A DNA stretch of 64,000 nt from Roseiflexus sp. RS-1 (lineage in GTDB: Bacteria; Chloroflexota; Chloroflexia; Chloroflexales; Roseiflexaceae): positions 1,612,001 to 1,676,000 of the forward strand of contig NC_009523.1 of NCBI RefSeq assembly GCF_000016665.1, in the 5' to 3' direction. The notes beneath the pieces were generated by a model. That model was not told the origin of the DNA. It saw nothing but the letters and a program-made list of their open reading frames with translations, and did no database searches. This document shows positions 1-64,000 of this stretch, piece after piece (the first letter of the stretch is position 1; each line of letters starts with the position of its first letter). A program made the position numbers and the translations under genes.

Positions 1-156
1 GATGAGCGCCGGTTGACTCTCGCGCGCCAATGCAATGCCTGCCGGTCCATCTTCGCATATCCGCAGCGCATATCCGCGCGCTTCCAGAATGCGGCGCACC
101 AGCAACTGATTATCGTGGTTGTCTTCGATGTACAGAATGGTCGTTGGATCGCTCAT
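1..156 (-). CDS. Response regulator receiver domain protein (partial)
   Basis: Reading leftwards from ATG at 156, 52 codons are open to the window edge, so the C-terminus is missing. The start (MSDPTTILYIEDNHDNQLLVRRI) is a CheY-like receiver: a hydrophobic beta-1 strand followed by the acidic pair E-D that binds magnesium, then an amphipathic helix. The phosphoacceptor aspartate lies outside the window. The ATG overlaps the TGA of the upstream histidine kinase (ATGA, 4 bp), so the two are translationally coupled and probably form one two-component pathway. Whether an output domain follows cannot be seen. The gene is visible only as an open frame running off the edge. Confidence 0.85.
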   Translation of the reverse strand, partial: MSDPTTILYIEDNHDNQLLVRRILEARGYALRICEDGPAGIALARESQPALI

Positions 157-2837
157 TGGTCGATGAGTGACGTTTGCACTTCAACATGCCTGACGCCTGA
201 CGCATCCGCAGGTTCCTCGTTGCCTTCCAGTCGGCCATTGCGCTTCACAAACGTGCATGGAAGAATGAACGTGAAGACACTCCCCTTGCCTGGTTCGCTC
301 TCTGCCCAGATACGTCCGCCGTGCGCTTCGATCAGACGTCGGCTGATCGCCAGACCCAACCCGCTGCCGTGCTGTCGGTCGCCGGCACGCACCTGATGGA
401 ACGCCTCGAAGATGCGTGTGAGATCTTCCGGCGCAATACCAACGCCGGTATCGCGAACACTGACGGCGATGTAGGGATGCAGGCGCTGCCCGTTGCGCAC
501 AATCACCGCACCTGCGCTTTTCGTGCCAGGCTGTGTGTCGGGCGCCGCCACACACCGTGCGCTGATGTCGATACTTCCCCGCTTCGTAAACTTGACCGCG
601 TTGGACAACAGGTTCAGCAACACCTGACGAATTCTGGCGGCGTCGGCATACGCATACGGCAGGCGTTCAGGCAACGCCAGGTTGAGCGTAATCGGGCGGT
701 TGTGCAGCAACCCCTGCACCGTTTCGGTCACCTCAACAATCAGGGCGCGCACGTCAACCGGCGCCAGTTCCAGTTCGATCTTGCCCGCCTCGATACGCGC
801 CAGATCGAGGAGATCGTCGATCAGGTGCAGCAGGAAGCGACCATTCCGGTTGATGATCTTCAAATCCTCGCGTTGCAGCGGTGTGACAGGACCATCGATC
901 TCATCGAGCATGACGGTTGAAAACCCGATGATGGCATTGAGCGGCGTGCGCAGTTCGTGTGAAACTGCCGCCAGGAACTGCCCTTTCAGCCGATCCGCCT
1001 CCTGGGCGCGCGCCAGGGCGGTGCGCAACTCGGCGGTACGCTGCGCGACCTGGCGCTCGAGATCGGCGTAGAGCATCGTATTCTCAAGCGCCAGACCGGA
1101 CATACCGGCATAGGTCATCAACTGTGCCGCGTCACGCGCCGTCGGCGTGCGTCCTGGTTCGTCGAAGGCGGCTGCCAGCAGCCCGATCACGCGCTTCTCG
1201 TGACCAAACAGCGGCGCCTGCACCGATGCGCCCCATAGCGCCTGATCGGACGGTTCGCCGATGATCACCGCCTGCCCGCTGCGGACCACATCCGCCGCCA
1301 TGGAGTCGCTATCGAGCGAGATTGGCGCCGCATCCGCCAGAAGCCGGGCAACCTGATCGGCGTCACCCTCGCCGACCCATGCGCTCACCGGGCGCAGCGT
1401 GCGCTGTTCGATCAGGTACAGGACAGCGCGATCGAAATCCAGACATTCGCACACCCCGCGCGGAATAGCGTCGAGTTGATCTCGCACCGATGCAATCGTG
1501 CGGAAGCGGTTGGACATATCGTTCAGCGCCGCCAGTTGACGCAGGTTCAGCTCCAGTTCACCGATCTTCTCGCGCAAGGCGTCGGTCATGGTGTTGAATG
1601 AACGACCGACATTGGCAATTTCTGGAGCGCCCTCTTCCGGTACGCGATAGGTCAGATCACCGGCGGCGACCCGCTGCGCCGCCGCCTGCAACTCACGCAA
1701 CGGGCGCGTCAGGATCAGCGCCGCTGGCATGCTGAGCACCGCCACCACAACAACGCTCAGCACAATCACTGCGACGATCTGACCGCTCAGCGTCTCCTGC
1801 CGCCTGGTGATCGCTTCACTGACCTGCTGAACGAACCCGGTGACTTCGGCAACCGGGATGACGATCCCGACACTCCAGCCTGCACTGGCAATCGGCGCGA
1901 ATGCCAGATATACTTCTTCATCCTGCAACATCATGCGCACGACGCCCTGATCCGCGCGCGTCATGCGCGCAGCAGCGTCGCGCAACTGCGGATTGGGATC
2001 GTTCAACAGATTGTCGGTTGCAATCGGTTGATCCCACCGCCCCTGCCGATTCAGCAGGTTGTTGTGGAGCAGCACATCGCCACGCTGATTGATCAAAAAT
2101 GCCGAACCGCCCGGCGGAATATCAATCGAAAGAATATCCTGCTGGATCGTTTCCAACAGCACATCAAAGCCAACGACGCCGATGAAAGCGCCTCGTTCGT
2201 CGTAGAGCGGCGCGGCGCAGGTGGTTGTCAGTTTCTTGGTATTGGCATCGACATAGGTATCGACCCATACGGTTCTGCCAGCATCACGGGCAGCGATATA
2301 CCAGCTGCGTTTGCGCGGGTCAAAGGGCTTGATCGCATCGAGAACATCGATGATATCCTGGTCGAAAGCGAGCACCCCGCCATCCTCAAACGCGACATAC
2401 CCCAGGCTCACCATGCCATCCTGCCCGACCGAAGCGCGCAGGAGCGGGATGTACTGACGGGCAAGCGTCACCGTTGCGGCGTGGGAACGCAACGCAGCTG
2501 GCGTGGGACCGTCCGGCGCAATCCAGACGCGCTCTGATGCGACGGTCGGATTGGAGAAGTTTCCCGGTCGGTACGTGACGATTGTTTCGACCTGATGATA
2601 GATGCGGTCGAGTTTCGCGTCGTAGAGGTTGGCTTTATCGGTCACCCAGCGTGCGAGATCGCTTTCGGTCTGCTCGCGCAAGGCTTCGGATGCGGTCTGC
2701 ACCGCGATGCTGCGGGCGCGGTCGAGCGTGGAAAGGCTGAGCGCGCTCACAAAGAGCAGCGGCGCCAGCGCCAGCACGAGCGCCACCAGGGTTATCCTGG
2801 TGCGTACTGTCAGATGCCACGACCGACGAGATGCCAT
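153..2837 (-). CDS. Membrane sensor histidine kinase (Cache-HAMP-GAF-HisKA-HATPase)
   Basis: An 894-residue sensor kinase. I chose the start MASRRSWHL at 2837 because the frame upstream of it is low quality and the first membrane helix follows at about residues 15-35. An extracellular double-Cache-like region covers about 38-345, a second helix about 350-372, HAMP to about 425 and a GAF-like domain about 440-575. The HisKA H-box SHELRTPLNAIIGFS is near residue 628. The ATPase boxes follow: N (LLNLLSNAVKF), G1 (DTGVGIAPED) and G2 (GSGLGLAISRR). It should sense a small extracytoplasmic ligand and pass phosphate to the response regulator that begins inside its stop codon. The ligand cannot be predicted. 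Confidence 0.92.
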   Translation of the reverse strand: MASRRSWHLTVRTRITLVALVLALAPLLFVSALSLSTLDRARSIAVQTASEALREQTESDLARWVTDKANLYDAKLDRIYHQVETIVTYRPGNFSNPTVASERVWIAPDGPTPAALRSHAATVTLARQYIPLLRASVGQDGMVSLGYVAFEDGGVLAFDQDIIDVLDAIKPFDPRKRSWYIAARDAGRTVWVDTYVDANTKKLTTTCAAPLYDERGAFIGVVGFDVLLETIQQDILSIDIPPGGSAFLINQRGDVLLHNNLLNRQGRWDQPIATDNLLNDPNPQLRDAAARMTRADQGVVRMMLQDEEVYLAFAPIASAGWSVGIVIPVAEVTGFVQQVSEAITRRQETLSGQIVAVIVLSVVVVAVLSMPAALILTRPLRELQAAAQRVAAGDLTYRVPEEGAPEIANVGRSFNTMTDALREKIGELELNLRQLAALNDMSNRFRTIASVRDQLDAIPRGVCECLDFDRAVLYLIEQRTLRPVSAWVGEGDADQVARLLADAAPISLDSDSMAADVVRSGQAVIIGEPSDQALWGASVQAPLFGHEKRVIGLLAAAFDEPGRTPTARDAAQLMTYAGMSGLALENTMLYADLERQVAQRTAELRTALARAQEADRLKGQFLAAVSHELRTPLNAIIGFSTVMLDEIDGPVTPLQREDLKIINRNGRFLLHLIDDLLDLARIEAGKIELELAPVDVRALIVEVTETVQGLLHNRPITLNLALPERLPYAYADAARIRQVLLNLLSNAVKFTKRGSIDISARCVAAPDTQPGTKSAGAVIVRNGQRLHPYIAVSVRDTGVGIAPEDLTRIFEAFHQVRAGDRQHGSGLGLAISRRLIEAHGGRIWAESEPGKGSVFTFILPCTFVKRNGRLEGNEEPADASGVRHVEVQTSLIDQ

Positions 2838-2959
2838 GATGACTGGATGCTCACAGGTTGTGGGTGATCTCCCAAAACACGGGGTTCGATGCGTCAATAG
2901 TACCACATCTTGCCGCCGACGCTCAAGCAGGAAGATGAACATTGTCTTACAGCATCGAG

Positions 2960-2988
2960 TTGCATCGCGCGCCGGTTACCGGTATACT
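2960..2988 (+). promoter_or_regulatory. Sigma70-type promoter of argS
   Basis: TTGCAT at 2960-2965 and TATACT at 2983-2988 are separated by exactly 17 bp, about 30 bp before the argS ATG. It lies in the short divergent gap between the kinase and argS. Confidence 0.6.
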
Positions 2989-3018
2989 GCCCCTGGTTCA
3001 AGTCAGATTGAGGGTTCT

Positions 3019-4860
3019 ATGGAGTACGCACTTGATCGCTTCGTTCGTGAAGCGCGCGCTGTTATTGCCAGCACCAATCTGGTCGACGAACACCTGATCG
3101 AACTCGTCACGCCCAAGCCCAACATCCCGGCTGATCTGGCGTTTCCGACGTTCCGCGCCGCGAAAGAGGCGGGGATCGCGCCGCCGCAACTGGCGCAGCG
3201 TATCGTCGAAAAGGCGCAGGTTCCTGCCGGCTCGCTCATCGGCTCGGTCGAGGCGACCGGTCCGTTTGTCAATTTCAGTCTCGACGCTCCAGGTCTGGCA
3301 GCAGCGGTTCTCGACGAGGTCGAGCGACTCGGCGCGCGGTACGGCAGCGACGATCAGGGCGCCGGGAAGACGATCGTCATCGATTATTCGTCGCCGAACG
3401 TTGCAAAAACCATGCACGTCGGGCACATTCGTTCGACGATCATCGGGCAATCGCTGTACCACATCTTCGATTTCCTCGGGTATCGCGTCATTGGCGATAA
3501 CCATCTGGGCGATTGGGGAAAACAGTTCGGCATGAATATCGCCGCGATTGTGCGGTGGGGCAAACCGGAGGGTGATGACGAAGACGCGATTGCTGCGCTC
3601 GACAAACTGTATGCGCGCTACAGTGCGCTTGTCAAAGAGGATGAGGCGCTGCGTGCAGAAGCGGCGCGGTGGGCAAAGCGCCTCGAACAGAACGACCCGG
3701 AGGCGCTGGCAAAACGTGAATGGATCGCCGAATTGCAGGCGCGCGCAGCGCAACCGAACCACGACGATGAAGCCCGCGCCTGGTCGCTCAAACTCGAACA
3801 GGGTGATCCACTGGCGCGCGAGTTGTGGCAATGGATGGTCGATCTGACCATCAAAGCCAACCAGCGCAACTATGATCGTCTGGGGGTGCGGTTCGATTAC
3901 GTCCTGGGTGAAAGTTTCTACGCGCCGATGCTGGATGCGTTGATCGAGGAAGCTATCGAGAAGCGCGTCGCCTATCGTGATGAGGATGGCGCGGTTGTGG
4001 TCGATGACCTGGCGCCGGAGTTGCCAACGTTCCTGCTGCAACGCAGCGACAGCGGCACGCTCTACCACACGCGCGATCTGGCGTGCATCGTTTACCGCGA
4101 GCGTGAGTTTCATCCGGCGAAGATCATCTACGTGGTCGATGCCCGTCAGGAACTCCACTTTCGTCAACTGTTCGCGCTGGCGCGCGCGATGGGATACGCC
4201 CAGGATATTGAACTGATCCATGTCAGGTTTGGAACGATCTTCGATCAGCAAGGTCGCCCACTCTCGACTCGCGCTGGCAACATGGTCTACCTGGCAGACC
4301 TGCTCGACGAAGCGCACGCCCGTGCGCGCGCCGTTGTTGAACAGGCAAGCCCCGACCTGTCGGAGGCGGAAAAAGAGGCGATCGCCGAAGCAGTCGGCGT
4401 CGGCGCGGTGATCTACAACGACCTGTATCAGGATCCGCGCCGCGACATCCGGCTCGATTGGGAGCGTATGCTGGCGATTGAGGGAAACAGTGCGCCCTAC
4501 ATCCAGTATATGCATGCGCGTTGCTGCTCGATCCTGCGCAAAGCCGCAGAAGAAGGGATTGCCGCTGAAGGGGGCGATGCCGCGCTCCTGACCCATCCTT
4601 CAGAGACAGCGGTCATCAAACAACTGGCAAAACTTCCTGGCGCAGTCCGCGAAGCGGGTGAACGGTATGCGCCGTTCGTCATCGCCGAATGGTGTTATGA
4701 GACGGCGCGGGCGCTGTCAGCATTCTACCGCGATTGTTCAGTTCTCAGGGCGGAGACGCCCGCCCTGCGTGCTGCACGTTTGCGCCTGGTTGCAGCGACG
4801 GCACAGGGGTTGCGGAATGGTCTGGCGCTCCTTGGCATCAAGGCGCCTGAGCGCATGTAA
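3019..4860 (+). CDS. argS: Arginine--tRNA ligase
   Basis: A 613-residue class I synthetase that charges tRNA(Arg) in the cytoplasm. The ATG at 3019 begins MEYALDRFVREA and sits about 30 bp behind a good promoter; the longer open frame upstream overlaps the divergent kinase gene. Visible motifs are the ArgS N-terminal domain (about 1-110), the HIGH equivalent HVGH within SSPNVAKTMHVGHIRST, the KMSKS-region equivalent STRAGNMVYLADLL, and the C-terminal DALR anticodon-binding domain. The protein is slightly long because a segment of the catalytic-domain insertion appears twice: ARWAKRLEQNDPEALAKREW and, about 40 residues later, ARAWSLKLEQGDPLARELW. The usual ArgS has one such segment. Confidence 0.97.
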   Translation: MEYALDRFVREARAVIASTNLVDEHLIELVTPKPNIPADLAFPTFRAAKEAGIAPPQLAQRIVEKAQVPAGSLIGSVEATGPFVNFSLDAPGLAAAVLDEVERLGARYGSDDQGAGKTIVIDYSSPNVAKTMHVGHIRSTIIGQSLYHIFDFLGYRVIGDNHLGDWGKQFGMNIAAIVRWGKPEGDDEDAIAALDKLYARYSALVKEDEALRAEAARWAKRLEQNDPEALAKREWIAELQARAAQPNHDDEARAWSLKLEQGDPLARELWQWMVDLTIKANQRNYDRLGVRFDYVLGESFYAPMLDALIEEAIEKRVAYRDEDGAVVVDDLAPELPTFLLQRSDSGTLYHTRDLACIVYREREFHPAKIIYVVDARQELHFRQLFALARAMGYAQDIELIHVRFGTIFDQQGRPLSTRAGNMVYLADLLDEAHARARAVVEQASPDLSEAEKEAIAEAVGVGAVIYNDLYQDPRRDIRLDWERMLAIEGNSAPYIQYMHARCCSILRKAAEEGIAAEGGDAALLTHPSETAVIKQLAKLPGAVREAGERYAPFVIAEWCYETARALSAFYRDCSVLRAETPALRAARLRLVAATAQGLRNGLALLGIKAPERM

Positions 4861-4870
4861 ACGGAGACGT

Positions 4871-5668
4871 ATGATACCCGAATTGAACCGCTTCACTGCG
4901 GTGATCTTCGATATGGACGGCGTGTTGTACCGCGGGTCGCGGGCATTGCCGGGGGTGAACGAGCTGCTGGCGCTGTTCGATGCGCGCGGCGTGATCTATG
5001 CCTGCTGCACCAACAACGCCACAATGACCCCTGCTCAGTACGAAGCCAAACTCGCAGCAATGGGGATCCGTATGCCAGCTGCGCGCATTGTCACGTCATC
5101 GGTGGCGACGCGACGCTGGCTCGAAACGCAGGCGCCGCGCGGCACGGGCGTGTTTGTGATCGGTATGGATGGTCTGCGCAGTGCGCTCTTCGATGATGGC
5201 TACTTCGTGGAAGACGATGAACATCCGGCATTCGTCGTGGTCGGCATGGACTTCGAGGTGACCTACCGCCGCCTGCGTAAGGCATGCCTGCTCATCCGCG
5301 CTGGCGCGCGTTTCATTGGCACAAATCCCGATACAACGTTCCCGGCGGAGGACGGGATCGTGCCAGGGTGCGGCGCGTTACTGGCGCTCCTGCGCGTCAG
5401 CACCGAAACCGAACCGTTCGTCATCGGCAAGCCCGGACCCACCATGTTCCGCGCTGCTATCGAGATTCTGGGGGCGGACGCTACGCGCACGCTGACCATC
5501 GGCGACCGACTCGACACCGACATCGCTGGCGCCCGCGCTGCGGGGCTTGCCAGTGCGCTGGTGTTGACCGGCGTCACGACGCCTGCCATGCTGGAACAGA
5601 GCGCCATTCAGCCGGATTTTGTCTTCCGTGATCTGATCGAACTGCGCGAAGCCTGGGCAGGCGCATAA
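4871..5668 (+). CDS. HAD-superfamily phosphatase, NagD-like
   Basis: A 265-residue haloacid-dehalogenase-type hydrolase. Motif I is FDMDGVLYRG, with the nucleophile and acid/base aspartates. Motif II lies near CCTNNATMTP, a conserved lysine is in IGKPGP and motif IV is IGDRLDTDIAGA. This order, with a large C2-type cap between motifs II and III, is typical of the NagD / p-nitrophenylphosphatase / phosphoglycolate phosphatase group. The physiological substrate is unknown. It starts at ATG 4871, only 10 bp after argS and just behind GGAGACGT, so it is probably co-transcribed with argS. Confidence 0.88.
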   Translation: MIPELNRFTAVIFDMDGVLYRGSRALPGVNELLALFDARGVIYACCTNNATMTPAQYEAKLAAMGIRMPAARIVTSSVATRRWLETQAPRGTGVFVIGMDGLRSALFDDGYFVEDDEHPAFVVVGMDFEVTYRRLRKACLLIRAGARFIGTNPDTTFPAEDGIVPGCGALLALLRVSTETEPFVIGKPGPTMFRAAIEILGADATRTLTIGDRLDTDIAGARAAGLASALVLTGVTTPAMLEQSAIQPDFVFRDLIELREAWAGA

Positions 5669-5745
5669 ACGCAATCCAACGCTGACGGGCGTCATCGGTG
5701 CGGTGCGCCAGACATCGTTTGCATCAGGATGCAGCGCCGCACCGG

Positions 5746-6081
5746 TCAGAATGGTTCGATTCCCGCATCTGCCAGTTCATCGGCGAACCGCTCGACATCA
5801 CGGTTGTTTTTCAATGTCTCGATCTTGCGCAATAGCGCCTGTCGATCAACCCCCTCGGCGATCACCGCACGCGCCACATACTGGCGCAGGTACGATTGCA
5901 GCAACCGCAGATCCTCCGGCGATAGCCGCTCGCCACTGAAATAGCGCTCGACAGCGCCCGACAGTTTGCCAGTCTGCTCGGTCATCCAGAAGTGCGGCGG
6001 TTGCGGCGTCGGAAAGGGATAGGGATAATCGGGATTGGGCACGTAGATCAGATCATCGATCTGCTCGGCAGGATCGGGCAT
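5746..6081 (-). CDS. Small conserved hypothetical protein
   Basis: A 111-residue protein that I do not recognise. The N-terminal third is rich in proline and aromatics (DYPYPFPTPQPPHFW). The rest is charged and probably helical (LSPEDLRLLQSYLRQYV, then DRQALLRKIETL), with no signal peptide or membrane helix. It runs convergent to the HAD gene. A plausible promoter lies about 75 bp upstream on the same strand. Codon use looks like the neighbours. No function is proposed. Confidence 0.7.
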   Translation of the reverse strand: MPDPAEQIDDLIYVPNPDYPYPFPTPQPPHFWMTEQTGKLSGAVERYFSGERLSPEDLRLLQSYLRQYVARAVIAEGVDRQALLRKIETLKNNRDVERFADELADAGIEPF

Positions 6082-6156
6082 ACGCTCTGCTCCTGATCAT
6101 CAAAGACCTCAAATGCGCAAAAAGTGGGCGCGTTGCAGAAAGAACGGCTTTGGAGT

Positions 6157-6186
6157 ATGATACCAGGGAAAGCAAACCGTTAGCAA
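6157..6186 (-). promoter_or_regulatory. Putative promoter for the 111-residue gene
   Basis: On the minus strand TTGCTA (6181-6186) and TATCAT (6157-6162) are 18 bp apart, giving a leader of about 70 nt to the ATG at 6081. The rest of the 6082-6364 gap shows no other clear feature. Confidence 0.4.
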
Positions 6187-6364
6187 AACATGAAAGGGGG
6201 TGGGCAGTCGTCCAGCACGGCAGATCGAGCGTAAAAAAGAAGAACTGTCGTGGTCATAGCAGGTATTGACGTTCGCTGAAGTCCATCGGCGCACATTGAT
6301 CGTGTTGGCGCAGGGACGGGCAAACAAAACAGAGTATCAGAATTTCTCGCCTGGAGTGTTCTTT

Positions 6365-8689
6365 ATGTCGCAAAATGGGAATGGTTCGTCAGGGGGAATG
6401 CGGTGGTTTCGAGCAGATTTGCACATTCATACTCCTGCTTCAGAAGACTATGCGGAACCAGAAGTCACATTTCTTGACATTCTGCAGGAGGCCGAACGAC
6501 GAGGTCTCGATATCATCGCATTTACCGATCACAACACAGTTCGTGGATATGAATTGATGCGTCAGGAGATCGAGTTTCTCCAGACGCTCGAACGGCAGCA
6601 ACGCATCACAGAAGAGGAACAGGTTCGTCTCAACGAGTACCGGCGTTTACTGGCGCATATTACGGTTCTGCCGGGGTTTGAATTCACATCGCACTATGGC
6701 GCGCACATTCTGGGAATCTTTGCTCCTGATCGCCCGATCAGTCTGATCGAGGCGACGCTGTTGCAACTCGGCGTGCCGCCGGATCTGCTCAAAAAGGGCG
6801 CCTGTTCGATTGCCGATACGCGGCATGTGACCGACGCCTACGAGATCATCAATCGCGCTGGCGGCATTGTGATCGCCCCCCACGCGAACGGACCGAACGG
6901 GGTCATTACCGAAACGCTGCGGATGGGTACCAGCGGTCAGGCGCGGGTTGCGGCAACGCAGCATCCGGCGCTCCACGCGCTCGAATTCATCAACTTCTAC
7001 ACCGACCACGAGAAGTTTACGTCACCAACGTTCTACAACGGCAAGACGGAGCACTATGAGCGTCGCATGTTCTGCATCCAGGGTTCGGATGCGCACCGAC
7101 TGCGGCGGGTGAATGCCGGTGAGGGGAATGGCTGGCATCGCCATGGCATTGGCGACCGGTATGTTGAGTTGCTCCTGCCGGCGCCGACGTTTCAGGCATT
7201 GAAGGAACTGTTCGGTTCACAGGATTTCGATCGGGTGCGCGTTCCCAAGCGCGATCAGAAACAGTGGGAGATCGATACGCTCCGCTTCGGCGCTCAGAGT
7301 GATCGGCAGGTGTTGCGTGCGGAGACCGATGCCGAGACGCTCTGGCAGGATGTCGCAGCGCTGGCGAATGTCGGCGGTGGAACACTGATCGTCGGCGGCA
7401 CGGGCGCCGAACTGACCGGCGTCGAGCATCCCGACCAGTTGAGCGAAATGTTGCGGCGCAGCGTGCAGGAAAACCTGACGCCTCAGCCATACCTGATATT
7501 TGAACTGATCGCGTATGAAGGGCGCGATCTGCTGCGCGTCGAAGTGCGTGCCACCGAGTCACCGCCGTATGTCGGGCGCAACGGTGTGATCTACACCCGT
7601 CAGGAAGGCAAGACGGTGATAGCCGATCGCGCCGAGATTATTCAACTCTGCCGGCGCGCATTAGCGGAAGGCGCTGCCACACCGCTCGACAATGGGCAGG
7701 AACTGGACCTGCCGCGCAGCGGCGTGGAGATCGTCGATGCGCAGAAACGGGCAGGCGTCTGGTTATACGAAGTGCGCGACCTGCGCACCACCTCAGGCGT
7801 CACGCGCGATCATGCGCAGGGACTGTGGGCATATGCCATCAGCCGGTACGAGGATGTGCGCGAAGGACGGATCGACCTGCAAAGCCAGGTGAAGTGGAAG
7901 GGGCGTTTGGGATTGTGGCGCGCCTATCGTCAGGGAAATCGCACCAAGTACGACCTGGTGCATCGTGATGTCAATGGCGTCATCGACCATATCTTTTTTG
8001 GCGTCTCGGATTGGGGGTTGAGTCCTGCCTGGCAGGCGTTGATCAGTGATCGCGCCGGTGATGCAATCGAACATGAGCCGCGTTCGTTCGGCGACGATGC
8101 ACCACCCGGCGATCCGGATCAGTTCGAAGAACCGGGTCATAGTGAGGCGCCCTGGGGCGACCGACGCCCGCGCTGGCGGGGGCGCGGCGGGGTCTGGCGC
8201 ATCGGACGCGATGCGCAGGGCAATGTCTATTTCGATCTGATGATGCGCAGCAAAGAGGGGGACGAGATCAAGGAATACCCCGGCGTGCCCCGCGAGAAAT
8301 TGACCGAGGCGTGGATGAATCTGATTCGCGTGCCACGTCCACGCACCGGCATCGAGGTCGTCGAAATCATCGTTGATGAGCACGGTGATCGTCGCTTCGT
8401 CTTCCGCAATCTGCGCACCGGCGAACTGAGCAATGCGCCATGGCGCCTCCAGGATATCGAGGAGGGAACGGTGCGACAGTACGCCGCACGCATGGCATTG
8501 CAGGATATGCCGCTCGATGAGAGCAAAGTGCGCTGGTGGGGCAATCTGGGGTATATGCGTCCGATGCGCAAGCAGGTCGATCTGGTCTACCGTGATGAGA
8601 ACGGCATCGACCATATCTACTACGCTGCGCGGCGCGATGAGTTGTCGGGCGAGTGGCGCGAACTCCTCGATGAGTATGGCGATGTGTAG
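6365..8689 (+). CDS. PHP metal-hydrolase / AlbA_2 (Schlafen-type) fusion protein
   Basis: A 774-residue multidomain protein, starting at MSQNGNG. The N-terminal PHP phosphoesterase domain (about 10-270) shows DLHIHT, FTDHNT, PGFEFTSHYGAH, VIAPHAN and QGSDAH, which supply the usual metal ligands. It is followed by an AlbA_2 / divergent-AAA-like domain (about 310-440: FGAQSDRQVLRAE, LANVGGGTLIVGG, SPPYVGRNGVIYTRQ). The last ~300 residues are unassigned but repeat internally: KGRLGLWRAYRQ...YDLVHRD and WGNLGYMRPMRK...DLVYRDENG. AlbA_2 domains are linked to nucleic-acid binding or cleavage. A role in nucleic-acid processing or defence is inference. It stands alone, with 284 bp upstream. Confidence 0.85.
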   Translation: MSQNGNGSSGGMRWFRADLHIHTPASEDYAEPEVTFLDILQEAERRGLDIIAFTDHNTVRGYELMRQEIEFLQTLERQQRITEEEQVRLNEYRRLLAHITVLPGFEFTSHYGAHILGIFAPDRPISLIEATLLQLGVPPDLLKKGACSIADTRHVTDAYEIINRAGGIVIAPHANGPNGVITETLRMGTSGQARVAATQHPALHALEFINFYTDHEKFTSPTFYNGKTEHYERRMFCIQGSDAHRLRRVNAGEGNGWHRHGIGDRYVELLLPAPTFQALKELFGSQDFDRVRVPKRDQKQWEIDTLRFGAQSDRQVLRAETDAETLWQDVAALANVGGGTLIVGGTGAELTGVEHPDQLSEMLRRSVQENLTPQPYLIFELIAYEGRDLLRVEVRATESPPYVGRNGVIYTRQEGKTVIADRAEIIQLCRRALAEGAATPLDNGQELDLPRSGVEIVDAQKRAGVWLYEVRDLRTTSGVTRDHAQGLWAYAISRYEDVREGRIDLQSQVKWKGRLGLWRAYRQGNRTKYDLVHRDVNGVIDHIFFGVSDWGLSPAWQALISDRAGDAIEHEPRSFGDDAPPGDPDQFEEPGHSEAPWGDRRPRWRGRGGVWRIGRDAQGNVYFDLMMRSKEGDEIKEYPGVPREKLTEAWMNLIRVPRPRTGIEVVEIIVDEHGDRRFVFRNLRTGELSNAPWRLQDIEEGTVRQYAARMALQDMPLDESKVRWWGNLGYMRPMRKQVDLVYRDENGIDHIYYAARRDELSGEWRELLDEYGDV

Positions 8690-8735
8690 GGATCGGTGAT
8701 CAACACAACGAATGGCTGACGTTCTGGACACATCG

Positions 8736-9677
8736 ATGAAACACACCAGGCTGATCTTCCTCGTGCTGGTTGCGCTGCTGGCACCGGTTGCACAGCGCAG
8801 TGCAGCGGCGGAATCCTCGATCCTGCCTGCCTCGGTCTATCCGTCGTCGGGGCAGGCAGGAACACGCTTCGATTTTCTGGCGGACGGGTTCCAGAGCGGC
8901 GAACGGATCGATATCTGGGTCAACACACCCGACGGTCGCGCCCTGCCTGCGCGCCCCGACAGCGAACTGCAGCGGCGCGTCGCGCGCGACGGTCGCGCCG
9001 CCTGGAGCTGGACGGCGCCCAAAGATGCACAGTCGGGGAACTGGTCGCTGGTAGCGCGCGGTCAGCGCAGCGGCGTCGTGCGTGTTGGGGTGTTCACCAT
9101 TCTTCCCCCGCCGGCGCCAGCTGCGCCGGATGCCAATGCCTACCCCGCCGTCGGACGACCTGGCACGCGGTTTGTGTTCTTTGCCGCCGGATTCGCCCCC
9201 GATGATCCTATCGGCTTCTTTCTGACTGCGCCGGGTAGCGAGGAAACGCTGGTTGCGGTCGAGCAACCGCGGATCTTCAACGGGCGCGTCGATTGGGCAT
9301 GGACGGCGCCAGACAATGCGGCGCCCGGCATCTGGCGCTTCCGCGTCGTCGGCGGGAACAGCCGATTCGAGCAGACGCTGGCATTCACGGTCGAACGACC
9401 GGCAGCCGCCGTGGGGGTCAATCCAGGACGTGGACGGGCAGGTTCGCTCTTCCAGTTCTTTGCCGATGGCTTGCAGGGGCGAGAAGGGGTCATTTTCTGG
9501 GTCAACCGCCCCGATGGGCGCGCCGAAAAGGCGACTGTCGAGCGGGTAGCAGTGAACGATGGTCGGGCGGAATGGTCGTGGATCGCACCCGACGATGCCC
9601 CGCCCGGTCAGTGGTCGATGGTGGTGCGCGGCGTGAACAGCGGCATCGAGCGGGTGGTGCTGTTCGAGATACGTTGA
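8736..9677 (+). CDS. Secreted protein with three Ig-like repeats
   Basis: Starting from MKHTRLIFLVLVALL at 8736 gives a clean Sec signal peptide ending near RSAAAES; an in-frame ATG eight codons earlier is less likely. The mature part of the 313-residue protein is three repeats of about 95-100 residues. Each opens with YPxxGxxGTRFxFxAxGF or a variant, carries IDIWVNxPDGR-like and RAxWSWTAPxDAxxGxW segments, and ends in a VxVFTI-type strand. This suggests tandem beta-sandwich domains for adhesion or a cell-surface scaffold. The next gene starts 2 bp after the stop, so the two are one operon. Confidence 0.8.
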   Translation: MKHTRLIFLVLVALLAPVAQRSAAAESSILPASVYPSSGQAGTRFDFLADGFQSGERIDIWVNTPDGRALPARPDSELQRRVARDGRAAWSWTAPKDAQSGNWSLVARGQRSGVVRVGVFTILPPPAPAAPDANAYPAVGRPGTRFVFFAAGFAPDDPIGFFLTAPGSEETLVAVEQPRIFNGRVDWAWTAPDNAAPGIWRFRVVGGNSRFEQTLAFTVERPAAAVGVNPGRGRAGSLFQFFADGLQGREGVIFWVNRPDGRAEKATVERVAVNDGRAEWSWIAPDDAPPGQWSMVVRGVNSGIERVVLFEIR

Positions 9678-9679
9678 GT

Positions 9680-10237
9680 ATGAGCGACGTTGACCTGGCG
9701 CGATGGCTCTACGAAGGCGCGCTGGCGCTGAGCGAAGGACGACGCGAAGAAGCGCGTCGCCTGCTCATGCAGGTCATCGAGCATGACGAGCAGAATGAGC
9801 AGGCGTGGCTCTGGTTGAGCGGGGCAGTGGATGATCCGGCGGATCAGCAGATCGCGCTGGAGAATGTGCTGGCGATCAACCCGCGCAATGCTGCTGCTCA
9901 GGCGGGGCTGGCGTGGTTGCGTGATCAGGGTCGCAGCGCTTCCGCGTCCGAGCCGATACCTGTCGCGCCTGCCACGCCGCACGACCGGTCGGGTCCGTGG
10001 GTTCCGCCGCCGCCGTATGACGAGAATGACGTCGTCGAGATCATGTGCTGGCAATGTCAGGCGACGCTTTACAGCGTTGCACCGTTCTGCTGGCAGTGCC
10101 ATGCGCCGGTGCATTCATGCAACAACTGTGTGTTCCGCGATGACCCGCGGTGCAAACCGTTGCAGGGACTGACCAACCCCCTGGCGTGGGCAGCGGTCAA
10201 CGAGTGCCCGTGGTGGCGACCTGCGGCGCAGCGTTGA
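9680..10237 (+). CDS. TPR and zinc-ribbon protein
   Basis: A 185-residue cytoplasmic protein. The N-terminal half is a pair of TPR-like helices (LARWLYEGALALSEGRREEA, then EQNEQAWLWLSGAV), a form common in Chloroflexota. A proline-rich linker leads to a cysteine cluster, CWQCQ...CWQCH...CNNC...CK, which should hold one or two zinc ions. The ATG lies 2 bp after the secreted-repeat gene. Its 3' end overlaps the convergent small gene by 41 bp. The likely role is protein-protein interaction; partners are unknown. Confidence 0.8.
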   Translation: MSDVDLARWLYEGALALSEGRREEARRLLMQVIEHDEQNEQAWLWLSGAVDDPADQQIALENVLAINPRNAAAQAGLAWLRDQGRSASASEPIPVAPATPHDRSGPWVPPPPYDENDVVEIMCWQCQATLYSVAPFCWQCHAPVHSCNNCVFRDDPRCKPLQGLTNPLAWAAVNECPWWRPAAQR

Positions 10238-10451
10238 TCGCGGCAGTATCTTCCCATCCTACCCAGAAATTGTTGCGTTGCACGTAACTGGCAACTCGCA
10301 CCCGAATGTCGGGAAGCTGCACCTGATCCGCCTCGTTGACCAGCACGACGTTGGGGCGCGTTTTGAAATGCCGCACATAGGCAGCAACCGCTTCCTCGAT
10401 CTTCCGCGCGACCGGTTTCTTGTTATTGTCATCGAACCACATCATATACAT
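10197..10451 (-). CDS. Small conserved hypothetical protein
   Basis: Starting at MYMMWFDDNNKKPVARKIEE gives 84 residues; a second ATG two codons in is equally possible. The helix KIEEAVAAYVRHFKTRP is followed by VVLVNEADQVQLPDIRVRV and a tyrosine/tryptophan-containing strand YVQRNNFWVGWED. This alpha-beta layout is seen in small conserved Chloroflexota and cyanobacterial proteins of unknown function. The 3' end overlaps the TPR/zinc-ribbon gene tail to tail by 41 bp. No function is proposed. Confidence 0.6.
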   Translation of the reverse strand: MYMMWFDDNNKKPVARKIEEAVAAYVRHFKTRPNVVLVNEADQVQLPDIRVRVASYVQRNNFWVGWEDTAAINAAPQVATTGTR

Positions 10452-10562
10452 AGACGCTGCCTCCACGAACTGCGCTGCTGGCGACTGGCATATCCTGCTC
10501 ACACCGGATTGGAGTACAGCACCAGTATACAAGAACATATGTTCGATGTCAAGGAGTGCAGT

Positions 10563-10975
10563 AAGTGTTCACATTTCTCCCTGGAGCGGGGGCATCCTCT
10601 CTCACGTGTAGAGTTTTTGGGAGAGATGAGCGATGTTTTGCGTTCCCGTGCACCGTTGCCCCTCATCCCCCCTGCCCCCTTCTCCCACACGGGGAGAAGG
10701 GGGAGTCTGGGCATCCTGATGGCTGAAACGGGAGATGGCACGCAGGGGCGTGCCAAAACATCTACCCCTGTGAAATCCCCCCATCCCCTTTCTCCCACAA
10801 GGGGAGAAGGGGGAGTCTGGGCGTCCTGATGGCTGAAACGGGAGATGGCACGCAGGGGCGTGCCAAAACATCGACCGCCGTGAGGAGCGCATCCTGCCCT
10901 CATAGTCACGACGAAGGCGGGACGCCCTCGCTCCCAGGCGCGTGTGTTACCCCAGGTGTGAACAGTTATAGAGTG
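10563..10975. repeat. Dispersed palindromic repeat split by a second repeat family
   Basis: Read on the minus strand, 10975 to about 10890 matches the left part of the repeat at 40005-40107 (GTTCACACCTGGGG through the GCGAGGGCGTCC region). 10603 to 10563 matches its right end (GAGAAATGTGAACAC). About 290 bp of a different repeat, in two copies, sits between the halves. It fills most of the 630-bp gap before the next gene. Confidence 0.75.
10645..10872 (-). repeat. Two tandem copies of a ~110-bp GC-rich palindrome-bearing repeat
   Basis: Segments 10681-10762 and 10791-10872 are nearly identical at a 110-bp offset. Each contains the hairpin CTTCTCCC / GGGAGAAG and the tail GGCACGCAGGGGCGTGCC, itself a hairpin. 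A third, diverged copy in the other orientation is at 46799-46926. Confidence 0.8.
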
Positions 10976-11082
10976 CAGTCGCTGCTATACCCCTCTCGCT
11001 CCTCCTTGACAAATCCCCGATCTTTCCATATCATACACATAATAGTGTCAATATAACAATAATAGTCTGGGGATGACAGGCA

Positions 11083-12450
11083 ATGAGTATCTTCGACAAC
11101 CGTCGCCTGACGAACGAGACGTTCAAACTCGATGCCGAACGGATGCGAACCGGATGGTACTCCGACAAGTACTTCGAGAACATTGTTGGCATGCTGAGCG
11201 CACTGGCGAAGCGTGGCTACCGTTTCGGCGGCATCTCGCCACGGCTGGCGAACGCTGGCATTCCGCTTCACGATGTCGATATCGGCAACATCGAGGTCGA
11301 AATGCAATGGTTCACCCGTCGTCGTCCCTTCTCGGTCGTTGCAGGGGTCGATAAGGCGCTGGCGATGCTGCAACTCTGCACCGGCTACTTCGACGACCAG
11401 GGCAACTTTGTCAATACCTACGACCAGCTCGAAGTTGATGCCGTCCACGACGGCGTGATCGTGCGCTACGACGGCGATCCGCTCAATGTTCAACCGGTGT
11501 TGCGCGTGCGCGGTCGATACCGGGATTTTGCGCTTCTGGAAACGCCGACTCTCGGTACGCTCACCCGCGCCACACGGATCGCCACGAATGTCTACAATGT
11601 GCTGGTGGCGGCGCGCGGCAAGCCGGTGCTCTTCTTTCCGGCGCGCTTCGACGCCCACGAGGTGCAGGCAGCGGATGGTTATGCCTACAACATTGCGGTC
11701 CAGCGCTTTAATCTCGACTATGGCAAGACCCTCGGCGCCTTCATCTCGACCGATGCACAGGGCGACTGGTGGGGTGGATTCGGCGGCGGCACGATTGCTC
11801 ATGCCGCAATTGCGGCATTTCTCGGCGATACGGTCGAGTGTATGCTGGCATTTGCCGAAACGCGCCCGATCGAGATACCGCGGATTGCGCTGATCGACTT
11901 CGAGAACGACTGCATCGGCACGACGCTAGCGGTGATGGATGCCATGTTCCAGCGGTACCGCGAACTGATGGACAGCGGTCAGACGACGGAGGCGCGGCGC
12001 TACAAACTGTTTGGCGTGCGCCCCGACACCAGCGACAAACTGCGCGATGTGAGCGTGCCGCCGCTTGGCAATCGCAAACTGGATATGGGAGTGACGCCGC
12101 GCCTGGTCTTCTACCTGCGGCAGGCGATTGATGACGCCTGGAAACGCTGGACGCTGCCGCCGGAATGGGTGCAACCGGCGCAACAGTGGTGCCGTGACGT
12201 AAAAATCGTCGCAACGGGCGGTTTCGGTCCGAAGAAGATCCGGCGCTTCGAGGAACTTGGGGTGCCGGTGGACATCTACGGCGTGGGGTCGTCGCTCTTC
12301 TCCAACAGCGATGAAGAGGGCACGAACAACGATTTTACCGCCGATGTGGTGCGGGTGAAGATCGGCGACACCTGGTACGATATGGCGAAGGTCGGGCGGC
12401 GCGCCTGCGACAACCCAGACCTGCAGCGCGTCCAGACGCCTCAACGCTGA
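11083..12450 (+). CDS. pncB: Nicotinate phosphoribosyltransferase-family protein
   Basis: A 455-residue type II phosphoribosyltransferase of NAD salvage (nicotinate + PRPP to nicotinate mononucleotide). Family features are the N-terminal domain with TNETFKLDAERMRTGWYSDKY, the barrel segment ALLETPTLGTLTRATRIATN, FFPARFDAHEVQAADGY, and the C-terminal VATGGFGPKKIRRFEELGVPVD / GVGSSL motif that binds phosphate. The Y-S-D near residue 27 fits the family's Y-x-D/K pattern. Substrate choice within the family cannot be read from sequence, so the symbol is tentative. Its last 10 bp overlap the convergent ABC ATPase gene. Confidence 0.85.
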   Translation: MSIFDNRRLTNETFKLDAERMRTGWYSDKYFENIVGMLSALAKRGYRFGGISPRLANAGIPLHDVDIGNIEVEMQWFTRRRPFSVVAGVDKALAMLQLCTGYFDDQGNFVNTYDQLEVDAVHDGVIVRYDGDPLNVQPVLRVRGRYRDFALLETPTLGTLTRATRIATNVYNVLVAARGKPVLFFPARFDAHEVQAADGYAYNIAVQRFNLDYGKTLGAFISTDAQGDWWGGFGGGTIAHAAIAAFLGDTVECMLAFAETRPIEIPRIALIDFENDCIGTTLAVMDAMFQRYRELMDSGQTTEARRYKLFGVRPDTSDKLRDVSVPPLGNRKLDMGVTPRLVFYLRQAIDDAWKRWTLPPEWVQPAQQWCRDVKIVATGGFGPKKIRRFEELGVPVDIYGVGSSLFSNSDEEGTNNDFTADVVRVKIGDTWYDMAKVGRRACDNPDLQRVQTPQR

Positions 12451-14018
12451 GCGTTGACCGTTACGCGCCCGTCGGTGACCGCTTCGTGTGAAACATTCGT
12501 TGGTTGCGCGCCTGCCATAAGCAGCCCCAACTCCTCGCGCGTGGCGCTGGCGGCAGGGAGGGTCGCCACGATCTTCCCGTGGTACATCACAGCAATCCGG
12601 TCGGAGAGCGCCATAATCTCGTCGAGTTCCGCCGATACGAGCAGCACGGCGGCGCCCCGGTCGCGTTCGGCGATGATCTGCTGGTGAATGAACTCGATTG
12701 AGCCGACATCAATGCCACGGGTGGGCTGGGCAGCAATCAACAGGCGCCCCTCGCGCGAAAGTTCGCGCGCAATAATGACCTTTTGCTTGTTACCGCCGGA
12801 GAGCGCCGATACCGGCGTCAACGGACCGGGCGTGCGCACGTCGTAGCGTTCAATCAACTGGCTGGCATGGTCAAGGATCGCGCGATCATCGCGCACGATG
12901 CCGTGCGCAAACGGCGGCATGTAGTACGTATTGAGCACCAGATTGTCGGCGACGCTGTAGGTCAGCACCAACCCATCTTCCTGGCGATCCTCCGGGACGT
13001 GCGCGCACCCGGTTTCGCTGATGCGACGGGGTGACGCATTCGTTACATTGCGCCCATTGATCAGCACCCGCCCCGAACGAACCGGGCGCAAACCGGTGAT
13101 CGCCTCGACCAGTTCGGTCTGACCATTCCCCTGAACGCCGGCGATCCCCAGGATTTCGCCAGCATGGACTTCGAGCGAAACCTCGTTGACCGCCTGCTGC
13201 CCCCGATCGTCGAGCACCGTTACGTGATCGAGGGTCAGCACCGGCGCGCCGGGATGCGCTTCCCCCTTCTCAACCTCCAGCATAACGCTGCGACCCACCA
13301 TCATTTCCGCCAGACTGCGTTCGGTGGCTTCACGCGGCGTCGTCTCACCGACGACCCGTCCGCGCCGGAGCACCATAATCCGGTCGGCAATCGCCAGCAC
13401 TTCCTTCAACTTGTGTGAAATGAAAATGACCGATGCGCCACGCGCCGTCAGCGAACGAATGATTGCGAAGAGTTCTTCAGTTTCCTGCGGCGTCAGCACT
13501 GCCGTCGGCTCATCGAGAATCAGGATGTCGGCTTTGCGGTAGAGCGCTTTGATGATCTCGACCCGTTGCTGCTGACCGACCGAGAGATCTTTCACATACG
13601 CATCGGGATCGACGGCGAGGTTATACTGCTGCGACAGTTCACGGATCTGCTGGCGGGCGACGTTGAGGTCGAGGAAGAGACCGTTGCCGGTTTCTGCGCC
13701 GAGGATGATATTTTCTGCAACGGTAAAGACCGGCACGAGCATAAAGTGCTGATGAACCATGCCGATCCCGCGCCTGATCGAGTCGCTTGGTCCGCTGATC
13801 CGCACTGGCTCGCCACGGATCAACACCTCGCCTGAGTCCTGATGGTACATGCCGTAGAGGATATTCATCAGCGTCGTCTTACCGGCGCCATTCTCGCCGA
13901 GGAGCGCCAGCACCTCGCCGCGATGCAGTTTCAGGCTAACGTTCTCGTTGGCGACCACACCGGGAAAACGTTTGGTGATATTGCGTGCTTCAAGAACAAT
14001 CTCAGACCCGGCGCTCAT
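12441..14018 (-). CDS. BMP-type nucleoside/sugar ABC transporter, double ATPase
   Basis: A 525-residue ATPase with two fused nucleotide-binding domains. The first has Walker A LLGENGAGKTTLM, the signature LSVGQQQRVEI and Walker B ILILDEPTAVLT. The second has a degenerate Walker A, IAGVQGNGQTELV, and the signature ALSGGNKQKVI with LIAAQPTRGIDVG. This pairing is typical of RbsA/MglA-like and YufO/NupO-like ATPases. With the two permeases and the Bmp binding protein upstream it forms a complete importer, most likely for nucleosides. It starts 8 bp after the permease stop. Confidence 0.93.
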   Translation of the reverse strand: MSAGSEIVLEARNITKRFPGVVANENVSLKLHRGEVLALLGENGAGKTTLMNILYGMYHQDSGEVLIRGEPVRISGPSDSIRRGIGMVHQHFMLVPVFTVAENIILGAETGNGLFLDLNVARQQIRELSQQYNLAVDPDAYVKDLSVGQQQRVEIIKALYRKADILILDEPTAVLTPQETEELFAIIRSLTARGASVIFISHKLKEVLAIADRIMVLRRGRVVGETTPREATERSLAEMMVGRSVMLEVEKGEAHPGAPVLTLDHVTVLDDRGQQAVNEVSLEVHAGEILGIAGVQGNGQTELVEAITGLRPVRSGRVLINGRNVTNASPRRISETGCAHVPEDRQEDGLVLTYSVADNLVLNTYYMPPFAHGIVRDDRAILDHASQLIERYDVRTPGPLTPVSALSGGNKQKVIIARELSREGRLLIAAQPTRGIDVGSIEFIHQQIIAERDRGAAVLLVSAELDEIMALSDRIAVMYHGKIVATLPAASATREELGLLMAGAQPTNVSHEAVTDGRVTVNAQR

Positions 14019-14026
14019 TGTTATTG

Positions 14027-15067
14027 TTATTCCTTCTCATACACTTTTCCGATCGCTGCGGGCGGACGGGCGCGACCGACGAACCCTGCCAGCACGGCAA
14101 TCGTCAACACATACGGCAGCATCCCGATGAACTGCGGCGGAAGATCGCCGATCCACGCCAGCCAGGGCGGCAGTTGATTTTTGAGAAACTGGATCTGCGA
14201 TTGCATTGCATTCGCAAACCCAAACAGCAATGAACCGCCCCACGCACCGAACGGCGTCCACTTCCCAAAGATCATCACCGCCAGCGACACGAAACCGCGT
14301 CCATTGGTCATATTGCGCTCGAACGAGCCGACCGACTCGAGTGTAAGAAAGGCGCCCGCAAGCCCTGCGAGCATGCCGCCGATGATGACATTGATGTAGC
14401 GCACCCGATTGACCGCAATGCCAACCGTATCAGCAGCCGCCGGATGCTCGCCGACGGCGCGGGTGCGCAATCCCCAGGCAGTGCGAAACAGGAGCGCGTG
14501 AATGACAATGATGAGGATCAGCGAGGCATAGGTGATCGGCGGATTGCTGAAGAAGACCGGACCGATGATTGGAATGTCGGCGAGGAAAGGAATGCTCACC
14601 GGAGTCAACTTCCCACGGGTTGTCAACCCCTGCTGGTAGAAATAGCCGGTCGTTCCGACTGCCAGGATATTGATTACCGTACCGGCGATAATCTGATCGA
14701 CCTTGAGGGTGATCGCCATCAGCGCGTGGAACGCACCGACCGCTGCGCCGACCAGCAATGCGCCGAGTGTCGCCAGGAGCAAATCACCGGTCCACACATT
14801 GAACAGAAAGCCGAGAAAGGCGGAGATCAGCATCATTCCTTCGATGCCGATGTTGATCACGCCCGACCGTTCACACATGATGCCTGCCAGTGCGCCGAGA
14901 ATGATCGGCGTAGACTGGCGGATTGTCGAGGTAAGCACAGCGGTTGTCGCCTGCGGTGCGCGCATATAGGCAATCAGCACCAGGATCGCCAGCGCGCCCC
15001 ACGCCCCGATCGTCAGCCAGGGAATCCGCGCCGCTGCCGGTCGCGCCATACTACCGGTGATCTGCAT
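14027..15067 (-). CDS. ABC transporter permease (BMP/nucleoside type)
   Basis: A 346-residue integral membrane protein of the BPD_transp_2 family, with about eight to ten hydrophobic helices. The characteristic segments are ERSGVINIGIEGMMLISAF and ALMAITLKVDQIIAGTVIN. The start at 15067 is supported by GGGAGGG a few bases upstream. It pairs with the next permease upstream as the translocation channel of the same importer. Gene order binding protein, permease, permease, ATPase matches other Bmp operons. Confidence 0.92.
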   Translation of the reverse strand: MQITGSMARPAAARIPWLTIGAWGALAILVLIAYMRAPQATTAVLTSTIRQSTPIILGALAGIMCERSGVINIGIEGMMLISAFLGFLFNVWTGDLLLATLGALLVGAAVGAFHALMAITLKVDQIIAGTVINILAVGTTGYFYQQGLTTRGKLTPVSIPFLADIPIIGPVFFSNPPITYASLILIIVIHALLFRTAWGLRTRAVGEHPAAADTVGIAVNRVRYINVIIGGMLAGLAGAFLTLESVGSFERNMTNGRGFVSLAVMIFGKWTPFGAWGGSLLFGFANAMQSQIQFLKNQLPPWLAWIGDLPPQFIGMLPYVLTIAVLAGFVGRARPPAAIGKVYEKE

Positions 15068-15079
15068 ACCGCCCTCCCG

Positions 15080-16195
15080 CTACGATCCCCAACCGCTGCT
15101 CAGCGTCACCCGTTCGCCCTCTTCGGCGCGGAGGCGCAGCACCCGGCGAATAAGGCTGTCGGCAGCGACGAAGAACAGGATCAACGCCAGGATAACATCG
15201 ATAATTTCGGAAGCCACGCCCGAATTGAACTGCATACGACTGGCGCCCGCCTGCATCATGCCGATCAGCAGCGATGCCGGGATGACCGCAATCGGATTGG
15301 TGCGCGCCAGCAGTGCAATGGTGATGGCATTGAACCCAAGCCCGACATTGAACCCCGGCTGAAACCGCCCGACCACACCCAGCGTTTCGACGGCGCCGCC
15401 CAGCCCGGCGAGAAATCCGCTGGCAACCATCGCCAGCACGGTCATCCGGCGCACCGAAATGCCGGCATACTTTGCCGCGCTGGCATTCTGCCCGACCGTG
15501 CGCAACTCAAAACCGATCGTGGTGCGCCAGATCAGCCACCAGACCGCAATCGCCGCCAGCACTGCCAGGATGATCCCCAGCGGCGCCCCGGCAATATCGG
15601 GCAGGCGCGCTTCGGGCGCAACCGCCGGGGTACGCGCCACGATATTCCCCGGCGTGCGATCCTTCCAGGGTCCATCCGCCAGCCAGTCGGTCAGATTGAA
15701 GGCGACGAAGTTGAGCATAATCGTCGTGATCACCTCGTGCGCCCCGGTGAACGCTTTGAGCGCACCGGCAATCGCCGCCCACAAGGCGCCCAGGAGCGCG
15801 CCGACCAGCAGCGCCAGCGGGATGTGCAGCGCAGACGGAAGCCCCGGCAGGCTGAAACCGATAAATGCCGCAAACACAGCGCCCAGGAGCAACTGTCCCT
15901 GGGCGCCAATGTTGAACAAACCGCACTTGAACGCCAGCGATACCGCCAGACCGCCGAAGATCAGCGGCGTCGCTTTTTCGAGCGTGCGCGAGAACGCCCG
16001 CCCACTCCCCAGCCCGCCTTCGAACAACGCGCTGTACGCCACGAGCGGATTCGCCCCGGAGAGTGCAATAATCGCGGCGCCGATCACCAGCGCGACAACC
16101 ACCGACGCCATCGGCACAATAGCGGCACGCACCATACCCCATATCTGAATCCGGCGATCCATCCGGGGGGGAGATTGCGACTCAGCACGTTCCAT
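15080..16195 (-). CDS. ABC transporter permease (BMP/nucleoside type)
   Basis: A 371-residue membrane protein, second half of the channel. I chose MERAESQSPP at 16195 because AGGAG lies about 8 bp before it; a start at MDRRIQIW 11 codons later is possible. Family segments are FKCGLFNIGAQGQLLLGAVFA and AFTGAHEVITTIMLNFVAF, which define the second permease type of nucleoside ABC systems. It lies 12 bp upstream of its partner gene and 126 bp downstream of the binding-protein gene. Confidence 0.92.
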   Translation of the reverse strand: MERAESQSPPRMDRRIQIWGMVRAAIVPMASVVVALVIGAAIIALSGANPLVAYSALFEGGLGSGRAFSRTLEKATPLIFGGLAVSLAFKCGLFNIGAQGQLLLGAVFAAFIGFSLPGLPSALHIPLALLVGALLGALWAAIAGALKAFTGAHEVITTIMLNFVAFNLTDWLADGPWKDRTPGNIVARTPAVAPEARLPDIAGAPLGIILAVLAAIAVWWLIWRTTIGFELRTVGQNASAAKYAGISVRRMTVLAMVASGFLAGLGGAVETLGVVGRFQPGFNVGLGFNAITIALLARTNPIAVIPASLLIGMMQAGASRMQFNSGVASEIIDVILALILFFVAADSLIRRVLRLRAEEGERVTLSSGWGS

Positions 16196-16321
16196 CGCGC
16201 GGCTCCTGATGGGGATGGGTAAGATGGGAAAATGCCGCGCAGACAGCGACGCGAGGTTCTGCGCGGCGTACACGAACGATCAATCGGGCTATGTCCGTAT
16301 CAGGAGATAGCCCGGTCTATC

Positions 16322-17392
16322 TCACGGCTTATAGCCGGTCGAAATTGAGCCGTCACGCAGACCCTTGTCGATCTCGGCGATCTTCGCCTTCACCTCAGCC
16401 GGAATCTGCGCATCGAAGTCGTGGAACGGCGCCAGTCCGACTTCACCGACATAGTTGCCTGACGGGAAGTTCCCTTCCTTCGCCTTCGAGATCAGATCAA
16501 AAACGCCCGGTGTGATCAGTTTCATGGCGCTCGAAATCAGGCATGGGCGCGCTTCGGGAACCGTCTCCCACTGATCGGTATCCACGCCGATGCAGTACAC
16601 GCCCTTATTCGCCGCCGTCTCGATCAGCGCGCCGTTGCCGGTCTTCCCGCCTGCACCAAAGATCACATCGGCGCCCTGGTCAATCGCCAGTTTCGCCTGA
16701 TCGGCGCCCCACTTCGGATCGGTGAACGCCGTATCGAGACCGCCCGGATGGTAGGTTGAAATCACCTGGATGTCGGGCTTGACATACTTCGCGCCGTTCT
16801 CGTACCCTTCCTTGAAGGCGACAACCGGCGGAACCAGGTTCGTGCCAAGTACGGCGGCAATCTTGTTGCTCTTCGACATCTCGGCTGCAAGGACGCCAGC
16901 AAGGAAGCCCGCCTTGTCTTCCGCAAAGATCAGACCGGCGACGTTGGGGATTTCCGTTGCCTGAAACTGATCGACGCCGATGAACTTCACATTCGGATTT
17001 TCCGCAGCGGCTTTGGCGGTCGCCTCACCGAGCGCAAAGCCGACAGTGACGATGACATCGTACCCTTTTTCGGTGAACAGCGCGATGTTGGCATCGTAAT
17101 CCTTGGCGTCCTTCGTCTCGACATAGTTGACGATCGCGCCAAGTTCGCGCTCAGCGCGCTTGACGCCTTCCCACGCCGACTGGTTAAAGCTTTTGTCGTC
17201 AATTTCGCCGACGTCGGTGACCAGACCGACGCACAGCACTTCTGGTTTGGGGCAATCTGCTTCGGTGGGTTGAGCCGGGGCGGTGGTCGCTGCTGGAGCG
17301 GCGGTCGGTTGCGGTCCGGCTTGCTGCCCGCCACACGCGGCAATCAGCGCCGCAACGAGCAGCAACGTGATGAACGAGAGTGACTTGCGCAT
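16322..17392 (-). CDS. Bmp-family substrate-binding lipoprotein
   Basis: A 356-residue lipoprotein: MRKSLSFITLLLVAALIAACGG gives a signal peptide with lipobox IAAC, followed by a Thr/Ala/Pro/Gln linker. The mature part shows the Bmp hallmarks VTDVGEIDDKSFNQSAWEGV, YDVIVTVGFALGEA and DVIFGAGGKTGNGALIEAA-like segments. The family binds nucleosides (PnrA, BmpA) and here feeds the two permeases and ATPase downstream. The start at 17392 has AGGAGG about 7 bp upstream. Being first in the operon, it lies behind a leader of about 125 nt. Confidence 0.93.
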   Translation of the reverse strand: MRKSLSFITLLLVAALIAACGGQQAGPQPTAAPAATTAPAQPTEADCPKPEVLCVGLVTDVGEIDDKSFNQSAWEGVKRAERELGAIVNYVETKDAKDYDANIALFTEKGYDVIVTVGFALGEATAKAAAENPNVKFIGVDQFQATEIPNVAGLIFAEDKAGFLAGVLAAEMSKSNKIAAVLGTNLVPPVVAFKEGYENGAKYVKPDIQVISTYHPGGLDTAFTDPKWGADQAKLAIDQGADVIFGAGGKTGNGALIETAANKGVYCIGVDTDQWETVPEARPCLISSAMKLITPGVFDLISKAKEGNFPSGNYVGEVGLAPFHDFDAQIPAEVKAKIAEIDKGLRDGSISTGYKP

Positions 17393-17445
17393 ACTCGCCT
17401 CCTGGATTGGTGCACCTGCAACGGGTGCGGATAAGGAATCTGCAT

Positions 17446-17504
17446 ACGGCTTCATCCACGCACGATGTAGCGCCGCCACGCACTGATCTGCGCACTGAAG
17501 CCGT
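17446..17504 (-). promoter_or_regulatory. Foldable mRNA leader of the BMP transporter operon
   Basis: In the transcript ACGGCTTC (from 17504) and GAAGCCGT (to 17446) can close an 8-bp stem around about 43 nt containing further GTGCG/CGCAC complementarity. It lies between the promoter and the ribosome site of the binding-protein gene. It resembles no riboswitch class I can name. Confidence 0.4.
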
Positions 17505-17522
17505 TTCTCTGGAGTCGGCGCG

Positions 17523-17552
17523 ATTATAGCACAGTCGCATCAAAGACGCCAA
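17523..17552 (-). promoter_or_regulatory. Promoter of the BMP transporter operon
   Basis: On the minus strand TTGGCG (17547-17552) and TATAAT (17523-17528) are 18 bp apart, with transcription expected near 17516. The remaining 17553-17941 stretch shows no gene or repeat that I can support. Confidence 0.55.
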
Positions 17553-17941
17553 CGGCGGTTATCGGAGTGTTAAGACGTGTAGAAGGTACGGAAGAGCCGT
17601 GGTGAGCTGAAGAGGGTGGTTCGCATACCATTCCTGCCATCCTGGTGTTTCCACAACGAAGTGGAGCATCATTGAGCCACGTGCAGACCGGATATGCGGG
17701 TATCTCGTCCGCATGTTCCCACGATCCTGGCGTGCGACATTCCGCACAGCGCCAAAGTTGGGCGCGAACACCGTTGTGTAGTAAGGATAAGGATGTATGG
17801 TAGGCGGCGGTGTCGGCGGCGTGCAATCATCAGATACGCCACCCGAATGCTCGCAACAACGCGAAGGTATCGTTCACGAATCCAGCAGGCGGAACCGGAA
17901 CGCCAGAACGGTCACGAGATTGATCGACAGAGGTGATTGCG

Positions 17942-18817
17942 ATGAACGAGAAACCCGAGCGACAGGAGCGGACACAACGGCAGACCATTCTTGGTTTGGC
18001 GGCTGGCTTGCTGATCGCCTCGTGGCTGGCCGTTGCCTTCTGGAGCCAGCGCAACGACGCTCTCAGTCAGCACGAGGCGGCGCTGGCAGTGCAGGCCACA
18101 GCGCAGGCTGAGGCAGAAGCACAGCGCAACACAGCAGTACGGGAAGCCAGTATGCGTGCCACGGCGCAAGCCGAGGCAGCAGTGCAGCGCACCCTGGCGC
18201 AGGCGCTGCAGATGGTGGCAACTGGACAACTGGTGTTTGATCGCATCCCGCAGGGTCCACTCATCGGCACGCTGCTAGGGGTGGAAGCCTTGCAGCGCGG
18301 CGGTCCATTGCTCGAAGCCAACCAGTTCATACGTCGCGGGTTAAAGCTGTTGCCCATCGAAGTGGCCCGCATGACCCACGATGACAATGTGACCGACGTT
18401 GCGCTCAGCCCCGACGGGCGGTTGGTGGTCAGCGGGAGTCGGGTGTGGGAGACGGTGACCGGGCGCGAAGTCGCCCGACTGACCCACGCTCCGTACGATG
18501 CTGCGTTCAGCCCCGACGGGCGCTACGTGGTCAGCGGAAGTTGGGATACCACGGCGCGGGTCTGGGAGGCGGACACCGGGCGCGAAGTCGCCCGCATGAC
18601 CCACGACGGCGAGGTGCTCGCCGTCGCGTTCAGCCCCGACGGGCAGTACGTGGTCAGCGGGAGTGGGGATGGCACGGCGCGGGTCTGGTGGTGGCGCCCG
18701 GAGGACCTGATCGCTGAAGCCTGTCGCCGCCTGCCGCGCAACCTGACGCGGGAGGAATGGCGGCAGTATGTGGGTCCTGAGGCGCCGTACCATGCCACCT
18801 GCCCCGGCAAGCCGTAG
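17942..18817 (+). CDS. Orphan C-terminal half of a STAND/WD40 protein
   Basis: A 291-residue membrane-anchored WD40 protein. MNEKPERQERTQRQTI is followed by one helix (LGLAAGLLIASWLAVAFW), an Ala/Gln/Glu-rich coiled coil (about 40-90) and about three WD40 blades, with DVALSPDGRLVVSGS, YDAAFSPDGRYVVSGSWD and LAVAFSPDGQYVVSGSGDGT. Bacterial STAND NTPases often end with this helix-coil-WD40 order, so it is probably a remnant whose N-terminal NTPase is gone. A Shine-Dalgarno-like AGAGGTG precedes 17942. Three blades cannot close a normal propeller. The last ~190 bp are duplicated at 43.8 kb. Confidence 0.7.
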   Translation: MNEKPERQERTQRQTILGLAAGLLIASWLAVAFWSQRNDALSQHEAALAVQATAQAEAEAQRNTAVREASMRATAQAEAAVQRTLAQALQMVATGQLVFDRIPQGPLIGTLLGVEALQRGGPLLEANQFIRRGLKLLPIEVARMTHDDNVTDVALSPDGRLVVSGSRVWETVTGREVARLTHAPYDAAFSPDGRYVVSGSWDTTARVWEADTGREVARMTHDGEVLAVAFSPDGQYVVSGSGDGTARVWWWRPEDLIAEACRRLPRNLTREEWRQYVGPEAPYHATCPGKP

Positions 18818-18832
18818 GGCGGGGTGGGGCGA

Positions 18833-18900
18833 GGGGCGAGAGGCGAGAGGCGAGAGGCGATAGCCGATAGCCGATAGCCGATAGTCGATAGCCAATAAGT
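18833..18900 (+). repeat. Short tandem repeats (7-mer arrays)
   Basis: Three to four GCGAGAG-type units are followed by four to five CGATAGC units. Copy B (43743-43800) has about the same CGATAGC run but only one GCGAGAG unit, so the array length varies between copies. The rest of the 18818-19083 gap is a larger palindrome (about 18990-19044) shared with copy B. Confidence 0.7.
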
Positions 18901-19083
18901 GATGGCCGCCAGGCGATAACCGCCGGCAAACCGTAGCGCGGGGTGCGCGGTACAGCGCGAGGCACGGTGCAACGATACGATTGGTTACGGAGCGCGGGCA
19001 TTGTGCCTTTGGCTGTCTCACAAGGGCGGGACACCCGCGCTCCGTGCCACCCATCACCGCAACATTGTGGTTGATTCCAGGAA

Positions 19084-19371
19084 TCAGTTCGTCACGCGCG
19101 TCAGCAGGTCGCCGACGTCCATCAGCAAAAAGGTGTCGCCTTTGCAGGTGATCTCCGTGCCCGAATACTTTGCGAAGAATACCCTGTCGTTGACCTGCAC
19201 CTTGATATCATCGGCGTCGCCAACCGCGATGACAACGCCGAGTTGTGGCTTTTCTTTCGCAGTGTCCGGCAGGTAGATGCCGCTGCTCGTGCGGTCGTCC
19301 TGTTCAATAGGTTTCAACAGGACACGTGCGCCCGGTGGCTGGATACCGGGTTCGGTTCCATTTGCGCTCAT
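19084..19371 (-). CDS. GroES-like co-chaperonin, copy A
   Basis: A 95-residue Cpn10 protein. It has the entry beta-strand PPGARVLLKPIEQDD, the mobile loop RTSSGIYLPDTAKEKPQLGVV, IAVGDADDIKVQVNDRVFFAKYSGTEI and the closing strand DTFLLMDVGDLL. A GroES heptamer caps GroEL, but no groEL is nearby, so this is probably an accessory paralogue. ATG at 19371 has GGAGCAGACC upstream. Together with the glutaredoxin gene 43 bp upstream it forms a two-gene unit. It differs from copy B at three residues. Confidence 0.85.
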   Translation of the reverse strand: MSANGTEPGIQPPGARVLLKPIEQDDRTSSGIYLPDTAKEKPQLGVVIAVGDADDIKVQVNDRVFFAKYSGTEITCKGDTFLLMDVGDLLTRVTN

Positions 19372-19414
19372 GGCTGGTCTGCTCCTTATCCGAAACTTGT
19401 CTGATCTGACGTCG

Positions 19415-19669
19415 CTATTTGATGTCCGGCAGGCGATCAATGTTGGGGCGGTCGAAGCCAACGACGATCTTGCCGCCAATGTCGATGACCGGTACGCCCT
19501 GCTGCCCTGAGCGACGCACCATGTCGCGCGCAGCGGCGGGGTCTTTGCTCACATCGACATCCTTGAACTTGATCCCTTTTTGCCGGAAGTAGTTTTTCGC
19601 CGCATTGCAAAACGAGCAGGTCGGCGTGGTGAACATGATGACTCGTGGCTGTGGCTTCGTCTCGCTCAT
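19415..19669 (-). CDS. Glutaredoxin-like protein, copy A
   Basis: An 84-residue thioredoxin-fold protein. The redox motif CSFC lies at about residues 18-21 (TTPTCSFCNAAKNYF), the cis-proline segment is QGVPVIDIGGKIVVGF, and the end is DRPNIDRLPDIK. The pattern fits the small glutaredoxins of the NrdH/YruB group, which reduce disulfides or ribonucleotide reductase. It is first in a two-gene unit with the GroES-like protein. It differs from copy B at two residues (P6A, M12I), so both copies appear functional and recently duplicated. Confidence 0.88.
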   Translation of the reverse strand: MSETKPQPRVIMFTTPTCSFCNAAKNYFRQKGIKFKDVDVSKDPAAARDMVRRSGQQGVPVIDIGGKIVVGFDRPNIDRLPDIK

Positions 19670-19807
19670 ATTCGAAGCCTTTCTGCAGTGTCTTTCATCC
19701 GTATAGATGCAGATTCCGGCGCGGGGTTACAGCGGTTGTTGCGCATTGTGGTCGTGCGCACTCCCTGCTTATATGGAAATTGAGCACTTAATCCGGTATG
19801 CGCCCTT

Positions 19808-19855
19808 GCCGTGGGGCTGATGGAGATTGAGCATTTAATCCGCTATACCGCACTA
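19808..19855 (+). repeat. 48-bp repeat unit (left of IS630)
   Basis: The unit opens GCCGTGGGGCTGATGGAG and ends CCGCACTA. A degenerate unit precedes it (19771-19807). The next unit begins at 21054, after the IS630, and is itself cut at 21085 by the IS110-bearing insertion. It resumes at 22447, and a further unit spans 22465-22512. Confidence 0.7.
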
Positions 19856-21051
19856 GTACTTGACCACACTGATTACTGATGATAAAAGCGACGAAACGTG
19901 AGCCGGGCATTGGCCGTGGTGAACCGCCATTGCACGGTAGCCCGGACTTCACTACGGGCTTTTGCCCATGCGTCTACCTCTCGGCGTACGCTCTCTATAT
20001 CCGGCAGACGCCGATCCAGACATTGGCGAGCCAGGATGGAGAACTCGATCTCTGTCATGTTCAGCCAACTGCCATGCTTCGGCGTAGAGTGAAACGCCAA
20101 CTTCCGTGTCAGCCGTCGGGCTTCCTCTGGTGGAAAAGTCTGGTACAGAACAGCTGGGGTATGGGTGTTCAGGTTGTCCAGCACCACGCGAATCCCCTCT
20201 GCCTCCGGGAAGACTTCATCCACCAGCCATTTCATTTGGCGGGCGAAGTCCTCCTTCGTCCGCCGCTCCGTCACGTGGACTTCCCGCCAGCCCGTCAGGG
20301 GTTGAAAGATCAAAAACAGGTTGCAGCATCCTTGCCGCTCATATTCGTCGTCCACCCGCTGCGGACGCCCCGGCTCCATCGGCAGGGGCGCCTGGACATC
20401 CGCCACCAACTGATACGGCCGTTCGTCAAAGCAGACGACCGGTCGTCGTGGGTCGTAAGGTTCGGCGTACAGGTCCAGCACATCTTCCATGCGCCAGAGG
20501 AAGTCCGCAGTAATCTGTCCAAGGCGCCACTGCTGCTTCTGCCAGGGCTTAAGGTTGTTTTTTTTAACACCCGCCGCACCGTTTCGTCGGAGATGGATTC
20601 CACAATCTTCAGTTCCACCAGCCGGTCGGCCAAGAGCTGCATCGTCCAGCGCTCCCGGCCCTCCGGCGGCGCGCTGCAGGCCAGGGCGATCAGGAACGCC
20701 TCCTGTTTGCTGTCCAGTTTCGGCTGGGCGCCAGGCCGGGGGCGCTCCTGCAAAGCGGCTTCCAGCCCCTCCTCTACGAACCGTTTTCGGATGTTCCGCA
20801 CCGTCTGCGGATTCACCTTGAGCACATCGGCTATCGATTGATCGGTCGCGCCCTCTGCTGAAAGGAGCAGAATCCGGGCCCGAGTAACCATCCGGGCGTT
20901 CACTTCCCCCTTCTTCAGGAGATCAAGCAGGGACAAGCGCTCCTTTTCGGTCAGCGTCACCACGTATGCTTTGGGTCTGGGCATGGCTCCTTCACTCCAC
21001 GAGAGGAGTGTGGAAGAAAGAATACCCTATGAGACCAGTGTGGTCAAGTAC
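19856..21051 (-). mobile_element. IS630-family insertion sequence
   Basis: Perfect 18-bp inverted repeats including the target (TAGTACTTGACCACACTG at 19854-19871 and its complement at 21036-21053) bound a single transposase. TA at each end (19854-19855, 21052-21053) is the target duplication typical of IS630/Tc1 elements. It interrupts the 48-bp repeat array. The element is about 1.2 kb and looks complete. Confidence 0.9.
19873..20984 (-). CDS. IS630 transposase, expressed by -1 frameshift
   Basis: Two overlapping frames make one transposase. The first, from ATG 20984 (AAGGAG upstream), holds the helix-turn-helix (DQSIADVLKVNPQTVRNIRKRF) and an Lrp-like linker to RRVLKK. The second holds the DDE catalytic core: D in VVCFDERP, D in VVLDNLNTHTP and E in LNMTEIEF. 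They join at a run of eight A (20558-20565): reading TTA AAA AAA and slipping back one base continues as AAC AAC CTT AAG without a stop. All catalytic residues are present, so this is better read as programmed frameshifting than decay. Confidence 0.88.
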
Positions 21052-21223
21052 TAGCCGTCGGGCTAATGAAGATTGAGGATTTATAGCAGTTCTCACAAAG
21101 ATTGGTCTTGTTGGGCAGGATTGCACCTGCCATCGAAAGCAGACGCCGTGTGCGCCATCCCTCCATGTGTTCCGCGTCTCTGTGCGTATCAGACCGGCTC
21201 ACGCGGAGTAACTGTGTTGCTTG

Positions 21224-22186
21224 TCAAGGGGCGCTCGTATGCACAGCCGGATCCCAGGGCTTTTGCTGACGCAATATTGCGCCGAGAATAGTCAGCAGCT
21301 TGCGCATCGCAGCGACGATGGCGACCTTGCGCGGCTTGCCAGCTTGACACAGGCGCTGATCGAAGGCGCGCCTGACCAGACGGCGCCGCGTGGCCGCCAG
21401 GGTCGCCATGTACAACACGCTGCGCACATCCCTCCTGCCGCCGGAGATATGCCGGGGTTTGTGCTGTGCGCCGCTCTGATTGGCATACGGCGCAACGCCC
21501 ACAACGGCCGCCGCTTCCGTGCGCTTGATGGTCCCCAGTTCGGGCAGGCGGAGCAGCAGGTTCAGTGCGGTGATCGCGCCGATGCCGGGCACGCTTTCGC
21601 GCAGCTCCCGTTTCCGGCGCACCTCGTCGGTGCGCTCCGCCTCGTTGTCGCGTTCCTGCTCAAGCGCACGGATCTCCTGATCCAGCCAATCAATATGCTG
21701 CTGGATGCCCGGGCGGAGGTTCGGCGCGGCAGCCGTCAACCGATTGATCTCAGCCGTCCGCATCTGAATCACCTGCTCCCGCCGGACCAGCAGGTCGCGC
21801 AAGGATGCGCGCTGCTCGTCCGTCGCTTGGTGGTGCGGCGGGCGCACCCGTTCGGCAAAGCGGGCGAGCAACCGGGCATCCAGGCGGTCGGTCTTCGCCT
21901 GGCGTCCTTCCGCGTGCGCCAGGGCGCGCACGCGGCGTGGCTGCACCCGCGCCGTCGGCACGCCAGCCTGGAGCAGTTGGGCGAACACCATGCGCTCCAG
22001 CCCGCCGGTCGCCTCCAGCACAATCAGGGTCGGCTGCAGGCGCTGGAGTCGCGTGACCAGGAGCTGGACACCTTCGTCGGTAGACGGTATCGTCTCGCGT
22101 GGCGCGTGCGGGTCGGCGCCAAACGCCACATCCAGCGTCTGTTTGGAGACATCAATGCCGATAAAGAGCGACTCACGGGAAGCCAT
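21224..22186 (-). CDS. IS110-family DEDD transposase
   Basis: A 320-residue recombinase. The N-terminal DEDD (RuvC-like) domain shows IGIDVSKQTLDVAFG, LIVLEATGG and KTDRLDARLLARF, supplying the acidic residues. A coiled coil leads to the Transposase_20 domain with SVPGIGAITALNLLLRLPELG and the conserved serine-bearing GGRRDVRSVLYMA segment. IS110 enzymes are guided by an element-encoded bridge RNA. CAGGAGG about 8 bp upstream supports ATG 22186. All domains look intact. Confidence 0.92.
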   Translation of the reverse strand: MASRESLFIGIDVSKQTLDVAFGADPHAPRETIPSTDEGVQLLVTRLQRLQPTLIVLEATGGLERMVFAQLLQAGVPTARVQPRRVRALAHAEGRQAKTDRLDARLLARFAERVRPPHHQATDEQRASLRDLLVRREQVIQMRTAEINRLTAAAPNLRPGIQQHIDWLDQEIRALEQERDNEAERTDEVRRKRELRESVPGIGAITALNLLLRLPELGTIKRTEAAAVVGVAPYANQSGAQHKPRHISGGRRDVRSVLYMATLAATRRRLVRRAFDQRLCQAGKPRKVAIVAAMRKLLTILGAILRQQKPWDPAVHTSAP

Positions 22187-22432
22187 ACACAGAACCTCCT
22201 GAGGAAAACGGCGCCAGCCTTGCTAGCATATGCGGGTTTGAGGGCCCAGATAACTGTTCGGCTTGGTCGCGTTGAAGGACACGGCTACCCAACACTCCGC
22301 GGCGATCTCGTGAACCTGGCGCAGAACGGTATACCGTGTCCCGTTAGATTATACTAGGCGCGGAGATGGGGGAGCGCAGCGGAAGCGGGTGTCTCGCGCG
22401 ACACGGCAGACCCGACCAGGGGTCAACGTATC
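22187..22432 (-). ncRNA. Candidate IS110 bridge-RNA region
   Basis: The 246 bp ahead of the transposase is much longer than a leader needs and has several complementary segments (ACACGG with CCGTGT, GGTATACC). A TATAAT within TAGTATAATCTAA (about 22345-22353, minus strand) could start a short RNA. IS110-group elements carry their bridge RNA here, between left end and transposase. No conserved loop was verified. Confidence 0.4.
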
Positions 22433-22610
22433 TGAGAACTGCTATAATCCGCTATGCCGAATGAGCCGTGGGGCTGATGGAGATTGAGAAATAAATCCGC
22501 TATCCCGCGCTAGCCGTGGGGCTGAAGCCCTCGGCTAGCCAAGGCGAAGCCCGCCTGCGCGGGCTATGGCGGAATAATTACTCAAAGACCATAAGCCCTC
22601 GGCTATGCAA

Positions 22611-22826
22611 GGCGAAGCCCGCCTGCGCGGGCTATTGCAGACAAAACTTCATCCGTGCTTATCCGTCCTATCCGTGCCAATCCGTGTTCTATTCCGGCTC
22701 TTCGAGGCGAAGCCCGCCTGCGCGGGCTATTGCAGACAAAACTTCATCCGTGCTTATCCGTCCTATCCGTGCCAATCCGTGTTCTATTCCGGCTCTTCGA
22801 GGCGAAGCCCGCCTGCGCGGGCTATG
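22611..22826 (+). repeat. 95-bp direct tandem repeats
   Basis: Two perfect or near-perfect 95-bp copies (22611-22705, 22706-22800) are followed by a 26-bp partial third. Each begins GGCGAAGCCCGCCTGCGCGG, a hairpin, and ends in GGCTCTTCGA. Another hairpin copy is at 22543. There are no unique spacers, so it is not CRISPR. No gene is seen in 22513-23004. Confidence 0.85.
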
Positions 22827-22992
22827 TCGGACTTTAGATCATGACGCCCTGGCTCCCAGGAGAAATGTGAGCGCTCAGGAAGATGCTGACAGGCGACGAT
22901 GCGTTCCGGGCGATAAATCGGTAACGATAGCGTTGATGAACGGCGCCGGGATGCACGCTCCTGACAGCGCTGCGGTAGTCAGTCCGTCGAGG

Positions 22993-22998
22993 TATAAT
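22993..22998 (+). promoter_or_regulatory. -10 element placed for leaderless PIN mRNA
   Basis: TATAAT ends 6 bp before the ATG at 23005, so transcription would begin at or beside the start codon. No good -35 at 17 bp and no ribosome site were found. Confidence 0.5.
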
Positions 22999-23004
22999 GG
23001 TAGC

Positions 23005-23445
23005 ATGAGAGTCTATCTGGACAACTGCTGTTTTCAGCGCCCGCTGGACAACAAGAGTCAGGTGCGGGTGCGGCTGGAGTCGGAAGCAGTCCTTGCTCTT
23101 CTTTCACTCTGGGAACAGCACCAGATCGAGGTAATCTCATCCGAAGCGCTCGAGTTTGAACTGGCTCAAAATCCTGATCCGGTACGGCGCGCCTACGTTG
23201 CTGAGATTGTATCGGGCGCGGCGATCAGGGTGCAGGTTGACCATGCCATCTCGATGCGCGCAAAAGAACTCGAAGCTGGCGGCCTGCGCGGCATGGACGC
23301 TCTCCATATCGCCTGTGCGGAAGCAGCAGGCGCTGATTACTTCTGCTCGTGTGATGATCGCCTTCTTCGCCGGGCGCGCGTCATCGAAGGACTGCGCGTG
23401 AAGGTCGTGTCGTTATTGGTGTTAGCAGGAGAACTTGCACAATGA
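23005..23445 (+). CDS. PIN-domain protein (possible toxin)
   Basis: A 146-residue PIN-like RNase. The first acidic residue is in MRVYLDNCCFQRPLDN, a glutamate lies in ISSEALEFELAQN, and the C-terminal acidic cluster is GMDALHIACAEAAGADYFCSCDDRLL. These are the positions that hold magnesium at the active site. The pattern is of the VapC-like type common in cyanobacteria and Chloroflexota. The stop overlaps the start of a 71-residue partner (ATGA). Codon use and the repeat-rich flank suggest an acquired toxin-antitoxin-like pair, but toxin activity is inference. Confidence 0.8.
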   Translation: MRVYLDNCCFQRPLDNKSQVRVRLESEAVLALLSLWEQHQIEVISSEALEFELAQNPDPVRRAYVAEIVSGAAIRVQVDHAISMRAKELEAGGLRGMDALHIACAEAAGADYFCSCDDRLLRRARVIEGLRVKVVSLLVLAGELAQ

Positions 23446-23657
23446 CCGCTCAAACAGTCCCGCTTCAAGAACTAACCGTCTCTACCATCAAACTCTTATG
23501 CCGTGAGATTGGCGTGGTCAATACAGCGCGTTTCCTCAACCAGTTCATGGTTGGGTACGGTGACTATACCGGGGAGCGAGAGCAGATTATTGGTCACCTG
23601 ACGGTCGATGACATTGTGTCTGAGATCGAGCGCAAACGTTCGCCTCAGACTGAATGA
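23442..23657 (+). CDS. Small partner of the PIN protein (possible antitoxin)
   Basis: A 71-residue protein starting within the PIN stop codon (ATGA overlap), so it is translationally coupled. The sequence (VSTIKLLCREIGVVNTARFLNQF, then DDIVSEIERKRSPQ) is helical and charged, with no recognised DNA-binding motif. In analogous pairs the small gene neutralises the PIN enzyme, though here it comes second, the reverse of classic vapBC. The antitoxin role rests only on the pairing. Confidence 0.65.
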   Translation: MTAQTVPLQELTVSTIKLLCREIGVVNTARFLNQFMVGYGDYTGEREQIIGHLTVDDIVSEIERKRSPQTE

Positions 23658-23705
23658 GTTGCAACCTGTGCACCTTTGCGCTTTGTGTGCTCCGAGCAGT
23701 GACGG

Positions 23706-24065
23706 CTAGCGCTCATTCTGTACAGCGCGCTGTTCCTGCCAGAGGTAACTGCCTGCCGCCGTGATCGCTGCCACGATGAACGCCAGCGCCAGACCAATGC
23801 GCATATGCGTTTCCGCGCTCTGTTCAGCACGCAACCGCGCTGCGCGCAGGTCGGCGGTCGGCAATCCTTCGATGCCGTTGCGCAGCGCTGCGGCTGCCGA
23901 ACGCACCAGTTCCTGATGTTCGATGAACAGGAGCGCGCCAGAAATGCCGCGCGCTACGATAAACACCAGCAACCCGGCAGCGATGGCGAATGCCAGGCTC
24001 AATGCCACCCGACGCAGCCATGCGTAGCGGGGTGCAACGATCAACTCACGCTGCTGCTTGATCAT
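23706..24065 (-). CDS. Small membrane protein, two helices
   Basis: A 119-residue protein with two hydrophobic helices (VALSLAFAIAAGLLVFIVA near 20-40; IGLALAFIVAAITAAGSYLW near 90-110). A soluble, helical loop rich in Ala/Arg/Glu lies between them (SAAAALRNGIEGLPTADL...RAEQSAE). It is not assigned to a family. It starts inside the end of the Nudix gene (20-bp overlap), so it belongs to the same leftward operon. Confidence 0.65.
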   Translation of the reverse strand: MIKQQRELIVAPRYAWLRRVALSLAFAIAAGLLVFIVARGISGALLFIEHQELVRSAAAALRNGIEGLPTADLRAARLRAEQSAETHMRIGLALAFIVAAITAAGSYLWQEQRAVQNER

Positions 24066-24633
24066 CGCTCAACGCCTGGTAGACCACACGATGCACAATA
24101 GCGCGAAAACGCCCCCACTCGCGCCAGTTTCCACCAATCTCGTCATCGAACCGATCCGGCGCCGCTTCGAGGGTTGCCGCAAGGAGTGGCAGTTCCGCCA
24201 CGTCGATCTCACGGAACGCAGCAATGCGCTCGTGCGGGTCGCGCGATCCGAGTTCGCCGCCGCGCTCATCGAGCAGAAAGGCGAAAGTTGCAAACCGTTG
24301 CGGCGGGTACACGATGATTGCCAGAAAGCGCCGGATGACAGTCTGCAATCCGGTTTCTTCTTCGACCTCGCGCTGCAACGCAGCTTCAATCGTTTCACCA
24401 TGCGCGACCCCGCCGGTCAGCAACCGGAAGCACCCGGCGGGATAGAACGTTTTGATCGCCGTGAGCAATCGTCCGTTGCCGCGCCGCACCACCATGCAGA
24501 CTTCACCATAACGGTCAGAACGCGCAACCGGATCGAAGGAAGCGCCGTCGAGCGGCGCGACGATGCGGCGTGGCGCTCCGTAACGCATCGCCAGCGCGTG
24601 GATGTCGGCTTCGATGGCGGGGTCGAGAAGCAT
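24046..24633 (-). CDS. Nudix hydrolase
   Basis: A 195-residue protein. The Nudix box G-x5-E-x7-REVEEETG is GGVAHGETIEAALQREVEEETG (written in family form), complete with the catalytic glutamates that bind magnesium. It should hydrolyse a nucleoside-diphosphate-linked substrate; which one is unknown. I start at MLLDPAIEADIHALA, one base after the upstream stop (24635); an ATG six codons earlier is possible. It is the middle gene of a three-gene unit with the reductase-like fusion and a small membrane protein. Confidence 0.88.
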   Translation of the reverse strand: MLLDPAIEADIHALAMRYGAPRRIVAPLDGASFDPVARSDRYGEVCMVVRRGNGRLLTAIKTFYPAGCFRLLTGGVAHGETIEAALQREVEEETGLQTVIRRFLAIIVYPPQRFATFAFLLDERGGELGSRDPHERIAAFREIDVAELPLLAATLEAAPDRFDDEIGGNWREWGRFRAIVHRVVYQALSDDQAAA

Positions 24634-24634
24634 A

Positions 24635-26692
24635 TCACGACATCGTCCCAACTGGACGTCCGATCTGGCGTCGGCGTTCCTCCGCCAGGCGTCGCTTTTC
24701 TGCGATCATCTCGTCAGTCACATACTCGTCGAACGAGCGGAGACCGGCGAGCTGGAGACCGTGCTTCTTCATCAGGCGGTACATTTCCTTGACCTTTTCG
24801 ATTTCGATGTTTCGACCAAGGGTGTAATCGCCGTACATATGTTCCATGGTCAACAACGCCGTCTCAGAGAGGCAGGCATACGCCGTGCCGGGCGGCAGTC
24901 CGATATCGAAGCCGAAGTCGGGTTCGCCGGGCAGCAGGATTTCGCCCGACTCGATCACCAGCACATCGGGGCGGCGGGCTGCATCTTCTTTCTTCACATC
25001 CGGCGGGCGCGCCACATCGCACACGACGGCGCCGGGCTTGAGTTTATCGACATTGATCACTCTGCCGCTCAACGCCGATGTCGTGGTGACGATCAGATCA
25101 CATTCCGCCAGATATGCATCGGCGCTGGTCGTCGCCGTCACCCGTGCGCCGGGCGTTTCCGCTTCGATCTGCTTCTTGAGCGCCAGCAGGCGTTCCACGC
25201 GCGGCGCCACCAGCACCACGTCACCGATCGCCTGCGCCAACAGGCGCGCACAGACCGAACCGATCGAGCCGGTAGCGCCGACGACCATCGCTTTGCCGCG
25301 TGTCAGGTCGGTGGCGCCCATCTTGATGACCGCCTGCTTGGCCGCTTCGAGCGTGGCTGCCACAGTCAGCGAGTTGCCCGATGTGATCCCGATATCGCTC
25401 TTCTGCGCCACGGTAATGCCGGCATCACCCACCACCGACGTAAATGCGCCAAGCCCCATGATCTTTGCGCCCATGCGTTCCGCCATGCGGGCGCACCTGA
25501 TCAGGCGGCGATAGGTGAATGAGGTGTCGTGGCGCATCAGTTCGCGCGGGGTCGCTCCGAGGGTGAACAACAGTCCCTCGATCTCCTCACCCGTCGCCTG
25601 CGAACGGATGCCGCGGATCTTCGAGATATACATCGGCGGGAAGTGCGCCGCGACCCGTTCGACCAGGCGCTCCGGCAGGTAACGGGTGAAGCGGAAGCGC
25701 GGGTGGTTGGCGATATACTTCGGGGAGAGCGGATGGATCACAAATGCGAACCGTGGTTTCTCCGCCGTATCGCTGAGGGTGATAACCTCCGGTCCCCACT
25801 CCGCCTCATCGATGAAGTTGATAATGTCTCCTTCGGTCGGTGTTGGTCCCGACTCCAGGATCGCCACGACAATCGCTTCGAGCACATCGGCGGAGACGAA
25901 TGAGCGCTGCGCCGGTTCCAGGCTTTCCAGGCGCGGCGAAAGGGTAACCAGGGTGCGAACGCCGCGTGCGCGCAGGTCTTCGATCTCGTCGGGCGACGGG
26001 TCGTCGGTGACGATCACCTTGTTCTTCAGATCGCGCGGTGCGAAACGCCGAATGTAGGCAAAATCGCCGGCAATCACGTCCGCCCAGGCAAAGTGCTTTT
26101 CGGCGCGCGCATCGTGCCCTTCGCTCCCCAGCGCCACCGGATGCAGCACGCGGTATGGCAGCAGCGCCGCAATCGGCAGCGTCGTCGCCGCATACATATC
26201 GAGTTGGGCGATGGTGCGCGGCAGCGGCAGGAACGGCAACCCGCTGTGAACGACCGGGTCGGCGAAGCGCAACTCAGCGTCGTACTGCGCCAGCGCCTGC
26301 GCCAGCGCGTAGCGGTCGATCCCGCTGGTGACGAGAATCCGGCGGTAGTTGAACATGCCGCGCTGCGCCTGATTCGCCTGTTGCACACACCAGCGGTCGA
26401 GGGTCTGTTTGATCAGGTTGCCAGCGACCACCGGCGTGCGACGCGCCTGGCGCGCGATCGAGATGGCTTCGTGGTGCGGGTAACGCGCCGCGCCAACATG
26501 GAAGACCGACGTCAATCCACCAAGACCAATGGCATCCACTTTGCCGTCAAAGTCGCGCACAAGTGACGCAGCCAGGGCGGTGTCGCCATTTGTGCCGATG
26601 CGGCGCACTTCGATCGGTTGCCCCAGAACAGTCGTAACAAATCGGTAATCGCGTCGTGCAGAACCAAGGCTGATACTCACAATCCGTTTCAT
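24635..26692 (-). CDS. Large acyl-ACP-reductase-like fusion protein
   Basis: A 685-residue protein. The C-terminal ~350 residues resemble the cyanobacterial acyl-ACP reductase. FAFVIHPLSPKYIANHPRF leads into a Rossmann domain with VVGATGSIGSVCARLLAQ (about 470). Next come LAECDLIVTTTSALSGRVI and VCDVARPPD, and the end ACLSETALLTMEHMYGDYTLGRN...VKEMYRLMKKHGLQ mirrors that family's. The N-terminal ~320 residues are a separate unassigned region (IGLGGLTSVFHVGAARY; FNYRRILVTSGIDRYALAQAL). Reduction of an acyl thioester to an aldehyde is a reasonable guess, but the fusion is unlike the single-domain family. It heads a unit with Nudix. Confidence 0.7.
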   Translation of the reverse strand: MKRIVSISLGSARRDYRFVTTVLGQPIEVRRIGTNGDTALAASLVRDFDGKVDAIGLGGLTSVFHVGAARYPHHEAISIARQARRTPVVAGNLIKQTLDRWCVQQANQAQRGMFNYRRILVTSGIDRYALAQALAQYDAELRFADPVVHSGLPFLPLPRTIAQLDMYAATTLPIAALLPYRVLHPVALGSEGHDARAEKHFAWADVIAGDFAYIRRFAPRDLKNKVIVTDDPSPDEIEDLRARGVRTLVTLSPRLESLEPAQRSFVSADVLEAIVVAILESGPTPTEGDIINFIDEAEWGPEVITLSDTAEKPRFAFVIHPLSPKYIANHPRFRFTRYLPERLVERVAAHFPPMYISKIRGIRSQATGEEIEGLLFTLGATPRELMRHDTSFTYRRLIRCARMAERMGAKIMGLGAFTSVVGDAGITVAQKSDIGITSGNSLTVAATLEAAKQAVIKMGATDLTRGKAMVVGATGSIGSVCARLLAQAIGDVVLVAPRVERLLALKKQIEAETPGARVTATTSADAYLAECDLIVTTTSALSGRVINVDKLKPGAVVCDVARPPDVKKEDAARRPDVLVIESGEILLPGEPDFGFDIGLPPGTAYACLSETALLTMEHMYGDYTLGRNIEIEKVKEMYRLMKKHGLQLAGLRSFDEYVTDEMIAEKRRLAEERRRQIGRPVGTMS

Positions 26693-26783
26693 GCGCGTCC
26701 CCTTTGTCGCTGCTGATCGTTCCGGCGTTCAGAAGAGCGGGTGGAGATTGCATAGCCAGTATACCACTACTCACACGCATGCG

Positions 26784-29039
26784 CTAAAACGGTTCGGGTG
26801 GACGCACGCGCCACAGCAGCGCGGCAAGCCACGTGCTGACAGTCACCCAGAAAACATATCCGCCGGCTGCGAGCGTCACTGCGCGCCCCGCCCATCCCCA
26901 GCGCCAGAGCGCCGCCGCGCTCATTGCCGCGCTCAGCGCCACGAGCCAGGCGGAGAACATCAGCCAGCGCGTTGAGAGGGTGGAGCCGCTGAGAAATGGC
27001 AGCGCCGCGAAACCTCCGGCGATGAGGATCGTCCCGATCGCCAGGATCGCGGCAGGTCGCCGATGTTCGTTTTCTGCGCCAGAAGATCGCGTGATCAACC
27101 ACAGGATGCCTGCGGGCAGCAGCGCCAGCGGAAAAAAACCGTAGTGCTGGCGGAACCCTGCGTCCCACAGTGTGTTCCACAGCGTCTCGAACGATGCTGG
27201 CGCCCGTCCTGCCAGACCGGTCAATCCTCCGGCGGCGGTTACCGCGAGTTGTTGCGCAAACATGCCGGTGTAGGCGCTGTAGAAGAACAGGACGGCGATA
27301 ACCTGTGCCACCACGAAGGCGATGCCGTAGATGACAATCGCCCGGACCGGTACAGCGCGCCGACGGCGCACCGTCGCAAGCAGAACGGCAAGCCCGAAGC
27401 CGCCCAGCAGCGACATATTCATCCAGAACCCAAAGTGTCCCAGGTAGACAAGGAGTTGTGCGATCACCAGCATTGCGCACAGCAGAACCGCAGAATGTGC
27501 TGAGTCCGGCGGTGAGCGATGCGCCGACGCAGCACTGCCAATCGGTTTCCAGAACAGAACCAGCAGGGTGATCAAAAGCAGATGCGCACACTGGGTAAAG
27601 ATGTGGGTGCTGAAATTCCACCACGTCGTCAGGTGCCCGGCAGGCGTAAACCCATACAGTGCGGCTGCGACCAGCGGTATAGGAAAAGGGTCGCTGAAGT
27701 TGCAGCGTAATCGCTCATTTTGCGGCTTTGAGATCACTGCCGTCGTCAGGATGTACACCAGCAACGGGCTGAAGGCATCGAGGAGCGCCGCGCCAAGGTG
27801 CAGCAGCACCCGTCGGTCGATGTCGAGCAGCGTGAAAGGCGCCAGGATCAGGTAGAATGCTGGCGGATAGGGGAAATCGACGCCGCGGTTGCGCGACACC
27901 AGCATCACCCTGCCCCACACCGTCTCGGCGAAGCGATTGGCGTGGAATCCAATATCGCCGGGCATCGAGTCGGGGTAGATTTTGCCGCCGTAGCGCGTGG
28001 CGAAGACGATCACAATGATCAGCAGCAACCAGCGCCAGTGCGTTGCCGGGATTGTGACTCCCAGACGCGCCAGCGCGCCTGTCAGCGCCGGACGAATCGC
28101 AGCCGCGCTCAGGAAAGCCAGCGCCGCCAGTCCCGTCGCTGCGCGCACACTGGCAGCCGCCCGTCCCAGATCGATGATCGGACCCTGCCAGTCAATCAGC
28201 CACAGCACCGTCGTCACTGCACCGAGCGCCAGCCCTGCGCGTCGCAACGTGTGCGGTGCAGCGCGCAGCGCGATAACCAGCATCCACCCGACGACCAGAG
28301 CAATCAGCGCAGGAACAGTGCCGAATGCGAAGCGTGGCGGATCGAGCCATGCGCCGCAGACAGCCAGCCCAAGGAGCGGCGTCATGATCGTCAGAGCGCC
28401 CGTGCCTGCGAACCCTGCCTGCCGCAGTGTGATCCACAGGATAAGTCCTGCGACCGACCAGCCGAGGATCGAACGCCAGGACGGCAATGCCGGTCTGGCT
28501 TCGACCGCGACAATCACGGTCGTCAGCGGCGTTCCAATGGCGCGGCGGTCGCCGGTTGGCGTGACCGTCGCACTGTGGATCTCAATCTGATGATCGCCGG
28601 ACATATCGGCGGGAGGCGGGATCAGGACGCGGTATATTGCCCCGGATTGGCGCACCGGCAGCGACGCAATCTGCCGACCGGATGACCAGAGTTCGAGTTC
28701 ACGTGCGCCGCGGGTTGCCACCTCATCGTTCACCGGCAGCGTGCGAAGCATCAGCGTCAGCGCGCGTTGACCGAAGCCTGGAAGTCGTATCCCGGCACGT
28801 TCGGTTGTCCAGCGGAATACGCCGAATGGCGACTCCTCGACGGGAAACATGCCGCGCACGAGCGGCAGATCGCTGCCCGGACCATCCTCGCGCCCGACAT
28901 CGATGACATATCGCTGCGGCAGTTGAGCGACCAGCGTCAGTAGCAGAACGAACAGCGCCAGCAACCCGTGCAGTGCGCGGTCGCGCAGCAACCGGATCGT
29001 TTCGCTGCCAGAGGACGTTCTGATCATCCGTCTATCCAT
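26784..29039 (-). CDS. Polytopic membrane protein, GT-C-like
   Basis: A 751-residue protein. A cytoplasmic stretch and one helix (HGLLALFVLLLTLVAQL) are followed by an extracytoplasmic beta-rich domain (about 45-170). About a dozen more hydrophobic helices follow from about 190 on, such as MTPLLGLAVCGAWL and LLVYLGHFGFWMNMSLLGGF. The short motif PDSMPGDIGFHANRFAETVWGR after helix about 6 resembles loops in lipid-linked-sugar (GT-C) or related polytopic enzymes. The exact family is uncertain, and a sugar-transfer role is inference. ATG is at 29039; a second in-frame ATG is four codons in. Confidence 0.7.
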   Translation of the reverse strand: MDRRMIRTSSGSETIRLLRDRALHGLLALFVLLLTLVAQLPQRYVIDVGREDGPGSDLPLVRGMFPVEESPFGVFRWTTERAGIRLPGFGQRALTLMLRTLPVNDEVATRGARELELWSSGRQIASLPVRQSGAIYRVLIPPPADMSGDHQIEIHSATVTPTGDRRAIGTPLTTVIVAVEARPALPSWRSILGWSVAGLILWITLRQAGFAGTGALTIMTPLLGLAVCGAWLDPPRFAFGTVPALIALVVGWMLVIALRAAPHTLRRAGLALGAVTTVLWLIDWQGPIIDLGRAAASVRAATGLAALAFLSAAAIRPALTGALARLGVTIPATHWRWLLLIIVIVFATRYGGKIYPDSMPGDIGFHANRFAETVWGRVMLVSRNRGVDFPYPPAFYLILAPFTLLDIDRRVLLHLGAALLDAFSPLLVYILTTAVISKPQNERLRCNFSDPFPIPLVAAALYGFTPAGHLTTWWNFSTHIFTQCAHLLLITLLVLFWKPIGSAASAHRSPPDSAHSAVLLCAMLVIAQLLVYLGHFGFWMNMSLLGGFGLAVLLATVRRRRAVPVRAIVIYGIAFVVAQVIAVLFFYSAYTGMFAQQLAVTAAGGLTGLAGRAPASFETLWNTLWDAGFRQHYGFFPLALLPAGILWLITRSSGAENEHRRPAAILAIGTILIAGGFAALPFLSGSTLSTRWLMFSAWLVALSAAMSAAALWRWGWAGRAVTLAAGGYVFWVTVSTWLAALLWRVRPPEPF

Positions 29040-29094
29040 CGGCGCCGATTATCTCGATGAGTGTGGCGTCTGTCAACCAGGCGACGATCACAGT

Positions 29095-29180
29095 GATACC
29101 CGCGCCTGGGAGCAGGGGCGTCCCGCCCTCGTCGCGTCTACAAGGGCAAGATGCCCTCGCTCCCAGGAGAAATATGAACA
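29095..29180. repeat. Palindromic dispersed repeat upstream of lepA
   Basis: A partly self-complementary repeat (CGAGGGCGGGACGCCCC against GAGGGCATCTTGCCC, then CTCCCAGGAGAAAT) that ends in TGAACACGTACTTCG. The same repeat stands before larB (40005-40107) and, split, at 10563-10975. It lies about 20 bp upstream of the lepA promoter. Confidence 0.75.
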
Positions 29181-29199
29181 CGTACTTCGTTCCATATCG

Positions 29200-29228
29200 T
29201 TGCGGGGCATCACGGCATCTGCTATACT
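29200..29228 (+). promoter_or_regulatory. Promoter of lepA
   Basis: TTGCGG (29200-29205) and TATACT (29223-29228) are 17 bp apart, 45 bp before the lepA ATG. Confidence 0.55.
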
Positions 29229-29273
29229 TCCAACCTGTTGGAGTGAGCATGCAGCGTTTATGGAACTATCAGC

Positions 29274-31079
29274 ATGGCAGATCAGCAGCACATCCGAAAT
29301 TTTTCGATCATTGCGCATATTGACCACGGCAAAACCACCCTGTCGGATCGTCTGCTCGAAATGACCGGGACGATCAGTGAGCGCGAGCGTCGCGAGCAGG
29401 TGCTCGACGCGATGGACCTGGAGCGCGAACGCGGCATCACCATCAAGAGTAAGGCTGTGCGCATGCACTACACGGCGCGCGATGGTCAGACGTATCAATT
29501 CAACCTGATCGACACGCCGGGTCATGTCGATTTTGGTTTTGAAGTCGGGCGCGCGCTGGCTGCCGGCGAAGGCGCGATCCTGGTGGTCGACGCCTCGCAG
29601 GGCATCGAGGCGCAGACGCTGGCGAACGTCTACCTGGCGCTGGAAAACGACCTGACGATCATCCCGGTGCTCAACAAAATCGACCTGCCCGGCGCTGACC
29701 CGGACCATGTCGCCATGGAGATCGAACAGGTGTTGGGGTTGCCCGCCGAGGATGTGCTGCGCGTCTCTGCCAAGCAAGGCATCGGGGTCGATGAGTTGCT
29801 CGAAGCGATTGTCGAGCGCATCCCGCCACCGCACGGTCAGCACGACCGACCGCTGCGCGCGCTGATCTTCGATAGCCACTACGATCCATACAAGGGTGTC
29901 ATTGCCTACGTGCGGGTTGTGGACGGCACGCTCCCTGTTGGCGCGCGTTTGCGCATGCTTGGGACCAGCGCCGAAGCGGAAGCACTGGAAGTAGGTGCGT
30001 TTCGTCCGCACATGACGCCGCTCGACAGGCTCGATACCGGCGAGGTAGGGTATGTCGCCACCGGTCTCAAGCAGATCGGCGAATGCCAGGTAGGGGATAC
30101 GATCACCCTTGCTGATGCGCCGGCTGAAATTGCGCTTCCCGGTTACCGTCCCGCCAAACCGATGGTCTTCGCAGGTCTTTATCCGGTAGACACGAATGCC
30201 TATACCGACCTGCGCGACGCACTTGAGAAGTTGAAACTCAACGATGCAGCGCTCTCGTTTGTGCCCGAAAAGTCGGCGGCGCTTGGATTTGGCTTCCGCT
30301 GCGGCTTTCTGGGACTGCTGCACATGGAAATCGTGCGCGAACGGCTGGAACGCGAATACGGGCTTGACCTGCTGATCACCGCGCCAAGCGTCGAATACCA
30401 GGTGCTCCTCTCCAACGGGGATGTCATCACCGTCGATAATCCTGCCGATATGCCGGATCCGGGGCGGATCGAGTCGATCGAAGAGCCGATCATGCTGATC
30501 ACGATCATCACGCCGACGCGCTACATCGGCTCGATCATGGAACTGGCGACCGGCAAGCGTGGTGTCTTCGAGACGATGGAGCACCTTGATCCGCAGCGTG
30601 TCGCCCTCAAGTACAAAATCCCGCTCTCGGAAATTGTGGTTGATTTCTATGATCAGTTGAAGTCGCGCACCCAGGGGTATGCTTCGCTTGATTACACCCT
30701 CGCCGGGTATCAACCCGCCGATCTGGTGAAACTCGATATCCTGGTGAACGGTCAACCGGTCGATGCGCTGTCACTGATCGTTCACCGCGACTCCGCCTAT
30801 GCCCAGGGGCGTGCGCTGGTCGAGCGGTTGCGCAAACTGATTCCGCGGCAGATGTTCGAGGTGCCGATTCAGGCGGCGATTGGCAGTAAGGTGATTGCGC
30901 GCGAAACGATCCGGGCAATGCGCAAAGACGTGCTCGCCAAATGTTACGGCGGTGATGTCACGCGCAAACGGAAACTGCTCGAAAAGCAAAAAGAGGGTAA
31001 AAAGCGCATGAAAATGGTCGGCAACGTCGAGATACCGCAGGAAGCGTTTATGGCGGTGCTCTCGCTGAACGCCGAATAA
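29274..31079 (+). CDS. lepA: Elongation factor 4 (LepA) GTPase
   Basis: A 601-residue translational GTPase that can back-translocate stalled ribosomes. Visible are G1 [10 protein letters not shown], the switch-I/II motif [17 protein letters not shown]4 [11 protein letters not shown], domain II, and the LepA-type end [29 protein letters not shown] and [15 protein letters not shown] (about 575-600). Length and motifs match the family. It has its own promoter behind a palindromic repeat. A PpiC lipoprotein gene follows 57 bp later and may be co-transcribed. Confidence 0.98.
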
Positions 31080-31136
31080 CGTCCGTTTGGACACGATTGC
31101 ATACGGTTTATTTCTTCTGTGGTGAAAGGACCTTCC

Positions 31137-32150
31137 GTGAGCTTCAAACATGCCATCGCTGCATTTCTGGTCGCGCTGGCGCTGGCTGCGTGCGGCGCAG
31201 GCGCTCAGACCGTCGCCAGGGTCGATAATGTCACACTGACGCGCCAGGAACTCGATCAGCGCATTGATCGCATCGAGAAAGGATTTGCGCAACAGGCAGG
31301 GATGGGGTTTCCACTGCCGTCGCGCCTCGATATCGAACGTGAACTGGTATCACAGTTCATCGATCAGCAGTTGACCCTCGGTCTTGCCCGTCAGCGCGGC
31401 ATTACCGTCAGCGACGGCGAGGTGAACGATCAGATCGAGCGGTTCCGCCAGCAGATCCAGATGGGAGGCGGGATGTCGCTCGAACAGGCGATCCAGGAGC
31501 AACTCGGTTTGCCGGGGGAGGCGTCGCCGGAGTTCCGCCTGTTCGTGACCTACTTTCTGGCGCGCCAGAAACTCGGTGAAACGCTGGTCTCCGAGAATGA
31601 TATTCGCCAGCGGATCACCGATGAGGTGATGGCAGATACGCAGCGGATGGTCGATGTGGCAACCGTGGCGCACATTCTGGTGGCGACCGAAGACGAGGCG
31701 AAACAGGTGATTGAGCGTCTCGACAAGGGCGAGGCGTTCGCCGATCTGGCGAAAGAATTGTCGCAGGACCCTGGCTCGGCGAACAATGGCGGCGTGTATG
31801 AGAACATCCAGCGGGGTCAGTTTGTTCCTGAGTTCGACAAAGCAATGTTCGAAGACCTGCAACCGGGCGAAACGACGAAGACCCCGGTGCAGACGCAGTT
31901 CGGCTGGCATGTGATCCGACTCGTGTCGCGTGGACAGGCGCCCGCGCTTGATCCGGCGGACGCTCAGGCGGTCATTGAACAGCGTGTTGCGCAGGAACTG
32001 CCGTTCGAGCAGCAAACTGCGTTCGAACGTCTGTTGCAGAGCGAGCGCGAGAAGGCGATTCAGGAGCAACGGTTGGTCGAGCCGGTCTTCCCGACGCCGT
32101 CGCCCGAGCCGCTGCCGACGATTGCTCCGCTACCGACACCAGCGCCATGA
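31137..32150 (+). CDS. PpiC-type peptidyl-prolyl isomerase lipoprotein
   Basis: A 337-residue foldase. The GTG at 31137 (VSFKHAIAAFLVALALAAC) gives a signal peptide with lipobox ALAAC and has AGGA six bases upstream. The upstream GTG at 31119 would put the ribosome site inside the gene. After a SurA_N-like helical domain comes one PpiC/rotamase domain (about 180-280: VAHILVATEDEAKQVIERL, FADLAKELSQDPGSANNGG, GWHVIRLVSR). A proline-rich tail ends the protein. It should help fold exported proteins. The stop overlaps the next ATG by 4 bp. Confidence 0.9.
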   Translation: MSFKHAIAAFLVALALAACGAGAQTVARVDNVTLTRQELDQRIDRIEKGFAQQAGMGFPLPSRLDIERELVSQFIDQQLTLGLARQRGITVSDGEVNDQIERFRQQIQMGGGMSLEQAIQEQLGLPGEASPEFRLFVTYFLARQKLGETLVSENDIRQRITDEVMADTQRMVDVATVAHILVATEDEAKQVIERLDKGEAFADLAKELSQDPGSANNGGVYENIQRGQFVPEFDKAMFEDLQPGETTKTPVQTQFGWHVIRLVSRGQAPALDPADAQAVIEQRVAQELPFEQQTAFERLLQSEREKAIQEQRLVEPVFPTPSPEPLPTIAPLPTPAP

Positions 32151-33694
32151 TCACGATTGTTGGACTTGGTCCCGGCGATCCCGGCATGATCACGCGCGCG
32201 GCGTGGGAGGTGATTTCCACGACGCGCATGCTCTATCTGCGTACGGCTGTGCACCCGACAGTTACCGCGCTGCCGTCGGGCATTGCCGTCCATGCGTTCG
32301 ACGATCTGTACGAGCGGGCGGAGCGTTTCGACGAGGTGTATGAGCGGATCGCCGATGCCCTGATCGCGCGCGCGCGCGGCGGTGAGCCGGTGGTGTATGC
32401 AGTTCCGGGAGATCCGCTGGTGGCGGAAGCCACCTCGCGCCATCTGTTGCGCCGCGCGCGCGCGCAAGGCGTCCCTGTACGTGTCCTGTCCGGGGTGAGT
32501 TTCATTGAGCCGACATGTGCGCTGCTGGGGGTTGATCCGCTCGAACACGGGTTGCAGTTGATCGATGCGCTCGATCTGGTGATCGTTGATGCGCCAGAGC
32601 ACGACCAGGCGCCGTCATGGGCGACGCTCCATGGATATGCGTATGCGCCGCCGCTGTTGCCGTTTCCGCTGACTCCCACGCGCCCGGCGCTGATCTGTCA
32701 GGTCTACAGCCGGTCGGTGGCGTCGCACGTCAAACTGTCGCTGATGGAACGCTACCCGGCTGATCATCCGGTGACGCTGGTGCGCGCCGCAGGGGTGGCG
32801 GATCGGGAGTCCGTCACTGAACTTCCGTTGCATACGCTCGATCACCGCAGCGAGTTCGACCATCTGACCAGTCTGTTTGTGCCGCCGCTGACGCCGCTCG
32901 CCGATCTGCGCGGAGCGGAAGGGGTGGCGTCTATCATCGCGCGCCTGCTTGGACCGAATGGGTGCCCATGGGATTGTGAGCAGACGCCGCAGTCATTGCG
33001 CCCGGCGTTGCTCGAAGAGGTGCATGAGGTGCTGGAGGCGCTCGATGCCGACGATGACGCGGCGCTGGTCGAAGAACTGGGTGATCTGTTGATCAACATT
33101 CTGATGCAGAGTGAAATGGCGCGTCAGGCGGGGCGCTTTGATGCTGGCGATGTGTTCAGCACCGTGGCGGAGAAACTGATCCGCCGTCATCCCCACGTAT
33201 TTGGCATGCTCGATGTGGCAGCGAGCGATAAGGTGCTGCACAACTGGGAGGCGATCAAACGCGCCGAACGTGCTGCGAAAGGCACGCAGCGTCACAGTGC
33301 GCTCGATGGCATTCCGCCATCGTTGCCCGCCCTGGCAATGGCGCAGAAGGTGATCAACAAGGCTGCCAGATCCGGGTTCGATGCGCCGGAGATCGACCAC
33401 GCCTGGGAGTCGCTGGCGGAAGAACTCGATGAACTGCGCGCCGGTGCGACGGATCCGGCGCAGGCGGAAGCCGAGTTGGGCGATGCGCTGCTGGCGCTTG
33501 CCCGGTTGGGTTGGCGGCTCGACGTTGATGCCGAGAGTGCGTTGCGCTCCGCTGTCGCCCGTTTTCGTCGTCGGTTTACCCGCCTCGAGGCGCTGCTTGA
33601 GGGGCGTGACCTGCATACGTTGAGCGTCGCCGAGAAACTGGCGCTGTGGGATCGCGCTCGTGAAGCATCCGATGACGCCGATGTCATACGGTGA
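32147..33694 (+). CDS. mazG: Tetrapyrrole-methylase-like / MazG fusion
   Basis: A 515-residue two-part protein like YabN. Residues 1-~225 resemble tetrapyrrole methylases ([36 protein letters not shown]), a domain often inactive when fused here. Residues ~250-490 hold two MazG NTP-pyrophosphohydrolase repeats: [20 protein letters not shown] with [17 protein letters not shown], and [14 protein letters not shown] with [16 protein letters not shown]. It should cleave aberrant nucleoside triphosphates. ATG overlaps the PpiC stop (ATGA). Confidence 0.92.
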
Positions 33695-33700
33695 TATGGT

Positions 33701-33928
33701 ATGCCCAAACCGCCGCTCGACATTCGTGTTGGCGATATTGTGCAGATGCGCAAGCCGCATCCGTGCGGCGGCGATACCTGGGAGGTTGTGCGGATCGGCG
33801 CCGAGATCGGCATCCGCTGCCAGACCTGCAAGCGTAAGGTTTTGTTGCTGCGATCCGATTTTGAGCGTCGGGTCAAACGTATCGTCGAACGTGCGTCGTT
33901 GAGCGGCGATCATCCTTCCGGCGGTTAA
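33701..33928 (+). CDS. DUF951 family protein
   Basis: A 75-residue basic protein. It shows the DUF951 hallmarks [41 protein letters not shown] and [10 protein letters not shown], with cysteines at about 22, 39 and 42. The family is widespread in Gram-positive-type and Chloroflexota genomes; the role is unknown, with a link to RNA or translation suspected only from context. It starts 7 bp after mazG, in the same operon. Confidence 0.88.
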
Positions 33929-34037
33929 CGAAGGTCAAGAAGACGACCGAATCGTACTGGCACAGGTTGGCATATCGCTGTATCATGTGGAAGTGTTCTG
34001 TGGTTCAAATGTCAGCCTGGAAACGAGGCGCACCGCG

Positions 34038-35432
34038 ATGCCTGCACACTGCTCCCCTTATCAGCGTAGCAGCATGCTGGTTGTGGCGCTTGCGACTGCG
34101 CTGCTCCTCCTCATTCTGCCGGACGAAAACGCAACAGCCCAACAGAGCGGCGGTCCGCTGTATGCTGTCGAGGTCAACGGGATTGTAACGGCGCCAACGA
34201 TCGATTACTTGCGGCGGGCAGTGCAGATCGCCGAAGCTTCGAGCGCCGATGCACTGATTATTTCGTACAGCAGCACCGGCGGCGTACTGCGCGAGGTGCG
34301 TGTTTTTGCGGCTGAGATTGCGCAGGCGCGCGTGCCGATTGTCGTGTTCATCACCCCGCGTGGCACGCAGGCGGGTCCTGCCGGCGCACTGTTCGTGACC
34401 GCAGCGCATGTGAGTGCGCTTGCCCCTGATACCAGTTTTGGCAGTCCCTTTCCCCTTGCGCAGGTGGATGAAACCCTCAGTCAGCAGACCCGCGATCTCT
34501 TGCTCGATAACGTCAGTGCTCAAATGAGGAAATGGAATGAGACCCGGGGACGGAATGCCGACTGGATCGACCGCGCGGTTCGGGAAGGGGTCATTCTCAA
34601 CAATCAGCAGGCGATCAGTCTTGATCCGCCTGCCGTCGATCTGGTGGCAGCCGATCAGCGTGAACTGTTGACCCTACTCGAAGGACGCACGGTGACGCTC
34701 GATGATGGTCGAACGGTTCGTATTTCGGCGCTTGGACGAACGCCGACGTTCATCGAGCCGACGCTGTTCGAGAGTCTCCGCCTGGCGCTTGCCGATCCGA
34801 CGGTTGCGTTTGCGCTCCTGGTGCTTGGATCAATGGCAATCTATCTTGAGTTGAACACACCCGGCGTCGGGCTGTTTGCCGGCGCAGGGTTAGTGCTGCT
34901 GCTGGGCGCTGCTGCCGGATTTCTGGTTCTTCCAATCGTGTGGTGGGGTATGACGCTGGTGATCCTTGGTCTGGTATTGATCGGCGCGGAGTTCGTCGCG
35001 CCAACCCATGGCGGTTTGATGATTACCGGTCTGGCGATGCTCGGTGTTGGCGGCGGGAATCTGATCGATGCCACGCAGGCGCCCGGTGCAGGCGTCGCCT
35101 GGTGGGCGCTCCTGATCGTGATCGGCGGGATTGCAGCAACCGCAGCGGCAGGGCTGGCGCTGGCGCTGCGCAGTCGCAAGCGCCCGGCGGCTATCGGGAC
35201 CGAGGCGCTCATCGGGCGTCTGGCGCAGGTGCGGCGGCGGTTGGACCCGCGTGGCATGGTGTTCGTCGAGGGTGCGCTGTGGCAGGCGATCAGCGAATCC
35301 GAACCGGTGGAAGTCGGCGATTGGGTGCGGGTGGTTGCAGTGCATAATCTGCAACTGATTGTGCGTCCGCTCGAAAGCGAGGAGCCAGCTCCGCAGGAAG
35401 CGCAACCGCCTTCCGGGGGACGCGTCGTGTAG
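34038..35432 (+). CDS. NfeD / ClpP-class membrane protein, probably inactive
   Basis: A 464-residue long NfeD protein. [19 protein letters not shown] (start 34038) leads to a ClpP-like region ([34 protein letters not shown]). Four hydrophobic helices (about 265-375: [38 protein letters not shown]) precede a C-terminal OB-fold NfeD domain. The family's catalytic serine lies in A-S-A-G; here the site reads AGPAGALF, so the serine is proline, and the usual lysine region is also changed. It may be a structural partner of the SPFH protein encoded 16 bp later. Confidence 0.9.
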
Positions 35433-35448
35433 ATACAAGGAGCTTGTC

Positions 35449-36294
35449 ATGGGTTCTGGAGCCGTTTTGTTGTGTCTTGGGGTTCTTCTCTTCGCAATCC
35501 TCATGATCGGGTTTTCCGCCATCAAGATTGTGCCGGAGTATGAACGGGGGGTTGTCTTCCGACTCGGTCGGTTGGTTGGCGCACGCGGACCTGGTTTGTT
35601 CTTCCTCATCCCGTTCATCGAGCGCATGGTACGGGTTGATCAGCGCGTCATCACCATGGACGTGCCGCCGCAGGAGGTCATTACCCTCGACAATGTGACC
35701 ATCAAGGTCAATGCGGTGCTCTACTTTATGGTTGTCGACCCGGAAAAGGCGATCGTGAAAGTGATGGACTACATCCGGGCGACGATGCAGATTGCCCAGA
35801 CGACGCTGCGCAGTGTGGTCGGTCAGGTCGAACTCGATGAACTGCTGGCGCGTCGTGAGGCGATCAATGAGCGTCTGCAACGGATCATCGACGAGCAGAC
35901 CGAACCGTGGGGCGTCAAAGTGACGATCGTCGAAGTGAAGGATGTCGAACTGCCGCAGGGTATGCAGCGCGCAATGGCGAAGCAGGCGGAAGCCGAGCGT
36001 GAGAAGCGCGCCAAGATCATCCACGCCGACGGTGAACTGGCAGCGTCACGCATGCTGGCTGAAGCAGCCACGGTGATTGCCAGCGAGCCGGTGACGCTGC
36101 AACTGCGTTATCTGCAAACGTTGACCGAAATCGCAGTCGAAAAGAACAGCACCATCATCTTCCCGCTGCCGGTCGATACGATCAAAGTCTTTCTGGATGG
36201 GATCGAACGCGCCCAGCGCAACGGGGTCGCGCCGATCACCCGTCGCGAAGAGCTGAGCGAACAGCCTCGTGAGCAAGATGGTCAGGCAGCGTGA
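35449..36294 (+). CDS. SPFH/stomatin-family protein (slipin)
   Basis: A 281-residue membrane protein. One N-terminal helix ([20 protein letters not shown]) precedes the stomatin core: [57 protein letters not shown] and a long charged coiled coil ([21 protein letters not shown]). It should oligomerise on the cytoplasmic membrane face. Such slipins are normally paired with NfeD, as here. AAGGAG 8 bp upstream supports the start. The 3' end overlaps the convergent TPR gene by 13 bp. Confidence 0.93.
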
Positions 36295-37064
36295 TCTTCG
36301 CGCTGTGGGCGCACTATTGCTTCGATTTCGGCGATGTGGCGACCCACTGCGGTGCGGTGCGCCATGCTGCATCGGGGGAGCATGGCGCGCGCAGCGCTGA
36401 GCGCCAGCGCCGCTTCAGCCAGTCGCCCTTCACGCGCCAGATGCTGCGCAAGTGCACAGCGCAGCGATGCTTCTGCGTCCGGCGCCGGGTGGTGCGCCAA
36501 CCCTTCACGCAGATGTTGCTCGATGGTTTCAGGCGAAGCGCCAGCGGCGTCCAGCGCCTGCGCCAGGCAGAGATGCCCGGCAGCATTCGCCGGTTCCAGT
36601 TCCAGCGCTCGACGTGCGGCGCGTTCTGCGGCGCTGACCTCTCCCTGTTCGAGTAAAGCGCTGCTCAGCGCAAGAGCGAACGCGGCGCGATCCGGCGCCA
36701 GGTCCAGGGCGCGCCGGAGCAGAGCAACCGCGCTGCTGGCGTCGTCGCGGGTGAGCGCCACAATGCCCCGCAGCGCCAGCGCATCCGGCGAGCGGGGATG
36801 CAGAACGTATGCCACGGTCGCCAGCGCGTCCGCTGCATTCCAGCGTGCGCGCCGGATCGCCAGGCTGGCAAGGTGCAGTGCGGCGAAGCGCGTCAGAAAG
36901 ATAAGGATCAAAAGGGTCATTCCTGCCCCGATCCAGATGGATGGAGCGAAGAGGTTGATGATCAGCAGCGCTGCGATGAGCGCGGATTCGGGTGCGATCA
37001 GCAGCGCTCGCACCAGTCGATGCGATAGCGGTGCAGGACGACCGACGGTGGTACATGGCGCCAT
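36282..37064 (-). CDS. TPR protein with N-terminal membrane anchor
   Basis: A 260-residue protein. Two hydrophobic helices ([22 protein letters not shown]-type [16 protein letters not shown]) near 25-60 precede four or more TPR units ([61 protein letters not shown]; ...). It probably scaffolds a protein complex at the membrane. The start ATG at 37064 has GGAGCATG-type sequence upstream. Overlap with the slipin gene (13 bp) is tail to tail. Confidence 0.8.
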
Positions 37065-37142
37065 CGGTACATGCTCCTTCTATGATGATGCGGATCTTCA
37101 CCCCCATCATATCAGGAGCGTGTGACATCTACTGTCACTTTT

Positions 37143-38453
37143 TCAGCGTGACGCAGGCAACGTCAGGGTCCTGGAGACGCCGTTGAGGAAGGCGCGTGTG
37201 CGCACTGACCCGTTTGTTGCGGCTATCGCCGCACTGTAGACGCGCTCCAGTCGTTCGGCTGCGGCGTCCCACGTGTGGTAGCGCTCGACATATCGCCTGC
37301 CTGCGGCGCCGATGGTCGCAGCGCGCTGCGGGTCGTCGATCAGGTTGAGGATGGCGTCTGCATACTCATACGGTTGTTCCGCCAGCAGCAGATCACGCTC
37401 TTCCACCGCATGCAGCGCGCGTGCCGCCTGTCGTGCCGCAACGACCGGAGTCGCCAGCGCCATCGCTTCGAGCACTTTGTTCTGAATGCCAACGCCGTAA
37501 CGCAGCGGCGCGACTGCCACCGTTGCCCCGGCAATCGCCGGGCGCAGGTCTTCCAGGTAACCGGTCACCGTGACACGCCGATCAGTTGCCAGCGACCGTA
37601 CCGATGGCGGCGGCGCGCTTCCGGCGATCACCACGCGCGTCTCCGGGCGAGACGCCCAGACCAGGGGCATGATCTCGCGCACCAGGTAGAGTGCAGCCGC
37701 TTCGTTCGCGTGGTAACTCATCTTGCCGCTGAACACGATCGTCGCTCGCTCACGGGCGATGGGCTGAGGTGCAAAGTATTCCAGATCGACGCCATTCGGG
37801 ACAACGCTTATCGATTCGGCAGCCTGATCGGATGGGTTCGCGAACCATTCCGGTCGATCCGGCGCACGGTAGGGACACAGGTGACGATGAAGCGTGCGCA
37901 GCGCCCAGGCATCTTCGGGTGATGAGACGATTACCTGCTCGAAGTGATGCGTGTAGCGCGCCTCGTAGATGCGTGTGCGCGCCAGATCGAGCAGCGCGAG
38001 CGCGCGACTTTTGAGCGAGGGGCTGCCGCGGAGGGTGCGCTCGAACAGCAGGCTGATACTGTCCACCGAATCGAGGACGGCAGGGGTGCGCATAAGGGCG
38101 TAGCCGAGCGCCGATGCACGCAGATGTTCGATATGCGCAACATCGTATCGCCCACTCCGGTCTTCGGCACGCACCGCCTCACGCAGACGCTGATCGAAAC
38201 TGAGCGCCGCCTGGAGTGGCAGGTCGCCGGGGAGCGCCCGGAGTGCGTTCCCGATCATCCTGGCTTTGCTCACATGAACTGTGATAATCCGGGTGCATAC
38301 ATCGCGCAGTACGTTCAGCGCCGGTCCATCCTCCACGCCGGCGCCGCAGACCAGCGTGACACGATGACCCCGGCGCGCCAGCGCACGAATGAACCCGTAT
38401 GGTCGCACCCGGATGGGTGAGGGAACGTAGGAAGAAAGAAAGAGAATATGCAT
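37143..38453 (-). CDS. GT4-type glycosyltransferase
   Basis: A 436-residue GT-B-fold enzyme. The N-terminal half opens MHILFLSSYVPSPIRVRPYGF with a Rossmann-like strand and HVTLVCGAG; the C-terminal half has IVFSGKMSYHANEAAALYLV, VTGYLEDLRPAIAGATVAVAP and LEAMALATPVVAAR (E-x7-E region near residue 340). It should transfer a sugar from an NDP-sugar in envelope or exopolysaccharide synthesis. GGGGGAGG upstream supports ATG 38453. It is followed by a second GT4 with a nearly identical layout, from which it is separated by a low-complexity array. Confidence 0.9.
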   Translation of the reverse strand: MHILFLSSYVPSPIRVRPYGFIRALARRGHRVTLVCGAGVEDGPALNVLRDVCTRIITVHVSKARMIGNALRALPGDLPLQAALSFDQRLREAVRAEDRSGRYDVAHIEHLRASALGYALMRTPAVLDSVDSISLLFERTLRGSPSLKSRALALLDLARTRIYEARYTHHFEQVIVSSPEDAWALRTLHRHLCPYRAPDRPEWFANPSDQAAESISVVPNGVDLEYFAPQPIARERATIVFSGKMSYHANEAAALYLVREIMPLVWASRPETRVVIAGSAPPPSVRSLATDRRVTVTGYLEDLRPAIAGATVAVAPLRYGVGIQNKVLEAMALATPVVAARQAARALHAVEERDLLLAEQPYEYADAILNLIDDPQRAATIGAAGRRYVERYHTWDAAAERLERVYSAAIAATNGSVRTRAFLNGVSRTLTLPASR

Positions 38454-38507
38454 CGGTTGCCTCCCCCTGTGCGCGTCGGCAAAACAAGTTCTGACGTAAA
38501 CGCTCGC

Positions 38508-38626
38508 TCTTCTGGTTCTCAGTTCTTGGTTCCTGGTTCTCAGTTCTCAGTTCTCAGTTCTCAGTTCTTGGTTCTCAGTTCCTGGTTCTCGGTTCCTGGT
38601 TCCCGGTTCTCACTTCCCCACTCCCA
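38508..38626 (+). repeat. Low-complexity GGTTCTCAGTTC array between glycosyltransferases
   Basis: Roughly ten imperfect units of 10-14 bp built on GGTTCTCAGTTC / GGTTCCTGG fill the gap and run into the 3' end of the second glycosyltransferase gene. Such arrays mutate easily in length. Confidence 0.8.
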
Positions 38627-39842
38627 CACACTCCCGACGTCCAACGACGCGATCGTACACTTCATCCATCGCCGGGCAGACAGCGCGCCAGTCGTAGCGT
38701 TCGAGCAGGCGTCGTCGCCCTGCGGCAGCGATACGTTCGCCAAGATGCGGGTTGCGCAACAGGCGCACCACTGCGTCGGCGAATGCGTCCGGCGTATCGC
38801 CGACCAGCAGATGCTCGCCGGGAACCAGGTCGATCCCTTCGTAGCCGATCGTGGTGGAAACCACCGGGATGCCGCGCGCCAGCGCTTCGAGGATTTTCAC
38901 TCGCATGCCGCCGCCGCTGCGCAACGGGACGATCAGACACGCGGAGGCGGCGATGTAGGGTGTTGGATCGGGCACATACCCGGTCACTTCGATAGAAGAG
39001 TCCTGTTCGGGTAATGCGCGCACGTCCGCCACCGGGCGCTGCCCGACGACGAAGAAGCGCGTTCCTTCAACCTGTTGCTTGATGAGCGGGTAGATGCTGC
39101 GGGCGAACCAGAGAACGCCATCGACGTTCGGCGGCCACATCATCGTCGCCAGGCTGAGGATGCCGCGTGCGTTCGGCTGGCGCGCGATCGGTTGTTCGCG
39201 CTCGGCATCGACGGCTATCGGGATGACCGGAATATCGCGCCTGCTCCCCATTGCCTCCAGCAACGCCTGGCGATCCTCCTGGCTGACTGCGGTCACTGCC
39301 TCGAATTCGCGGCAGACACGCCCTTCATAAGTGCGCAACATGCGCCATTCACGTTCCCACAGGAGGCGTTTGAGACCGCGTTCCTGCGCTGCAACCCGGC
39401 GAAAGACCGTCCACACGGCATTATGCTCATCGAGGAGCCGCGGCAGGGGCAAGGGTTCGGCGAACTGCGCCATATTGAGCTGATCGGCATGCACCAGGTC
39501 ATACGGTCGTCCAGCGATCTCCGCTTCGCGCACCAGGCGCGCCAGCAAACGGTGCATGGCGGCGCTATCGTCGCGCTCGATAATCCACGAGCGTCTGCGG
39601 AACAGGCTGCGCGCCATCGTCAGTGCGTTGCGCACGGTTGACCGTGTGAGCGGCACGGTGTGCACTTCGGCAACCAGGTCGCGCAGTGCTGCCGCGTCCG
39701 CTTCTTCCTGCGCGTTGCGCGTGAAGCAGACAAGCGTCACCCGGTGGCGTGACGCCAGGTATCGCAGCAGGTAGTAGGTTTTGACCTTGGGACCGCTATC
39801 CGGCGGATAGGGCACGATCTGTGTCAGCAGGAGGATGTTCAT
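38610..39842 (-). CDS. GT4-type glycosyltransferase
   Basis: A 410-residue GT-B enzyme paralogous to its neighbour. It opens MNILLLTQIVPYPPDSGPKVKTYY and has ILSLATMMWPPNVDGVLWFARS, VTGYVPDPTPYIAASACLIVPLRSGGGMRVKILEALARGIPVVST and LLRNPHLGERIA. The last few codons lie in the low-complexity array, so the C-terminus may vary. GTCAGCAGGAGGATGTTCATG-type sequence supports ATG 39842; the longer frame upstream is not needed. It is probably co-expressed with the first glycosyltransferase. Confidence 0.9.
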   Translation of the reverse strand: MNILLLTQIVPYPPDSGPKVKTYYLLRYLASRHRVTLVCFTRNAQEEADAAALRDLVAEVHTVPLTRSTVRNALTMARSLFRRRSWIIERDDSAAMHRLLARLVREAEIAGRPYDLVHADQLNMAQFAEPLPLPRLLDEHNAVWTVFRRVAAQERGLKRLLWEREWRMLRTYEGRVCREFEAVTAVSQEDRQALLEAMGSRRDIPVIPIAVDAEREQPIARQPNARGILSLATMMWPPNVDGVLWFARSIYPLIKQQVEGTRFFVVGQRPVADVRALPEQDSSIEVTGYVPDPTPYIAASACLIVPLRSGGGMRVKILEALARGIPVVSTTIGYEGIDLVPGEHLLVGDTPDAFADAVVRLLRNPHLGERIAAAGRRRLLERYDWRAVCPAMDEVYDRVVGRRECVGVGK

Positions 39843-40004
39843 GGCCTTGCCCTGATTGCTGTTTCTACTGTGCAGGGTAGCGCCAGGGTATGAAAAGGCG
39901 CTAAACACGGGCATCGAAGCAGGTAACAGTGCGTTCATCAGAATGCCGTGCTGATCGTCAGCGCCAGCACCGCCTGAATGCTCTCTCGCCGGGTAACTGT
40001 TCAC

Positions 40005-40107
40005 ACCTGGGGAACACACGCGCCTGGGGGCGAGGGCGTCCTGCCTTCGTCGCCCCTACGAGGGCAAGATGCCCTCGCTCCTGGGAGAAATGTGAACACG
40101 TACTTCG
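40005..40107. repeat. Palindromic dispersed repeat upstream of larB
   Basis: The full form of the family: GTTCACACCTGGGG at one end and GAGAAATGTGAACACG at the other, with self-complementary GCGAGGGCG / CGAGGGCAAG cores. The two ends are themselves inverted. It abuts the larB promoter region (TATACT at 40132). Confidence 0.75.
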
Positions 40108-40167
40108 CCGGAAGTGAAGCGCATGCTGTGCTATACTGGCAGCAGCACATACATCGGGAAGCATGGT

Positions 40168-40914
40168 ATGACCTCCGCACGCGAGTATCTCGATCAATTC
40201 GCCAATCTTGACCTGGGGCGCGCCGCGCGCGGCGGCGTGCCGGAAGTTGTGCTTGCCGAAGGCAAAACGGCAAAGCAGACAGTTGCCATTGCTCAGCGTC
40301 TGCTCGAACAGATCGGGCGTGTGTTGATCAGTCGCGTGCCGCCGGACACGCTGACCGCATTGCAGCAGACGTTTGCCGACACGGTCGAGTGGACGGTGTA
40401 TAGCGAAGGACGAACGCTGGCGCTGAGCCGACCCGGTTGTGCTCCACCTCAGACGGGCGGACGTGTCGGGGTGCTGACTGCGGGCACGAGCGATCTGCCC
40501 GTCGCTGAGGAAGCCATCGCGCTCTGCATTGAAATGGGGTGCGAGGTTCAGCGTGCCGGTGATGTCGGCGTCGCCGGGTTGCATCGGCTGTTTGAGCCGC
40601 TGCGCGCCATGCTCGACGCTTCGGTTGATGTGATCATCGTCGTTGCTGGCATGGATGGCGCACTCCCTTCAGTTGTGGCAGGGCTGGTGGATGTGCCGGT
40701 CATTGGCCTGCCGACGTCGGTGGGGTACGGCTTCGGCGGCGGCGGCGTGGGGGCGCTGACCAGCATGTTGCAAACCTGCGCGCCGGGGTTGGCGGTCGTC
40801 AATATCGATAATGGCATCGGCGCAGGGGCGATTGCCGGGCGCATTGCCAATCGGGCGGCAGCGGCCCGGCGCGCGTATGACAGACAGGCGAAGGACAGAG
40901 ATCATGAGCGATAG
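40168..40914 (+). CDS. larB: LarB, pyridinium-3,5-biscarboxylate synthesis
   Basis: A 248-residue NCAIR-mutase-like enzyme that carboxylates and hydrolyses nicotinic acid adenine dinucleotide for the nickel-pincer cofactor of lactate racemase. A short N-terminal part (EYLDQFANLDLGRAARGG) is followed by the AIRC-type domain: GRVGVLTAGTSDLPVAEEA, CEVQRAGDVGVAGLHRL, VIIVVAGMDGALPSVVAGLVDVPVIGLPTSVGYG and GAGAIAGRIANRAA. I start at MTSAREYLDQ (GGGAAG upstream). It overlaps larE by 11 bp. larC and larA are not in the window. Confidence 0.92.
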   Translation: MTSAREYLDQFANLDLGRAARGGVPEVVLAEGKTAKQTVAIAQRLLEQIGRVLISRVPPDTLTALQQTFADTVEWTVYSEGRTLALSRPGCAPPQTGGRVGVLTAGTSDLPVAEEAIALCIEMGCEVQRAGDVGVAGLHRLFEPLRAMLDASVDVIIVVAGMDGALPSVVAGLVDVPVIGLPTSVGYGFGGGGVGALTSMLQTCAPGLAVVNIDNGIGAGAIAGRIANRAAAARRAYDRQAKDRDHER

Positions 40915-41761
40915 GGACGCTGCGTTGGCGGTATCGCTTGAACGCAAGTATGAGCATTTGCAGGCGATCCTGCGCACGATCGGTTCGGCGCTGATCGCGT
41001 TTTCCGGTGGCGTTGACAGCACCCTGCTGCTCAAAGTCGCGCACGATACGCTGGGTGACCGCGCCATCGCAGCAACCGCCGACTCGGAAACCTACCCACG
41101 CGAAGAACTCGAACAGGCGTGTGCGCTGGCGGCGTTGATCGGCTGCCGCCATATCGTCGTCCGCACCGATGAGTTGTCCGATGAACGCTACGCGCGGAAC
41201 CATCCGGATCGCTGCTACTATTGCAAGCGCACTCTCTTCACGCACCTTCAGCCGCTGGCTGCTGAACTTGGTGTGGCTGCCATTCTGTACGGCGCAATGG
41301 CGGACGACATCGGCGACCATCGTCCCGGTCTTCGCGCGGCAGTTGAATTTGCCGTGCGCAGCCCGCTGATCGAGGCAGGTCTGGGCAAGCGCGAGATCCG
41401 CGAACTGGCGCGTCGGCTCGGCCTGCCAAACTGGAACAAGCCGTCGTATGCCTGCCTCTCGTCGCGGATCGCCTACGGAGAACGGGTGACTGCTGAGAAA
41501 CTGCGCACGCTCGATGAGGCCGAACGTTTCATGCGTCGGTTGGGGTTTTCGCAGTTTCGCGTTCGTCATCACGATGTGATCGCGCGCATCGAGGTTACGC
41601 CCGACGAATTGCCGCTGGCGATCGCGCAGCGTGACGCGATTGTGGCGCATCTGAAAGCGCTGGGGTATGTGTACGTCACCCTCGATTTGCAGGGGTTCCG
41701 CAGCGGCAGCATGAACGAGGCGCGTCGGTCGGCGCTCACGGAGATTGCGCTGGTTGAATGA
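40904..41761 (+). CDS. larE: LarE, sulfur transferase for the nickel-pincer cofactor
   Basis: A 285-residue PP-loop ATPase. SGGVDSTLLLK (about 34-44) is the adenylation loop. Three cysteines, C104 and C107 (HPDRCYYCKRT) and C184 (NKPSYACLSSR), match the cluster-bearing type rather than the single sacrificial-cysteine type of Lactobacillus. It should thiolate the adenylated dicarboxylate made by LarB. GAAGGACAG upstream supports the start inside larB. The pair without larC suggests the missing step is encoded elsewhere. Confidence 0.93.
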   Translation: MSDRDAALAVSLERKYEHLQAILRTIGSALIAFSGGVDSTLLLKVAHDTLGDRAIAATADSETYPREELEQACALAALIGCRHIVVRTDELSDERYARNHPDRCYYCKRTLFTHLQPLAAELGVAAILYGAMADDIGDHRPGLRAAVEFAVRSPLIEAGLGKREIRELARRLGLPNWNKPSYACLSSRIAYGERVTAEKLRTLDEAERFMRRLGFSQFRVRHHDVIARIEVTPDELPLAIAQRDAIVAHLKALGYVYVTLDLQGFRSGSMNEARRSALTEIALVE

Positions 41762-41893
41762 TCGGGCGATTCAGAGAATAAGACGTTCATCGAATGGTGC
41801 GATTCGAGATAATCCGGCATCTACACATTTCGGTATTCATAACGCCCACTGTCTGCGCCTGACGGTGTGCGCTTTAGCAGCACGAGCGTGGCG

Positions 41894-41912
41894 AGCGCCT
41901 GCTAGAGGCGCT
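41894..41912 (+). terminator. Hairpin after larE
   Basis: AGCGCCT and AGGCGCT form a perfect 7-bp stem with a 5-base loop. The following sequence (TGTTGG) is not a T-run, so it is a weak terminator candidate. Nothing else was seen in 41762-41981. Confidence 0.35.
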
Positions 41913-41981
41913 TGTTGGCCTGCTTCAAAGAAAACCCTGCTCACCTATACTGCATGCCGATCCTATAATTGCTTCGTATGT

Positions 41982-42797
41982 CTATGAGGGAAATACCCTG
42001 AATTTGAACCTGCTTTGGCTGTTCACCAAACTGCAACTGCTGACTGCCGAACTCTGCGTCGCGGCTATCCGCAGTTGCGGCGTCACATATTCGCCGCGTT
42101 GCCATGCACTGAGATAGGGTTGGGGCCAGACCTCGCCGCGGCGAACCTTCCAGTCATCCGGCGTAGTGGGGCGGGAAATGCCGAAGTGCAGATGGGGCGG
42201 TGTGCCGCGCGCATTGCCGCTCGCACCGGTGAACCCCAGCACCTGTCCGGCAGTGACGCGCATGCCCGGCTCGATACCCCTGGCAATCCCCGAAAGATGC
42301 GATCCATAGTAGCGCACGCCATCATCACCGATGATCGCCACCGCAATACCGCCGCGAAGCGCCGGATCGTCGGTGGACGGCGACCACCGATCTTCGTAAC
42401 TGACGAAATCCACTACACCGTCGGTCACCGCAACGAACGCAACGCCGATAGGACAAAAAATATCGGCTGCCGGGTAATCGTGGTGCGACGATGAAACGGT
42501 GCAGTCGTCGCTTCTGACGGGATAGACATAGATACGCGCGGCAGGCGATGGAACCGGCGTATATTCTGGCATCGCGACGGGCGTTGCTGACGGGAGTGTT
42601 TCCGTCGGTTCCACATGCGGCACCGTAGCGATTGCTGCAACGACGGTCGGCGTGACAGCCGTAGCGAACAGAGTGACGGGGAGCGCAGTTGCCGGAGCGA
42701 CCGTTCGTTCAGTTGGGGATGGCGCTGCACCCGGCGAGGGGACGCAGGCGCAGGAGCAGAAGATCAGCGCACAAAGCACAATAACGTTCTTCGTCAT
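41982..42797 (-). CDS. M23/LytM peptidase-domain lipoprotein
   Basis: A 271-residue exported protein. The signal peptide MTKNVIVLCALIFCSCACVP ends in an SCAC lipobox-like site, and a Pro/Thr-rich linker follows. The M23 domain (about 105-240) has HHDYPAADIFCP (zinc ligands H and D), GGIAVAIIGDDGVRYYGSHLSG and THLHFG-type PPHLHFGIS. All ligands of the LytM fold seem present. It should cut peptidoglycan cross-links or be a structural relative in the envelope. It faces larE tail to tail. Confidence 0.88.
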   Translation of the reverse strand: MTKNVIVLCALIFCSCACVPSPGAAPSPTERTVAPATALPVTLFATAVTPTVVAAIATVPHVEPTETLPSATPVAMPEYTPVPSPAARIYVYPVRSDDCTVSSSHHDYPAADIFCPIGVAFVAVTDGVVDFVSYEDRWSPSTDDPALRGGIAVAIIGDDGVRYYGSHLSGIARGIEPGMRVTAGQVLGFTGASGNARGTPPHLHFGISRPTTPDDWKVRRGEVWPQPYLSAWQRGEYVTPQLRIAATQSSAVSSCSLVNSQSRFKFRVFPS

Positions 42798-42996
42798 CCG
42801 CCCCCCTCCGTGATTATTTCAACCTGCCCGTCGCCGGAGAAACTCTGGATGCCACGCGGCTTCGATCCATACCATTTTCTCGCCGACCCCATTATACGCA
42901 GGGAGTGCACACGACCACAATGCGCGACAACCGCTGTAACCCCGCGCCGGAATCTGCATCTATACGGATGAAAGACACTGTGGAAAGGTTTCGATC

Positions 42997-43251
42997 ATGA
43001 GCGAGACGAAGGCACAGCCACGCGTCATCATTTTCACCACGCCGACCTGCTCGTTTTGCAACGCGGCGAAAAACTATTTCCGCCAGAAAGGAATCAAGTT
43101 CAAGGACGTCGATGTGAGCAAAGACCCCGCCGCCGCGCGCGACATGGTGCGTCGCTCAGGGCAGCAGGGCGTACCGGTCATCGACATTGGCGGCAAGATC
43201 GTCGTTGGCTTCGACCGCCCCAACATTGATCGCCTGCCGGACATCAAATAG
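42997..43251 (+). CDS. Glutaredoxin-like protein, copy B
   Basis: An 84-residue protein almost identical to copy A, with CSFC redox motif and cis-proline segment QGVPVIDIGG intact. It differs only at residues 6 (Ala) and 12 (Ile). The promoter region differs from copy A just outside the duplication, so the two copies may be regulated differently. It is 43 bp ahead of the GroES-like gene. Confidence 0.88.
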   Translation: MSETKAQPRVIIFTTPTCSFCNAAKNYFRQKGIKFKDVDVSKDPAAARDMVRRSGQQGVPVIDIGGKIVVGFDRPNIDRLPDIK

Positions 43252-43294
43252 CGACGTCAGATCAGACAAGTTTCGGATAAGGAGCAGACCAGCC

Positions 43295-43582
43295 ATGAGC
43301 GCAAATGGAAACGAACCCGGTATCCAGCCACCGGGCGCACGTGTCCTGTTGAAACCTATTGAACAGGACGACCGCACGAGCAGCGGCATCTACCTGCCGG
43401 ACACTGCGAAAGAAAAGCCACAACTCGGCGTTGTCATCGCGGTTGGCGACGCCGATGATATCAAGGTGCAGGTCAACGACAGGGTATTCTTCGCAAAGTA
43501 TTCGGGCACGGAGATCATCTACAAAGGCGACACCTTTTTGCTGATGGACGTCGGCGACCTGCTGACGCGCGTGACGAACTGA
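43295..43582 (+). CDS. GroES-like co-chaperonin, copy B
   Basis: A 95-residue protein with the same Cpn10 features as copy A. It differs at residue 7 (Asn) and at TEIIYKGD for TEITCKGD. AAGGAGCAGACCAGCC precedes the ATG, a strong ribosome site. The gene is intact. No groEL is seen. Confidence 0.85.
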   Translation: MSANGNEPGIQPPGARVLLKPIEQDDRTSSGIYLPDTAKEKPQLGVVIAVGDADDIKVQVNDRVFFAKYSGTEIIYKGDTFLLMDVGDLLTRVTN

Positions 43583-43810
43583 TTCCTGGAATCAACCACA
43601 ATGTTGCGGTGATGGATGGCATAGAGCGCGGGTGTCCCGCCCTTGTGAGACAGCCAAAGGCACAATGCCCGCGCTCTGTAACCAATCGTATCGTTGCACC
43701 ACGCCCCCTGCGCTACGGTTTGCCAGCGGTTATCGCCTGGCGGCCATCACTTATTGGCTATCGACTATCGGCTATCGGCTATCGGCTATCGCCTCTCGCC
43801 CCACCCCGCC

Positions 43811-44690
43811 CTACGGCTTGCCGGGGCAGGTGGCATGGTACGGCGCCTCAGGACCCACATACTGCCGCCATTCCTCCGGCGTCAGGTTACGCGGCAGGCG
43901 GCGGCAGGACTCGGCGATCAGGTCCTCCGGGCGCCACCACCAGACCCGCGCCGTGCCATCCCCACTCCCGCTGACCACGTACTGCCCGTTGGGGCTGAAC
44001 GCGACGGCGGTTACCCAGCGATCGTGGGTCATGCAGTTCACTATACTGGCTTCCTGCACTGTGGCATTGCGCTGGACACAGGCAACCGTCCCCAGGAGCA
44101 GGGTGATCACCAAGCCGACTGCTAACCCCAGTGTCATCTGCCGCCTCACCTGCCCAACCATTCGTGTTGCTCCTTTCTTTCGTCACGGCCGACTGCTATC
44201 CGGGTGTCACCTGAAGCCGCAATTGTTCCTGATCATTCGCACTCGCGGTGGTAAACTTCTGCGGTCGAGCTTCGCTTTGCTCTCTGCGCTGCGCCGGCCA
44301 CCCCTGCGCTTCAACCAGCGGCGCCTTGCGCAACAGCACACCTGCATCTTCCTCGTTTTCCTGCCACTCCCGCACCTGCAGGCGCATTTGCTCATGCCAG
44401 CGATGGAATCTCCGGTCAGCCTGCATCCACTCGCGCAGTGTTGTCACTCTGAATCAGCGCCTCATGCGCCACCCCGGCGTACTCCTGACCATTGGCGTCC
44501 TGCCCGTTCACCAGGAAGCGGGTGTCAGCCAGATGGCGCGTGTCCTGCACCCCCGGCAAGATTCATCATCTGCATGCTCACTCACTGCATATATCGTTCT
44601 GATCGTCTGCCGTGAGCTCCTGATACACCGCCTCGGCATAGCCAGCGTGCCCTTCCCGCCATCGATGGCGTCATAGGAGGAAGACGTGCA
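43811..44690 (-). pseudogene. Decayed STAND NTPase with WD40 tail
   Basis: Read leftwards in changing frames: YDAIDGGKGTLA, then YAEAVYQELTADDQND, LADTRFLVNGQDANGQEYAGVAHEALIQ, and after another frame change TLREWMQADRRFHRWHEQMRLQVREWQENEED...LLRKAPLVEAQ. These are the end of the NTPase arm and helical regions of bacterial STAND proteins. One helix (MTLGLAVGLVITLLLGTVA) and a single WD40 blade (VTAVAFSPNGQYVVSGSGDGT) follow. The phosphate-binding part is absent. At least two frameshifts and stops show that it is dead. Confidence 0.8.
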
Positions 44691-44886
44691 GACTGTCGCG
44701 AAAGAGGCTGGGGAGCACCATTGCGGGCGCGGGTCGGGGCAGTAGTAATCGTGCAGAAGCGTGACGGGGATGCAAAACGAATGACAGGCAGCGTGCAGCG
44801 GGAACCAGACCGCCGGTCTCCATGTCGCGCACTTCCACCCAGATGCTGCTCCCGTCTTCCAGCGGAAATTCAATGAGCGAGTTCAC
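44671..44886 (-). pseudogene. Truncated Trypco1-type domain
   Basis: From GTG 44886 (AAAGGAG upstream), MNSLIEFPLEDGSSIWVEVRDMETGGLVPAA has the form of the trypsin-co-occurring domain 1 start (xxLIEFPLEDG-x-VEV). After about residue 32 the frame loses family likeness and stops. The STAND remnant begins where it ends, so a deletion probably removed the rest of this domain and the NTPase core. Such domains usually precede conflict-system effectors. Confidence 0.65.
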
Positions 44887-45096
44887 GAGCGGCTCCTTTC
44901 ACGATGATGACGTCACTGCAAAAATGCACCGCAGCGGCGCAGCAAACGCGGAGTGTGACGTGGTTGCGTTCTCTGCGTTATCCGAGTCCTGGCAGTCAGA
45001 TGTGCAGCAGTCTCATATGATCATATTGTCCACATGGAAGCCATTATCGATACTGGCAGACGCGCTGTTTGTCGGGACATATGTGCTGACAATACC

Positions 45097-45125
45097 TTGA
45101 CAACCTGGAACGGGTGTGCTACCAT
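45097..45125 (+). promoter_or_regulatory. Promoter of the Rpn nuclease gene
   Basis: TTGACA (45097-45102) and TACCAT (45120-45125) are 17 bp apart. A 12-bp palindrome ATATGATCATAT at 45015-45026 lies about 80 bp upstream and could be an operator. No gene is seen in 44887-45158. Confidence 0.5.
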
Positions 45126-45158
45126 TGACACGGTATCGGATAATTCTGGAGCGCACCT

Positions 45159-46115
45159 ATGCCCGCCGCCCTCGACCACGACGCGCTGTTCAAACTCGTG
45201 CTCACCGCCTTCTTCCGCGAGTTCATCGACCTGGTCGCGCCCGACCTGGCCGCCACTCTCGACCCCGCACCGCCCGTCTTTCTCGACAAAGAGAGTTTCG
45301 CCGACCTCTTCGACCCCGACCGGCGCGAAGCCGACCTGGTGGCGCAGGTGCGCCTGCGTCAGCACCCCGCCACGCTGCTGATCCACCTCGAACACCAGGC
45401 GCAGGCCGACGCCGCGCTGGACCGGCGCATGTTCCGCTACTTCGCGCGGCTCTACGACCGCTACGACCAGCCGATCTACCCGATTGCGCTCTGTTCCTAT
45501 CCGCGCCCGCGGCGTCCCGCCGCCGACCGGCACGAACTGCGCGCGGCGCAGCGCACGGTGCTGACGTTCCAGTACCAGGTGGTACAATTAAACCGGATGG
45601 ACTGGCGGGCATATCTGACGACGAGCAATCCGGCGGCGATGGCGCTGATGGCGCGGATGCGGATAGCGCCGGAGGATCGCTGGCGGGTGAAGGCGGCGTG
45701 TCTGCGGCTGCTGGCGGGCGCGCCGCTGAGCGGAGCGCAGCGGCGGCTGATCGGGCAATTTGTGGACATTTATCTGCCATTGAACGCGCGTGACGAACAG
45801 GCGCTGGCGGCGGAAGTGGCGCGCCTGCCGGGCGCGGCGAAGGAGGTTGTGATGGAGTTGATCACCAGTTGGGAGCGGAAGGGACGCGCGGAGGGATTGC
45901 GCGAGGGACGCGCGGAGGGATTGCGCGAGGGGCAGCGTCTGGTGGTGGAACGGATGCTGACGCGCCGGTTCGGGGCGTTGCCATCGGGGGTGCGCGAGCG
46001 CCTGGCGACGCTGACGGCGGACGAGTTGACGGCGCTGGCGGACGCGCTGCTCGACTTCACGAGCCTGGCGGAGGTCGAAGCGTGGCTGGCGGCGTCCCCG
46101 GCGGAGCAGGCATAA
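45159..46115 (+). CDS. Rpn-like PD-(D/E)XK nuclease
   Basis: A 318-residue protein of the recombination-promoting-nuclease / PD-(D/E)XK family. The N-terminal DHDALFKLVLTAFFREFIDL and FLDKESFADLFDPDRREADLVAQV...LLIHLEHQAQ carry the acidic nuclease residues. The middle is helical, then KGRAEGLREGRAEGLREGQR is a short Arg/Glu/Gly repeat, and the end is a DUF4351-like helix bundle (RFGALPSGVRERLATLTADEL). These proteins nick DNA and promote recA-independent recombination. Its 3' half is duplicated immediately downstream. Confidence 0.88.
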   Translation: MPAALDHDALFKLVLTAFFREFIDLVAPDLAATLDPAPPVFLDKESFADLFDPDRREADLVAQVRLRQHPATLLIHLEHQAQADAALDRRMFRYFARLYDRYDQPIYPIALCSYPRPRRPAADRHELRAAQRTVLTFQYQVVQLNRMDWRAYLTTSNPAAMALMARMRIAPEDRWRVKAACLRLLAGAPLSGAQRRLIGQFVDIYLPLNARDEQALAAEVARLPGAAKEVVMELITSWERKGRAEGLREGRAEGLREGQRLVVERMLTRRFGALPSGVRERLATLTADELTALADALLDFTSLAEVEAWLAASPAEQA

Positions 46116-46136
46116 CGAATGGAGGGGATCGCTGTG

Positions 46137-46650
46137 CAATCCGGCGGCGATGGCGCTGATGGCGCGGATGCGGATAGCGCCGGAGGATCGCTGGCGGGTG
46201 AAGGCGGCGTGTCTGCGGCTGCTGGCGGGCGCGCCGCTGACCGGAGCGCAACGACGGCTGATCGGGCAATTTGTGGACATTTATCTGCCATTGAACGCGC
46301 GTGACGAACAGGCGCTGGCGGCGGAAGTGGCGCGCCTGCCGGGCGCGGCGAAGGAGGTTGTGATGGAGTTGATCACCAGCTGGGAGCGGAAGGGACGCGC
46401 GGAGGGGTTGCGCGAGGGGTTGCGCGAGGGACGCGCGGAGGGGTTGCGCGAGGGACTGCGAGAAGGGCAGCGTCTGGTGGTGGAACGGATGCTGACGCGC
46501 CGGTTCGGGGCGTTGCCATCGGGGGTGCGCGAGCGCCTGGCGACGCTGACGGCGGACGAGTTGACGGCGCTGGCCGACGCGCTGCTCGACTTCACGAGCC
46601 TGGCGGAGGTCGAAGCGTGGCTGGCGGCGTCCCCGGCGGAGCAGGCATAA
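46137..46650 (+). pseudogene. Tandem duplicate of the Rpn C-terminal half
   Basis: An open 166-codon frame (ATG 46150) repeats residues ~160-318 of the upstream Rpn gene at a 511-bp offset, with one or two base changes. The Arg/Glu/Gly repeat is longer here (KGRAEGLREGLREGRAEGLREGLREGQR). It lacks the nuclease half. It may be translated, but no promoter or ribosome site was seen. Confidence 0.75.
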
Positions 46651-46651
46651 C

Positions 46652-46798
46652 ATGGGGGCGATGGAGGGGATTACCAGCTGGGAGCGCAAAGGACGGGCGG
46701 AGGGATTGCGCGAAGGACGCGCAGAGGGACTGCGCGAGGGGCAGCGTCTGGTGGTGGAACGGATGCTGACGCGCAGGTTCGGGGCGCTGCCGCTGCTT
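46652..46798 (+). pseudogene. Third, truncated Rpn C-terminal copy
   Basis: MGAMEGITSWERKGRAEGLREGRAEG...RFGALP repeats the same region again, then ends where a dispersed palindromic repeat begins (about 46799). This makes three staggered copies of one gene end. Confidence 0.7.
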
Positions 46799-46926
46799 AG
46801 GGGGGTAGGTTTTTGGGAAGTCCCTTCGTTCCCTCTCTCGTTTCGGGCTTCAGGATGCCCAGACTCCCCCTTCTCCCCTTGCGGGAGAAAAGGGTCGGGG
46901 GGATGAAGGGCAAACGTGCACGGGTA
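46799..46926 (+). repeat. Dispersed ~110-bp palindrome-bearing repeat
   Basis: It matches the reverse complement of the 10645-10872 copies: TCAGGATGCCCAGACTCCCC, the CTTCTCCCC / GGGAGAA hairpin, GGGGGGATGA and CGTGCACGGG. It separates the Rpn remnants from the ornithine-cyclodeaminase-like gene. Confidence 0.8.
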
Positions 46927-46953
46927 TGCCGAAAGTAACATTCTCCCCTGCGA

Positions 46954-47934
46954 TCAGAGATCGATATCGATGCCGAGATTGAGACGCTCCGCTTCGCGCA
47001 GCGCCAGTTGCGCCACAGCGATGTCCTGAACAGCATTGCCGACCGATTTGAAGAAGGTGATCTGATCATCGCTCGTGCGCGCGGGAACAATTCCAGCGAT
47101 AACTGCACCCAACTCGACCGTCTGCGACTCGTCGAGCAACCCCAGACCTCTGGCGTGCTGCAGATCGCCTGCCTCTGCCCATGCCGCTGTGTGCTGATCA
47201 ACGACGACATACGCCCGCCCGACGGTTTCCGGCGGCACTTCGACCATCTGTGGCGTGAACGAGCCGATACCGTTAATATGGACGCCGGGACGCAGGCTGG
47301 CATCGTCGAAGACTGGCATCGGCGAAGATGTTGCGCAGCAGATGACGTCCGCCTGTGGGAGCGCTTCGGCAGATGATGCAGCGATGTCGATATGTGGCGC
47401 AATTGCACGCTCGCGCAGCATTGCCGCCAGGCGTTCAGCGCGCTCGCGGCTGCGGTTGACGATGATCACACGCTCGATCGGGCGCACGGCGCATACCGCT
47501 TCGACCTGATGATACGCCTGCGCACCGGCGCCAATGATCGCCAGCACCTGCGCATCGTGGCGGGCGAGCGCGCGGGTTGCCGCACCCGACGCCGCACCGG
47601 TGCGAAGCGCCGTCAGGTACGATCCGTCGAGCACCGCTGCGGGTTGACCGGTCGCAGCATCGAGGACCACGACGAGCGCATGAATGGCCGGTAGACCGTG
47701 GCGCGCAGCATTGTGCGGAAAGACCGACACGACCTTCAACCCCAAACCGCCGCTCTCTTCCAGCAGCGCTGGCATCACGAATGTGTGCGATTCGTGAACG
47801 CGTTGCTGGAGGTGTGCGCGCAGCGGCACGGTGGCGCGCCCGGTCGAGAGTTGCACAAAAGCGGAGGAAACCGCATCGATAGCAGCAGGCATGGTCACTG
47901 CGCGTCGCACATCGTCAGCGCTCAGGATTCGCAT
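46954..47934 (-). CDS. Ornithine-cyclodeaminase / mu-crystallin family protein
   Basis: A 326-residue NAD(P)-dependent enzyme. MRILSADDVRRAVTMPAAIDAV and LKVVSVFPHNAARHGLPAIHALVVVLDAATGQPAAVLDGSYLTALRTGAASGAA are family hallmarks. The Rossmann motif is IIGAGAQAYHQVEAVCAVRPI, and ICCATSSPMPVF follows. Members act as ornithine cyclodeaminase, alanine or ketimine dehydrogenase; which is unknown. AAGGTG lies before ATG 47934; GTG 47943 is another option. It overlaps the upstream SDR by 20 bp, so they are coupled. Confidence 0.88.
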   Translation of the reverse strand: MRILSADDVRRAVTMPAAIDAVSSAFVQLSTGRATVPLRAHLQQRVHESHTFVMPALLEESGGLGLKVVSVFPHNAARHGLPAIHALVVVLDAATGQPAAVLDGSYLTALRTGAASGAATRALARHDAQVLAIIGAGAQAYHQVEAVCAVRPIERVIIVNRSRERAERLAAMLRERAIAPHIDIAASSAEALPQADVICCATSSPMPVFDDASLRPGVHINGIGSFTPQMVEVPPETVGRAYVVVDQHTAAWAEAGDLQHARGLGLLDESQTVELGAVIAGIVPARTSDDQITFFKSVGNAVQDIAVAQLALREAERLNLGIDIDL

Positions 47935-48733
47935 ACGGAACACCTTTCTCCTCAGAGCCTTCCCAGATGAAAAGACGCGCCAGCAACCGGTCAGCCAACC
48001 CGGGGAGCAGCAGCGCCATCCACACCGTCAGGCGGTCGCTCCACGAAACATACACGACGCGCGATTCGCGTCGAATGGCGCGCACAACGGTGTCCGCCAC
48101 CCGTTCAGGCGCAACGGCGGGTGGGTTGAAGCGTCGGCGGTCGCGGTGACTGCCAAGGCGATGGTCATTGAATGCCGTGCGGGTTGTTCCCGGTCGCACC
48201 AGCGTGACCGAAATGCCGCTACCGCGCAGTTCCACCCGCAACGCCTCGGTCAACCGGTCGAGCGCCGCTTTGGTTGCAGCGTAGCCGCCAGCGTAAGGGA
48301 GCGCGCGCAGCCCCACCACGGACGAGATGAAGATAATCTGCCCGCGCCTGGCGTGCTGCATATGTGGGAGAACCGTCTGGGTCAGAGTGAGCGAACCGAA
48401 CAGATTGACATCCAGCGCTGCGCGCAGATCGGCGGGTCGCAGACATGCCACCGGCGATGCCAGACCGACGCCAGCGTTGTTGATCACAACGTCGATACGG
48501 TTGTACGCTGCCAGGGTTTGCTCAACCAGGCGTTGCACGTCGGTCGGGTCGGCGACATTCACAGGGATGGCGCGCGCGCGCCCTCGCAACCGGTCGGCGA
48601 GTTCCGCCAGGCGAGTCGCATCACGGGCGGCGAGCACAACATTCGCGCCAGCATCGGCGAGGGCGCGCGCAGTGGCTGCACCGATCCCACTCGATGCGCC
48701 GGTGATAATGATCGTCTTTCCTGCGGGATCCAT
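47915..48733 (-). CDS. Short-chain dehydrogenase/reductase
   Basis: A 272-residue classical SDR: TGASSGIGAATARAL (cofactor loop), NNAGVG, the catalytic serine in IIFISSVVG, and YAATKAAL with the catalytic Tyr and Lys. The C-terminus has a hydrophobic stretch (VWMALLLPGLADRLLARLF), unlike soluble SDRs, so it may touch the membrane. The substrate is unknown. It overlaps the cyclodeaminase-like gene and lies 5 bp after the small membrane protein gene. Confidence 0.88.
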   Translation of the reverse strand: MDPAGKTIIITGASSGIGAATARALADAGANVVLAARDATRLAELADRLRGRARAIPVNVADPTDVQRLVEQTLAAYNRIDVVINNAGVGLASPVACLRPADLRAALDVNLFGSLTLTQTVLPHMQHARRGQIIFISSVVGLRALPYAGGYAATKAALDRLTEALRVELRGSGISVTLVRPGTTRTAFNDHRLGSHRDRRRFNPPAVAPERVADTVVRAIRRESRVVYVSWSDRLTVWMALLLPGLADRLLARLFIWEGSEEKGVPYANPER

Positions 48734-48738
48734 TGCAA

Positions 48739-49170
48739 TTACTGCGTAGTTTCCGTCGGTACGCTCTCTTCAGGGGCATTCAGCGCCGCGGCAAGCCGAT
48801 CTTCCACCACAATCGCCACAACCGGCAGGATTGGTACGAGCGCAAGGTTGTAGCGCTCGGCGATAGCGCCTTTCAGCCGCAATCCGCTCCGTCCCAGCCA
48901 GATCAACCCTGGGAGCAGCGCCGGAACGACGCCAAGCGTCAGTGCGCGCGGCAACCAGTGTGTGCGTGGCAGACGCCCGATCAACGCCTGTCCCGCCGTA
49001 ACGACCGCCAGCGTATTGAACAGAAGCCGCGTATGCTCGCCGACACTTTCGTCGCGCAGGCTAAGGTAGGGAATTCTGGGCCACCACTGCCGCGAATTGC
49101 CGTGGAGAATGATCATCACCAGCACATTGGCGACGATGAACACCAGCCGGTTCAGCACAGCCCCAATCAT
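48739..49170 (-). CDS. Small membrane protein of unknown function
   Basis: A 143-residue protein, start MIGAVLNRLVFIVANVLVMIILHGN. About three or four hydrophobic segments follow, including LLFNTLAVVTAGQALIG, LPRALTLGVVPALLPGLIWLG and LVPILPVVAIVVEDR. It is not assigned to a family. It heads the leftward SDR and cyclodeaminase unit. Confidence 0.65.
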   Translation of the reverse strand: MIGAVLNRLVFIVANVLVMIILHGNSRQWWPRIPYLSLRDESVGEHTRLLFNTLAVVTAGQALIGRLPRTHWLPRALTLGVVPALLPGLIWLGRSGLRLKGAIAERYNLALVPILPVVAIVVEDRLAAALNAPEESVPTETTQ

Positions 49171-49270
49171 GTTTGTTCCTGTGTTCTTGCAGTGAAATGT
49201 GGTTGGTATACAGTAGAACGAAATGCGCTGCGTGTCAACCGTGCCCCCGTTTACCGCAAAAGACCGTGCG

Positions 49271-50449
49271 CTAACGCAGTTCCGGCGTCCGATAGACAAC
49301 CTGCCGCCCGACGCGAATCTCGACATCCACCAGATACGGTGCAAGTGCAGCAAGATCGGGTGTGACGCCAAGACCGGGACGTTCGGGGATGCGAATCATG
49401 CCATCCTGGTCAGGCATAATCCGCTCGCGGGTGATGCTCTGCGCAAGCGGCGAGGTTTCGACAGGATATTCACAGAGCAGATCGGCGTCGCTGCCAGCGT
49501 AGGGTTGCAGTGAAGCGCTCAGCGCCAGGTGCGACGTGAACGTATGGTTGACATAGGTAATGCCACGGGCGTGGGCGGCGTCGACAACCCGCTTTGCGAC
49601 GCTGATGCCGCCGATCCGACCGGCATCGATCTGAATGTAGCCAATGCCAGCGTAGTTCAGCATATGCTCTGCCATTGCGTAGTTGTGGCATCCCTCGCCC
49701 CCTGCCAGGCGCACCCGTCCGCTCAATTGCGCCAGTTGACGGTAAGCGTCGAGCGCCCCGGAGGTGAACGGCTCTTCCAGCCAGGTTGCCCGGCACTGTT
49801 GCAGCACCTCCAGACGCAGCGCGGCGCGTTCGACATCATCACCCCAGACTGTTCCGGCATCGATCAGCAACACCCCTTCCGGTCCCAACCCCTCGCGCGC
49901 CGCTCGCACGTGATCGATATCTTCGCTGAGCGCACCCCTGCCAAACGGTCCCCAACCGAATTTGGCCGCCCGATACCCAAGTGCGCGCACCAGGCGCGCC
50001 TTGTGCAGAGTCTCCTGCGGTGTATCACCGAACAGTTGCGATGCATACGGGAGTTTCGGCGTCGCGTGTCGGTAACCGAGCAGCCGGTAAACCGGCTCGC
50101 CCAGGCGATGACCAAGCGCATCCCACAGCGCGATGTCGATGCCGGAGAGCGTATGATCGGCTTGCAACAGGTCGAGGCTGTTCGCCCGCACCCGATCACC
50201 GATCCGCCGTATGTCGGCACAATCGTTGAGTGGTTGCCCGACAACCGAATCCCGCACCGGTTTGCAGGCGCTGTGAGACATCGGGCAGACGAAACTGGCA
50301 ATCGATGTGAGCGGTGATGCATCGCATTCTCCCCACCCGACATATTCGCCAACCTGAATGCGCACCAACAGGGCATCCTGACTGCCGTCTCCAACATCGC
50401 GGATTTCCGGCATAGCCACGTAGAACAGGTCGACCGACTCGATCTTCAT
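49271..50449 (-). CDS. Enolase-superfamily (mandelate racemase / muconate lactonizing) protein
   Basis: A 392-residue protein. MKIESVDLFYVAMPEI is a typical capping-domain start. The barrel has YRAAKFGWGPFG (lysine region), LLIDAGTVWG (metal Asp), WLEEPFTSG (metal Glu), GGEGCHN (metal Glu) and NHTFTSHLALSASL (the general-base histidine of the mandelate-racemase subgroup). It should abstract a proton next to a carboxylate of a sugar acid. AGGAG 9 bp upstream supports ATG 50449. It is divergent from gntR and may serve the same sugar pathway. Confidence 0.88.
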   Translation of the reverse strand: MKIESVDLFYVAMPEIRDVGDGSQDALLVRIQVGEYVGWGECDASPLTSIASFVCPMSHSACKPVRDSVVGQPLNDCADIRRIGDRVRANSLDLLQADHTLSGIDIALWDALGHRLGEPVYRLLGYRHATPKLPYASQLFGDTPQETLHKARLVRALGYRAAKFGWGPFGRGALSEDIDHVRAAREGLGPEGVLLIDAGTVWGDDVERAALRLEVLQQCRATWLEEPFTSGALDAYRQLAQLSGRVRLAGGEGCHNYAMAEHMLNYAGIGYIQIDAGRIGGISVAKRVVDAAHARGITYVNHTFTSHLALSASLQPYAGSDADLLCEYPVETSPLAQSITRERIMPDQDGMIRIPERPGLGVTPDLAALAPYLVDVEIRVGRQVVYRTPELR

Positions 50450-50468
50450 CTGGAAATGTCTCCTACAC

Positions 50469-50497
50469 TTGACACAGCAGCAACTCTCGCGTACTAT
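50469..50497 (+). promoter_or_regulatory. Promoter of the alpha-galactoside operon
   Basis: TTGACA (50469-50474) and TACTAT (50492-50497) are exactly 17 bp apart, 53 bp before the gntR ATG. Confidence 0.65.
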
Positions 50498-50521
50498 ACA
50501 ACTGTCCTGCATCCTATGCAA
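50493..50521 (-). promoter_or_regulatory. Promoter of the enolase-superfamily gene
   Basis: On the minus strand TTGCAT (50516-50521) and TATAGT (50493-50498) are 17 bp apart. The -10 elements of the two divergent promoters overlap almost completely, so they probably exclude each other. Confidence 0.6.
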
Positions 50522-50549
50522 TAAGACAAAACGACGGAGTGGTCGAAGG

Positions 50550-51503
50550 ATGACCGGGGAACGCATATCTGCCAGAGACATTCAGCGCGCCCTCATCTGG
50601 CGTATCAGCAACGGCGTCTATCACCCCGGCGACACGCTGCCATCGGTGCGCAAACTGGCGGAAGAGTTTGGCGCGAACCGCAACACGGTGAATAAAGCCT
50701 GTCAGGAATTGCGCAAACTCGGCATCCTCGAAATGCGCGCTGATCGGCGTTCTCCGGTGGTGACCCGCGCCGCAGCAACGGCAGCGCCGCTGGATCTCGT
50801 CTTCCAGCAGGTGCGCGATGTTATCTGGCAGGCGATGCTGGCGGGGGTGACGCGCCAGCAGTTGCTCGCCGAAGTAACGGCGCTGATCGAAAAGGTGTAT
50901 GGCGAGAGCGAGTTGCGGATCCGCTTTCTCGAATGCAATCCACACGACAGCGCCACCCTGAGCCGCGATCTCTCTCGTCTGACCGGTGTGCAGATCGAGG
51001 CTGGCTTGCTGGACGAGTTGCAACAGGACGTCGATGCATTCGCGCAGTCTTCTGATCTGATCGTAACAACATTCCACCATCTCGCCGAGGTGTTGCAGAC
51101 GCTGGCGCAGTACCGGGATCGGGTGGTCGGCGTCGATACGCGGCCCTCTTCCGAAACGCTGCTTCGCATTGCCCGGTTGACGAAACCGCGGATTGGGCTG
51201 GTTTGCACGCTCCCCGATACTGCCCGCTCTCTGAAATATGTCATTCTGAGTTATCAACCCGGCGCGCAGGTGGCGACGGCGCTGATCGATGCGCCTGATG
51301 ATGTCCGTCATCTGGCGGAGACCTGTGACCATCTGCTGGTGACCTACAACTGTGTGCTGGCACTGGCGCAATTGACCGATCGCCGCCCCGATGTGGTGAT
51401 TGAGTTTCGGATCGATGATCAATCCGTCGAGTATCTGCGTGAGCGCATTCGTGAGGCGCGCCTGGCAAAGGCGGCAACTCACCGCCAGAGGAGCGTCTCA
51501 TGA
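50550..51503 (+). CDS. GntR-family transcriptional regulator
   Basis: A 317-residue protein. The N-terminal winged helix (about 8-75) has ALIWRISNGVYHPGDTLPSVRKLAEEFGANRNTVNKACQEL, the classic GntR form. The effector part is not a standard FCD or UTRA domain; it includes VFQQVRDVIWQAMLAGVTRQQLL and resembles a periplasmic-binding or HutC-distant fold. It probably senses a sugar and controls the promoter pair upstream, including its own. It overlaps the GH36 gene by 4 bp. Confidence 0.88.
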   Translation: MTGERISARDIQRALIWRISNGVYHPGDTLPSVRKLAEEFGANRNTVNKACQELRKLGILEMRADRRSPVVTRAAATAAPLDLVFQQVRDVIWQAMLAGVTRQQLLAEVTALIEKVYGESELRIRFLECNPHDSATLSRDLSRLTGVQIEAGLLDELQQDVDAFAQSSDLIVTTFHHLAEVLQTLAQYRDRVVGVDTRPSSETLLRIARLTKPRIGLVCTLPDTARSLKYVILSYQPGAQVATALIDAPDDVRHLAETCDHLLVTYNCVLALAQLTDRRPDVVIEFRIDDQSVEYLRERIREARLAKAATHRQRSVS

Positions 51504-53551
51504 CCCTTCCGTCCCGCCTGGATCTCTCGGACGCGGGGTTCGCCTGCGTGCTGGACATGGCACCCCGTTTTGCGCTGGCAGGTCTGGGGCTGGCGGGCGA
51601 ACATCGGGCGCTTGAGTCGTCGTCGCTCTTCCTGGCAATCATTGATGCGCAGGTTGTCGATGCGCAGACGCCAAACCTGTACGTGCGGAATGTGTCGGTG
51701 GACGATGCAATCCCTGGACGACGCCATGCGCGCATCGAACTGCTGCCTGGCGGGTTGGGAGTCGTGATCGATTACCATATCGTGCGCTACAGCGATGCGT
51801 TTGCTATCGAGACCTGGATCGTCGTGCGGAATGAAGGGGCATTGCCGCGTCGGGTGACGCGCCTGGATTCACTTGCGCTCGATCTGCTCCCCGGCAGGTA
51901 CGATCTGCAGGCGTATACTGGCGCGTGGGGCGCCGAGTTCGAACCGCAGTCGATGCCGCTGACATCCCCGGTCACCCTCGAAAGTCGTTCTGGTCGCTCG
52001 TCGCACGGTCACCATCCCTGGTTTGCCCTGGTGTGCGACGGTCGCTCGATCATCTCCGGCGCAGTTGCCTGGTCAGGGAATTGGGCGATCCGGTTGATGC
52101 CGCGCCTGGAGGAGGTCGTCGCACTATCGGCAGGGTTGCACGATTGGGAATTCGCTGTCGATCTTGCGCCCGGCGCCTCGGTTGAGGCGCCGCCGGTCGT
52201 GCTGGTGTTTGCCCGTGGTGATGATCTCGACGAAGCAGCGGTTCAGTTTGCGCGTCTGGGGCGACGCTTCTGGTATCCGCGCAATGCGCTCGCCGACCGG
52301 TTGCCGGTCGAGTGGAACCACTGGTGGGCGTATGAAGATCGGGCGCTCGACGAGGCGACCTTCCGCGCCAATGTCGATGTTGCCGCCCGGATGGGCATCG
52401 AGGTGTGCACGCTCGACGCCGGATGGTTTGGCGCGTCCGATGCTGGGACGCACTGGTACGACCAGCGCGGCGACTGGGAGATGGTCAATGCGGTGCGATT
52501 TCCTTCCGGCATTCGCGCGCTTGCCGATGACGTTCACGCACGTGGCATGCGCTTCGGCATCTGGTGCGAGATCGAGGGGTTGGGCGTCCGCGCGCGACTG
52601 GCGGAAACGCATCCTGATTTCGTGGCGATGCGTCATGGAAGTCGGATCGGGTATGTGTGCCTGGGCAATCCGGCAGCGCAGCAATGGGCGTTCGAGACGC
52701 TTGATCATCTCATCCGCGACTACGGGTGCGACTGGATCAAACTCGATTTCAATCTCGACCCTGGCGCCGGGTGCAACCGCACCGATCACGGTCACGGCGC
52801 CAGAGATGGGTTGTATGCGCACTATCGCGGCTACTATGCGCTGCTTGATCGAGTGCGCAGCGTTCATCCCGACGTGGTGCTGGAAAACTGCTCATCGGGC
52901 GGTCTGCGGATCGATCCGGGCATTGCGCGTCGCACCCACATGGCGTTTTTGAGCGATCCCGACTGGCCCGAACATAGTTTGCAGGTCTTCTGGGGCGCCA
53001 CTCAGATGCTGGCGCCGGACGCCTGCCTGCACTGGAGCTACTGCGAGTGGTCGTTCGCCAGGCATCCGAGCCAGACGTTCAATCCGCGCGATCCGTCGCT
53101 TCAGCCGCATCAGGTCGATTTCTATACCCGCATTTCAATGCTGCGCCGCTTCGGGTTTTCGCAGCGATTGCCCGATCTGCCGGACTGGGTTGCGCAGCGT
53201 TATGCGGATCACATCGCCTTCTACAAGGCGGTTATGCGGCGTTTCGTGCGTGAGGCGGACATGTACCATCTGACGGGGCAACCGCTCGGTGAAGGACGCG
53301 GTGACCGCTGGGCCGGTTTTCAATATCGGATGCCCGACGGCAGCGAGCATCTGGTCGCCGTCTTTCGTCTGCCGGGCGCTGAACCATTGCGTGTGCTGCG
53401 CCTGAAACATCTCCATCCAGAGCGTATCTACACATTGCTCTGGGTGGATTCCGGTCAACAGACGCAGGCAAGCGGCGCTGAATTGATGGATACCGGGTTG
53501 CGCTTCGATGACCTGCCCGAAGAAGGCTCGGCGCTGGTGCGGATCAGGTGA
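51500..53551 (+). CDS. Alpha-galactosidase, GH36
   Basis: A 683-residue enzyme. After the N-terminal beta-sandwich, the barrel shows WNHWWAY, TLDAGWFGASDAGTHWYDQRGDW, WCEIEGLGVRARLAETHPDF and DWIKLDFN, whose D416 is the nucleophile. ENCSSGGLRID and LSDPDWPEHSLQ follow; D486 in SDPDW is the acid/base. It should release alpha-1,6-linked galactose from melibiose- or raffinose-type sugars. No signal peptide is seen, so it acts in the cytoplasm on imported oligosaccharide. ATG overlaps the gntR stop (ATGA). Confidence 0.95.
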   Translation: MTLPSRLDLSDAGFACVLDMAPRFALAGLGLAGEHRALESSSLFLAIIDAQVVDAQTPNLYVRNVSVDDAIPGRRHARIELLPGGLGVVIDYHIVRYSDAFAIETWIVVRNEGALPRRVTRLDSLALDLLPGRYDLQAYTGAWGAEFEPQSMPLTSPVTLESRSGRSSHGHHPWFALVCDGRSIISGAVAWSGNWAIRLMPRLEEVVALSAGLHDWEFAVDLAPGASVEAPPVVLVFARGDDLDEAAVQFARLGRRFWYPRNALADRLPVEWNHWWAYEDRALDEATFRANVDVAARMGIEVCTLDAGWFGASDAGTHWYDQRGDWEMVNAVRFPSGIRALADDVHARGMRFGIWCEIEGLGVRARLAETHPDFVAMRHGSRIGYVCLGNPAAQQWAFETLDHLIRDYGCDWIKLDFNLDPGAGCNRTDHGHGARDGLYAHYRGYYALLDRVRSVHPDVVLENCSSGGLRIDPGIARRTHMAFLSDPDWPEHSLQVFWGATQMLAPDACLHWSYCEWSFARHPSQTFNPRDPSLQPHQVDFYTRISMLRRFGFSQRLPDLPDWVAQRYADHIAFYKAVMRRFVREADMYHLTGQPLGEGRGDRWAGFQYRMPDGSEHLVAVFRLPGAEPLRVLRLKHLHPERIYTLLWVDSGQQTQASGAELMDTGLRFDDLPEEGSALVRIR

Positions 53552-53648
53552 TGCTCCGCCATATCGTTCACCATCCGCTGGCAGGCGCGTCTATCTCACT
53601 CACAACCGATCCCGAACGCAGTCGTTTATCTCACCGGAGAGCAAATCT

Positions 53649-54599
53649 GTGGATACGCCTCATACCCAACCACGCCTCTCAGTGCAGCGTCCGGCGCGCC
53701 GGGCGAGCCGTCGCCAGCGCATCGAAGCCATCAACGCCTACATCTTCATGGCGCCAGCCATCCTTGGATTGCTCCTCTTCACGCTTGGTCCCATGGCGGC
53801 TTCATTCCTGCTCAGTTTCACCGAGTACAACATCTTGACCGACCCGCGCTGGAATGGGCTGGCAAACTACGAAAAACTCTTCAACGACAAACTCTTCTGG
53901 CAGTCGCTCAGGGTCAGCGCCATTTACTCCATCGTCAGCGTCCCCCTGGGGCTGACAATCGCTCTTGGTCTGGCGCTACTCCTGAACCACAAAATGCGCG
54001 GGATCATGGTCTTCCGCTCGGTGTACTATCTGCCGACCGTCATTTCCGGCGTCGGAGTGGCGATGCTCTGGCGCTGGTTGTTCAACGGCGATTTCGGCAT
54101 CATCAACGTCTTGCTCCGAGGGGTTGGAATCCGCGGTCCCAACTGGCTCTTCGACGAAACCTGGGCGCTGGTGGCGCTGATCATCGCCAGTTTGTGGGGC
54201 ATCGGCGGCACAATGCTGATCTTTCTGGCGGGATTGCAGGGGATTCCGCAGGAATTGTACGAAGCTGCCGAGATCGATGGCGCCGGCCGATGGCGACAGT
54301 TCTCCAGCATCACCCTGCCGATGATCTCGCACGTTACCTTCTTCAATCTGGTGTTGGGCGTCATCGGTGCGTTGCAGGTCTTCACCGACGCTTATGTTAT
54401 CACCGGTGGCGGACCGAACAACGCCACCCTGTTCCTGTCGGTCTATCTCTACCGCCACGCCTTTCAGTATCTGAATTTCGGGTATGCTGCGGCAGTCGCG
54501 TGGGTGCTGTTCCTGATCGTGCTGGCATTGACATTACTGGTCTTCAAATCGTCGCCGCTCTGGGTCTACTACGAGAGTGAGCGACCGGGGAGGGGTTGA
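53649..54599 (+). CDS. Sugar ABC transporter permease (MalF/UgpA type)
   Basis: A 316-residue membrane protein. GTG 53649 (VDTPHTQPRLSV) with CCGGAGAG upstream gives a sensible start; the longer frame overlaps GH36. It has six helices (IFMAPAILGLLLFTLGPMAASFLL first) and the EAA-loop ELYEAAEIDGAGRWRQFSSITLPMI, which docks the transport ATPase. It pairs with the next permease as a CUT1 carbohydrate channel. No ATPase gene is in the operon. Confidence 0.93.
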   Translation: MDTPHTQPRLSVQRPARRASRRQRIEAINAYIFMAPAILGLLLFTLGPMAASFLLSFTEYNILTDPRWNGLANYEKLFNDKLFWQSLRVSAIYSIVSVPLGLTIALGLALLLNHKMRGIMVFRSVYYLPTVISGVGVAMLWRWLFNGDFGIINVLLRGVGIRGPNWLFDETWALVALIIASLWGIGGTMLIFLAGLQGIPQELYEAAEIDGAGRWRQFSSITLPMISHVTFFNLVLGVIGALQVFTDAYVITGGGPNNATLFLSVYLYRHAFQYLNFGYAAAVAWVLFLIVLALTLLVFKSSPLWVYYESERPGRG

Positions 54600-55474
54600 T
54601 GGGCGTGCGTAGCGCTGCATTACCGTTCTGGCGGACACGTCGTGGACAGGCGCGTCTTACCTCGCTGGCAGTCCTGATCATCGCGCTGGCCGGATCGACG
54701 CTGGTGCTGATCCCCTTTTTCTGGATGGTCTCGACATCGCTGAAACAGGCGAGCGAGGTGTATCTCTCGCCGCCGGTCTGGCTTCCCAACCCGCCGCAAT
54801 GGGGAAACTACGCACAGGCCGTGACGCGCGTGCCGTTTCATCTGTACGCCTGGAACACGACGATCATCGTGGGACTGGTGACAATAGGAACGCTCCTCTC
54901 GTGCTCGCTCAGCGCGTATGGTTTTGCGCGCCTGTCGGCGCCGGGCAAGAACTTCATCTTCATGCTGCTCCTCTCGACGCTGATGTTGCCCGGTGCGGTG
55001 ACGCTGGTGCCGACATACCTGCTATTCAATGCGCTGGGATGGGTGGGATCGTTTCTGCCGCTCATTGTGCCAGCCTATTTCGGGAGCGCCTTTTTTATCT
55101 TCCTGCTTCGACAGTTTTACCTGACGATTCCGCGTGAACTCGAAGAAGCCGCCACGATCGACGGCGCCAATGTCTACCAGATCTGGTGGCGCATTATGAT
55201 GCCGCTCAGTTACCCTGTGCTCGCCACGGTGGTGGTCTTCACCTTCGTTGGCACGTACAACGACTTCTTCACGCCGTTGATCTACCTGACCGATGAGAGC
55301 AAGCGCACCATCGCCGTTGCACTCTCCTATTTCCAGGGTTCACCGCGCATCGGACCCCAGATGCACCTGCTGATGGCTGCCGTCACGATCTCGATCGTGC
55401 CGCCGCTCATTCTGTTCATCATCGCCCAACGTTACTTTGTGCGTGGCATCGTTATGACCGGTATCAAAGGCTAA
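54599..55474 (+). CDS. Sugar ABC transporter permease (MalG/UgpE type)
   Basis: A 291-residue membrane protein with six helices and the EAA loop ELEEAATIDGANVYQIWWRIMMPLS. ATG 54599 shares one base with the previous stop (TGATG), so they are coupled; a TTG one codon earlier is possible. The end FIIAQRYFVRGIVMTGIKG is typical of MalG-type CUT1 permeases. With its partner it forms the channel for an alpha-galactoside. Confidence 0.93.
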   Translation: MGVRSAALPFWRTRRGQARLTSLAVLIIALAGSTLVLIPFFWMVSTSLKQASEVYLSPPVWLPNPPQWGNYAQAVTRVPFHLYAWNTTIIVGLVTIGTLLSCSLSAYGFARLSAPGKNFIFMLLLSTLMLPGAVTLVPTYLLFNALGWVGSFLPLIVPAYFGSAFFIFLLRQFYLTIPRELEEAATIDGANVYQIWWRIMMPLSYPVLATVVVFTFVGTYNDFFTPLIYLTDESKRTIAVALSYFQGSPRIGPQMHLLMAAVTISIVPPLILFIIAQRYFVRGIVMTGIKG

Positions 55475-55498
55475 TCTATTCAGAGAAAGGATTCCATC

Positions 55499-56875
55499 AT
55501 GGCCAAGCAAGCCGATCACCTTGTCCATCGTTTGAGTCGGCGGCAGTTCTTGCGAGGAGCGGCAATCGGAGGTGCGGCGCTGACATCCGGCATTCTGGCG
55601 GCCTGTGGCTCATCGCCGACTGCGCCAGCCGGTGATGCTCCGACAGCCGCGCCAACGCAGGTCGCCAGCGAGCCAACGAAGATTCGCGCGCTCATGTGGA
55701 GCAATGGACCTGTCATCGACGAGAACTTCAAAGTCCGCGCGCAGATGTTCAACGAGACGTTCAAGGGACAGTACGATCTCGATCTGCAACTGCTGCCCTA
55801 CGATCAATACTGGCCCCGCATCGATCTGGCGTATGGAGCGAAGAACCCCTATGATCTCTACTTCTTCGACGTACAGGCGTATGGGCATTACCGTGCTGGC
55901 CTGCTCTCGAACATCCAGCCCTACGTCGATCTGGCGCCGGAACTGTTGAACGCCGAAGAGTATCCGGTCGCGCTCTACGACGCCTGGCGCTTCGATGGCA
56001 GCAATCTGTACGGACTTCCCGAAAATATCCAGGTGCTGGCGCTCTACTACAACCGTGATCTCTTCGATGCCGAAGGTCTGGCGTATCCCGATGACACCTG
56101 GACATGGGACGATGTGCTCGACGCGGCAACGAAACTGACGAAGCGCAACGGTGACGAAACCACCCAGTGGGGGCTGGATGTGGGTGTGATGGATATCTGG
56201 TGGGGCGCGCAGACGCTGGCGTGGGCGATGGGCGGCGGGTTCTTCGACAAGATCGTCGAGCCGACAAAGTTCCAGGTGAGCGATGAAGTCAATGTGCAGG
56301 CGTTGACATTCCTGCGCGACCTGATCTTTGTTCACAAGGTCGCGCCCACCAAGACGCAACGTTCGGCGGCTGCCCAGGATATCGGCATTTTCCAGACCGG
56401 TAAGGTGGCGATGTTCTTCGATGGCAGCTGGGCGATCAGCGGGTTCCAGGATGTGCCGTTCAAGTGGGATATGGCGCCGTTGCCGATGTGGAAGGATAAG
56501 CGCGTATCCGCCTACTGGCTGGGCGGTCAGGTCATCCCGAAAGACTCGAAAGTCATCGACGCCGCCTTCGCCTTTGCCCGCTGGTCGGCGACGACCTATC
56601 AGAAGACCATGGCAGGCAATCACGACTGGATCCCGATTGCGCGTTCGGCGCGCGAGTCGGAGGAGATGTACGTCGGGCAACCGGCCGGTTTGCGGTCGGT
56701 GCTGGGGACGATCGAGGGCGCGCGGTTGGGTGATTTCTATTCCCGGAACAATCAGCAGATCTTCAGTGAGGTGCTGCTGCCGACATTCGATCTGATGTTC
56801 CTCGGAACCATCACGCCGGAAGAGGCGGCAAAGAAGATCGACGAAGAAGCAAATGCTCTCCTGGCGAAAGGATAA
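55499..56875 (+). CDS. Sugar ABC transporter substrate-binding lipoprotein
   Basis: A 458-residue exported protein. The leader contains SRRQFLRGAAIGGAALTSGILAAC, a twin-arginine-type motif followed by lipobox LAAC, so it may be folded before export. The mature part is a CUT1 (SBP_bac_1) protein: GLPENIQVLALYYNRDLFDAEGLAYPDDTWTWDD and FQTGKVAMFFDGSWAISGF are hallmarks. It delivers sugar to the two permeases. AGAAAGGA precedes the ATG. Confidence 0.93.
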   Translation: MAKQADHLVHRLSRRQFLRGAAIGGAALTSGILAACGSSPTAPAGDAPTAAPTQVASEPTKIRALMWSNGPVIDENFKVRAQMFNETFKGQYDLDLQLLPYDQYWPRIDLAYGAKNPYDLYFFDVQAYGHYRAGLLSNIQPYVDLAPELLNAEEYPVALYDAWRFDGSNLYGLPENIQVLALYYNRDLFDAEGLAYPDDTWTWDDVLDAATKLTKRNGDETTQWGLDVGVMDIWWGAQTLAWAMGGGFFDKIVEPTKFQVSDEVNVQALTFLRDLIFVHKVAPTKTQRSAAAQDIGIFQTGKVAMFFDGSWAISGFQDVPFKWDMAPLPMWKDKRVSAYWLGGQVIPKDSKVIDAAFAFARWSATTYQKTMAGNHDWIPIARSARESEEMYVGQPAGLRSVLGTIEGARLGDFYSRNNQQIFSEVLLPTFDLMFLGTITPEEAAKKIDEEANALLAKG

Positions 56876-56879
56876 TGCG

Positions 56880-58904
56880 ATGACCCGCGTTGGATCGGGT
56901 GACTCGTCTGAGACCTGGTCGATTGCGACCGATCAGGTCGATCTGGTTGTGTCGCTGGCGCACGGGCGCCTGACCTGGACAATCGGCGGCGCAACTGGAG
57001 GACTCGACCTGTCATCAGCGACCGGAACCTTCCTGCGCGTCAATGGTCAGACGCCGGTGTGGACGCAGATCGTCAATGTCGCTGAGCACTCCGCCGATGA
57101 TGGCGGTCGGCTGCTGACCCTGACGCTCGATACGGCGGATGGCAGAATGCGCTTGACTCGCCATTTCCATCTGTTCGCCGATCATCCATTTGTGCGCACC
57201 TGGGCGACGCTGGAAAACCGGAGCAGCGCCGTCCTGCTGATCGATCAGTGCGACATCCTGACGCTTGCACCGCATGGCGAGCCGCCGCTGTATCTGTTTC
57301 ACGTCGAGCAGTTCAGCTGGAACTATCGGCGCGACTTTTTCAGCCAGCATGAAGTATGGTTGCGACCGGGGTGCGCTCCCCACGAGATCCGCATGGGTTC
57401 GTACCCTGCCCACCACTGGGGTCCGTCCAGTTGCGCATGGTTCGCGCTACGCGACGGTTTGCCCGATTGGAATGAAGATCCGCCGAAGCGTGGGCGCGGC
57501 ATCGTGTGCGGCATCGAGTTCAACGGCAAGAGCCGATTGCGCGCCTGGGCAACGACGGAACAGGTGAGTCTTGTGAGCCAGATCGATGATCTGGCGCACC
57601 GACTCGCGCCAGGTGCGATCTTCGAGATACCGGCGTATTTCGTCGGGCGCTTCGAGGGCGATTGGGACGAGGCGGGGTATGTGACGCAGCGCTTTGCCGG
57701 GGCGCACGTCCATCCCCCGATGCCCGATGATCGCTACCCATGGGTACAGTACAACTCCTGGCGGTATGAGCAGAACATCAATGAAGAGCAGCAACTGGCG
57801 GCAATCGACCGCTGCGCTGAATTGGGCATCGAGCTGGCAGTGATGGACCTCGGATGGGCGCGGATGATTGGCGACTGGCGCCCTGATCCGGTCAAGTTTC
57901 CGCGCGGGTTGCGTCCGCTTGTTGAGCGTGCACATGCGTATGGTATGCGGTTCGGCGTTCACGTTGCACTGGCGCAGTGCAATCCCGATGCGCCGGTTGC
58001 CAGAGAGCATCCTGACTGGCTCATCCATACCGGGAATGATTACTACGGCGCAGGTCCGCTCTGCCTGGGGCACGAGCCGTGTCGCGCCTGGCTCATCGAG
58101 CAACTCATACGATTGATCGACGAAGAGGGGATCGATTACATCATCCAGGATGGAGAGGACATGGTGAAACGGTGCGAGCGGAGCGATCATACGCATGCGC
58201 CGGGTGACAGCAACTATGCCAACTCCCAGTATGGGCTGGATATCGTGATCGAGTCGCTCCGCCGCGCCCGTCCACATCTGGTGCTCGAAAATTGTGAGGA
58301 TGGCGGTTGTATGATGACGTACAAAATGGCGCGACTGTACCATACGAGCATCACGGTGGACAACACATCGTCCTACGCGACGCGACAGGGAGTCTATGGC
58401 GCTTCCTATCCATTTTCGCCGCGCTACAGCGTGCGCTATATGCAGGACGATCCTTCGCGCTACACGCTGCGCAGTTCGATCTTCGGCGGACCACTCATCC
58501 TGATGCAGCGCGTCACGGAATGGAACGAAGCGCAGATGGCAGAAACCAGGCAGGCGATTGAGCAGTACAAGGCGTTGCGCCATCTGATCCGTTCGGCGAA
58601 GATCATCCACCTGAAAGCGCCGCAGCACAACATCGACGGTCTGGGGTGGGGATGGGACGCCATTCAGGCAGTCGCGCCGGATACATCGCGCAGCGTCATA
58701 ATGGTCTACCGCGCACGGGGCGATCTGGCTGAACGCACATTCAGGCCGCGCGGCTTACTCCCAGAGGCGCACTATGCGGTTCGGTTCGTTGATAGCGGAC
58801 ACACCCTCCAGTGCGCCGGCGCCGAACTGGAGCGCGATGGGATAACCATAACGCTCGATGAATTCGACTCGGAGATTGTGATGCTGGAGAGGGTTGAAGG
58901 TTGA
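56880..58904 (+). CDS. GH36-like glycoside hydrolase
   Basis: A 674-residue protein, diverged from the GH36 earlier in the operon. An N-terminal beta-sandwich (VDLVVSLAHGRLTWTIGG) precedes a barrel with WVQYNSWRYEQNINEEQQ, LAVMDLGWARMIGDWR, HPDWLIHTGNDYY, IDYIIQDGEDM (D as probable nucleophile) and LVLENCEDGGCMM. The usual SD-P/N acid/base segment is not obvious (TVDNTSSYA follows instead). It may act on another alpha-galactoside or related sugar. It starts 4 bp after the binding-protein stop. Confidence 0.82.
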   Translation: MTRVGSGDSSETWSIATDQVDLVVSLAHGRLTWTIGGATGGLDLSSATGTFLRVNGQTPVWTQIVNVAEHSADDGGRLLTLTLDTADGRMRLTRHFHLFADHPFVRTWATLENRSSAVLLIDQCDILTLAPHGEPPLYLFHVEQFSWNYRRDFFSQHEVWLRPGCAPHEIRMGSYPAHHWGPSSCAWFALRDGLPDWNEDPPKRGRGIVCGIEFNGKSRLRAWATTEQVSLVSQIDDLAHRLAPGAIFEIPAYFVGRFEGDWDEAGYVTQRFAGAHVHPPMPDDRYPWVQYNSWRYEQNINEEQQLAAIDRCAELGIELAVMDLGWARMIGDWRPDPVKFPRGLRPLVERAHAYGMRFGVHVALAQCNPDAPVAREHPDWLIHTGNDYYGAGPLCLGHEPCRAWLIEQLIRLIDEEGIDYIIQDGEDMVKRCERSDHTHAPGDSNYANSQYGLDIVIESLRRARPHLVLENCEDGGCMMTYKMARLYHTSITVDNTSSYATRQGVYGASYPFSPRYSVRYMQDDPSRYTLRSSIFGGPLILMQRVTEWNEAQMAETRQAIEQYKALRHLIRSAKIIHLKAPQHNIDGLGWGWDAIQAVAPDTSRSVIMVYRARGDLAERTFRPRGLLPEAHYAVRFVDSGHTLQCAGAELERDGITITLDEFDSEIVMLERVEG

Positions 58905-59887
58905 TACATTTTGATCCACACTGGACCTACCGGGGTTTTCGGGCGCTGGTGCTCGAAAATCGCTATCTGCGCGCAGTGGTGCTGCCGGATCTGGGGGCAA
59001 AAATCTGGTCGCTGGTCGATAAGGCGGCAGACCGCGAGGTGTTGTGGCACAACCCGCGTGTGCCACCGCGTCCAGCAGTCTATGGCGCTGCGTATGACGA
59101 CTGGTTCTGCGGCGGGTGGGACGAACTGTTTCCCAACGATGCACCAGCAGCTGTCGGTGGCGATGTATATCCTGACCACGGCGAGTTGTGGTCGATGCCA
59201 TATGACTGGCAGGCGGAGGTCGATGCCCGCGAGGTGCGGTTGCATCTGAGCCGCAGCGGCGTGGTCACGCCGACGTTCATCGAAAAATCGATCACGCTGC
59301 GCGCTGACGAGCCGGTGGTGCGGATACGCTACCGGATCCGCAATGATGGGTATGCACCGCTCGACTTCCTGCTCAAACTCCATCCCGCGCTGGCAATTTC
59401 TCCCGCCTGCCGGATCGATCTTCCGGCGCGCACCGTGATCATCGATGAAGAGTTTCGCCAGCGACTCGGCGCGACGGTCGAGCGGTTCACCTGGCCCCTG
59501 GCGCGATCCAATGCCGGAGCGACGGTCGATATGCGGCAGGTTCCGCCGCAGAGCGCCGCACTCTGCGATTTCTTCTATGCAATCGAACTCGACGCCGGCT
59601 GGTGCGCCCTGACCGATACCGCGCGCGCTGCTGGCTTCGGGTTGGCATTCGACCCGGCGGTATTCAGTTCGGTGTGGGTCTTCGGCGCATATGGCGGCTG
59701 GCGCGGTCTCTATACCACCATTCTTGAGCCATGCACCGGTTATCCATATCGTCTCGAAGAGGCGATCGCACGGGGAACCGCAAGCCGACTGGAAGCAGGA
59801 GCAGTTCTCGATACGGAAGTGACCGCTGTGCTCTACCGGGGCATCAGCGCAGTCGAACATATTGATCGCAATGGAGCAGTCCGATGA
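58901..59887 (+). CDS. Aldose-1-epimerase-like protein
   Basis: A 328-residue protein of the galactose-mutarotase-like fold. It starts with TTG 58901 inside the upstream stop (TTGA). Features are ALVLENRYLRAVVLPDLGAKIWSLVDKAADREVLWHNPR, the WDELFPNDAP loop, DHGELWSMPYDW (H-G-E-L-W is a typical active-site segment) and KLHPALAIS. It probably interconverts sugar anomers after GH36 hydrolysis. It overlaps the SDR by 4 bp (ATGA). The rare start may lower its level. Confidence 0.82.
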   Translation: MIHFDPHWTYRGFRALVLENRYLRAVVLPDLGAKIWSLVDKAADREVLWHNPRVPPRPAVYGAAYDDWFCGGWDELFPNDAPAAVGGDVYPDHGELWSMPYDWQAEVDAREVRLHLSRSGVVTPTFIEKSITLRADEPVVRIRYRIRNDGYAPLDFLLKLHPALAISPACRIDLPARTVIIDEEFRQRLGATVERFTWPLARSNAGATVDMRQVPPQSAALCDFFYAIELDAGWCALTDTARAAGFGLAFDPAVFSSVWVFGAYGGWRGLYTTILEPCTGYPYRLEEAIARGTASRLEAGAVLDTEVTAVLYRGISAVEHIDRNGAVR

Positions 59888-60657
59888 GTGACATCCTTGC
59901 AGGCAAAGTCGCGCTGATCACCGGCGCCGCCAGCGGCATCGGGCGCGCCACGGCGCTGACGCTGGCGCGTGAAGGCGCTGCGGTCGTCGTGGCCGACATC
60001 GATGCACCACGCGGTGCGGAAACCGTTGCGACAATCGGCGCTGCCGGCGGGCGGGCGCACTTCGTGCAGGCGGATGTCATCCGTGATGCAGAACGGATGG
60101 TCGAAGCCGCAATGCAGGAATTCGGGCGACTCGACATCCTGGTGAACAACGCCGGTATCTTCTACACCGTCGATCTGCTCGACGTGACCTTCGATGAATG
60201 GGTGCGCGCTGTTGATGTCATGTACTTCGGCACATTTCGTTGCAGTCAGGCGGCAGCGCGGCAGATGGTTCATCAGGGAGCAGGCGGGCGGATCGTCAAC
60301 ATCTCCTCGATCAACGCCTTTCTCGGTATGCCACAGTCCAGCCACTACAACTCGGCAAAAGGCGCGATTGATCAGCTAACGCGCTGCCTGGCGGTCGAAC
60401 TTGCGCCGCACGGCATTCTGGTCAATGGTGTAGCGCCGGGGTTCGTCGAAACGCCTATGGCAATCGTCAATGGCATCAACGAACACGAAACGCCAGAGTT
60501 TCAGGAGTTCTATGTGCGTCGGCGGCGCATCCCGCTGGCGCGCCCCGCACTCCCCGCAGAGATCGCCGAAGCAGTGGCGTTCCTTGTTTCACCACGCTGC
60601 ACCTACATCACCGGGCACACACTGGTTGTCGACGGCGGGTTGTCGATCACGTTCTGA
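59884..60657 (+). CDS. Short-chain dehydrogenase/reductase, sugar type
   Basis: A 257-residue classical SDR: TGAASGIGRATALTL, NNAGIFY, IVNISSINAFLG with the catalytic serine and YNSAKGAIDQLTRC with Tyr and Lys; the end is TYITGHTLVVDGGLSITF. As the last operon gene it probably oxidises the released sugar (galactose 1-dehydrogenase-like) or its acid; this is inference from position. No feature was found in 60658-60830. Confidence 0.88.
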   Translation: MSDILAGKVALITGAASGIGRATALTLAREGAAVVVADIDAPRGAETVATIGAAGGRAHFVQADVIRDAERMVEAAMQEFGRLDILVNNAGIFYTVDLLDVTFDEWVRAVDVMYFGTFRCSQAAARQMVHQGAGGRIVNISSINAFLGMPQSSHYNSAKGAIDQLTRCLAVELAPHGILVNGVAPGFVETPMAIVNGINEHETPEFQEFYVRRRRIPLARPALPAEIAEAVAFLVSPRCTYITGHTLVVDGGLSITF

Positions 60658-60830
60658 TACTATTAGTATAGAAGAAAACCAGCTTCAACGAGCCTGGATC
60701 GCCATCGCTTCATACTATTGCATAATCTTTTCATCAGGCAACCTCTTCAATACTGTTCAGCGATATGTGCTATAGTTACCCTGGCGCATATAAAGGCCAT
60801 TGCTTTCCAGTTTCGAAGAGGAGGCCTGGT

Positions 60831-63224
60831 TTGGAGTCAGATCGCGAGATCGCGCGCATTGATCTGCGGCTACTTCCCCGCACCGAACAACTGGTATCGG
60901 TTGTCGCGCTCGTCATTTTCTTCGCGTCCGGCTTTTCGGCGCTGCTGTACCAGGTCATCTGGCAGCGGATGCTCGGCTTCTTCTCCGGAGCGGATGTGTA
61001 TTCGGTTACGATCATCGTTGCAGCATACATGGCCGGCATGGGGGTTGGCAGTCTCACCGGGGGGTATCTGGCAGATCGCCTCTCGCGCTGGGGCAACCTG
61101 GCATTGTTTGCCGGCGTCGAGCTGGGCATCGCCCTCTTTGCGCTTGGCAGCAAAGGGCTGTACTACGACTGGCTCTATCAGCAAAACGCCCATCTTGCCT
61201 CGTCGCCATTCCTTATGGCAGTGGTGCTGTTCGCCAGCCTGTTGATCCCGACCTTCTGCATGGGTGTTTCGCTGCCAGCGCTCGCGCGTGCACTCACCCG
61301 TTCAATTGAAATGGCAGCGGGCACGATAGGTGCGCTCTACGGCGTCAACACCCTCGGCGCAGCCGTCGGCGCCGGAGTGACGACCTGGATTTTTCTGCGC
61401 CAGTACAGTTTTGAAACCATCCTGCTCATTGGTGCGGCGATCAACGCGCTGGTGGCATTGACTGCATTTCCGCTGGCGCGGTTCCTGATGCGACCAGGAG
61501 GTGTGCAGCCATCCAGAGTCGCCTCGCGCACGGCGCCTGACGAACCGGCGCGCACCAATCAGGCGACTATCAGACAGTTGCCTGTGCCGGTCTGGATTGC
61601 ACTCTACGGTCTTTCCGGGTTCATTGCGCTATCGCTGGAGATTCTTTGGTTTCGCATTCTGGGAGTGATGCTGAAATCGATGGCATTTACCTTTGGCACA
61701 CTCCTCACCATTTTCCTGAGTGGGCTGGCGTTGGGCACATTCCTCGGCATCAAATGGGCGGTGCACGCTCGTAACCCGATGCGATCCTTCCTGCTGTTGC
61801 AATCCGGTGTCACAATCTATGCGCTTGCCACATTAACGGCGTTTGTCTCACTGACAGGTCAGCTACCATTGTTTGAACCCTTCTGGATCTACTTCGGTGG
61901 TTATGATCCCGTCCATACAGGAAATGCCATTGATGCGCTGCCTGATTTCTTTTTCAATCCGGGCGCTCTGGAGAGCGAGGCGCTCAGCAATGCTCGCTTT
62001 TTCCTTGTGCTCTATGTTGTGCTGCCAGTCGTGCTGATCGGCGTACCGACCATCTTGATGGGGATGAGCTTCCCGTTGCTCCAGAAAATCGTGCAGCGCG
62101 ATCCGGAAACGCTGGGGAGACGTGTTGGCTGGTTGCAGACCTCGAATATCATCGGCAGCATGCTCGGCACGCTGCTGACCGGTCTGGTTGCGCTCTCGTG
62201 GCTGGGAACGCCGGACAGCCTGCGTGCAGTCGGTCTTCTTTCCAGCACCTTTCTGCTACTGGCAGCCTGGGGATGCCTGAAGCGACCATGGGTGCGACGT
62301 GGTGCGTATGCCGGAAGTATCGCCTTCATGCTGAGTCTGGCATTTGCCGTACCCGATGCGCAAACCTTTTGGGCGACGTTGCACGGCGCTCCGCCGGCGA
62401 ATGTCATCGTTGCCGAAGACAATACCGGAGTGGCGCTGATCAAGAGCAGTAGAAGCGACTTTTCCAGACGATCATTCGTGATGTCCAACGGGTTGGGACA
62501 GAGCGCAATCCCTTACGGGTGGACACAGAGCGTACTAGGCTTTCTGCCCGCGCTGATCCATCCCAACCCGCAAACGATCGCCATCATCGGGCTTGGTTCA
62601 GGCGACACATTGTTTCATTCAGGGGGACGTGCAGTAACGAAGGAAATCATCTGCATCGAAATCGTTGGTTCGCAGATAAATATGTTACGAGGAATGGCGC
62701 AACGACGCGAGTACCCTGCGCTGCTCTCGATCCTGAACGACCCGCGCATCACCTATGTTATTGCTGATGGACGTTCATACATCATGCAGAGCGGACGTGG
62801 ATTCGATATTATCGAAGCTGATGCCCTGCGCCCGAATGGCGCCTATTCCGGCAATCTCTACTCAGAAGAGTACTTCCGCCTGCTCCTCGACCACCTGAAC
62901 CCCGGCGGTCTGGCAGTGACCTGGGTTCCAACCGAGCGTGTGCGCACAACATTTATCCAGGTCTTTCCGCATTACGTCGATTTCGGCGACATTTTGATCG
63001 GCAGCAATGCCCCGATTGACGTGGACCTTCAGGCGATCTATCGCCGACTCGAAGACCCCTTCACCCGTGAGTACTATCAACGGTCTGGAGTAAACATCGG
63101 ACAATGGCTCGACGAGTACTTCGTCAAGCGTCAACCGGTGGTTTCCGATCCATCGGCGCCGCGACCGCAATCGACCGACACGAACCGTGATCTGTTCCCG
63201 AAGGACGAGTTCCTCGTGCGGTAG
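60831..63224 (+). CDS. Membrane-fused spermidine-synthase-like protein
   Basis: A 797-residue protein. A TTG start at 60831 is chosen because GAGGAGG lies 6 bp upstream; the open frame continues to 60765 without a ribosome site. About 12-14 helices (ALVIFFASGFSALLYQVIWQRML, GMGVGSLTGGYLADRL, ...) precede a methyltransferase-like domain with IAIIGLGSGDTLFHSGG, IICIEIVGSQINM, YVIADGRSYIM and DIIEADALRPNGAYSGNLYSEEYF. The latter resembles polyamine synthases, but the usual GGGDG is GLGSG. The substrate is unknown. Confidence 0.85.
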   Translation: MESDREIARIDLRLLPRTEQLVSVVALVIFFASGFSALLYQVIWQRMLGFFSGADVYSVTIIVAAYMAGMGVGSLTGGYLADRLSRWGNLALFAGVELGIALFALGSKGLYYDWLYQQNAHLASSPFLMAVVLFASLLIPTFCMGVSLPALARALTRSIEMAAGTIGALYGVNTLGAAVGAGVTTWIFLRQYSFETILLIGAAINALVALTAFPLARFLMRPGGVQPSRVASRTAPDEPARTNQATIRQLPVPVWIALYGLSGFIALSLEILWFRILGVMLKSMAFTFGTLLTIFLSGLALGTFLGIKWAVHARNPMRSFLLLQSGVTIYALATLTAFVSLTGQLPLFEPFWIYFGGYDPVHTGNAIDALPDFFFNPGALESEALSNARFFLVLYVVLPVVLIGVPTILMGMSFPLLQKIVQRDPETLGRRVGWLQTSNIIGSMLGTLLTGLVALSWLGTPDSLRAVGLLSSTFLLLAAWGCLKRPWVRRGAYAGSIAFMLSLAFAVPDAQTFWATLHGAPPANVIVAEDNTGVALIKSSRSDFSRRSFVMSNGLGQSAIPYGWTQSVLGFLPALIHPNPQTIAIIGLGSGDTLFHSGGRAVTKEIICIEIVGSQINMLRGMAQRREYPALLSILNDPRITYVIADGRSYIMQSGRGFDIIEADALRPNGAYSGNLYSEEYFRLLLDHLNPGGLAVTWVPTERVRTTFIQVFPHYVDFGDILIGSNAPIDVDLQAIYRRLEDPFTREYYQRSGVNIGQWLDEYFVKRQPVVSDPSAPRPQSTDTNRDLFPKDEFLVR

Positions 63225-63299
63225 GGGACGGTGATGGATCAGGCGCATTTCTTTCGTCCACACATACGGACGATAAGTAAGCACCCACAGTATCGGTGG

Positions 63300-63305
63300 T
63301 ATAAT
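63300..63305 (+). promoter_or_regulatory. -10 element before the oxidoreductase gene
   Basis: TATAAT lies 113 bp before the ATG. No convincing -35 at 17 bp was seen. Confidence 0.35.
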
Positions 63306-63418
63306 CGCAGCGGGCGAAACGCCATTCGTTCTGGTTCGCGCGGAGATACAGCATCGCCCGTCAGGAGTCCTCGCCTCCTCCCCGCACGACCCTGCTGCCT
63401 ATCAGAAAGGAAGCCGGC

Positions 63419-64000
63419 ATGATCCGTGTCGCCATGCTGAGTTACTGGCACGTCCACGCCTGGGACTACACCCGACAGGCGCAGAGTCATCCCGATGTGA
63501 CGATTGGCGCGGTATGGGATGAACTGCCGGAGCGTGGTCGCGCCGCTGCCGAACAACTCGGCGTTCCGTTCTACGAGTCGCTCGATGATCTGCTGGCGCT
63601 ACCAGAGATCGATGCGGTGATCGTTGATGCGCCCACCTCGATGCACTGCGATGTCATGGTGGCGGCGGCGCGCGCCGGCAAACATATCTTTACCGAAAAG
63701 GTGCTTGCGCCGACCCTTGCTGAAGCCAATGAAATCATTGCAGCCGCCGACCAGGCGAGTGTTGTGCTGACCGTCTCACTGCCGCGACTCGCCGAAGGGT
63801 ACACGCAGGCGATCACCTCGCTGATCACCGATGGCGCCTGCGGCGATCTGACGCTGGTACGCATACGGATGGCGCACAACGGCGCATTGCGCACCGAACA
63901 GAACCCCGACGGATGGTTGCCACCCCACTTTTACGATCCTGAACAGTGTCGCGGCGGCGCGATGATCGATCTGGGATGCCATCCGATGTATCTGGCGCGT
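63419..64000 (+). CDS. Gfo/Idh/MocA family oxidoreductase (partial)
   Basis: The first 194 codons of an NAD(P)-dependent sugar or polyol dehydrogenase, cut by the window end. MIRVAMLSYWHVHAWDYTRQ is the Rossmann start with an unusual H-V-H. AVIVDAPTSMHCDVMVAAARAGKHIFTEKVLAPTLAEA contains the EK-P-like catalytic lysine region of the family (EKVLA in place of EKPLA). GGAMIDLGCHPMYLAR carries the usual D-x-G-C/I-H active-site pattern. AGAAAGGAAGCC before the ATG supports the start. It may serve the sugar operon, but it has its own promoter region. Confidence 0.88.
   Translation, partial: MIRVAMLSYWHVHAWDYTRQAQSHPDVTIGAVWDELPERGRAAAEQLGVPFYESLDDLLALPEIDAVIVDAPTSMHCDVMVAAARAGKHIFTEKVLAPTLAEANEIIAAADQASVVLTVSLPRLAEGYTQAITSLITDGACGDLTLVRIRMAHNGALRTEQNPDGWLPPHFYDPEQCRGGAMIDLGCHPMYLAR

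Follow-up and report, generated by a model that had tools for sequence, protein, structure and literature searches.

Bacterial MITEs such as Nezha, NEMIS, RUP and ERIC (listed in PMC3733652) are geneless elements of 70–300 bp that have terminal inverted repeats and occur in many copies. Insertion sequences of the IS66 family have GTAA/TTAC ends and make 8-bp duplications (PMC11946415), and the hallmarks of the IS4 family are a D(60-110)D(100-150)E spacing and a Y(2)R(3)E(6)K motif (PMC2266710). REP elements are palindromes into which insertion sequences have repeatedly inserted (PMC1525189). Two repeat families of Roseiflexus sp. RS-1, here called A and B, resemble the listed MITEs in all of the features named, and at one locus a copy of B lies within a copy of A. 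Very probably, A and B are two unrelated MITE families that were moved in trans by DDE transposases, of IS66 type for A and of IS4 type for B, with B nested in A later. The class of each element is already well known, and A and B are further members; a search of the literature found no description of MITEs in Roseiflexus.

Materials and Methods

The window is the whole stretch of 64,000 nt that was analysed, bases 1612001-1676000 of the RS-1 genome (5,801,598 bp, single contig). Profiles of the two families were made from whole copies, giving model lengths of 112 bp (A) and 176 bp (B). Copy counts come from 40 candidates scored per search and are read as minimum numbers.

Results

The Nested Repeat

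The nested repeat is flanked on one side by an open frame at 10197-10538 (minus strand) and on the other by a frame at 11083-12450 (plus strand), which has a weak match to QRPTase_N. The features of the window are given in Table 1. The first-pass annotation had described one palindromic repeat family inserted inside another; this observation is confirmed, and the interpretation placed on it largely holds. The nest is real, with refined boundaries for it and for the whole A copy elsewhere in the window. Two units of about 110 bp are present as described, but they are one B and a partial repeat of its 3′ two thirds, not two copies. The supposed third B copy, beside a truncated gene, does match the B profile but is a fragment that has neither end.

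Table 1. Repeat features of the RS-1 window, and genomic sites of the insertion sequence found in B (window coordinates unless marked genome)
Feature	Position	Strand	Basis
Family A MITE, split by B into 10561-10598 and 10885-10969; ends GTAAGTGTTCACA / TGTGAACAGTTAT	10561..10969	-	profile and reconstruction
8-bp target duplication of A, left: GGAGTGCA	10553..10560	.	flank of rebuilt A
8-bp target duplication of A, right: AGAGTGCA, 7/8 against left copy	10970..10977	.	flank of rebuilt A
Family B MITE, 286 bp, one complete and one partial unit	10599..10884	+	profile, ends, reconstruction
11-bp target duplication of B, left, within A: GGGGGCATCCT	10588..10598	.	flank comparison
11-bp target duplication of B, right: GAGCGCATCCT, 9/11 against left copy	10885..10895	.	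flank comparison
B unit 1, model 1-175	10599..10773	+	profile match
B unit 2, a partial repeat (model 67-176) that is probably a remnant of self-insertion	10775..10884	+	profile match, junctions
Family A copy, uninterrupted; 8-bp target duplication CTCGCCGG / TTCGCCGG	39993..40103	+	profile, flanks
B fragment, model 31-171, without terminal repeats; adjoins truncated DUF4351 gene copy	46801..46940	-	profile
Family A fragment, model 20-112	29093..29185	+	profile
Family A fragment, model 70-109	22836..22875	+	profile
1383-bp insertion sequence in B loops	genome 2168186, 1202112, 5588281, 3158359, 1951583, 1812591, 5651938, 3978031		

The region 45159-46906 of the window holds a Transposase_31/DUF4351 gene (45159-46115) followed by two shorter partial copies (46150-46650 and 46652-46799), the second of which runs into the B fragment.

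Families A and B

The ends of A are GTAA...TTAC, with 8-bp duplications directly outside them. Among 27 paired-end copies, flank identity at 8 bp was 0.60, compared to 0.28 for shuffled flanks (z = 9.7), and no signal of comparable size appeared at other lengths. Copies of B end in CTC[A/T]CA..GTAGA.TTTTTGG, and 35 paired-end copies gave a flank identity of 0.61 at 11 bp, compared to 0.31 when shuffled (z = 11.4); a scan of lengths 4 to 14 found nothing comparable except at 11 bp. Agreement was at least 10/11 in 11 of the 35 pairs, and perfect 11-bp duplications include GGGCTTGCTGC, GCCCCCGCTGC, CGACGGCACGC and ATCGCCGCTTC. The terminal pattern of B occurs 133 times in the whole genome and that of A 77 times, against 0 and 12 for the reversed controls, which rules out chance similarity. 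Full-length B copies number at least 46 in the fetched regions, and A copies with both ends at least 27.

Both families have the features of MITEs: they are short and noncoding, with paired terminal inverted repeats, a target duplication of fixed length and many dispersed genomic copies, and both have ends in common with an autonomous element, which for A is a single element with an apparently split frame. Neither encodes a protein of its own, as had been noted at first reading. A and B would be mobilised by the transposases of these elements. An Rfam search returned nothing but weak, spurious microRNA matches, and a search of the PDB by sequence gave no useful match. The core hairpin of A recurs in four genomes of other genera (G009, G010, G014 and G017), often without the ends of A, and may be a palindrome common to several repeat families.

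The Repeated Units of B

The 110-bp units of B most likely arose by B inserting into itself. Where units adjoin in the fetched regions, they most often join model position 176 to about 66-77; the reciprocal join, from about 73-77 to 1, was seen as well. Both can be accounted for by insertion of B into B at the internal site CATCCCCCC with an 11-bp duplication, the nest then being shortened by recombination. A second B would insert at this site, before or after B landed in A, and recombination would then collapse the B-in-B nest to one and two-thirds units. The alternative is slippage during replication, or unequal recombination among copies of B; it bears on the inner repeat of B alone and leaves the nesting in A untouched. 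In its favour is an array of ~97-bp units at genome 4629523-4630237 with a different junction (model 151 to 55-73), showing that tandem amplification does occur; this explanation is nevertheless rather unlikely for the 110-bp units, since their commonest junction begins at CATCCCCCC, the very site at which a related, B-ended insertion sequence is lodged in a B-like repeat, between perfect 11-bp copies of its target, and since the reciprocal junction (77 to 1) exists, once with a perfect outer duplication. Self-insertion and collapse are read from the junctions, and other recombination could yield the same units.

Order of Insertion

At the locus, the A profile matches 10968-10885 (model 2-85) and 10601-10561 (model 71-112). 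Removal of 10599-10895, that is, B and one copy of its target, leaves an A of exactly 112 bp, the length of the model, and the rejoined halves align over their full length to the A consensus and to the uninterrupted copy at 39993-40103. The flanks of B agree at 9 of 11 positions, and agreement this good or better was found in 0.17% of mismatched pairings. Both duplications in the window are imperfect (B 9/11, A 7/8), indicating that they have aged or been converted.

A gene neighbouring the locus is present in 6/6 Roseiflexus genomes. In one congener (G001), the orthologous place carries an intact A, with a perfect 8-bp duplication (AGAGTGCA on each side) and a single copy of the B target (GAGAGCATCTT); B is absent. 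Its terminal inverted repeats, its 11-bp duplications and this difference between species show that B does move, as had been proposed earlier. In the other four Roseiflexus genomes, no match to either profile was found at this place. The occurrence of A without B in G001, and of neither in the four others, shows that A landed first, before RS-1 and G001 diverged, and that B inserted into it later, in the RS-1 lineage, splitting A and duplicating 11 bp. Recombination or deletion between dispersed repeats could also split an A, and both repeats have many genomic copies, some truncated or rearranged, and the B duplication in the window is only 9/11; but the rebuilt A is exactly 112 bp, B is flanked at either end by a duplication of its typical length, and G001 retains a natural empty site, making this origin highly improbable compared to transposition of B into A.

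The Probable Partner of A

The related genus represented by G007 has an IS66-type element of 1435 bp (981-2415; PF03050, 137 bits). Its left end matches the right end of A at 21/23 positions and its right end the left end of A at 19/23, against 14/23 in the crosswise comparisons. The element has ends GTAC...GTAC and an apparently split frame, and a clear 8-bp duplication was not seen in its flanks; the link between A and IS66 is therefore good but not complete. A itself has the GTAA...TTAC ends and 8-bp duplications of IS66, and the G007 element has a DDE_Tnp_IS66 transposase between matching ends. With the same qualification, A very probably carries the ends of an IS66-type (ISBst12-like) insertion sequence, and it makes 8-bp duplications. 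No intact partner transposase for A was found in the RS-1 genome. The IS66 element of RS-1 itself (451404) was considered as the partner and rejected, as it has a different end (GTAACTGCCTA).

The Probable Partner of B

With the transposase of the insertion sequence lodged in B copies (see below) as query, a decayed relative (37% identity) was found at genome 2830316-2830993, the 3′ side of which runs into a B terminus (70/73 identical). This is the sole B-type transposase found in the RS-1 genome, and no intact one was detected there. In congeners, B-type ends enclose broken or partial relatives of this transposase in three elements (1273, 1351 and 1362 bp). The 1362-bp one, in G003, lies within a B-like repeat and is flanked by a perfect 11-bp duplication, CATCCCCCCTC. 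Complete elements of 1438 and 1446 bp, with perfect 11/11 duplications, are present among public genomes, in Fimbriimonadales KatS3mg018 and an Armatimonadetes genome; their ends (CTTAAAGGGGTAGGTTTTTT / CTCACAGGGGTAGATTTTTT) are identical to those of B at 18-19/22 positions. A more distant element of the same type occurs in Ktedonobacteria brp13.

The KatS3mg018 transposase matches PF01609 above the cut-off and the IS4 model of NCBIfam (NF033591) below the cut-off. Its residues D114, D177 and E279 give D-62-D-101-E, and Y(2)R(3)E(6)K is present as YAKRAWIESGFSDLK, so that both the spacing and the motif are those of the IS4 family. The single gene, the length (1438 and 1446 bp, within 1.2-1.8 kb) and the 11-bp duplication (about 10 bp in the family) also agree. 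The ends and 11-bp duplications match no subgroup in Table 1 of PMC2266710, and no subgroup is therefore claimed. B very probably carries the ends of an IS4-family element, and it makes 11-bp duplications. In Chloroflexus islandicus (1750-1918), the gene of a related transposase continues into short repeats that code for HSAPTRAGS / RPHARGIT and resemble a CRISPR array.

A REP-associated tyrosine (Y1) transposase had been suggested as a possible partner, and A and B would then be REP/BIME palindromes moved without target duplication. Both are palindromic with strong single-strand folding, and RS-1 has two Y1 transposase genes, but the sharp duplications of fixed length, ends that agree with those of DDE-transposase elements, of IS66 type in A and of IS4 type in B, the absence of A copies beside both Y1 genes, and the finding that the sole strong B match near them is a fragment (model 56-150) beside one gene leave this origin unsupported and scarcely credible. 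The lack of target duplication and the adjacent Y1 transposase of REP/RAYT systems are seen in neither family, the Y1 genes have no full copies beside them, and a RAYT was rejected as the partner of either.

An IS4-Type Element in the Hairpin Loops of B

The genome carries eight full copies of a 1383-bp IS4-type element that has ends TTGAAAGGGGGGGGATT and a 428-aa transposase. Each of the eight is lodged in the loop of a B hairpin, four in each orientation as read from the flanks, and their 11-bp duplications are CCCACA[A/C]GGGG or the reverse complement. At four sites (1202112, 5588281, 1951583 and 5651938), the two duplication copies differ at one base: the copy upstream of the transposase gene always has the TT/AA form, and the downstream copy has GT/AC. 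GT/AC is downstream in 8/8. The tandem array of B-like units at genome 4629169-4630237 holds a remnant of this 1.38 kb element. A reading of this element as the autonomous form of B was rejected: its ends (TTGAAAGGGGGGGGATT) are not those of B, an 11-bp duplication of its own flanks it, and it is found in either orientation with respect to B. Tentatively, it may be a specialised parasite of B, itself a MITE from a related IS4-type element, with the hairpin (as structure or as palindrome) as its target.

Discussion

The ends, target duplications, order of insertion and natural empty sites are shown by comparison of sequences, and we infer the enzyme that moved these particular copies of A and B, as well as the self-insertion of B and its collapse. 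The locus is a worked case from the Chloroflexota: the parent types of two MITE families are known, and a natural empty site fixes which of them was inserted first. The case further includes an insertion sequence for which one of the MITEs serves as the landing site, and this target recognition is open to experimental test. The restriction of this insertion sequence to B hairpins is the most interesting loose end; if it is indeed a parasite of B, each layer of mobile elements would offer another a harmless place to land. The findings help to account for some of the non-coding repeats in Roseiflexus genomes and leave the general understanding of transposition unchanged.

Compared to IS66 (ISBst12-like) elements, A has the same GTAA start, TTAC end and 8-bp duplications (PMC11946415), but it is geneless, and its ends are GTAASTGTTCACA where IS66 has GTAAGCG. 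The partner of B resembles the IS4 family (PMC2266710) in PF01609, the YREK motif, the DDE spacing, one gene, a length of 1.3-1.45 kb and a duplication of about one helix turn (11 bp), and differs in that its ends and duplications fall outside all of the listed subgroups. REP elements as targets of insertion sequences (PMC1525189) are likewise palindromes entered repeatedly, as B is in its hairpin loop and in both orientations. B differs from them in being itself a repeat of transposon origin, and its parent transposase and the transposase of the insertion sequence are related. Nezha, NEMIS, RUP and ERIC belong to other parent families; in RS-1, one MITE is nested within another, and a relative keeps the empty site.
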